Of a stretch of 30,237 nt of DNA, positions 1-30,237 are shown in pieces (within the stretch, counting starts at the first letter, position 1; every line of letters begins with the position of its first letter). The notes beneath the pieces are model-generated. The model was not told the origin of the DNA. It worked only from the letters and a program-made list of their open reading frames with translations, and searched no databases. Source of the stretch: a virus; IMG/VR virus record IMGVR_UViG_3300044680_000064, positions 73,632-103,868 of that record, one strand, 5' to 3'. A program made the position numbers and the translations under genes.

Positions 1-186
1 GTGACGTTCCCACCGGACAACCATGTTGATCCGGGTTCGAGGAAGGTCATCCAGCAGCGCGTCCTCTGCACGCCCGCGATCAATCCAGCGACTGGGAAAC
101 CGAAGTCGCCGCCCGTTCTTCTACTTTTGCACGCGACGAAGAGTTATGTCGCGGCCGTGATTGATCGACTAACCAAGGGAGTGTGA
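1..186 (+). CDS. 3' end of an unidentified phage gene (partial)
   Basis: The reading frame is open from the first base and stops at a TGA, so this is probably the C-terminal end of a gene that starts before the window. The 61 visible residues are Pro/Lys-rich and then end in a short helix-like segment (YVAAVIDRLTKGV). No family is recognised. Its stop lies 4 bp before the next start, and the GGGAG that probably serves the next gene overlaps its last codons, which fits membership of the same late operon. A portal or head protein would be a usual upstream neighbour, but nothing here shows that. Confidence 0.4.
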   Translation: MTFPPDNHVDPGSRKVIQQRVLCTPAINPATGKPKSPPVLLLLHATKSYVAAVIDRLTKGV

Positions 187-190
187 GCCC

Positions 191-1273
191 GTGAACTCGC
201 AGCAAGCGATGGCGTATCTGGAAGCCGTCATTTATTCTGGGCAGTGGGAAGAGCAAAAGCACCCACGAGATCACGGAAAGTTTTCTAGCAAGCCAGGCGA
301 CAGAGGTGCATCGAACAACAAGGCGGCTAAGACTGAAGGCACGTCGAACGTCAAAACAAAAATCTCTAAATCTCCTCGCGCCGAATCCTCGGCACGACGA
401 CGCCGCATTGAAGAAACTAATCCGGACAGCAAAAAACTTCGTGAGCTTCTTGGCATTGGATTAACTAGCGCAGCGATTGGCTGGAGAGTCGGATCAGCCA
501 TCGGCGGCGGCGATGCACACAGCGCTTTAGTCGGCGCTAGTGCTGGCGGATTCGTAGGCGTTGCCGCTGGCATGTGGCTGTTGATGGGAGGAAGTCCGAA
601 AGACGTTGAGATCGACCCGAAGAAGTATCACGAGACAGGTAATATCGCAAATCCAACCTTGGGGAAGAAACCAAAAAACGAGTTTGAATTCCGAAAAACC
701 GTGGCGACGGCATTTATCTCTCACATGGGAGTGTCCCTGGAGAACCGGCGGGCATACTTTACGGCGTTCGACAAATCATTCAACAAAATGCCGCCGCCGA
801 TGCGACAAGCCTTCATGAAAAATCTGACGGACGTGAAAATCTATGATTCGTCAAAGGATTTGAATAAGTTCGGCAAGAAACTTGGTCTTCCAGGAAAAGG
901 CACGATTGCGATGGTCGAGACTGGCACTGGCGCTATGCACTTGGACGGAGCTGTCAAAGCGCAGCATAATGGTGGCCACACGGTCGATAATCGCTCCATG
1001 CTTGTCAATTATTACTCTCATGAAATGGGCCATGTGATCGACGGATGGCCGAAGATAAGCCAACAGACTCCGTGGCTCGCGGCATGGCTAACTGAGATTC
1101 GAAGCCCAGACGCCGAGCTTGGTGAAGCGGAACCTCCTCTCAGCGATTATGCCATGACAAGTGCATCGGAAGGATTTGCCGAGTTCACTCGTTTGCTCGT
1201 TACCAAACCGGAAGTGGCGCAGAAGAAGTTCCCAAAGTGTTGCGCCGTTTTCAAGAAAAACAAGTTGATGTGA
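191..1273 (+). CDS. Virion-associated protein with HExxH metallopeptidase domain
   Basis: 360 aa, GTG start preceded by GGGAG about 9 nt upstream; an in-frame ATG at 209 is the alternative. Residues 22-35 (EEQKHPRDHGKFSS) match a short motif common in phage head and portal-associated proteins. Residues about 95-140 form a Gly/Ala-rich hydrophobic stretch resembling a glycine zipper, which could insert in or cross a membrane. The C-terminal part contains H277-E-M-G-H281, followed by a Ser-Glu-Gly-Phe-Ala-Glu segment at 326-331 that could supply the third zinc ligand of a gluzincin-type metallopeptidase. The substrate is unknown. Cleavage of a virion protein or of a host protein on entry are both possible. 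The zinc-site motif is clear; the role is inferred. A fold relative that has lost activity cannot be excluded. Confidence 0.65.
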   Translation: MNSQQAMAYLEAVIYSGQWEEQKHPRDHGKFSSKPGDRGASNNKAAKTEGTSNVKTKISKSPRAESSARRRRIEETNPDSKKLRELLGIGLTSAAIGWRVGSAIGGGDAHSALVGASAGGFVGVAAGMWLLMGGSPKDVEIDPKKYHETGNIANPTLGKKPKNEFEFRKTVATAFISHMGVSLENRRAYFTAFDKSFNKMPPPMRQAFMKNLTDVKIYDSSKDLNKFGKKLGLPGKGTIAMVETGTGAMHLDGAVKAQHNGGHTVDNRSMLVNYYSHEMGHVIDGWPKISQQTPWLAAWLTEIRSPDAELGEAEPPLSDYAMTSASEGFAEFTRLLVTKPEVAQKKFPKCCAVFKKNKLM

Positions 1274-1276
1274 ACC

Positions 1277-1447
1277 ATGCCAGAACTAGAAGACATCTTC
1301 GACGAGCCGATTTACAAGGATGGCGTCCACGCCGATACTGTGGCGTCTGGTGATTCTCGTTCTGACGATGACGAAGAGACTGACGACGACGAGAAGCCGA
1401 TGACCTCTCAAGAAGCACTGCAAGCGATTCTCTACTCAATTTCGTGA
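1277..1447 (+). CDS. Small acidic protein (56 aa), unknown function
   Basis: An ATG at 1277 opens 56 codons ending in TGA at 1445-1447. It fills the gap between two longer genes, 3 bp after the previous stop and 4 bp before the next start, so it is very likely translated. The centre is strongly acidic (runs of Asp and Glu at about residues 30-39). The C-terminus (SQEALQAILYS) resembles the N-terminus of the preceding protein (SQQAMAYLEAVIYSG), which suggests a shared docking helix. No family is recognised; a scaffold-like or chaperone-like partner of the preceding protein is a guess. Confidence 0.55.
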   Translation: MPELEDIFDEPIYKDGVHADTVASGDSRSDDDEETDDDEKPMTSQEALQAILYSIS

Positions 1448-1451
1448 AACA

Positions 1452-2720
1452 ATGGCAGGATTCGGAGATTTTGCGAACTTCGCCGGCCAAGGCGCGGCTG
1501 GTTTTGTGTCGCCGTCCGCACCCGGCTTACTTTCGCCGCTGACCGATCTCGTTACTTCTTTCACGGCCACGCTCAAGAAATTGACCGAGCCGTTTGAGAA
1601 GATCACGGACCTCGCCGCGCACTTCGTCCAGAACATTGACCCTGCCATCCTCAACGATCTCAACCGCAAGTTCCGCGATCTCAACGCAACCGTTGGTTTG
1701 GCATTGCGACCAATCATCGACACGACTCGCGAGATTGTGAAGTATCTGTCGGATCGCTTGCTGCCGATCATGCGACAGCTTCAGCCGCTCGTGGAGAAGA
1801 TTAGCTCCGCGGTCGGCGGCGCTCTAATGGACGCGATTGACAACTTCGCCAAGACGGCGCAGGCAATGATGCCGACGTTTCAGCAGATCACGGAAGTTCT
1901 GACCGGCGTCGTGCGCATCGTCATGGACATCAACACAGCGCTGATTGCATTCGGGCGATTCATTTCCGAACTGGCAACCAACGCGATGGGCGGGATGAAG
2001 GGCAGCGTCGAAGGCGTTCGCGACTTCATGGACAAGCTGCGCCAGCGAATCCAGGAATTGATCGGCACGATTATCATGTTCGTCGCCAGGCTCATGCTCG
2101 CGCTCGGGTTTGCGGACTCTGTGAAAGCTCTGCTCAAGAGTTTGGAACGTGGTGCCGGCCCGGCCAAAAAAGACGAATCGGGCGGTCTGGCTGTTGCGCT
2201 CAATCCGATGTTCAAGTCGATCAGCGATCTTTCGCGCAGCATTCAACAGGAAGCGTTTGCGGCCAGCTCGGGATCGACTGGAAAACGACCGGACGAAGCG
2301 GCAGCCGAATTCCTTGGCAACATTGCCGCAGACCTCAAAAAACTCATCGCGGCTGGCGATAAAGACTCGGCCATCAACCAAATCAAAACGGCGATTAAAA
2401 ACATCGAAACAAAGGCCGGAGAAATCAAGACTGGCGCGATGGATATCAAGACCGCAATTGTCAACGGTTTCAATGACGCTTTGAAATGGGCCGAACAGTA
2501 TATCACTCGCCCGGTAACGAAAATATGGGACAGCGTATTGCATCCGTTGTTGCAATATCTGAACAACCATTTCCACTTGACGGAAACAGATCAAGAAAAG
2601 AACGTCAGACAAGCGAAAGATGCGCTGAATCATAAGGGCGCGGCGAAGAGATTCGTTGCCGCTGGCGGCAATGTAGGGAACATGATTGGTGCGTGGATAG
2701 CAGACCAATTCTCAGATTGA
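1452..2720 (+). CDS. Helical tape-measure-like or internal virion protein
   Basis: 422 aa. Nearly the whole protein is predicted by eye to be long amphipathic helices rich in Ala, Leu, Ile and Lys (residues about 30-190 and 270-345). A hydrophobic stretch near residues 200-220 (IGTIIMFVARLMLALGF) could be a membrane segment. These are features of tail tape-measure proteins, which set tail length and may enter the host envelope. It is shorter than most tape measures, so an internal or ejected virion protein is an equal alternative. It lies in a tight run of structural genes, 4 bp after the 56-aa gene and 9 bp before the next. The call rests on composition and context, not on a diagnostic motif. 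Confidence 0.4.
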   Translation: MAGFGDFANFAGQGAAGFVSPSAPGLLSPLTDLVTSFTATLKKLTEPFEKITDLAAHFVQNIDPAILNDLNRKFRDLNATVGLALRPIIDTTREIVKYLSDRLLPIMRQLQPLVEKISSAVGGALMDAIDNFAKTAQAMMPTFQQITEVLTGVVRIVMDINTALIAFGRFISELATNAMGGMKGSVEGVRDFMDKLRQRIQELIGTIIMFVARLMLALGFADSVKALLKSLERGAGPAKKDESGGLAVALNPMFKSISDLSRSIQQEAFAASSGSTGKRPDEAAAEFLGNIAADLKKLIAAGDKDSAINQIKTAIKNIETKAGEIKTGAMDIKTAIVNGFNDALKWAEQYITRPVTKIWDSVLHPLLQYLNNHFHLTETDQEKNVRQAKDALNHKGAAKRFVAAGGNVGNMIGAWIADQFSD

Positions 2721-2729
2721 TAGGATCTC

Positions 2730-3947
2730 ATGGGCGTTCAACCGCAGCTTTGGATGGAACAGGTAGCCGGCAATTCGCCGTCATCGGCCGCTTTCTCATA
2801 CCAGGGAGGCGGTCGGTCGAGTCGCAATTATTTTATCGGTGACGATGGCACTGGCGTTCATGCACCTGTTACCAACTTCACGCAACTTCAAAACGCCTTA
2901 CTCACGCTGCTCGGCGATGTAACTCCAAATCTTGTTGATGGGACAAGTCTCAAGAGAACTCCGCCGCTTGCGGATCCAATGTATCCGTGGCTTTTTTGCG
3001 AGAGCGTCGGCTCGGTTCAAGGAATCGGCCATCCCGTTCAAGTGAATCCCGACCCGACTGGCTTGCTGGAAATTCCGCAGGTCGAGTACACGGCGCTTTA
3101 CCCGTGCTACAAATTCTCAGGGTGTCTCTTTGGAGCAAGGCCATACACTCTTCTCAACGATACCGCGGTGAATGGATTTGGCAGTCTGAGCGCCAATGGT
3201 ACGCCGTGGTACGATGAGACGTTCACGCTTCAAGAGCAGGACGCCTACGCAAACGAATGGATACGCTACGTCGATGTCGAGCACTCGCCATCAGGAGAGT
3301 TTCTCGTCGCGCAAGCCGGTCAGTTTATTTTCGATGTCGCTGGTGGATACTCGCCAAACGGAAAACCAGCTGGCAATGGTCAGCTTCGCATGTTCTTTCG
3401 AAAGGATGCACTGCGAATCACCTGGTACATGGTGCCGTACACGTTCATCAGCTCGCCGGACAGCTTCATCCTTGAAGGCATCGGCCACATAAATCAGAAT
3501 CCGTGGTGCGATTGGGACAAGGGCCAGCTGCTGCTTGAAGGCATTCAGATCGTTCGCTACACGCCGATAGTACCGCAAATGGCCCTTTGGCCGGTGGCGA
3601 CCAATGCTTATGCGAACAACAAGTATTGCAACATTTCATTTTTCATGACGCTAGTCAATCGACCGTTCGCGACGATCTCCGATGGCGGCGATGGAACCAG
3701 ACTGGCGATCCCGAATGATCCGGTGCTGCCGCCGTGGGCTGACGACGCGGCCGCAATCCAGATAGTCCAGAGACACCACAACCTCGTCCCATGGGGGCAT
3801 TGCCTCTACCAGTTCTTTTATGCGAAGCTCCAGAATATCGCCGATTACGAAGGCGCGCAGGGACTGCCGGTCTATCCGAGTTTTCCGTTCGAGCTGCTTT
3901 TCACGAATCCAGATGGCGACAGCCCAACTCCTGGGGGCACGCTGTAA
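2730..3947 (+). CDS. Probable phage structural protein, unknown family
   Basis: 405 aa, ATG preceded by TAGGATC. The protein is rich in Pro, Gly, Tyr, Trp and Asn and looks globular and beta-rich, as tail or baseplate proteins often are. No signal peptide, membrane segment or catalytic motif is visible. The C-terminus ends in a short Asp/Ser/Pro/Gly tail (NPDGDSPTPGGTL). Its stop overlaps the next start (TAATG), implying translational coupling with the cysteine-rich protein that follows. Position after a tape-measure-like gene and before the fibre module suggests a distal tail component. The function is not recognised. Confidence 0.5.
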   Translation: MGVQPQLWMEQVAGNSPSSAAFSYQGGGRSSRNYFIGDDGTGVHAPVTNFTQLQNALLTLLGDVTPNLVDGTSLKRTPPLADPMYPWLFCESVGSVQGIGHPVQVNPDPTGLLEIPQVEYTALYPCYKFSGCLFGARPYTLLNDTAVNGFGSLSANGTPWYDETFTLQEQDAYANEWIRYVDVEHSPSGEFLVAQAGQFIFDVAGGYSPNGKPAGNGQLRMFFRKDALRITWYMVPYTFISSPDSFILEGIGHINQNPWCDWDKGQLLLEGIQIVRYTPIVPQMALWPVATNAYANNKYCNISFFMTLVNRPFATISDGGDGTRLAIPNDPVLPPWADDAAAIQIVQRHHNLVPWGHCLYQFFYAKLQNIADYEGAQGLPVYPSFPFELLFTNPDGDSPTPGGTL

Positions 3948-5056
3948 TGCGGATGACGCCGCTGGATCCGGTCAGGCAACCGAGCAGCGAAATCTTCGTC
4001 GCCCAGCTCACGTCTGCCGATACGTCCACTGACTATGACAGCGATCCATACGCTTATCCATCAAGCTGTCAAGCGTATTCTTGGATTGAGATGCGGCTCG
4101 ATCCAGGAAGTTGCGGATATGTCCCAAACGAGTGGGGCCGATTCGGAACTCCAGAGCAAAACCCAGTCTACACGCTCAATGGAGAGCTTCTCCAGACGCC
4201 CATCTTGGCTTATGTGAAATTGCGTGGCTGGATTCTTGGGCAGCAGGTCTACGACGTTGTCGGCGTCGTTGGTGAAACGACAACTCCATATTCGCAATAC
4301 TATGGCAGCCCGAATTGCTGCTCGGAATGTCAGACCATCCAAGCTGTCGTGACATGCTCGGCATCCAACGGCGACGGAACAACGACGAATCAGTTCACCC
4401 TGACTTGTTGGCCGTCCGGGCAAATTATTTTCAGCGGTTGCGTGACCGTTTCGAGCTGTCCGTGCAATCAATATTACTCGTCGCCGGGAATGCCGGGCTC
4501 ATGTTCGTGCGACCCGTCATGCAATGTGACGTCCTACGTTTTGTTTTTCCCGCACGGCGTGCCAGCGGATGGGACGTGCTTCAATTGCAATATGTTTTCG
4601 ACGACGTTCAATGAGGCAAGCGGCGCTACGCCAGGGTATTCTCAGTGGTGCCTTAACGAGCAGGCGACAACTCCATACGGGTGCGTGTACGAAGGCCAAG
4701 CGACTGGCGATTTGTGCGGCGACGTCAGCTTCTTTGTGGCCACGCTGACAATCAACGATGACGGCAGCGCCACGCTACTCATTGTGACGGAATCGCTCGG
4801 AACGACTATGCCGCAGGCGCAATACCACGTCAACAATTTTGCGTGCGGCCAATCGAATGCGTTGGGCTTGATTTACCAGATTTCTGGCAGGACGTCAGCA
4901 TGCAAGAACTGGCCAGAACTCGTCAATATTACCCCATGCTTCGATTGCGGATTCGATACGGCTATTCCGTTGAACTGTCCGCCTTCAGGCGGTGGCAGTG
5001 GCGGCACAAGCGGCATCAGCCCGAGCGGCGGTGGCCCTAGCGGCGGACCAATGTGA
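3947..5056 (+). CDS. Cysteine-rich structural or secreted-type protein
   Basis: 369 aa from the ATG at 3947, which overlaps the preceding stop by one base. The frame is open further upstream to 3791, but that part overlaps the preceding gene. There are 23 cysteines, many in pairs or CxC clusters (NCCSEC, SCPCN, CSCDPSC, CFNC, CFDC), in a Thr/Ser/Gly/Asn-rich beta-type sequence. The C-terminal 25 residues are a Gly/Ser/Pro-rich flexible tail. Such cysteine density is rare in phage tail proteins and suggests many disulfides, formed outside the cell, or several metal sites. Segments such as the NCCSEC-to-ECQTIQAVVTC region resemble disulfide-rich repeat proteins that I associate with environmental Planctomycetota, but this is recollection, not a search. 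Function unknown. Confidence 0.55.
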   Translation: MRMTPLDPVRQPSSEIFVAQLTSADTSTDYDSDPYAYPSSCQAYSWIEMRLDPGSCGYVPNEWGRFGTPEQNPVYTLNGELLQTPILAYVKLRGWILGQQVYDVVGVVGETTTPYSQYYGSPNCCSECQTIQAVVTCSASNGDGTTTNQFTLTCWPSGQIIFSGCVTVSSCPCNQYYSSPGMPGSCSCDPSCNVTSYVLFFPHGVPADGTCFNCNMFSTTFNEASGATPGYSQWCLNEQATTPYGCVYEGQATGDLCGDVSFFVATLTINDDGSATLLIVTESLGTTMPQAQYHVNNFACGQSNALGLIYQISGRTSACKNWPELVNITPCFDCGFDTAIPLNCPPSGGGSGGTSGISPSGGGPSGGPM

Positions 5057-5073
5057 GATGATAGGATCACCAG

Positions 5074-6990
5074 ATGGCTTGTAATTCTCCGAACTGCAAA
5101 GAAGTCAAAGCGGCACACGAAGCCGTAATGCAGCAATCGCATACTAGCGAGACAAAGCACCTTCTCTACCATTGCTACCCGGTGCGCCCGAGTGGCGAAT
5201 GCTGGCGTTGGAATCTCGCGCAAATCAAGAAGCGTGAGTCACTGTTCGATGGCCTGAAGATTGTGTGTGTGGCTCAAGATGGGATGGCTGAAGACGTCAG
5301 TGTCGTCCAGAAGTTTCTCGGTTCGAACTTTATCGTCGTCGGTCGCAGAAACGACATTACTATCGCTGAAGTCCAGACTTGGTGGTTCGGTTGGAGTCAG
5401 TACCTTCTGCACAACTCCGGTCGTGTGTTCTATGCGCACGCCAAGGGCGTCAGCCATCCGTGGAAGACGGGCAGTCCAATCGCACGTTGGACAAATTTGA
5501 TGTACGAAACGTGTCTGGATTATTGGCCGATTGCCGAACGTCTCTTGAACGAGCATCCTGTCGCTGGCTCATTCTGCCTAAAAGGTCAGTGCTTTCCAAG
5601 CTCACGATTCTTCTACTCTGGCGCGTTCTTTTGGACCAATATCGACGCAGCTCGCGATACCTGGGCGATCATCGACCACCAGCGATGGGGAGTCGAAGCG
5701 TGGCCGGGGCGGCATTTCCCCAATCCGGGAGTGATCTTTAGCGAAAGTCCGATCAAGAATGGTCGTCATATCATCCTGTACGATCATCGGCACATTTTCG
5801 AGCAGGAGAAGAAAGCTCTTGAATGGCGAGAGCTGAATCAGAACGAAAAGATTGACTTCGCCGTCCAGCAATCGTCGGACAAGCCGATGCGGCCAAGTGC
5901 GCCGTTGCCGCCATGCGTCGAACTTGGTCACGCCAAGGGATCTCAGCAGCTCATCCAACTCGGGCTGGACCCGCTAAAGTGTGGCTGTGGCGGAAAAGTC
6001 CGCGCTTGCGGTATTCATGACAACTGCACGACAGAAACTCCATTCAAGGATTTCGCATGCTGTGCAACGTGCATGGACTACGACGATGGCAACGGAAAAG
6101 ACCCGGACCTCGCGACCGAGCCTATTTGTAATGAGACGAAGGCCAAGACCAATGCGACAGTTCATCGTCACCGCGCCGCACTTTACCGCCAGTTGCGAGC
6201 GCCGGCGCCGAAATACACTGGCCCGGACGATGGGTGCGGACTGATTCTTGCTGGCGGCGGAAGATACTGGCCAGGGACGGTCATCGCCGCAAAGATGTGG
6301 CGCAAGTTTACGAATCTGCCGATCGAAATTTGGAAGTACCTTCCCGGTCAGGACCACAATCCGAAAGACCTCGAAGGAGTGGAAGGCATCACGTATCGAG
6401 ACGCGGCCGAGTTTGAGCCGCGGCGAATGACGCTGTTCGAAATCAAGGCGCTCGCGCTCCAGCATGCCAAGTTCCGCTACGCATTCTGGCTGGATAGCGA
6501 CGGATGGCCCACGGCAGACCCATCGCCGCTTTTCGAACTGCTCAAGAAATACTCGTTTTTGTACTGGCGTGACATTGCCGAATACAAGGTTCGCGCGAAG
6601 TGGGAGATGGTCGGCGTTGACGGCTCGGAAAGAATTCCGCACGTTCAAGCCGGTCATTTGCTCTTTGATCGCAAGGCGTGCTGGAAGGAATTGTCGATCA
6701 TCCACTGGATGAATCAGCACAGCGACTTCTATTATTGGCCGCATATTTCCGGCGATCATGACCAATCCCTGTGGCGTGTCATCTGGACCGCGACGCAGAA
6801 TAGTTGGCGATGCCTCGGGAACGCTGTTTGGAAGTATCCAGCGTTCAGTTGCAAGTTCAAAGGCCAGACGATGTGCGTCCACCGCTGCGCTGGAGACGCA
6901 AAGATCATGGCCGGAAACAAGAGGCTGATGCCGGGCATTCATCCATACGAAAAAGAAGCCTGGGCAATCTTCGACGAGGTCACTAAATGA
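5074..6990 (+). CDS. Fused double glycosyltransferase-like protein
   Basis: 638 aa, ATG with TAGGATC just upstream. Three parts are visible. Residues about 25-230 resemble the rhamnan-synthesis/GT-like domain with the signature YAHAKGVSHP, W-T-x-L-M-Y and a late SGAFFW. Residues about 290-345 are a cysteine cluster (CGCGG, CG, CCATC) that looks zinc-binding and joins the two halves. Residues about 385-620 resemble GT71/MNN1-type mannosyltransferases: ILAGGGRYWPG at 390, the metal-binding Asp-Ser-Asp at D474-S475-D476, and SGDHDQSLW near residue 560. It probably transfers sugars from nucleotide-sugars to a glycan or protein. Its stop overlaps the phosphatase start by 4 bp. The acceptor is unknown: host surface glycan, virion protein and DNA are all possible. 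Confidence 0.6.
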   Translation: MACNSPNCKEVKAAHEAVMQQSHTSETKHLLYHCYPVRPSGECWRWNLAQIKKRESLFDGLKIVCVAQDGMAEDVSVVQKFLGSNFIVVGRRNDITIAEVQTWWFGWSQYLLHNSGRVFYAHAKGVSHPWKTGSPIARWTNLMYETCLDYWPIAERLLNEHPVAGSFCLKGQCFPSSRFFYSGAFFWTNIDAARDTWAIIDHQRWGVEAWPGRHFPNPGVIFSESPIKNGRHIILYDHRHIFEQEKKALEWRELNQNEKIDFAVQQSSDKPMRPSAPLPPCVELGHAKGSQQLIQLGLDPLKCGCGGKVRACGIHDNCTTETPFKDFACCATCMDYDDGNGKDPDLATEPICNETKAKTNATVHRHRAALYRQLRAPAPKYTGPDDGCGLILAGGGRYWPGTVIAAKMWRKFTNLPIEIWKYLPGQDHNPKDLEGVEGITYRDAAEFEPRRMTLFEIKALALQHAKFRYAFWLDSDGWPTADPSPLFELLKKYSFLYWRDIAEYKVRAKWEMVGVDGSERIPHVQAGHLLFDRKACWKELSIIHWMNQHSDFYYWPHISGDHDQSLWRVIWTATQNSWRCLGNAVWKYPAFSCKFKGQTMCVHRCAGDAKIMAGNKRLMPGIHPYEKEAWAIFDEVTK

Positions 6991-7322
6991 GCCAATATCC
7001 ACACATGCGCGTCGTGTGCGTATGCCACGGCGGCAACGTTCGCTCGGTCGGACTAGCGAGGATTCTCAAGCACGGCGACTTCGGCAACCACGACGCGGTA
7101 GCCATCGGCTGCACGACCGCAGGGCGGACGGTCAAGGAACTTCTATTCTCATGGGCCGATCGCATCGTGTGCATGCAGCCGGTAATGCGCGAGACCATTC
7201 CCGAGCGGTATCTGCCCAAGGTCCGGATTTGCGACGTCGGCGAAGATGTCTATGGATATCCGACGCATCCGGATTTGATGAAAAAGTGCAACGAGTGGCT
7301 GCAAGTCGATGGGCTGTCTTGA
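6987..7322 (+). CDS. Low-molecular-weight tyrosine phosphatase-like protein (COG4551-like)
   Basis: 111 aa. The N-terminus carries C13-H-G-G-N-V-R19-S, the C-x5-R phosphate-binding loop of low-molecular-weight protein tyrosine phosphatases, placed after a hydrophobic strand (MRVVCV) as expected. WADRIVCMQ at about 57-65 and DVGEDVYGYPTHPDL at about 85-99 match the layout of the COG4551 'predicted protein tyrosine phosphatase' group (WAD..., DIPDDY...DPEL), with an acidic residue where the general acid sits. It overlaps the glycosyltransferase gene by ATGA, so the two are co-translated. It may dephosphorylate tyrosine kinases controlling host capsule export or a sugar-phosphate, but the substrate is inferred from context only. 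Confidence 0.6.
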   Translation: MSQYPHMRVVCVCHGGNVRSVGLARILKHGDFGNHDAVAIGCTTAGRTVKELLFSWADRIVCMQPVMRETIPERYLPKVRICDVGEDVYGYPTHPDLMKKCNEWLQVDGLS

Positions 7323-7435
7323 TGCTTCAAGCCTGAAACAAGTCAAATCCTGCTTTGCCTCTCAATCCGCTCGTTTTGAGCCTATGAAGATAGACCAAAA
7401 CGCACGCGGATTCTCTGTCTTTTGAGGCTACTCTC

Positions 7436-7696
7436 ATGGCCGGTGGACCAATCGGGCCAAGCTCCGTTTACCTCGGCGGCGAATCAATTAAAACCGCTAT
7501 GGCCGAGTGCACCTGCGCGTGCCACAAGAGGGGCGAAGAATTTAGATTCCTTCATTTCCTGCCATGCTGCGAAGGATGCTGTGAACACTGCAAGAAATGG
7601 TTTAAGTCGGGACTTTGCGCCCATCGAGAATCATGCGGCGAAAAACCCGAAGACGACACGTTGCGATTCGAGAACGGCGTGCCGGTGGTGAGTTAA
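7436..7696 (+). CDS. Small cysteine-rich protein, unknown
   Basis: 86 aa, ATG preceded by GAGG 8 nt upstream; it follows a 113-bp gap with no gene. Ten cysteines are arranged as ECTCACH, then LPCCEGCCEHC, then single Cys at about 66 and 71, which suggests one or two zinc sites. The protein has no signal peptide. The stop is immediately followed by the ATG of the LamG/GH43-like protein. The 113-bp gap contains no clear promoter by eye. Function unknown; a small assembly or chaperone factor for the tail-spike genes is only a positional guess. Confidence 0.55.
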   Translation: MAGGPIGPSSVYLGGESIKTAMAECTCACHKRGEEFRFLHFLPCCEGCCEHCKKWFKSGLCAHRESCGEKPEDDTLRFENGVPVVS

Positions 7697-9313
7697 ATGT
7701 CTGGACCATCTACCTCAGTGAATCCCGTTCTCTGGCACGACTTCAGCACTGGAGTCTACCAAGATAGCGGCACGTCTACGCCATGCACAGACGGCACCGC
7801 ACTTCAGCACATAGTTGACCAGAGCGGCAACGGCAACGACGGCCAGCAGGCTACGTCAGGGAATCGTCCAACTTGGCACAGCAACCCGTTCGGCTCGTTG
7901 ATGGGAGTGAATCAGGCCGGCGCATCGTTTAACGCCAGTAACAGCCAATACCTGCTTCACCCTTACAACGTCGCCAACGGCATCACGCTCTTTGTAATCG
8001 GCATGTGTCAAGGCACTGGCGACATGGCATGGATGGGGCTGGAGGCGTCGTCGGGAAACCTCGCTCCGTACTACTTTAAACCAAGCAACTCGGCCAGCCT
8101 CAATTCCGCAGTTGGTGAAGCCGGTGGGACGACTCTCTACGGCGGTCGAAACACCAACATCATGTTCATGCAGTTGGTGACGATCAGCAACAACACCGTG
8201 ACGCTCTGGCAAAATGGCGTCCAGGTCGCGAGCGCGTCATTCAGTGGCCAAGCATCGCCGGGAAGCAACGGATTCGTTGGTGCTAGCTATTACGGCGGGA
8301 ATCCAGTTGACTTTTTGACCGGGATTATCCGGCACCTGTTCATATTCCCGCAAGTCCTTGGGTCAATCGACATCGCGGCCTGCTTCAGTTGGGGGCGGTC
8401 ATACCTTCCGCCCGCGCCATCGCTCTCAGGTGTGAGCTACATCGGCGCTTTCTTCGATTCAACGAATGAAGTTTTGGTCATGGGCACGAGTTCGGACGGG
8501 ATCAACTTCCAGCAGTACCCGATTTCGTACGTGCCGAGCGGGATCAATTCTGGTTCGGTTGGTGCAACGACGCGTGATCCGCGAATCATCCAGAATTACA
8601 CAACGAAGACGGTCTGGAATCTCGCTCACACTTCCATCAGCTTGAGCACCGGGTTGCAAAGTGGCATGGCCCAGACGACGGACTTCGCTTACTGGACTTC
8701 GCTACCAAACCTCGATTGGTCTGACGTGACGGGCAGCCCGAATCAGGCATGGGCTCCGAATCTCTACGTCGATGGGAGCGGAAACACTTGGGTTTATTGT
8801 GCGGTCGGGAATTCGAGCGGGCCGACGCATGCGATTTGGTACAAGGAATTCACGGCAGCCGATTTGTCGTCAGCCGGTTCATCGACCGAGACTTCGATCA
8901 CGTCAGCGCCGACGAATATCATCGACCCGTTCCTGCTTCTTTACAGCGGCACGTACTATCTATTCTTCGCCAACAACACAGGCGGGTATGTTGGATATGC
9001 AAGCTGCTCAACGCAGAATGGCACGTACACCGTTGGCGTGAGCGGAGCTTCCAACACGCTCGGCCTTGGAGCGGCTGAAGGTCCGTTCTTTGTGACAGTT
9101 GGCAGCAATCTAACGATTTACGTTGATGCGACGGGCGCCGCACATCTCGAATATTCGCAGCCGAGCGGCGGACCAACCGGAACGTATCCGACGCCATCGA
9201 ACGTCAACCTGACCGCGTATGGCGGTGGATCGCTGACGCCAAGACATGGGACAATTATCAATTATTCAGCTGCTACCAGTCAAGGAACCGCTTCGCTTTG
9301 GCTTGTTGGCTAA
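7697..9313 (+). CDS. Tail-associated LamG lectin plus GH43-like glycosidase protein
   Basis: 538 aa. Residues about 5-240 look like a concanavalin A/LamG jelly roll: VLWHDFS near the start, DQSGNGNDG, and repeated beta strands ending in an FLTGIIRHLFIFPQVL strand. Residues about 248-515 look like a five-bladed beta-propeller of the GH43/GH117 type. TRDPRI gives Asp294, WAPNLYVDG follows, IDPFLLLYSG gives Asp410 and AEGPF gives Glu461. These three acids are in the order and context of the base, modulator and acid of that clan. It probably binds and trims a host polysaccharide during adsorption, as a tail spike or depolymerase would. No signal peptide is present, as expected for a virion protein. 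It is followed 3 bp later by the long fibre gene. The glycan is unknown and activity is inferred. Confidence 0.6.
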   Translation: MSGPSTSVNPVLWHDFSTGVYQDSGTSTPCTDGTALQHIVDQSGNGNDGQQATSGNRPTWHSNPFGSLMGVNQAGASFNASNSQYLLHPYNVANGITLFVIGMCQGTGDMAWMGLEASSGNLAPYYFKPSNSASLNSAVGEAGGTTLYGGRNTNIMFMQLVTISNNTVTLWQNGVQVASASFSGQASPGSNGFVGASYYGGNPVDFLTGIIRHLFIFPQVLGSIDIAACFSWGRSYLPPAPSLSGVSYIGAFFDSTNEVLVMGTSSDGINFQQYPISYVPSGINSGSVGATTRDPRIIQNYTTKTVWNLAHTSISLSTGLQSGMAQTTDFAYWTSLPNLDWSDVTGSPNQAWAPNLYVDGSGNTWVYCAVGNSSGPTHAIWYKEFTAADLSSAGSSTETSITSAPTNIIDPFLLLYSGTYYLFFANNTGGYVGYASCSTQNGTYTVGVSGASNTLGLGAAEGPFFVTVGSNLTIYVDATGAAHLEYSQPSGGPTGTYPTPSNVNLTAYGGGSLTPRHGTIINYSAATSQGTASLWLVG

Positions 9314-9316
9314 ATT

Positions 9317-12205
9317 ATGCTAAATCGAATCTCACCAGCTGTCGCCATTTCCGCAGGGACTCAACAAGTCTCTAGCGGTAGTCTGATATTCTCTAATTCC
9401 AATGGCGTATCGTTCGGGATCAACGGTAATACTCTGACGGCCAGCGCCGCCGGTGGCGGAGGCGGCGCATTCACGGGCGGAATGTCCACATTTGGGAACA
9501 CGCTCGGAAACACGGGCCTTGTCACGGGCCAACTTGTCCTCGTCGGAACGAACAATATCACGCTATCGGGATCGACCAATGGCGGGAGCATGACGATTTC
9601 GTTCTCTGGCGGCGCTGGTGCGGCCGGGAACACCGGATACATTTCAGCCGGCACTCTCACGGCCAGTCTCGGCACGGTAGTCTTCAGCAATAGCGGCGGC
9701 GTTAGTTTTGGCATCAATGGCCAGACCGTCACGGCTACGGTTGCGACAAATTACCTAACCACCGCTGACCTATCGCAGAATAGCAGCAAGTACATTCAGG
9801 CGTGGGATCTGACTGGTAATACAGCCGGAACAACATCGTCGGCCCAAGGTACTGCGCTGTGGTTATCGGGCGGCAATAGCATTACGGTCTCTGGAAACAG
9901 CAACACAATCGTCTTCTCGGTCGGGAACTACCTGACAACGGCCGATCTTTCGCAGAATAGTTCGAAGTATGCCGGCATCAATGGCGCGATCACGGGCGGC
10001 AGCATCACGGTCAATACATCTGGCGTCTCGGTGGCCTTGCCCGCTTATCTGACGACGGCGATGCAGAGCAACGCCACAACGATCTCGAATATCAACGTCA
10101 GTGCCGGAACGACGAGCCAGAATCTGTCCGCACTGGTATTCTCGAACTCGAACAACTTCAGTTTTGGTCTGAACGGTTCGACGATCACGGGCAGTTACAC
10201 AGTCCCAACGCAAACGAATCAGTCTGGGAACGTTTACGCATCGTCGAACACCTTTGGAACATCGTCTGGAACTTATGATGCACGCTCGCTGTCTATCGCG
10301 GGAAGCGGGGCTGTCTCTGTTGCAGCCAGCAATTCCGGTTGGGTAATCAGCGCGCCGACGCAAACGAACGATACTGGCAAGGTCTATGCGTCGTCCAATA
10401 CATTCGGCACGTCTAGCGGGACGTTCGATGTACGAACGTTGTCGATTGCCGGCAGCGGTGCCGTTAGCGTCGCTGCAAGTAATTCGGGATGGGTTATTTC
10501 GGCTCCGACGCAAACGGCCCAAACACAGAATTGCGTCGATCTTAGCCTTTCTGGCAACAGCACCTCGGCCGGCGCTGGCTACATCCTGATTTCGTCAGGC
10601 ACAGCTGTTCTTGCTGGCGGAAACAACATCACGCTGTCTCAGAATGGGCAGTCCATTACCATCTCTGGTGCCAACGCTGCCGGTGCCCAAACGGGTATCA
10701 GTGGCATCGCAGACTCGGCCCATACGCAGACTGTTGGCACTCTTTCGTTCGCCAATAGCAATGGCGTGACGTTCGGCCTTTCCACTGGCGCGAACACCGG
10801 CACGCTGACCGCCAGCGTCGCCGCGCAGACGAATCAGACGGGCGGAGTTTATGCCAGTTCCAACACGTTCGGGACATCTAGCGGCACTTACGACGCCCGC
10901 TCAATCTCGATCGCCGGAAGCGGAAATGTTTCAATCGCGGCTAGCAATTCCGGCTGGGTGGTGAGCGTTCCGAATCAGACCAATCAAACTGGCAATGTGT
11001 ATGCCAGTTCGAATACGTTCGGCACGAGCAGCGGGACGTATGACGCGAGGAGCCTGTCAATTGCTGGCTCTGGCGCCGTGTCCGTGGCGGCATCGAACTC
11101 TGGTTTCGTCATCAGCGCTCCGGTGCAGACCAATCAAAGCGTCGGTCTTTACGCCCTTGGCAACACGACCCAGAACAGTTCGACAACTCTGGATGCGCGT
11201 TCGCTTAGTTACAACGCGATCGGTGCTATGTCGTGGGGCTATTCCAACGGGTCCATTCAAGCATCCGTGCCGGCGACCTCCAGCCTGTCGGCTACCGGCT
11301 GGGCGTCAATCAGTGTCAACGGCTCAACGATCAGCATTGGCGCCTCGACAACGGCGAGCCTGTACGCTGTCGGCAACACCACAAACAACACGACGCAATC
11401 GCAGGATATCCGCACGGTCTCGTTCGCTGGCTTGGGCCAGGTCAGCGTCGGATTCAGCGGCGGTACGATGCAAGTGTCTGGACCGGCATTACTCTCGGCC
11501 TTTGAGCCGCTGCAACTCCAGACGAACACGAGCGTCAGCAGCTTCGCGACGAACTCGTACATCTTCCAGAAGATTCTGATTCCAGACCCGCTCGCGTGCA
11601 GCAAAATCAATGTCTTGAAGTCGCTCAACGCGGCCGTCGGCGCGAACGTCACAACGAAGACATTTAATCTGACCTACTTCCACGGTCTGACGCTCTTCTC
11701 GCGTCAGGATTATACGAACAATTCGAGTAATCTGTCGAGCTTTGCCTCGGCCAGTTTTGGTATCAGCCACACGTTCAGCTACAGCAGCTTGTCAGGCTCG
11801 GCAACCGTGGCATGGGCGACCAATTCGGCTGGCGGCACAAGCAGCGCCAGCTTCACAGATTCGATCATCTCGGGCATGACCAGCTATCTGACCGGCCTGA
11901 AGTTCGCCCAGATACCCTTCGTGGCAACGCTGACGAGCCCAGAAATCTGGATCGCGCACAACGAATCGTCGAGCACGAGCGGCAGCCCGCCCTGCGTCAG
12001 CGTGTCGTTCAGCGACGTTTACATGACTCCACTTGTGTCCACCATCGGGGCGTGGTCAAATAGTGGAAGCGACACAGCCAGAAATCCGCAGGGCGAAGGC
12101 TTCGGCAACGCGTCGGCGACAGCGAACACGATGCCGTTCTCGAATATCTCCGCGGCGACGCAGGCTTTCATTTACCACAACTACTCGAATGTGCTGGTGA
12201 CATGA
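9317..12205 (+). CDS. Long repetitive tail fibre protein
   Basis: 962 aa, rich in Ser, Thr, Asn, Gly and Ala, with almost no charged residues in the repeat region. Two repeat families are visible. One has the core GxLxFSNSNGVSFGxNGxTxTAS and occurs near residues 25, 120, 275 and 475. The other is a 50-residue unit built on VYASSNTFGTSSGTYDARSL followed by SIAGSGAVSVAASNSGW. The C-terminal about 230 residues (from QTNTSVSSFATNSYIFQK) are non-repetitive and probably form a globular receptor-binding or trimerisation domain. It follows the LamG/GH43-like gene by 3 bp and overlaps the next start by ATGA. Beta-solenoid or beta-helix architecture is likely. Receptor specificity cannot be read from the sequence. 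Confidence 0.75.
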   Translation: MLNRISPAVAISAGTQQVSSGSLIFSNSNGVSFGINGNTLTASAAGGGGGAFTGGMSTFGNTLGNTGLVTGQLVLVGTNNITLSGSTNGGSMTISFSGGAGAAGNTGYISAGTLTASLGTVVFSNSGGVSFGINGQTVTATVATNYLTTADLSQNSSKYIQAWDLTGNTAGTTSSAQGTALWLSGGNSITVSGNSNTIVFSVGNYLTTADLSQNSSKYAGINGAITGGSITVNTSGVSVALPAYLTTAMQSNATTISNINVSAGTTSQNLSALVFSNSNNFSFGLNGSTITGSYTVPTQTNQSGNVYASSNTFGTSSGTYDARSLSIAGSGAVSVAASNSGWVISAPTQTNDTGKVYASSNTFGTSSGTFDVRTLSIAGSGAVSVAASNSGWVISAPTQTAQTQNCVDLSLSGNSTSAGAGYILISSGTAVLAGGNNITLSQNGQSITISGANAAGAQTGISGIADSAHTQTVGTLSFANSNGVTFGLSTGANTGTLTASVAAQTNQTGGVYASSNTFGTSSGTYDARSISIAGSGNVSIAASNSGWVVSVPNQTNQTGNVYASSNTFGTSSGTYDARSLSIAGSGAVSVAASNSGFVISAPVQTNQSVGLYALGNTTQNSSTTLDARSLSYNAIGAMSWGYSNGSIQASVPATSSLSATGWASISVNGSTISIGASTTASLYAVGNTTNNTTQSQDIRTVSFAGLGQVSVGFSGGTMQVSGPALLSAFEPLQLQTNTSVSSFATNSYIFQKILIPDPLACSKINVLKSLNAAVGANVTTKTFNLTYFHGLTLFSRQDYTNNSSNLSSFASASFGISHTFSYSSLSGSATVAWATNSAGGTSSASFTDSIISGMTSYLTGLKFAQIPFVATLTSPEIWIAHNESSSTSGSPPCVSVSFSDVYMTPLVSTIGAWSNSGSDTARNPQGEGFGNASATANTMPFSNISAATQAFIYHNYSNVLVT
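10211..11275 (+). repeat. 150-bp tandem repeats inside the tail fibre gene
   Basis: Copies of a 150-bp, 50-codon unit start at 10211, 10361, 10826, 10976 and, more diverged, 11126. The spacing within each pair is exactly 150 bp. The first pair and the second pair are separated by a 315-bp segment that carries the other repeat type of this gene. Copies differ mostly at third codon positions, so the protein is more conserved than the DNA, which indicates selection on the protein and not a very recent duplication. Confidence 0.85.
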
Positions 12206-12924
12206 CGACGCAGCAGTTGATCGTGCAGGACATGGGAGGGTTCCATAATGCGAATCTCGAAGCGACACGCGCGCGACTTATCCGCGGCGGATCGTACAAG
12301 AAGCAGCGTGTCATTCTCATCATCCCGGCCATCAAGCCAATACCGCCCAAGGTGTATCTTTCGCACTGCTCGCTAATTTTCCCGCCTAATCAGCCGGTCG
12401 TCAGAATTTTGGCCGAAGGAATGGAGGTGGGAGATTCCTACAGTCAGGCCATCGCGAACGTGTTGTCGCATCCATACCTTTCTGAATTTGAGTACATTTG
12501 TACGATCGAGGCAGATAATTGCCCGCCCAATGATGGCGTCTTGAAGTTAATAGAGAGAATGGAAAATCATCCGGAAATGTCCGCGATTTCCGGTTTGTAC
12601 TATACAAAATTTTGCGGCGGCGTGGCCCAGATTTGGGGATCTCCACAGCAAGACCCAGTATTCAATTGTCGGCCACAGCTACCAGTGCCAGGCGAGTTGG
12701 TCGAAGCATACGGAATTGGCATGGGCTTCGCCCTATGGCGCACTTCCATGTTCAAAGATGCGCGCCTGCCGCGACCTTGGTTTAAGACGAATGCGAGCAA
12801 AAATGGTGTGGGAACTCAAGACCTGCACTTCGCATCCGAAATTCGTAAATTCGGCTACAGGCTTGGTGTCGATTGCGATGTCAAAGTAGGTCACTACGAT
12901 TTTGAAAATGACATGATGTGGTAG
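12202..12924 (+). CDS. GT-A type glycosyltransferase-like protein
   Basis: 240 aa. It starts at an ATG that overlaps the fibre stop by 4 bp. RVILIIPAIKPI at 36-47 is the first nucleotide-binding strand, and E103-A-D105 in CTIEADNCPP stands in the position of the DxD metal motif of GT2-like enzymes. YGIGMGFALWR at about 172-182 and LPRPWFKT resemble the acceptor-side motifs of phage GT2-like proteins, and a late VGHYD supplies a possible metal-binding His. Its gene sits directly after the fibre gene, so decoration of the fibre or of a host glycan is plausible. The first position of the DxD is Glu, which is tolerated in some families. Sugar and acceptor are unknown. Confidence 0.6.
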   Translation: MTTQQLIVQDMGGFHNANLEATRARLIRGGSYKKQRVILIIPAIKPIPPKVYLSHCSLIFPPNQPVVRILAEGMEVGDSYSQAIANVLSHPYLSEFEYICTIEADNCPPNDGVLKLIERMENHPEMSAISGLYYTKFCGGVAQIWGSPQQDPVFNCRPQLPVPGELVEAYGIGMGFALWRTSMFKDARLPRPWFKTNASKNGVGTQDLHFASEIRKFGYRLGVDCDVKVGHYDFENDMMW

Positions 12925-12955
12925 AATGGTAATAGCCAACACATACGAGGTTGCT

Positions 12956-13438
12956 ATGCCATCTTCATCAGCCATCAGAAGTCGTAAGTATCGAGCGAAA
13001 GATGTAGACGCTTACAGGAAAAATAAACGCGAGTATGCTAGGACTCCAGAGCAGCGCGCTAAACGCAACGCCTACATGGCTATCTGGAGAGAGAGAAACC
13101 GAGAAAAACACAATCGTCAAGCGAGAGAATCACACGCCAGAAACTCGCACAAGCATAAGCAGAAACGCAAAGATCACGCTCTCAAGGTGTCTTACGGTCT
13201 TACGCGAGACGATTACAATGCAATGCTCGCTTCTCAAGATGGGGTATGCTTTATCTGCCGACTCGCCGAGAGAGCCAAGAAGACTGGGCAGACGCCGCGA
13301 AATCTGGCCGTTGACCATTGCCACGCAACCGGAAAGATTCGTGGTCTACTCTGCACAAAATGCAATGGTAATCTAGGCTGGTTCGAAAAGTTCAAGGATT
13401 CAATACTGAGATATTTGGATAGGACCATAGCTACATGA
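12956..13438 (+). CDS. T4 endonuclease VII-like nuclease
   Basis: 160 aa from the ATG at 12956, chosen because CGAGG lies 7 nt upstream; an in-frame ATG at 12926 has no such site. The first 75 residues are very basic. The C-terminal half has the recombination endonuclease VII pattern: YGLTRDDYNAML, C98-x2-C101, then VDHCH at 119-123 and GLLCTKCN with C133-x2-C136. These give the structural zinc and the His-Asp-His/Asn beta-beta-alpha active site. Family members cut branched DNA or act as free-standing HNH nucleases. The gene is richer in A+T and in AGA codons than its neighbours and sits between a glycosyltransferase and a methyltransferase, so it may be a mobile insertion, not a packaging factor. 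It overlaps the next gene by ATGA. Confidence 0.8.
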   Translation: MPSSSAIRSRKYRAKDVDAYRKNKREYARTPEQRAKRNAYMAIWRERNREKHNRQARESHARNSHKHKQKRKDHALKVSYGLTRDDYNAMLASQDGVCFICRLAERAKKTGQTPRNLAVDHCHATGKIRGLLCTKCNGNLGWFEKFKDSILRYLDRTIAT

Positions 13439-14220
13439 CCGCGACTCTCGAAGAGACAAGACCATTCGCCTCTGTCTTCTGCCGTCATTGTGGCGAAGGC
13501 TTCCTTCGCGCCGACTTGGCGGGCGACCATGAGGCAAAGTGCATAGGCATACAAGCCGCCGATGGCCGATGCGCGAGCTGCGGCTTGTTTATTTATCCGG
13601 ACGGTCTCTATGCGGGGCTTTTGCACGGCGAACCATGCCGATGCAATGTGAAACCGATTCTGAAACTTGACATCGGATGTGGCGGTAACAAGCGGCAGGA
13701 CAATGGCCCGTGGATTGGCGTCGATTGCTTGCAGATGATTGGCGTTGATGTTGTTGCCGATCTGCGAGAGACGTGGCCCTGGGAAGACGGCTCCGTGACG
13801 GAGATACACGCTTCGCATGTTCTGGAGCATTTTGGCTCGATGCAGCGCGTACATATCGCCAACGAGATGTACCGGGTGCTCATGCCTGGCGGCAAGGCGA
13901 CGGTGATCGTGCCTCATTGGGCGAGCTGTCGCGCCTACGGCGATCCGACGCATCAATGGCCACCCTGCGGAGAATTTTGGTTCTACTATCTTTCGCGTGA
14001 GTGGCGTCTCGGGAATGCCGACAAGAAGATTCCAGCCAACGCGCCGCACACGGACGCGAAATATCTCGAAGGCGGTTTCAACTGCGATTTCGAGGCGACG
14101 TGGGGCTACACGCCGCATCCGCACTGGCAAACGCGATCGGCCGAAGCGCAGCAGTTCGCTTTCCAGTTCAACAAGGAAGCGATTCAGGACATGATAAGTA
14201 CGTGGACGGCCCGGAAGTGA
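13435..14220 (+). CDS. Zinc-finger plus SAM-dependent methyltransferase
   Basis: 261 aa. The first 70 residues hold two probable zinc sites: C16-x2-C19 with H32 and C36, and C46-x2-C49 with C68 and C70. From residue 77 the protein is a class I methyltransferase of the Methyltransf_11 type. LDIGCGG at 78-84 is the glycine-rich SAM loop, GVD at about 95-97 follows, EIHASHVLEHF at 123-133 is motif II/III, and YRVLMPGGKATVIVPH at 146-161 is the next strand. There is no NPPY-type motif, so DNA is not the obvious substrate. Methylation of a sugar or protein is more likely, in line with the nearby glycosyltransferases. The C-terminus (residues 185-261) is His/Trp-rich and unassigned. Confidence 0.65.
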   Translation: MTATLEETRPFASVFCRHCGEGFLRADLAGDHEAKCIGIQAADGRCASCGLFIYPDGLYAGLLHGEPCRCNVKPILKLDIGCGGNKRQDNGPWIGVDCLQMIGVDVVADLRETWPWEDGSVTEIHASHVLEHFGSMQRVHIANEMYRVLMPGGKATVIVPHWASCRAYGDPTHQWPPCGEFWFYYLSREWRLGNADKKIPANAPHTDAKYLEGGFNCDFEATWGYTPHPHWQTRSAEAQQFAFQFNKEAIQDMISTWTARK

Positions 14221-14221
14221 C

Positions 14222-14578
14222 ATGCCGAACCAGATTCAAGTATCGACAACCACCGGCAGCACGATCTACGCCCTGGTCCGCAATGCGGCCTCGCTGATTT
14301 GGAACGGCTCTGGATTCGAGACATACGAGACGGCGAATTACGCCAACTACCCGCTCTCGATGACCGAACAAGGATCACACAGCGGCTATTACGCTGGCCC
14401 GTTCCCGATCGTGATACCAGGCGAGTACGAAATTGTGATGAAGGCGCAGTCGGGCGGTTCGCCAGCCGAGACGGACCAGAGCGCCGGGAATCAGACGGTG
14501 GTGTGGGACGGCACGCAGTTTGGCCTTGTCGGTCTTGAGAATGGCGGCATCGCGTACATCGGACCAAGTTTGTCATGA
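14222..14578 (+). CDS. Small structural protein, paralogue of the next gene
   Basis: 118 aa, starting one base after the preceding stop. It is beta-rich with little charge, and contains TEQGSHSGYYAGPFP, AGSPAETD-like and VVWDGTQFGLVG segments. The next protein has the same segments over its first 110 residues, so the two arose by duplication. It overlaps that gene by ATGA. Position among late genes and composition suggest a tail or decoration protein. No enzymatic motif is visible, and the family is not recognised. Confidence 0.55.
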   Translation: MPNQIQVSTTTGSTIYALVRNAASLIWNGSGFETYETANYANYPLSMTEQGSHSGYYAGPFPIVIPGEYEIVMKAQSGGSPAETDQSAGNQTVVWDGTQFGLVGLENGGIAYIGPSLS

Positions 14579-15291
14579 GCGATCAAATCCAAGTTGACGG
14601 TTTGACAGGCCAGACGGTCTACTCTCTCGTGCGCAATGCGCTGGGCGCGATCTGGAATGGCACGGCGTTCGTCACCTACGTCACTGCCAACTACGCGACG
14701 TACCCAATTGCAATGACCGAGCAGGGCTCGCATTCAGGCTATTACGCCGGCACGTTCCCCACTGTCGCCGCGGGTGAATACGAGGTCGTGGCGAAGCAGC
14801 AGGCCGGCGGCAGCCCGGCGGAGACTGACGCGACGGTTGGCAACGGAACCATCGTCTGGGACGGGACACAGTTCTCGCTCGTCGGTCTGTTGCAAAACAC
14901 AATCAATTGTTCCGGCCCGGTCGATCCGATCACGGGCAACGTCACGATCATCGGCGGCGATGCGTACACGGCGGCAAACGGCAGACCGTTGCTTTGGAAC
15001 GCTCCCGTAGGGAATGGAATACCAGACCTAACTGGCGCCACTCTGGTCGCGAATTTCTACAAGTCGAAGTTGCTTGTCAATCCGACGATTGTCGGGACCG
15101 CGACGGCGCTCAATGCGGGCGGTTCAAGCCAGCAAGTTCAGCTGTCTTTGCAACCGGACGACTCAGCTGCGGTAATCGGCTGCACTCTGCTCGCGATCGT
15201 CGCTTATGACTCGTCGTTGACAACGTGGACGGTGATAAGACAGTCAACGACTATTCTTGAACCGAGCAACCTTGGCGTGCCACGGATATGA
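14575..15291 (+). CDS. Two-domain structural protein, paralogous N-domain plus Ig-like C-domain
   Basis: 238 aa. Residues 1-110 repeat the whole preceding protein (IQVDGLTGQTVYSLVRNA, TEQGSHSGYYAGTFP, GGSPAETD, WDGTQFSLVGL). Residues about 112-238 form a second beta-sandwich-like domain. Its segments TGATLVANFYKS and SSQQVQLSLQPDD are reminiscent of the BppU/Ig-like baseplate domains of some phages. It overlaps the previous gene by ATGA and ends 3 bp before the KTSC gene. A role in attaching fibres or other appendages would fit, but it is inferred from context. Confidence 0.55.
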   Translation: MSDQIQVDGLTGQTVYSLVRNALGAIWNGTAFVTYVTANYATYPIAMTEQGSHSGYYAGTFPTVAAGEYEVVAKQQAGGSPAETDATVGNGTIVWDGTQFSLVGLLQNTINCSGPVDPITGNVTIIGGDAYTAANGRPLLWNAPVGNGIPDLTGATLVANFYKSKLLVNPTIVGTATALNAGGSSQQVQLSLQPDDSAAVIGCTLLAIVAYDSSLTTWTVIRQSTTILEPSNLGVPRI

Positions 15292-15294
15292 AAG

Positions 15295-15660
15295 ATGACC
15301 GTCAGCCGATTGTACTTCAGAAAAGGTAAGCTAGTCCAGCTTCGGGCGATTGATCTTGTCGGCTTGAAGACGCTTAGAGATGCAGACGGCTGGCGGCTTG
15401 TGACATCATCCAACATCAAGGCGCTACGGTGGAGACCGCCATTTGAAGGAGATAACGGCCGCTCTGGTCTCGGTGTGTGGTTTGCTCCGACGAATGCGGA
15501 TGGAAAGCCAAGCGGCAAGGAAACGATTTACTGGCTTTCTGGAGTTCCGTTCGACGAATACGCCAAGATGCTGACATCGGCCAGTAAAGGGAAATTCTAC
15601 TATTACTTCGTGCGTCCACGGTGGCCAGTAACTGCTGGCCCACTAGAAATAGGCGACTAA
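15295..15660 (+). CDS. KTSC-domain protein
   Basis: 121 aa. Residues 37-108 match the KTSC domain pattern: TSSNIKALRW at the start, a short strand pair around IYWLSGVP, then FDEYAKMLTSASKGKFYYYFVRPRW, which corresponds to the conserved helix and the S-x-G-x-(F/Y)-x3-(I/V)-R ending of the family. In bacteria and phages KTSC domains occur alone or fused to nucleic-acid-binding or lysyl-tRNA synthetase-like proteins, and their biochemical role is not settled. Here the domain sits in the structural block, 3 bp after a structural gene, with a 36-residue basic N-terminal extension. Confidence 0.6.
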   Translation: MTVSRLYFRKGKLVQLRAIDLVGLKTLRDADGWRLVTSSNIKALRWRPPFEGDNGRSGLGVWFAPTNADGKPSGKETIYWLSGVPFDEYAKMLTSASKGKFYYYFVRPRWPVTAGPLEIGD

Positions 15661-15674
15661 CTCAAGGGTGAAAT

Positions 15675-16343
15675 ATGAATCGCGTCAAACAATCGTGCCT
15701 CAACCTCTTCGACGCGACCGGCGCTGCTGTCGGTGGCACGTCTCTTAGCGGGTTGCAGTTCCCAGGCTCGAATACTGTCGCGCCGACGGTTGAGAATCGC
15801 AGCCAGATTCTGCCGCTGTCAGGCGGCTACGTCTTCCCGATCAGCAATGCGACTCCAGCCGTGTGCGGCGGCGTTGTTTCTGTCGGTCAGGACTGGGGCG
15901 ACATTTTGCTCGACTTCTTGGCAACCGGCACGGGTAACTTAGTCGTTGAAATCGGCAAGATCAGCGCCGTGCTGCCGGCCGCTTCGCCGCCTTCATTTGG
16001 CTTGGCCGAACCGCTGGCCAAGTTGACTCTGTCGCCATCGGCGACAAGCGCACCTGCCAATCTTGATCCTTACACGTTGACGACGATTGCTTCGACGACG
16101 TTTTCGTTCTTCGACGCGACCACGCGCACGACTTTGTATGGCAACAACGAACAAGTCACGCTGTCGGCGAACGGCGGCTCCGCGAACGGGTTCCCGGTCC
16201 AGGTCCGCGTCAACACAACTGAAGGTCTTTTCTATTACGTGCTAATCTTGGCACTGAACAGTCTCACCCGAGTCCGCTGCAACTTCCGTCCCGTCCCATC
16301 CAGCGGCAGCTTTATCAATGGCGTCGTAAAATCTGAGACATGA
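15675..16343 (+). CDS. Probable phage structural protein, unknown family
   Basis: 222 aa, with AAGGGTG about 6 nt before the ATG. The sequence is rich in Ala, Gly, Ser, Thr and Asn with alternating hydrophobic residues, typical of beta-sandwich virion proteins. The N-terminus (KQSCLNLFDATGAAVGG) and the repeated FFDAT/LFDAT segments at residues about 11 and 150 suggest two similar halves. No signal peptide or catalytic residues are visible. It is the last long gene of the late block before the convergent region. Function unknown. Confidence 0.5.
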   Translation: MNRVKQSCLNLFDATGAAVGGTSLSGLQFPGSNTVAPTVENRSQILPLSGGYVFPISNATPAVCGGVVSVGQDWGDILLDFLATGTGNLVVEIGKISAVLPAASPPSFGLAEPLAKLTLSPSATSAPANLDPYTLTTIASTTFSFFDATTRTTLYGNNEQVTLSANGGSANGFPVQVRVNTTEGLFYYVLILALNSLTRVRCNFRPVPSSGSFINGVVKSET

Positions 16344-16364
16344 GAAATCAGAGATAGGACCATC

Positions 16365-16556
16365 ATGTCACAGCCGCGCGTCAACTACGCGCGCTGCCAA
16401 TGGTGCAGCGCGCGTCTTTCTTTCATCGGGATATTCGAATGCACCATCCCCAAGACTGGCGAGCGCGAAGATATGAAGATTCTTCAATGCGAGAAGTGCT
16501 TGCGAGGCGTGATCGTCAGGCCGGAAGACGTTGCGGTTGATTCGAGACGGGGATAG
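16365..16556 (+). CDS. Small zinc-ribbon protein
   Basis: 63 aa, with ATAGGACC just before the ATG. C11-x2-C14 and, about 30 residues later, C42-x2-C45 form a typical zinc ribbon, so it is probably a metal-stabilised adaptor or nucleic-acid-binding protein. It is the last + strand gene, and its 3' end overlaps the end of the RusA-like gene on the other strand by 41 bp. No terminator is obvious between the two converging blocks. Confidence 0.6.
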   Translation: MSQPRVNYARCQWCSARLSFIGIFECTIPKTGEREDMKILQCEKCLRGVIVRPEDVAVDSRRG

Positions 16557-17085
16557 TTGACGGCCAGAACTTCGGATCATCGAACCAGACGACCATCTCG
16601 CTTTGATCCTTGATCTTAAACTCAACCCACTTCACAAAAATGCCTGCCACGAATCTGGCGTTGTCGTCGGGAATGACTTTGGCCGCAACCAATAAATCTT
16701 CTACGGCCTTAGTTCTGTTTCCGACATCCGCTTGCGGATCCCAATCGAGGCCGGGGTAAAGCAGCATGCACACGAGAACTGGATAGCTCGGTGGCGATGG
16801 CATGCCAAGAGCTATCGGAATCATCGAATCTCGCCACGCCTTGTATTCAGGAGTTATCCCGCGGCCTTTCCCTTTCTGGCCGGTCTTGCGGTTGTAGAAG
16901 AGCGAGTTCGAGCTGGGCGGCAGCTTGATCGTGATCGGCACTCGAAACATGGAAGGAATGCACGTCTCGCCATCCATGCGGCACGAAGCCGCGGCCTCAC
17001 CGACTATCGAGAATCGTCCTTCCGACGCCAGCTTGCGCAGCCCGTCCATCGTGCTCGGATGCTTCGTGATCTTCGGACGTCCCAT
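16516..17085 (-). CDS. RusA-like Holliday junction resolvase
   Basis: 189 aa, with AAGGA 8 nt before the ATG. The RusA-family layout is present: LPPSSNSLFYNR at 55-66 is the conserved Asn motif, ITPEYKAWRD at 77-86 is the central helix, and DWDPQADVGNRTKAVEDLL at 114-132 holds D116, D120, K126 and D130. VIPDDN at 137-142 supplies further acids. The usual D-x-D-N is D-V-G-N here. RusA enzymes are dimers that cut Holliday junctions, resolving recombination or replication branches. The 50 residues before the first motif are an extension or an upstream start; Met47 is an alternative. It is the last gene of the recombination operon, with its start 2 bp after the preceding gene. Confidence 0.75.
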   Translation of the reverse strand: MGRPKITKHPSTMDGLRKLASEGRFSIVGEAAASCRMDGETCIPSMFRVPITIKLPPSSNSLFYNRKTGQKGKGRGITPEYKAWRDSMIPIALGMPSPPSYPVLVCMLLYPGLDWDPQADVGNRTKAVEDLLVAAKVIPDDNARFVAGIFVKWVEFKIKDQSEMVVWFDDPKFWPSTIPVSNQPQRLPA

Positions 17086-17087
17086 GC

Positions 17088-17393
17088 TCAGTCCTTGTGG
17101 TGTTTTGGAAGTGAATCGCCGGTCGCTTTGCGGTGGGCTTTGACAGCGCGGTGATAATCTGGAAGTTCGTCGTCAGTCAACCGCGTATCCCAGACGACAT
17201 CAACCAACCAACTATCGGACCAGTTCCCGATCGGGTCTCGCAAGCGAACAACTCTACCTTTTACGGCGAATTGCTCTGGTATCCAACGAATGGTGTACTC
17301 GCGCACGCCTGCGATAATTCCGGCCGACGTTTGCTGGACAGGGGTTGTTTGGCGAATCAGATGGCACTGTCGATAATAAACGATCTTGGCCAT
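17088..17393 (-). CDS. Unknown small phage protein
   Basis: 101 aa from the ATG at 17393, which has AAAGG 10 nt upstream. A GTG at 17399 would overlap the preceding stop as GTGA and is an alternative. The protein is basic and beta-rich in the middle (YTIRWIPEQFAVKGRVVRLRD, then WLVDVVW) and has a basic helical C-terminus. No family is recognised. It lies between another unknown and the resolvase in one tightly packed operon. Confidence 0.5.
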   Translation of the reverse strand: MAKIVYYRQCHLIRQTTPVQQTSAGIIAGVREYTIRWIPEQFAVKGRVVRLRDPIGNWSDSWLVDVVWDTRLTDDELPDYHRAVKAHRKATGDSLPKHHKD

Positions 17394-17395
17394 GC

Positions 17396-17716
17396 TCACG
17401 CCGCCTTTCTCGTTGCAGGAATATTCGGCGCCCCTTGCGCCAGCCGTTGATGATAGTAGTCGAAGGCTCCGAATAGCCGATATAAATCGCAGCCGATGAA
17501 CGACAGCGGAGTCTCAAGGACCATGCCGCGTTCCAAGGCGTCCTCGATCGCCTCTTCGCTCATGCGCCGCACGCTCTCGTGATCGCCGTGAATGACAGAC
17601 TTGGCCGCATGGCTAATCACGCTCATGTTCATGCCTGGTCCGGCGCTGAACTTGAACGGCTTGCGTTGCGACTTCCAAATTCTGTATACGTCCTGCTGAG
17701 GAAGTTCGTCGGCCAT
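17396..17716 (-). CDS. Unknown small phage protein
   Basis: 106 aa from the ATG at 17716, chosen because AAGGAG lies 8 nt upstream; the frame is open further up to 17749 without a ribosome site. The protein is mainly helical (SVISHAAKSVIHGDHESVRRMSEEAIEDAL, broken into two helices) and ends in a Pro/Arg/Lys tail. No motif is recognised. It follows the DNA methyltransferase gene by 45 bp in the same direction. Confidence 0.5.
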   Translation of the reverse strand: MADELPQQDVYRIWKSQRKPFKFSAGPGMNMSVISHAAKSVIHGDHESVRRMSEEAIEDALERGMVLETPLSFIGCDLYRLFGAFDYYHQRLAQGAPNIPATRKAA

Positions 17717-17761
17717 GTCGGCGCTCCTTGAGTGACAGATGGATGACATCAGTGGTCAAAT

Positions 17762-18760
17762 TTACACGAACATATTCGGCGTGACAAGGCTGATTCTCTT
17801 TTTCGACAGAGCGACTTGTGATTCGCGAAGGTCGCATGCTATACCGCGACGGCCATTCTCAATTGCCACGGCGACCGCTGTTCCGGAGCCAGAATGAGGA
17901 TCACAAACAATGCCGTCTGGAGGACAAAAAGATTGGATGAAGAAATTGGCCAAAGACTCCGGGAACGGGGCTTCATTCTCGTGGCACAATTCATTTCCCA
18001 TGACGCCGCCGCCAACGATGCAGCGTACTATCTCTGACTTGGCATCGTCGGCAATGTTGCACGAAATGAGAAGTTGGCGGACTTCGGCAAGCGTGTACGT
18101 CGTCTTGATTTCGTTGCCAGGATTCGCCTTCGCTGGCGGATCGTATCCCATAAACGCTTCTGGCTGCGGATTGTTCACAATATCTCGATCATGAGTTCCT
18201 TTGACCGAGCCATCATCAGCGTGCCGGAAGTTCTTTCTCTTTCCAGACGCGCTACGATTACTCATCTCTCCGCCTGGTGCGTATTTAGGCTTGCGCCCCA
18301 TCGCCGTATTGTTGCTCCAAGGAAACTTTCCTCCTGGTCCGGCGCAGATAATCCATTCATAGTCGTTACGAAGCCAGTCTGGACCGCCGCTGCCAGGAAT
18401 TCCGACCCGGCAGAAGAAAGGCGGTTTTCGTAGATGAACGCCACGCCGATGGAGATCAGCCATGAGTAGCGCTGGACTCGCGCTGTAGCGAAAATTCCGG
18501 GTCTGCCCTTCGACCACCCACGCCACGAGCCCGCGGCAGATGCGCAAGCATTCCACAAATCGTTCGACGCACCAATCAACCCACTCTTGATCCTTGAGCT
18601 TAAAATCAAGTTCAGCATACAAACGTGCTGATTCGTATGGCGGAGACGTGAGCACCATATCAACGCATTTGGCTGGAAGAGACTTCAACCAGACAAGATT
18701 GTTATCTTGTTCGACTGACCAGCGTGCCGAGCCATTCAGAACATCATGTGCTGTGCTCAT
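17762..18760 (-). CDS. DNA methyltransferase, TSPPY (beta-class, m4C-like)
   Basis: 332 aa. T38-S-P-P-Y42 is the catalytic motif IV. Motif I, the SAM-binding DPHSGSGTA, follows late at about 287-295. The order IV before I is that of beta-class amino-methyltransferases, and TSPPY is the variant most often seen in N4-cytosine enzymes, although N6-adenine enzymes also have it. The segment 115-270 between the motifs is the target-recognition region. The gene overlaps the sigma factor gene by ATGA. No restriction endonuclease is next to it, so it is an orphan enzyme, probably protecting phage DNA or altering gene expression. Target sequence unknown. Confidence 0.8.
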   Translation of the reverse strand: MSTAHDVLNGSARWSVEQDNNLVWLKSLPAKCVDMVLTSPPYESARLYAELDFKLKDQEWVDWCVERFVECLRICRGLVAWVVEGQTRNFRYSASPALLMADLHRRGVHLRKPPFFCRVGIPGSGGPDWLRNDYEWIICAGPGGKFPWSNNTAMGRKPKYAPGGEMSNRSASGKRKNFRHADDGSVKGTHDRDIVNNPQPEAFMGYDPPAKANPGNEIKTTYTLAEVRQLLISCNIADDAKSEIVRCIVGGGVMGNELCHENEAPFPESLANFFIQSFCPPDGIVCDPHSGSGTAVAVAIENGRRGIACDLRESQVALSKKRISLVTPNMFV

Positions 18761-19428
18761 TCGCCTTTCATCTCCCAGATAACATCCATCATCCGCAGTT
18801 TCTTAACCGCCTGCCGCGCCCACCATCTGGCCACGGTCTTGTGCACGCCGAATTCGGCAGCGATGTCCGTGTAGGTGCGCTCTTCCAAATAGCGCATCCG
18901 AGCTACCTCGCCAAGCGGAATCGGAAGACGATCCAAGATCGAGTCCACGTCAATTTTCTCGTCTGGTGCCGCGTCCATGACTGCCGGCTCGATGTAGTCG
19001 TGCCACGCCCGAGAGCCGGAGCAGCCATCTAGTTCATTTACGTCATCCATAACGTCAAGGCGTTGGACGATCGGATCGACATGCGTCTTGCATTTGTTGA
19101 CGAACGATGGCCCAATCTGGTGCCAGTTCTTGAACTCGTCCTGCATGTGCTTGAGGATGTAACTGGCGCAATAAGTCCCGAAGGACAGACCTCGCTCGAA
19201 CTGGAATCTCTGCGCGGCGACGACCATCCCGAACATGGCAGCGCCGGCAAGCTCTGTTGCGACCTCGTGGATATTGAGTTGTGGCCGTCCTTGTCTCATG
19301 AGCCGAGCGAACTTGTAGGCTTCGTCGTAGGCAAAGGCCATCCACTTGGTCACGAGATTGCTTCGCTCACTGGTGAGCGGGGTTCCGTTCTGTTCTTCGG
19401 TGAACTTGGAGTTAGGGTGAAGATTCAT
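18757..19428 (-). CDS. Phage-encoded sigma70-family RNA polymerase sigma factor
   Basis: 223 aa from the ATG at 19428, which is preceded by AGGGGATCA at 19435-19443, a site shared with the ATPase gene. The ATG at 19464 is in frame but has no ribosome site. Residues about 55-105 match region 2: LAGAAMFGMVVAAQRFQFERGLSFGTY resembles the polymerase-binding and -10 melting segment ending in TY and an aromatic helix. Residues about 163-212 match region 4, with RTYTDIAAEFGVHKTVARWW as helix-turn-helix. There is no region 1 or 3 of normal size, so it is a small group 3/4-like factor. It is expected to bind host core polymerase and direct it to phage promoters, perhaps the late block. No anti-sigma gene is seen. 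Confidence 0.75.
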   Translation of the reverse strand: MNLHPNSKFTEEQNGTPLTSERSNLVTKWMAFAYDEAYKFARLMRQGRPQLNIHEVATELAGAAMFGMVVAAQRFQFERGLSFGTYCASYILKHMQDEFKNWHQIGPSFVNKCKTHVDPIVQRLDVMDDVNELDGCSGSRAWHDYIEPAVMDAAPDEKIDVDSILDRLPIPLGEVARMRYLEERTYTDIAAEFGVHKTVARWWARQAVKKLRMMDVIWEMKGE

Positions 19429-19464
19429 TTCTTTTGATCCCCTGGTTTGGAAGTTTCGGTCCAT

Positions 19465-19701
19465 CTACTTTCGCTTGATTGCTTTCCGAACAGCGAACGT
19501 CTGCGGCTTCTGGGCCTGCGTCAGCACTTCGTCCTGAATCTTCCGCACCACGTCGAGCGGAATCAGGCGTGCCCGATAATCGGCGAACGCGGCATCGACG
19601 CGAGCCTTCTGCTGCGCCGATAGCCTCTTTATGTGCTTGTCGCAGAGAAACACCGATCCTTCAATCGGCGTACCGCACTCGTTCCACGGACAGATACGCA
19701 T
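19465..19701 (-). CDS. Small zinc-finger-like protein
   Basis: 78 aa, with AAGGAG 7 nt before the ATG, overlapping the preceding stop region. The N-terminus has C4, C9 and a FLCDKH (C20, H23) arrangement consistent with one zinc site. The rest is a basic helical segment (KRLSAQQKARVDAAFADYRAR and a Lys/Arg-rich end). It probably binds nucleic acid or a protein partner. It lies between the annealing protein and the sigma factor; a role as a regulatory partner of either is a positional guess. Confidence 0.5.
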   Translation of the reverse strand: MRICPWNECGTPIEGSVFLCDKHIKRLSAQQKARVDAAFADYRARLIPLDVVRKIQDEVLTQAQKPQTFAVRKAIKRK

Positions 19702-19703
19702 CG

Positions 19704-20891
19704 CTAAGCTCCTTGTTTGCCTTGGATTTCATCGAGCGCCGAATGCACATTGTCGCAGTCGCGATCGCCAAGAGATTCAATCTTTGGCTGCTCCTTCTGC
19801 TCTTCGCCCATGACGCCAGCCTGAATCATGGCCGAGGTCAGGTCTGCGGCCGTGATCTTTTCCTTGACGATACGGTTGTGCAATCCCTTTTGCGCGAAGG
19901 TGCGTTCGGCCTTCTTGCCTTTCGCCGGCTTGTCCGTCGCCGCCGGCTCGACGTGCTGAGTCTCCACGGGCTTGCCCGCACCAAACAAATCCGAGTTGTC
20001 CTGCGTCTGCGGCGGTTCCTGTTGCGCCGCTGCCTCCTGAACTGGCGTTGCGACCGTCTCCGGATCTTTGGGCGTTTCCTGCCGTTGCTCCTGCTGAGGC
20101 TCGTCCTGACGCTCCTGGACGGCCTCCGGCTGTGGCGATGGCTTATATGGCGTCTTGAAGCTGGTTCGCCCGACCGGAAGAGGCTCCGCTCGCGCCGTGG
20201 CCGCTTGCACCTGGCTGACGGCCGATTCGGCATCCTCGATAATGTCCTCCAGATACATGCCGCCGAGAGAATTCGGGAAGGCATGGCGCAATGCTTGCGC
20301 CTGCGCTACCTTGGCGATCATTCGGAATGGATTCGTCAGCCACACGCCGAATGGCTTCATGTAGTTCCGCAGATTCACGCGTGCTACGGAATGGTGCTCG
20401 ATACCCTTCTGGTACACTCGGCACCAACCGCCAAGTATGGTGTCGTTCGGCATCGTGAATTCGCCTTCAACGTCGATGACCTCATCGCCGCGCTGGACGA
20501 TCACGCCATATTCCATGCCGTTATAGCGCGGATGGACCTCCGCCCGCTTGATGAGAGCCTGGACGGCGGTGATGAGCGAGAACTCCGGGCCGTCCTTTGT
20601 GTCGTAGCCGACGATGTAGGCGTCGCCGATCCACGGGTTGAGCCCGCGGGACTGGCAGAGCATACAAAAACGAATGGCCTGAATGTCATCGCAAATCTTC
20701 CCCTGCTTGGTCGGCTTGCAGAGGAACTTCTTGACGAGAACGGGCGAGAGCTTGATCGGCTTCTCTTCTTGGAACGGCACGAATTCGACGGCCTTGTCGG
20801 GCAAGCCTTCCAGCCACGCATTGGCGTCGAACGATGGCCGCTCTGCCGCCTTGGCTTCGGTCGTCACGGTCGTCTTGTTTTGCGGGTTCAT
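19704..20891 (-). CDS. Bet/RecT-family single-strand annealing protein
   Basis: 395 aa, with GGAG 7 nt before the ATG. Residues about 45-125 carry the Bet signature: VKKFLCKPTKQGKICDDIQA, then FCMLCQSRGLNPWIGDAYIVGY and FSLITAVQALIKRA, which correspond to the conserved core of phage lambda Bet and related RecT proteins. RMIAKVAQAQALRHAFPNSL at about 209-228 is the second conserved segment. The C-terminal 150 residues are a Gln/Glu/Pro-rich low-complexity tail of unusual length. Such proteins bind single strands made by an exonuclease and anneal homologous strands. It overlaps the exonuclease gene by ATGA, the classic exonuclease-annealing pair. Confidence 0.85.
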   Translation of the reverse strand: MNPQNKTTVTTEAKAAERPSFDANAWLEGLPDKAVEFVPFQEEKPIKLSPVLVKKFLCKPTKQGKICDDIQAIRFCMLCQSRGLNPWIGDAYIVGYDTKDGPEFSLITAVQALIKRAEVHPRYNGMEYGVIVQRGDEVIDVEGEFTMPNDTILGGWCRVYQKGIEHHSVARVNLRNYMKPFGVWLTNPFRMIAKVAQAQALRHAFPNSLGGMYLEDIIEDAESAVSQVQAATARAEPLPVGRTSFKTPYKPSPQPEAVQERQDEPQQEQRQETPKDPETVATPVQEAAAQQEPPQTQDNSDLFGAGKPVETQHVEPAATDKPAKGKKAERTFAQKGLHNRIVKEKITAADLTSAMIQAGVMGEEQKEQPKIESLGDRDCDNVHSALDEIQGKQGA

Positions 20892-21967
20892 TTTTTTGCT
20901 CCGATCTTGAGGACTTCGACGGTCTCTTCGGTCAACGCATTGGACTGTTCAAGCCGGCTCACGAGAGCCTTAAACGCGAGTCCCTTTTTACCGTGCGGCG
21001 TCTTCGCGGCGATGGCCTGCTCAACCTGTTTTTTGCTAATGGACAGTAGTCCATCAACTGTATCTTGCCCAAGTTCGTCCTGCAAGACGACTTTTGCCTT
21101 TTTGTAGTCGATCGGCCGTCGCGTCTGCTCTTCGATGTAGAGAGCCCCATACTTGCCGCCACGTGCCGCTGTCTCGGTACGCAGCGTTTCGATGAGTCGC
21201 TCGCAATCGGTCTTGAGCTGTCGCGCCTTATCGAGCACGTCGCCGGCTGACTCTTCGTCGATCCTGCCGGTGGATGACAGCCACGAATACGACGCGATTT
21301 GCGTCTTGCGGGCCTCGCACTCGAATACCCGCGGGCAGAACTTGCAATGCGGGCCGGTGACGTATTCTTGCGTAGTTTTCAGGTGCTTGCAGAGCCAAGC
21401 CCACCAATCCGCGAGCTGGTCGTGATCCAGCACTTCCAGCGTTTCGGCCGTTCCGGAGCGGACCTTGATGATGGACACTCGAACGGTTTCGACTTCCGGA
21501 TAGAGATTCATTACCAGTAGCGCGTAGCCCTTGAGTTGGTGCTCGAAGTCATAATCGCCGAACCCGGACTTCCAATCTGGGATTCTGGCTTCCGTTCCCA
21601 CGACGGAAACCAAGTCAGGATGGCCAGTCAATTCGACGCCAGCCAAGTCATCGACAAAATTCATGCCCTCCTCGACAATCGGATTCGGGAAGCTATTCCG
21701 CAACTCGTCTTTCCACAACACCGTTCCACGAGCCACGAGCTTTGCCAGTTCGTCGCGCTCGACCTGCCACTTGTCGGCGCATAGGTACGGATCAATTGCC
21801 TCCGGACCACCGCATTCCCAGTTTTTGATGCGTGCGGCCATGACCTCATGAAACGCGGAGCCAAGGTCGGCGTAGTCTCGCGGCGTGCCGATCTTGACCA
21901 GCGGCTCGATGGAGCTCGCGGCGCATGCGGCAAGTCTCGGTAAACTTGAGCAACGGATAGAGATCAT
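20888..21967 (-). CDS. PD-(D/E)XK exonuclease with Cas4-like cysteine cluster
   Basis: 359 aa, with GGAG 8 nt before the ATG. H40 in LGSAFHEVM, D118 in TGHPDLV, D131-W-K133 in IPDWKSG and Q144 in HQLKGYALLVM are the conserved residues of RecB/Cas4-like nucleases. C208-x2-C211-x5-C217, together with an N-terminal cysteine (C15 or C6), matches the four-cysteine iron-sulfur cluster of Cas4 and AddB. It should resect double-stranded DNA ends to give single strands for the annealing protein. Residues about 250-359 are a helical C-terminal extension of unknown role. It is coupled to the annealing protein gene by ATGA. Confidence 0.8.
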   Translation of the reverse strand: MISIRCSSLPRLAACAASSIEPLVKIGTPRDYADLGSAFHEVMAARIKNWECGGPEAIDPYLCADKWQVERDELAKLVARGTVLWKDELRNSFPNPIVEEGMNFVDDLAGVELTGHPDLVSVVGTEARIPDWKSGFGDYDFEHQLKGYALLVMNLYPEVETVRVSIIKVRSGTAETLEVLDHDQLADWWAWLCKHLKTTQEYVTGPHCKFCPRVFECEARKTQIASYSWLSSTGRIDEESAGDVLDKARQLKTDCERLIETLRTETAARGGKYGALYIEEQTRRPIDYKKAKVVLQDELGQDTVDGLLSISKKQVEQAIAAKTPHGKKGLAFKALVSRLEQSNALTEETVEVLKIGAKK

Positions 21968-21972
21968 GAGTT

Positions 21973-22128
21973 TTACTCCGTGACTTCTTTGAGGATAGCT
22001 CTCGTTCGTTCGACCAAATTAACGTATTTGCACCCGGCGTGATGCTCTTTCTGGTCGCGCCATTGATCGGCATCGTTGGCACAGTAAGGACAGTAGCGAT
22101 TCTCGGCAGCGTCCGAATCTCTGATCCG
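21973..22128 (-). pseudogene. Zinc-finger ORF without a canonical start (broken or unusual start)
   Basis: The frame is open from 22128 to a TAA at 21973-21975, 5 bp before the exonuclease ATG. It encodes RYCPYCANDADQW and EHHAGCKYVNLVE segments, i.e. C-P-Y-C followed by H-H-x2-G-C, a convincing zinc finger with a charged helical tail. No ATG, GTG or TTG exists in the open part. Directly upstream, in frame, is a TGA at 22129-22131, and beyond it an ATG at 22155. The possible explanations are an ATC start at 22123-22125, a nonsense mutation, a frameshift from one of two overlapping short frames, or stop readthrough. The rest of the window uses TGA as an ordinary stop. The motif is seen; which explanation applies is open. 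Confidence 0.45.
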
Positions 22129-22168
22129 TCAAATTTTTCCAGGCTGGCATAGCATGAGCCCATCAAGC

Positions 22169-22262
22169 AAAACAGCCGCCGCCCCCGGCGTAACCCTGCC
22201 AGGAGCGATGCGCGAGAGCGACGGCTGTTTCGATTGTTATTCATGCTGCGGTCCTGGCAGGG
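22169..22262 (-). promoter_or_regulatory. Interleaved inverted repeats in the leader of the recombination operon
   Basis: In + coordinates: arm A 22170-22182 pairs with A' 22218-22230 (AAACAGCCG with CGGCTGTTT, then one mismatch and three more pairs). Arm B 22194-22204 (CCCTGCCAGGA) pairs perfectly over 11 bp with B' 22252-22262. The order is A-B-A'-B', so the two stems are interleaved: they can exclude each other or form a pseudoknot. On the - strand transcript, B' comes first and the A'-A stem comes last, followed by a TTTT run, a terminator-like arrangement. B and B' are also each near-palindromes (CCTG-x-CAGG), so paired protein operators are an alternative. A short Arg-rich ORF (ATG at 22244, AGGA 7 nt upstream) covers the first part of the element. 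Confidence 0.6.
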
Positions 22263-22270
22263 ACAGATTT

Positions 22271-22300
22271 AATTTACAAAACTACCTGCTTGATCGTCAA
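22271..22300 (-). promoter_or_regulatory. Sigma70-type promoter for the recombination operon
   Basis: On the - strand, TTGACG (5 of 6 consensus bases) at 22300-22295 is followed after 18 bp by TAAATT (4 of 6) at 22276-22271. The -35 box contains the TGA stop of the upstream ATPase gene. The expected start is near 22264, so the RNA would begin 2 bases before the B' arm of the interleaved repeats. The promoter would serve the zinc-finger ORF, exonuclease, annealing protein and genes to the resolvase. Visual match only. Confidence 0.5.
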
Positions 22301-23832
22301 GACTGACTGTTGACAATTTCTGCACGAAGCTCCCCGTCTGCGGCCTCGGCGGTATACACGAGAATGCCCTTTTCCTCCGCCCAAAGCGCAACCTTTTTTT
22401 TGTTGCCTGGATCGAGTTGCTCGTAGCAGTACTGCTCCAATGTCAGCTCCCCCAATTGGTCGCCTTGACGTTCGAAGGCCGCGCCAGCGATTGCAAGCGA
22501 GAGCATCGTTCTCTCTCCTGGGCTGAGGTCTGAGAATAGCGTCTTCGGCCCGCGCTCGCTCGGCGTCACGAGCCGCATCTTCTCGTTCACCTGCTCGATT
22601 GCCAGCGGCACGCCGCTCTTGGCCACGATGTCGGACAGTACGCGATCGGTTGCCTTGGCTGCGTCGCGGAATCGTTCGCTTTCTCTCTGGTGCTTCTCGC
22701 CTTCGATTTTGTACTGCTCGCCCAGTTTCTTCTGGCGCAGAGCATCTTCGATCACGCCGCCCATCTTGACGGCTCGCGTGGCGTTGTTGACGGCCGCTTG
22801 TGCGTTGGCGATGTCGTCGGCGGTGATGACGGACATGGTGCGAGCGTTGTCGTCGTTTATGGTCTGCTGCCACGAACGAATTGTTTTTTCGTGCTGTTCA
22901 GCCGCGGCCAGTTTCTGGATTTCGCGCTGAGCAATGTAGGTTTGTCGTTCCACCTGCTGCTTTGACAAGTCTCGTTTCTTCTGGGCGGCAATCACCTCAG
23001 TTTCAGCCGCTGCGAGCTCGTCTTCGAGAAGATGCAACAACTTCGTTTCCTCGAAAACGATCTTGCCAGCATCAGTGACGGTCGGACCAGTGTATTCGGC
23101 TTCTGCCTTCTGCAAGCGGAACTTCGCCAGCTCGATTTGCTCCGCGTGCTGCTTCGCCGCTTTCTGCTCCGATTCCAGCCGCTGCTTGTGCGCCACCGCG
23201 TCCGTTAGCCGCGTCTGGAGTGATGCGCTGTCGTGTTCGCCAGAGGTGTCGATTCCCTCGATCGCCTGCCGTGCGGCCTCGTGACGCGCCAAGAGATTCT
23301 TCGCCTCGTCGCCTTCCTTGCGGGCCTGCTGCTCCAAGGCCCGCTTAACGCGACTCGCCATGACCAAAATGTCGTCGGTGTCTTTGGCCGCAGGCCCGAC
23401 GTGTTTGTCGAACTCGGCAGCCCCGCCGCAGATTTCGTAAAAGAGCGATGGATCGGCAGTCGGGTATAGCAGGCTGATAATGGCCTTGATGCGCTTGGCG
23501 TCGGCCGCTTCCGGGTCGTCGATGCCTGGATCGATCAAGCTGCTGACCGAAAGCCGGCTCTCCAATGAATAGACGGTCGCTTCGCCACGAATCTGCGATT
23601 TGCGAGAGACAAGAAGAGTAACGCCAAAACCGTCGAATCGAGCTTCTCGCTCCCCGTCCTTGATCGGCACTTTCAGGTCTTTCTTGCCGGTCACGGCGCG
23701 GCCAAGAACATTGAGAGCATGGCTTTTACCAGAGCCATTATGACCTCTCAGCACACACAATCCGCCCCTCTCCGGAATCGGAATTCGGAGCGTGGCGATT
23801 GGACCGACGTTGGTAATAACTGCTTCATTCAT
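22297..23832 (-). CDS. SMC/Rad50-like AAA ATPase
   Basis: 511 aa, with AGGGG 7 nt before the ATG. Walker A is G30-H-N-G-S-G-K-S37. Residues about 145-390 are a long charged heptad-rich coiled coil with a likely turn near the middle. LSPGERTMLSLAIA from about 436 is the ABC signature. The usual Walker B hhhhDE is not obvious: the expected place reads LTLEQYCYEQLDP. Rad50/SbcC-like proteins bind DNA ends, tether them and control a nuclease. No SbcD-like nuclease is next to it, so its partner could be the Cas4-like exonuclease two genes downstream. It has its own promoter. A defect in Walker B would point to a structural or regulatory role. Confidence 0.7.
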   Translation of the reverse strand: MNEAVITNVGPIATLRIPIPERGGLCVLRGHNGSGKSHALNVLGRAVTGKKDLKVPIKDGEREARFDGFGVTLLVSRKSQIRGEATVYSLESRLSVSSLIDPGIDDPEAADAKRIKAIISLLYPTADPSLFYEICGGAAEFDKHVGPAAKDTDDILVMASRVKRALEQQARKEGDEAKNLLARHEAARQAIEGIDTSGEHDSASLQTRLTDAVAHKQRLESEQKAAKQHAEQIELAKFRLQKAEAEYTGPTVTDAGKIVFEETKLLHLLEDELAAAETEVIAAQKKRDLSKQQVERQTYIAQREIQKLAAAEQHEKTIRSWQQTINDDNARTMSVITADDIANAQAAVNNATRAVKMGGVIEDALRQKKLGEQYKIEGEKHQRESERFRDAAKATDRVLSDIVAKSGVPLAIEQVNEKMRLVTPSERGPKTLFSDLSPGERTMLSLAIAGAAFERQGDQLGELTLEQYCYEQLDPGNKKKVALWAEEKGILVYTAEAADGELRAEIVNSQS

Positions 23833-23869
23833 GATTGATCCCCTAAGAGTTATCGAACACAGTCAGCGT

Positions 23870-23898
23870 AAGATAATGATTACGTCGGAAGGAGTCAA
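23870..23898 (-). promoter_or_regulatory. Sigma70-type promoter upstream of the ATPase gene
   Basis: On the - strand, TTGACT (5 of 6) at 23898-23893 is followed after exactly 17 bp by TATCTT (4 of 6) at 23875-23870. The likely start is near 23863, giving a 5' leader of about 30 nt to the ATG at 23832, with AGGGGATCA at 23836-23844 as ribosome site. The 75-bp gap between the DUF5131 gene and the ATPase gene is the only space for it. Visual match only. Confidence 0.55.
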
Positions 23899-23907
23899 CA
23901 TAAATCT

Positions 23908-24888
23908 TCAAGATTTTTGAAGGATTTCGGGAAATTCCCGAATGCGAAGATCAAGTGGCCATTCCTCAATGTTACCGCCATGACCATCGGCCAGACGGAG
24001 CGAGACGCGACCGTCAACGAACTCACCATGAAGATCGCGGCCGGCGACGCCATTCTCTTCGTCACTCGCCTTAGCCCCAAGTTGTTTGGTAAAAAAGGCG
24101 CATCCTTCGACGCTCTTGCATTGGTTAATGAGAGAGCGAATCCATTTCAATTCGCATGGCCTTGCGTTGCGGCCACTTTCGCCGCCGCACACCACAAAAC
24201 GGATTCCGTTCTTGCCGAGCCAGTTTAGGTGCAGGCCATTGTAATTGCCTTGCATGACGATTGGACCGATCAACGGTTCGGCGCTCACCCAAACGAGCCA
24301 TCCAGACCGCATCAATGGCGACGCGTCTGCCGCACGCCGATCGAACGTTGCCTGGTTCTCGGCAGAAAAGCCTGTCCAGATGTTGGCAAAAGGAAGATCG
24401 CTTCCATTGATTGCCGGCCTCTTCGGATTGTCGTAGCCCATGCGATGCTTCACAGCTTCATGGATGTGTTGATGGCGGTAGTAATCAGTCAGATAATCGG
24501 ACATCCTCTTCGCTCGCTTCGTTAGCACTTGGAATGTGTGCTGTTTGGCCAATGCCATCACTGCGAAGATTTGGTCGAGCCAGGTGTCCGAAACCCAATG
24601 CCCAAACAGATCGGTCATGCTGCAAGGGAAGATCATCGCTGGCTTTTTCCAGTGCAATGGCTGGGCGAGGACTCTCTCGTCGAGAAAGACCTCAATGTCC
24701 TCTGGCATCGGTTTGCCTTTGCCGGGAAACGTCGGCATTCCGAAGCGGCGTTGCATGGTTGAACTGTAGCAGTTGGCGCAACCACTCGAATCGAGTTCGC
24801 AGTAATGGCCGACAGCGCCCGTCTTCTTGTTGCGAGCTCGAATTGGGTTCCACGTTTTGTTTGTCCATTGAATGCTGGTGTCGCCCAC
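23908..24888 (-). CDS. DUF5131 (phage Gp37/Gp68 family) protein
   Basis: 326 aa, GTG start with GGAGG 6 nt upstream; that site overlaps the previous stop. The N-terminus matches the Gp37/Gp68 family: SIQWTNKTWNP, then a cysteine set C30-x6-C37-x2-C40 followed by YSS. PMIFPCSMTDLFGHWV, then FQVLTKRAKRM and LVWVSAEPLIGPI, and CGGESGRNARPCE complete the family pattern. The TIM-barrel-like order and the cysteine triad resemble radical-SAM enzymes, but the activity has not been established to my knowledge. Such genes are common in phages and in bacterial islands. Here it is between an unknown gene and the ATPase. Possible roles include base or tRNA modification, but this is a guess. Confidence 0.75.
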   Translation of the reverse strand: MGDTSIQWTNKTWNPIRARNKKTGAVGHYCELDSSGCANCYSSTMQRRFGMPTFPGKGKPMPEDIEVFLDERVLAQPLHWKKPAMIFPCSMTDLFGHWVSDTWLDQIFAVMALAKQHTFQVLTKRAKRMSDYLTDYYRHQHIHEAVKHRMGYDNPKRPAINGSDLPFANIWTGFSAENQATFDRRAADASPLMRSGWLVWVSAEPLIGPIVMQGNYNGLHLNWLGKNGIRFVVCGGESGRNARPCELKWIRSLINQCKSVEGCAFFTKQLGAKASDEENGVAGRDLHGEFVDGRVSLRLADGHGGNIEEWPLDLRIREFPEILQKS

Positions 24889-24890
24889 GA

Positions 24891-25160
24891 TTAACCTCCA
24901 GTGAGTTCTCGCGTATGAAACACGACGTCCGGCTCCCAGTACACGCGGAAGCGTTTCACGGTCCCATCGGGAATCCTGACACTGACGTTGAGACCGCTGG
25001 CCTCTCCCATCTCGCCAGCGGATTCGTTGTACAGCCGTTTGGTGTACTCTTCGGCGGCATCGTCCGAGAAGTATGCCAGGACCATCTTCGGTTCGCGTTT
25101 GCTGTGGTGCTCGCCGCTATCGTCCCAAACCAAGAATCTGATTTTGCCGTTGTTGCTCAT
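24891..25160 (-). CDS. Unknown small phage protein
   Basis: 89 aa from the ATG at 25160, preceded by AGAGAGG and overlapping the previous stop (ATGA). The frame extends upstream to 25256 but has no ribosome site there. The sequence alternates strands and helices (IRFLVWDDSGEHHSK, DDAAEEYTKRLYNES, LNVSVRIPDGTVKRFRVYWEP) and looks like a compact alpha/beta protein. No catalytic motif or family is recognised. It ends 2 bp before the DUF5131 start, so the two may be translated together. Confidence 0.5.
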   Translation of the reverse strand: MSNNGKIRFLVWDDSGEHHSKREPKMVLAYFSDDAAEEYTKRLYNESAGEMGEASGLNVSVRIPDGTVKRFRVYWEPDVVFHTRELTGG

Positions 25161-25387
25161 GCCAACCAATCCTCTCTGTCGTCTCGCGACGAAATTGCGG
25201 ACGCGATGCTCAGTCCAGCCAGCGCCAGACCGACAGCGGCCACGGCGATCACGCATAGGCTGCCGGCGATCGTGTAGGCGACGCTCTTCGTCTCCTGCGG
25301 ATTAAGGCCGTAGTTCCTCTGGAAATTGAATGTCGAGCGCGGCACGCCGAGCACGTCGGCAAGCCTTGCAATCTGCTCCGTGTCCAT
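25157..25387 (-). CDS. Small membrane protein with N-terminal helix-turn-helix-like segment
   Basis: 76 aa, with ACGGAGG 6 nt before the ATG. Residues 5-20 (QIARLADVLGVPRSTF) look like the start of a helix-turn-helix. Residues about 38-64 (VAYTIAGSLCVIAVAAVGLALAGLSI) form one transmembrane segment. The C-terminal tail is acidic/basic (SSRDDREDW). An N-in orientation would put the helical segment in the cytoplasm. Holin-like or membrane-anchoring roles are possible, but the genetic context is DNA metabolism, not lysis. Function unknown. Confidence 0.55.
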   Translation of the reverse strand: MDTEQIARLADVLGVPRSTFNFQRNYGLNPQETKSVAYTIAGSLCVIAVAAVGLALAGLSIASAISSRDDREDWLA

Positions 25388-25412
25388 GCGATACCTCCGT
25401 TAGATGATGCTG

Positions 25413-26372
25413 TCATTTTACGATACGGACCAGCTGACAATTCACGCCGGTTCGATTAAATGTGTCGATTGTGTCAAAAGCCTTGGATGGCAGAGGAAAA
25501 CTATCGTAGTTCACGGTCGCCAGCCATGCTTGCGTATCCGCTGGAATCGCACCTCCCGGCACGACCGAGACGAGAATCCCGCCCGGCGCGAGCATCTGAT
25601 AAGCGTGTTCGACGTGCCGCCACGCCTGACGGCGCTCGAACGGCGGATTCATAACGATACGGTCGAAAGGCGTCGTGAATGTCGCCTCAAGAAAGTCGCC
25701 ACGATAAACGTCATAGCCCTTCATTGCGAGAATGTCGATCAGAGAATAGCGGAGCTCGCAGAGCGCCATTTGCGACGGCTTGCACTTCTCCATGATCGCG
25801 TCTGCGATTGAGCCGATTCCAGCTGACGGCTCGAGGATTTTCAGGCCGTCATGCAAGTCAGCCAAATTGAGGAGCTGTTCGATAACGGCAGGCGGTGACG
25901 GGTAGAACCCCTCAATTGCTTGGCCGCGCAGAGCCGTGATCGCACGTTCCAAGTTCTGCTTGGCCACGCGCTCGGCGTCCGCCGCCTTCGCTTCGTCGTC
26001 CTTGGAAGATTCCACGAGTGCCCGAAGCGCCTTGGCCATATCGCATTGGTCGGCCGGCTCGTGAGTATCGTGGTGATCGTAATAGCCGTTCGAGCCGTTT
26101 TTGGTGCGTACCATCTGCAAGATGACAGACGTGCGCGGTTTCATGGCAGATAGAATCGCCGGCACCGTGCCGGCCCGGTGAGCCGCCGCAAGCGCCCGCA
26201 TTGCGGCTTGAGCTCGCCGCAAGTTCTCGCCATCGTGGCAACGAGAGCTATACTCGCAGCCGCGCTTTGGCGTCCAGCCATGAGTAAGCGGGCGTGTTTT
26301 CTCGTCGATCTTCGCTTGCAGGCTGTCGGCCACTTCGTCGAACTTGTCGGCGATGGTGTTGGTCGTGGTCAT
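25413..26372 (-). CDS. Adenine-type DNA methyltransferase (NPPF)
   Basis: 319 aa from the ATG at 26372, with GAGGTG about 10 nt upstream; the frame extends to 26426 without a ribosome site. Residues 1-150 are a helical N-terminal region of unknown function. FYPSPPAVIEQLL at 156-168 is typical of the segment preceding motif I in N6-adenine enzymes. ILEPSAGIGSIADAI from 179 is the SAM site and IVMNPPFE at 239-246 is catalytic motif IV. The C-terminal 70 residues hold a further Rossmann strand (GILVSVVPGG). This order (I before IV) is gamma-type or type I-like. No recognition subunit or nuclease is next to it. It is a second orphan methyltransferase, of a different class from the TSPPY enzyme. 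Confidence 0.75.
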   Translation of the reverse strand: MTTTNTIADKFDEVADSLQAKIDEKTRPLTHGWTPKRGCEYSSRCHDGENLRRAQAAMRALAAAHRAGTVPAILSAMKPRTSVILQMVRTKNGSNGYYDHHDTHEPADQCDMAKALRALVESSKDDEAKAADAERVAKQNLERAITALRGQAIEGFYPSPPAVIEQLLNLADLHDGLKILEPSAGIGSIADAIMEKCKPSQMALCELRYSLIDILAMKGYDVYRGDFLEATFTTPFDRIVMNPPFERRQAWRHVEHAYQMLAPGGILVSVVPGGAIPADTQAWLATVNYDSFPLPSKAFDTIDTFNRTGVNCQLVRIVK

Positions 26373-26374
26373 CA

Positions 26375-26815
26375 CTATTTCACCTCTTTCGTTTTGCGTA
26401 CAAAACGCTGCTTGTCGGCATCCCATTTCGCCTCTTCGTAGAGCCGGTTCAAGTCAGGTCCAGCGCCAGGATCATCTTTCTCGCATCGTTGCCAGCCGAT
26501 CACGCCCGGAATCATGCGCGAGTACCAGCCGAATTCGATGCACTCGGCCTCGCCGGGCCAAACGCCAGTCCAAAGCATGCGACGGCATCCCCACTCTTCG
26601 TCCCACTTATCAAACATCGTTACGGTTGGTCCATTGTGGTAGATATCCCGATAATCGCGCTCCAAAGTTGCCGGATTCATACCGTTGACTTCATAGATGC
26701 AGTTGCAGCTAAGCAACTGACCGCCGCATCGCGGACATCGCTCTACATCGCAACCCGAATCGTGCAGTTCGCCTTGCTTCGCGCCGCAATCGGGGCAGAG
26801 ATTATCTCGGTTCAT
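26375..26815 (-). CDS. Zinc-ribbon protein with unknown C-terminal domain
   Basis: 146 aa from the ATG at 26815, with CGGAG 7 nt upstream; the frame is open upstream to 26863 but that part contains the terminator hairpin. Two zinc-ribbon halves are seen in the first 40 residues: CPDCG at about 7, a Cys at about 22, CPRCGG at about 27 and CNC near 37. Residues 45-146 are Trp-, Tyr- and acid-rich (YHNGPTVTMFDKWDEEWGC, GWYSRMIPGVIGWQRC). The C-terminus is basic. No family is recognised. It ends 2 bp before the methyltransferase start, so it may work with that enzyme. Confidence 0.55.
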   Translation of the reverse strand: MNRDNLCPDCGAKQGELHDSGCDVERCPRCGGQLLSCNCIYEVNGMNPATLERDYRDIYHNGPTVTMFDKWDEEWGCRRMLWTGVWPGEAECIEFGWYSRMIPGVIGWQRCEKDDPGAGPDLNRLYEEAKWDADKQRFVRKTKEVK

Positions 26816-26830
26816 GCTCGTTCTCCGGAA

Positions 26831-26861
26831 ATAAAAAAGGCGGCGCCACAAGCACGCCGCC
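26831..26861 (-). terminator. Rho-independent terminator
   Basis: On the - strand a 7-bp all-GC stem (CGCCGCC/GGCGGCG, + positions 26839-26845 with 26855-26861) has a 9-nt loop and is followed by TTTTTTAT. It lies just after the stop of the gene ending at 26873. The next gene starts 16 bp further on with its own ribosome site. Confidence 0.75.
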
Positions 26862-26872
26862 ACGGGGGAAGA

Positions 26873-27256
26873 TTAAGCCACCTCGCATGGAGTAAGCCAC
26901 AGGGCAGCATCGTCAAGTTCAATTTCTTCTTTGGCGGCGACATACTTGGAGAACTTGTCCCACAGTTTTTTCGCCGCCTTGATCTCCGTTTCGAACTCGA
27001 CTTTGATGTCATCGAGCTTCATTGACTTTTCCAGCAGATAAGCGGCACCATCCTCACCGCTTCCGCCCACAGCGACCCAGACACCGAGAAGATCACCGTC
27101 TATTTCCCAGCGAACTTGCAACTGCTCTCGTCCGTGGGTGAAGTTGACAGACTTTTCAAAACGACAAATGAGATCATAGAGCGGCTCGTCGCTGTCCGTC
27201 GTCGGCAGCTTCGGCGGCTTGCAGCCGTACATGAGGCCAATAGCTTGCTGTCCCAT
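26873..27256 (-). CDS. Unknown phage protein
   Basis: 127 aa, with TTAGGAG 7 nt before the ATG. The N-terminal half looks beta-rich (LYDLICRFEKSVNF, QLQVRWEIDGDLLGVWVAVGG). The C-terminal half is a charged helix (KLDDIKVEFETEIKAAKKLWDKFSKYV). No membrane segment or motif is visible. A terminator follows its stop directly. It stands between two hairpin elements and so may be a separate transcription unit. Function unknown. Confidence 0.5.
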   Translation of the reverse strand: MGQQAIGLMYGCKPPKLPTTDSDEPLYDLICRFEKSVNFTHGREQLQVRWEIDGDLLGVWVAVGGSGEDGAAYLLEKSMKLDDIKVEFETEIKAAKKLWDKFSKYVAAKEEIELDDAALWLTPCEVA

Positions 27257-27290
27257 TTGATTGCTCCTAATGGTTAGTCACAGAAATAAA

Positions 27291-27313
27291 ATGAGCGGCC
27301 AGCGAGCAGCCGC
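27291..27313 (-). terminator. Weak terminator-like hairpin
   Basis: A 5-bp GC stem (+ positions 27295-27299 with 27309-27313) with a 9-nt loop is followed on the - strand by TCATTTTATTT. It sits just after the stop of the gene ending at 27329. The stem is short, so it may only partly terminate, but its sequence is largely shared with the stronger hairpin 453 bp away. Confidence 0.5.
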
Positions 27314-27328
27314 CACGGGGGAAGACAA

Positions 27329-27694
27329 TCACAGATTCTTTGGGTCGATAGCGACCTTCCAGCCAAAGACTTTCGACCGATGCCGTCGCGGCAACGCGTC
27401 CCTCATGCCGCGTTCGACATGGTAATCGCTGCGAAGTTCCTTGGATACCGCCATTCCAAGTCGAATCCACTCGCCATCGACGCGAACGTAATACGACCAA
27501 GCGTACCACGTTCCACCGCTGCAAATCTTGCGGATATACTCGATATGCTTTTCGAGCATACCAATTGTTCCAAACTCGCTCGGCTTATCGTCCGGATCAA
27601 TGGCAAATTCATCTCGCTTGGGAGTGCTGCTCCAGCCGAATCCGAGCCGAGTCCGTGTCGTTATCTCGATCTTCTTGTCGTCAGTGGCCAGCAT
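27329..27694 (-). CDS. Unknown phage protein
   Basis: 121 aa, with AAAGGAG 7 nt before the ATG and 13 bp after the clamp gene. The sequence is mixed alpha/beta, with Lys-rich strands at the start (DDKKIEITTRTRLGFGW), a Cys/Gly/Trp-rich middle (ICSGGTWYAWSYYVRVDGEWIRLG) and a basic C-terminus (PRRHRSKVFGWKVAIDP). No family is recognised. Being directly downstream of the clamp, it could be a replication accessory protein, but nothing in the sequence shows this. Confidence 0.5.
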   Translation of the reverse strand: MLATDDKKIEITTRTRLGFGWSSTPKRDEFAIDPDDKPSEFGTIGMLEKHIEYIRKICSGGTWYAWSYYVRVDGEWIRLGMAVSKELRSDYHVERGMRDALPRRHRSKVFGWKVAIDPKNL

Positions 27695-27707
27695 GGTCAG
27701 TCTCCTT

Positions 27708-28682
27708 TCAGACGCAAACGCTCTCGCCTTCGGTCGGCGCGGTCACGGTATAAGAGCCGGTCAGCGGTTCGCCTGGGGCTTCCGGGTTAAGGTCCGATTC
27801 CGTCGCCGGGCTGTCGTCTTCGGGTACGTCCTTCAGACGATTCGCCGGTACTTCGTGCTTCGGCATGCTGTCTTTGGCCTTCCGCCATTCCGGCATTGGC
27901 ACTCCACCACCGGAGAGCGGCATGATTAAGCCGGTGAATATTTGCGCCGTCTGAAGGTTGCTCGACTCGACGTAGATAGGCGATTCGATCTGGAACGGCT
28001 TGTGCTCGACGACCTTGGGCGCCGGCAGTTCGGGATTGTCGATATGTGCCTGCCACTCGGCTTTCGCCGTCTCGAGTTCGTCGGCCTGCTTTTGCATGTA
28101 TTCGCTGAACGCCAAGTTCTTGGCATGCAGACGGACGCGAACGTATCGGCAATCTTCGCTGGCGTACTGCTTCGCCGTTTGCAGCATCTTTATCATCGCA
28201 TCCGGGTCGATGAAGAATTCGACCAAGGCATTGTTCTTCGGAAGCACTTCCTTGTAGGGCGGATAGCGCCCTTCGATGTGCCGAGACGACGATACCGGAG
28301 ATGAATCCAAATCCGTGCAGCCAAGAGTGATCTCCGTCTCGCTTGTCTTGACCGCGACCGAAGCGAGGATCGGCTTTCCATTGCCACGCCCGTATCGCCT
28401 CGTCAGTTTCGCCGCGGCTTTCATCGTATCTTGCCAGAACTTGAGCGGAACCAGTGCGGCAGACGAGCCGTTCGGCGCGTTCGTCATCGCCGGAATTTCC
28501 GGGTATTCCTTATCGTCGCCGACATAGCAGCCTTCGACGATTCCGATCATTTTGCTGTCGGTCGCGATGGCGCGGTAGGTAGTATCGTCGAGCTCAAGTT
28601 TGATGCAATTCATCGAGAACTTTGTTGACTCGGATGCGGCCAGGTTGCCGATGGCAGCGAGATTGGTCGGTAACAGTTTCAC
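27708..28682 (-). CDS. Beta-type sliding clamp lacking domain 1
   Basis: 324 aa from a GTG at 28682, with AGGGGAG 8 nt upstream; an upstream in-frame extension to 28835 has no ribosome site and looks non-coding. Residues 1-150 correspond to domain 2 of bacterial DnaN: YRAIATDSKMIGIV at 36-49 parallels the 'RTVATDGHRLAV' strand of E. coli beta, AALVPLKFWQDTM at 75-87 parallels 'VIVPRKGVIELM', and HIEGRYPPYKEVLPKN at 135-150 parallels 'VDGRFPDYRRVLPKN'. Residues about 155-256 resemble domain 3, ending in TGLIMPLS like the 'VVMPMRL' end of beta. A helical charged insert (about 195-213) is present. A 68-residue acidic, Pro-rich tail follows. Domain 1 is missing. Clamps encircle DNA and hold polymerases. 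This would be the phage's own. Confidence 0.65.
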   Translation of the reverse strand: MKLLPTNLAAIGNLAASESTKFSMNCIKLELDDTTYRAIATDSKMIGIVEGCYVGDDKEYPEIPAMTNAPNGSSAALVPLKFWQDTMKAAAKLTRRYGRGNGKPILASVAVKTSETEITLGCTDLDSSPVSSSRHIEGRYPPYKEVLPKNNALVEFFIDPDAMIKMLQTAKQYASEDCRYVRVRLHAKNLAFSEYMQKQADELETAKAEWQAHIDNPELPAPKVVEHKPFQIESPIYVESSNLQTAQIFTGLIMPLSGGGVPMPEWRKAKDSMPKHEVPANRLKDVPEDDSPATESDLNPEAPGEPLTGSYTVTAPTEGESVCV

Positions 28683-28767
28683 GGATATACTCCCCTGTAA
28701 GTGTGAGACAGAACGGACAGTTGAGACAAGGTACTGCGGACTATTGCTTGTCGGTTTCCTCCTTGTT

Positions 28768-29439
28768 TCACCGCTGTTGAATGGTTGCCGGTACTTGACA
28801 CGCCTCGGACGTTTGAACGATTGAGTTCGGGTCAACAGCTATACCCAACTGCTCGCGACAGGAATGACAGCCCGAGCCGGAAAAGCCTGCCGTTGAAACT
28901 TGACCGCCGCGAGTGATGGTCAAAATTCCGCCTTCTGGATGATGCACGAGTAGGTCGCCGTTCTCGGCGCGCTCCGTGAGCCAGCCGAGATTGCGAGCTG
29001 TTTGCTCGGTCATTACGTCTGCGTACTCGACTTTGAGCTTGTCGATTTGCGTTATGTCGGTCCACGTTGATCCATAGTTGTCGTAGATCAACTTGCCATC
29101 GACGCGAGCTACTAATTCGTGAAACGAGTACGTCTTGCCATTGACGGTGTGGTGACCATTCGCAGTCGGCACGCGAAATCCAAAACCTTCTTGCGTTGAG
29201 TCGCCGAGATCGTAAGTTCCCCATCCGTAGAAAATGCCGCCGATGTTCTCGACCGCCGTTTTGAGGCAGTCGCCATCGCGAAAATCTATGGCCAATTCTG
29301 CTGAGTGACTGTGGACGCGAGTCCTGCCGATCTTCGCCAGCAATGGCATAAATCGGCAAAGATACAGTCCGCCGATCTTCTGCTCGTGAGCCGGACAGGT
29401 GCGGTCGCAGTCAAAGCCAGCCATTTGAAGTTCACGCAT
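28768..29439 (-). CDS. DUF1257-DUF2997 fusion protein
   Basis: 223 aa from the ATG at 29439, chosen because TTGGAG lies 8 nt upstream; the frame is open to 29649 but overlaps the preceding gene. Residues 1-31 carry three cysteines (C11, C15, C28) and a His, possibly a zinc site. Residues about 46-155 resemble DUF1257, the family of the plastid Ycf35 protein: VHSHSAELAIDFRDGDCLKTAV, then TQEGFGFRV and VEYADVMTEQTARNLGW. Residues about 170-203 (GGILTITRGGQVSTAGF, then GSGCHSC) match the short DUF2997. In bacteria these two occur as adjacent genes, often with a MoxR-type ATPase; here they are one chain. The biochemical role of the families is not known to me. It lies upstream of the clamp. Confidence 0.6.
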   Translation of the reverse strand: MRELQMAGFDCDRTCPAHEQKIGGLYLCRFMPLLAKIGRTRVHSHSAELAIDFRDGDCLKTAVENIGGIFYGWGTYDLGDSTQEGFGFRVPTANGHHTVNGKTYSFHELVARVDGKLIYDNYGSTWTDITQIDKLKVEYADVMTEQTARNLGWLTERAENGDLLVHHPEGGILTITRGGQVSTAGFSGSGCHSCREQLGIAVDPNSIVQTSEACQVPATIQQR

Positions 29440-29441
29440 GG

Positions 29442-29705
29442 TCAATCTCCAATCCGGCGCATGCCGCCGCACGGGTAACGCTTCTCGATCTCGTTTATGT
29501 GCCACTTCTGAATGTCGATAAACTTTTGCTGTATGGAAGCTATCTCGACGAGATGGTGCATCTGTTCGGCCGATCGCGCATTGACTTCGCTTTGCAGCTT
29601 CAAAGCGTTCTGCATGTCGTCGATTCGACGTTGCTGTCCGACAATGCAATTACCTTGCACGATAGCAGCGACGCATACGACAGCCAAAAGGATATTCTTC
29701 CACAT
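29442..29705 (-). CDS. Small membrane-anchored coiled-coil protein
   Basis: 87 aa, with AAGAGG 6 nt before the ATG. Residues 3-17 (KNILLAVVCVAAIVQ) are a short hydrophobic anchor or signal peptide, and a Cys at 20 could be a lipoprotein site in a weak LAVV...GNC context. Residues about 27-75 form a charged amphipathic helix likely to be a coiled coil. The layout resembles Rz-like spanins, but the gene is in the DNA-metabolism block with no holin or endolysin nearby, so this is only one option. Its stop lies 2 bp before the next ATG. Confidence 0.5.
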   Translation of the reverse strand: MWKNILLAVVCVAAIVQGNCIVGQQRRIDDMQNALKLQSEVNARSAEQMHHLVEIASIQQKFIDIQKWHINEIEKRYPCGGMRRIGD

Positions 29706-29723
29706 GGTAGACCTCTTGAGTTA

Positions 29724-29757
29724 GAAAACGCGCGACCGGCCATCCTAGCCGGTCGCG
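29724..29757 (-). terminator. Rho-independent terminator
   Basis: A perfect 10-bp stem (CGCGACCGGC at 29731-29740 with its complement at 29748-29757) has a 7-nt loop and, on the - strand, is followed by CGTTTTC. It lies about 20 bp after the stop of the gene ending at 29778. Part of the stem could also work for + strand transcripts, but no + strand gene ends here. Confidence 0.7.
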
Positions 29758-29777
29758 GCTATCAGGGGAGACAGCAC

Positions 29778-30237
29778 TCACTTTGACTTTTTCTTCGTTT
29801 TCGTCTTTTTCTCCATCGCCGCTTCTTCGGCCGCTCGCTCGCGAATGTAAGCCATCGCGAGTTCTTGTCGTATATTGCCGAAGTTTTGCGGCTGCACATC
29901 GGGTCTGTTCTTGAGATGAATAAGTCTCGCCGCGATGGGGAAGCCGTATTTTTGTCGCAGCTTATAGCCGACGCCATCGGCCATGTTGACTAAATGACCA
30001 GCAGTACACATGGGCGTCTTGCATAGATTTGTTTCCGGATCACAATCCGGACCATAGGTTGATTGGTTGTGAATCCTTTCTTTGGCTTCGATGGCATGCA
30101 AGAGTTTGGTGTAGAGCATCGGAATAATTGGGATGGAGTCCCATTCCTTTTGATATTCTTCCAAGTCGCTCGGCGTCCACCCGGCAGCGCGAAAGTCGCT
30201 CGGCGTCAACCCGGCAGCGCGAAAGTCGCTCGGCGTC
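29778..30237 (-). CDS. Protein with N-terminal decapeptide repeats, 5' end outside the window
   Basis: The frame is open through the right edge, so the start is probably beyond the window; a TTG at 30209 would give 143 aa but lies within a repeat. The visible N-terminus is built of TPSDFRAAG(L/W) units, 10 residues each, ending in TPSDLEEY. The central part has CDPETNLC, CTAGHL and a GFPIAARLIHLKN segment, in a helix-rich context. The C-terminus is a Lys-rich tail (KKTKTKKKSK). Decapeptide repeats of the AAGF/(S/T)-x-E/D-L type occur in unrelated bacterial and viral proteins as helical arrays. Function unknown. A strong terminator follows. Confidence 0.55.
   Translation of the reverse strand, partial: TPSDFRAAGLTPSDFRAAGWTPSDLEEYQKEWDSIPIIPMLYTKLLHAIEAKERIHNQSTYGPDCDPETNLCKTPMCTAGHLVNMADGVGYKLRQKYGFPIAARLIHLKNRPDVQPQNFGNIRQELAMAYIRERAAEEAAMEKKTKTKKKSK
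30163..30237. repeat. 30-bp tandem repeat at the window edge
   Basis: Units of 30 bp start at 30163, 30193 and 30223 (the last cut by the window end). The first two differ only at one base (30178 C, 30208 A), which changes Trp to Leu in the encoded decapeptide. It lies inside the open frame of the right-edge gene and keeps the frame. Because it is at the edge, the number of copies is unknown and an assembly artefact is possible. Confidence 0.8.

Follow-up and report, generated by a model that had tools for sequence, protein, structure and literature searches.

The structures described in transcript leaders include the ompA-type stem-loops, simple hairpins which act as mRNA stabilizers, and the leader pseudoknot of T4 gene 32, whose stems are short. 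This pseudoknot lies in the leader of the gene for a single-strand DNA-binding recombination protein, and cooperative binding, nucleated at the gp32 site, covers an A+U-rich ribosome site (PMC3014915). T4 gene 32 has been reviewed as possibly the sole viral example of such autoregulation (PMC3014915). Phage HK022 carries two antiterminator RNAs in its genome, putL and putR, which are located at early promoters and need no peptide; putL follows its promoter closely, and pairing in it begins at base A3 of the transcript (PMC9378689). A literature search of limited reach returned no 5′ UTR pseudoknot leaders in phage early genes. Likewise, no regulatory RNA of a planctomycete phage appeared in the literature searched, and such phages have barely been studied.

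The locus described here, E1, is found in a window of 30,237 nucleotides that forms the final 30 kb of a 103,868-base virus record (IMGVR_UViG_3300044680_000064). It belongs to a minus-strand, early-type block comprising an ATPase, E1 itself, an exonuclease, RecT, a sigma-like protein and a DNA methyltransferase. Upstream of the leader is an ABC/SbcC-like ATPase gene (22297-23832, minus strand; weak PF00005), and downstream of it the recombination operon begins with a PD-(D/E)XK exonuclease (20888-21967, minus strand; Pfam PF12705, PHROG 69), followed by a RecT single-strand annealing protein (19704-20891, minus strand; Pfam PF03837). The reading that we tentatively favor, with a probability of roughly 0.4, is that E1 is a cis-acting 5′ leader RNA of the recombination operon, promoter-attached and pseudoknot-capable, and that the same design is present at a second locus of this phage, E2.

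The virus is an unclassified phage whose host is probably a Gemmata-type planctomycete (Gemmatales), since a repeat-companion domain typical of these planctomycetes occurs in a protein whose best matches are mostly in planctomycete genomes, and whole-genome relatives of the exonuclease occur only in two Gemmatales genomes. No exonuclease relative was found in 392 genomes sampled across the planctomycete phylum. The same tandem repeat unit, CGGCGTCCACCCGGCAGCGCGAAAGTCGCT, is present at both contig ends (genome 1-150 and 103800-103868, the latter being the end of the window), so the record probably closes or breaks within a repeat-coding gene. The large terminase subunit (genome 42316-45123; L004:2316-5123) has an apparent intein interruption (CFVAGTLVETKSG...VLVHNC), and a search with TerL gave distant matches only. 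Two tRNA-like genes lie on the minus strand at L003:16561-16635 and 16376-16446; one has the anticodon CUA, of the amber suppressor type, and the other a short anticodon loop, UUUUAA, which resembles a UUA suppressor minus one base. TAG remains a stop codon in some large ORFs of the phage.

E1 begins with a promoter-like sequence, TTGACG-18-TAAATT, on the minus strand at 22271-22300 (TTGACG 22300-22295, TAAATT 22276-22271), with 9 of 12 matches. As the preliminary description of this DNA had pointed out, the TGA codon that ends the upstream ATPase gene falls within the -35 box. Sites with 9 of 12 matches are about as frequent as chance would give (10 against an expected 6.4); the adjacency of promoter and arm at E1 has a local-shuffle P of 0.01 and a genome base rate of 0.0034. 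Four arms follow on the minus transcript in the order B′, A′, B, A (22262-22168), each at the position originally given. Arm B′ (CCCTGCCAGGA, 22252-22262), the 5′ strand of stem S1, lies about 8-9 nt beyond the end of the -10 box and starts at about +3 of the expected transcript; it includes the AGGA that had earlier been taken for a ribosome site. Next come arm A′ (CGAAACAGCCGUCGCUCUCG, 22213-22232), the 5′ strand of S2, then arm B (TCCTGGCAGGG, 22194-22204), the 3′ strand of S1, and finally the terminator-like arm A (CGGGGGCGGCGGCUGUUUUG, 22168-22187), the 3′ strand of S2. The 11-bp B′-B helix is perfect, as had been claimed (22262-22252 with 22204-22194). Arms A′ and A pair at 12 of 13 positions over 22230-22218/22170-22182, and here the helix proved longer than described: when G-U pairs are counted, helix A has 20 contiguous pairs (22232-22213/22168-22187) and three outer ones.

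The nested minimum-energy hairpin spans 22151-22247 on the minus strand and includes an outer 7-bp stem, AGCAUGA/UCAUGCU, in which 22247-22241 is paired with 22151-22157. The minimum free energy of the 117 nt from 22266 to 22150 is -57 kcal/mol, against -42.4 +/- 3.4 for shuffles (z -4.3), and none of 200 shuffles reaches it. The phage has other long hairpins, among which helix A is about the seventh strongest distinct one over the 104 kb. With helix A fixed, 0.035% of shuffles contain an exact helix of at least 11 bp between the upstream flank and the helix A loop (P 3.5e-4). The 24-nt arms of helix A have five non-Watson-Crick positions, four of which are G-U on the minus transcript only (binomial P 0.003); these four would be A·C on the opposite strand, and taken by itself the hairpin gains 14 kcal/mol on the minus transcript relative to that strand. 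This strand specificity favors selection of helix A as minus-strand RNA over selection as DNA. The helix A sequence does not recur elsewhere in the phage genome, so that a sequence repeat was rejected, and E1 has no Rfam match at the gathering cut-off, only chance matches with E of 2-9.

A genome-wide scan uncovered E2, a second promoter-attached interleaved inverted repeat, on the minus strand at genome 35694-35612 (region 35590-35730, L003:15590-15730). Its promoter, TTGACA-17-TACTAT, is one of only seven genomic sites with at least 10 of 12 matches and is better than that of E1. The -10 box is followed by about 7-8 nt, CCGGGGAGT, about 20 nt, GCCGGCCGCGACC, 11 nt, ACTCCCCGG, 8 nt and GGTCGCGGCCGGC, which gives the order S1-S2-S1′-S2′ and then a gene. 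The order of parts at E1 is identical, and the first loop, L1, is about 20 nt in both. The ATG of the gene lies 22 nt downstream of E2; the product is a 58-aa acidic protein (L003:15413-15589, minus strand) with a codon score of +0.39, like that of real phage genes. The 7-nt distance from promoter to arm has a local-shuffle P of 0.0005, and the opposite strands of E1 and E2 have nothing comparable in promoter-to-arm adjacency. The two elements are alike in layout only, with no alignable or local sequence similarity (P 0.2). Another promoter, at genome 25821, has a weak interleaved pair and was rejected as antisense to a gene. Since the same design, with unrelated letters, stands at a second phage promoter, the element is probably a real RNA control element. 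Of the earlier proposal, the promoter-proximal structured region is supported, and it probably acts as RNA; the E2 layout argues that the arrangement is real.

The same comparison bears on a DNA-level interpretation, also raised in the preliminary description, in which a dimeric repressor would recognize two CCTGSCAGG dyads, one forming the core of B′ (+3) and the other that of B (+61). Each B arm is an odd palindrome of 9 bp, and the genome has CCTGSCAGG nowhere else. A general operator was rejected, however, as there are no copies at other promoters, and the centers of the dyads are 58 bp or 5.5 turns apart, whereas at E2 the arms are unrelated and the spacing is 53 bp, half a helical turn away. 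With the G-U pairs of helix A lying on one strand as well, such an operator pair is quite improbable.

Interleaved exact helices in which both arms are at least 9 bp number two in the phage, E1 and E2, against 0.2 expected per genome-sized shuffle; both pairs also reach 20 bp summed. Natural controls were 822 kb of phage and planctomycete DNA. By arm length (at least 9 bp each and 20 bp summed) they contain two such pairs in all, both in phiCbK (67% GC), compared with two in the 104-kb phage, and natural DNA of 53-58% GC contains none in 423 kb. By stacking energy, E1 and E2 are the strongest two interleaved pairs in the phage genome; in the 822 kb of controls, 12 interleaved pairs reach a summed stacking of -42 or lower (about 1.5 per 104 kb), mostly in GC-richer sequence. 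These controls weaken the energy significance (0 of 200 shuffles), and weight was therefore put on the GC-matched arm-length counts and on promoter adjacency. Rarity by arm length offers moderate support; a stronger argument, even if spotted post hoc, comes from promoter adjacency. A fixed-size descriptor search, which found E2 and missed E1, was too rigid and was left out of the evidence.

Pseudoknot-free prefix folding predicts the same succession at both elements: S1 has a probability near 1 after its second arm emerges, and S2 takes over within 4-8 nt of being completed itself. At E1, B′-B has P>0.99 with the RNA 3′ end at 22194-22178, and helix A has P of 0.81 with the end at 22170 and 0.98 at 22166. 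The modeled handover from S1 to S2 falls at 22174-22170, which is the U-tract, in agreement with the initial suggestion that B′-B is an alternative to A. That the arms could also coexist as a pseudoknot is supported by a simple H-type model (Turner stacks, a 9.6 kcal/mol penalty and minimum loop lengths), which is rough and ignores threading constraints. It places the pseudoknot at -52.4 kcal/mol and the nested fold at -48.5 kcal/mol for E1, and at -47.4 and -33.1 kcal/mol, respectively, for E2; the predicted gains are 4 and 14 kcal/mol, with 0 of 300 shuffles as good in each case. From sequence and the rough model, E1 would have an S1 of 10 bp, an S2 of 19 bp and loops of 20/10/7 nt, and E2 stems of 9 and 13 bp and loops of 20/11/8 nt, lengths compatible with an H-type fold, the match of L2 and L3 between E1 and E2 being partly set by the choice of stem trimming. 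Stems of more than one turn must thread, and the free 5′ end, at which S1 starts, would ease this step here.

A sharp modeled handover exactly at the U-tract, a promoter upstream and a terminator-like arm A are also what an attenuator proper would display, with S1 delaying S2 until a protein, ribosome or RNA signal decides between terminator A and readthrough into exo-recT. We regard this as unlikely: E2 has the same layout without a U-tract, and the Arg-rich ORF that overlaps the leader is not coding-like. This ORF had been described as short and as a possible source of a peptide or lambda N-like factor, but it runs 132 codons into the exonuclease gene, with no stop before or in the structure. 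Its leader part scores -0.50 bits/codon versus +0.34 for the exonuclease, a codon usage unlike that of phage genes, and the Arg-rich leader peptide was rejected. Moreover, B′-B shares no base with A′ or A, so that their exclusion is topological only and the arms do not constitute a classical mutually exclusive antiterminator. A second, Cys-rich reading frame (...ENRYCPYCANDADQWRDQKEHHAGC...; 21973-22128, minus strand) ends just before the exonuclease start. It contains the motif CPYC...HHAGC, has a codon score of +0.22 (-0.01 and -0.55 in the other two frames) and shows weak similarity to Lar-like proteins, and is probably the gene of a small zinc-binding protein. It has no in-frame ATG, GTG or TTG start; a frameshift, an unusual start or an assembly error is possible.

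Conservation of the arms in related genomes was looked for and no related leader at all was found. Searches with the exonuclease, RecT, ATPase and DUF5131 in viral contigs, with the exonuclease in genome contigs and with the leader DNA in phages returned nothing close, and the viral, phage and Gemmatales collections hold no homologous leader. Consequently, there is no covariation within a family, and the leader is known from one genome. It is absent upstream of exo in three distant exonuclease relatives (Gemmatales L049 and L050; viral contig L051). In L049, a csrA gene (L049:6708-6865) is located directly upstream of the exonuclease. The B-arm pattern had four matches in viral contigs, which were rejected as chance-like, inside coding DNA and without promoter or A-arm context. 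The Gemmatales locus L050 encodes homologous exo, recT and a probable ATPase, and between recT and the ATPase it has a stem, AAGCAGCCGCCGGC/GCCGGCGGCTGCTT, followed by TTTCTTTTTT. This hairpin (L050 9167-9250) is a long-loop terminator with a long U-tract, and its stem is similar in sequence to helix A.

The Gemmatales operon thus lends support to the view that helix A is a plain operon-internal intrinsic terminator after the ATPase, with B′ due to chance or without consequence and the recombination genes expressed by readthrough or from an unseen promoter. Helix A is a GC-rich stem followed by UUUU, and by a simple score it ranks ninth among the terminator-like sites of the genome. The early operon also has intergenic hairpins with T-runs at 29757, 27314 and 26861; two T-run hairpins, 26856-26870 and 27309-27323 on the minus strand, share the start TTCCCCCGTGGCGGC, which is found at genome 7307 as well with 2 mismatches. 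The TTCCCCCGTGGCGGC terminators consist of the hairpin, the T-run and then the ribosome site of the next gene. The terminator-like character of arm A, proposed from the outset, holds for the stem and the presence of TTTT, but the TTTT lies within arm A with GCTTG next (CUUG follows the arm itself), which would make it a moderate terminator, and its T score is moderate as well. The clear terminators of this phage have T5 to T8. E1 further differs from an intrinsic terminator in that its long loop holds arm B, its U-tract is weak and B′ is at the expected transcript start, and from the other early hairpins in that a promoter-like site precedes it and the upstream stop is 60 nt away. A plain terminator would leave both B′-B (P 3.5e-4 given A) and E2 unexplained, and on the whole we consider it doubtful, even though helix A may, by analogy, also terminate at E1. 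As E2 has no U-tract, the function shared by E1 and E2 is probably not termination. The promoter-like site, the compact structure and the terminator-like end would fit yet another product, a small noncoding RNA that would run for about 100 nt from 22264 to around 22165, end at hairpin A and act elsewhere. This is very unlikely, given that the sister element E2 leads into a gene 22 nt downstream without a terminator and that there is no Rfam relation.

If E1 is instead a cis-acting leader, as we favor, transcription would start about 2 nt before arm B′ and S1 (B′-B, 10-11 bp) would form at the extreme 5′ end as the RNA emerges. After a further 30 nt or so, the longer S2 (A′-A) would form and either take the place of S1 or combine with it into an H-type pseudoknot, and the same design would be reused at the E2 promoter with unrelated stem letters. 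The shared task would act on the nascent or finished transcript: most likely, folding of the 5′ end would control RNA polymerase passage or mRNA decay. At E1, S2 ending in UUUU could also terminate a fraction of transcripts before exo-recT.

Among the described systems, HK022 put would be the closest functional analog, since there, too, the phage genome has an RNA element at each of two promoters, in an operon context. However, put consists of consecutive stem-loops with a triplex and its copies share sequence, whereas E1 and E2 are interleaved and share no stems, and membership is not claimed. Nor is it claimed for the T4 gene 32 leader, which would be the closest pseudoknot analog and from which E1 and E2 differ in their 10-19 bp stems and 5′-terminal position, and E1 also in the additional reading frame before exo. 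E1 and E2 resemble the ompA type in having a helix within a few nt of the 5′ end, but differ from it in that a second helix interleaves with this one. It is conceivable, if somewhat doubtful, that the two copies represent a new class of phage cis-RNA, a 5′-terminal pseudoknot leader on selected promoters in which layout and not sequence is kept, and which would tune polymerase passage or mRNA lifetime without a peptide. If the reading is true, two leaders that agree in fold topology but share none of their stem sequence would be a clear case of shape-conserved RNA architecture, and E1 and E2 may offer a small test system for the formation of interleaved helices at the 5′ end during transcription. 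Should the element indeed modify RNA polymerase or block decay without a protein factor, it would be a rare example beside HK022 put.
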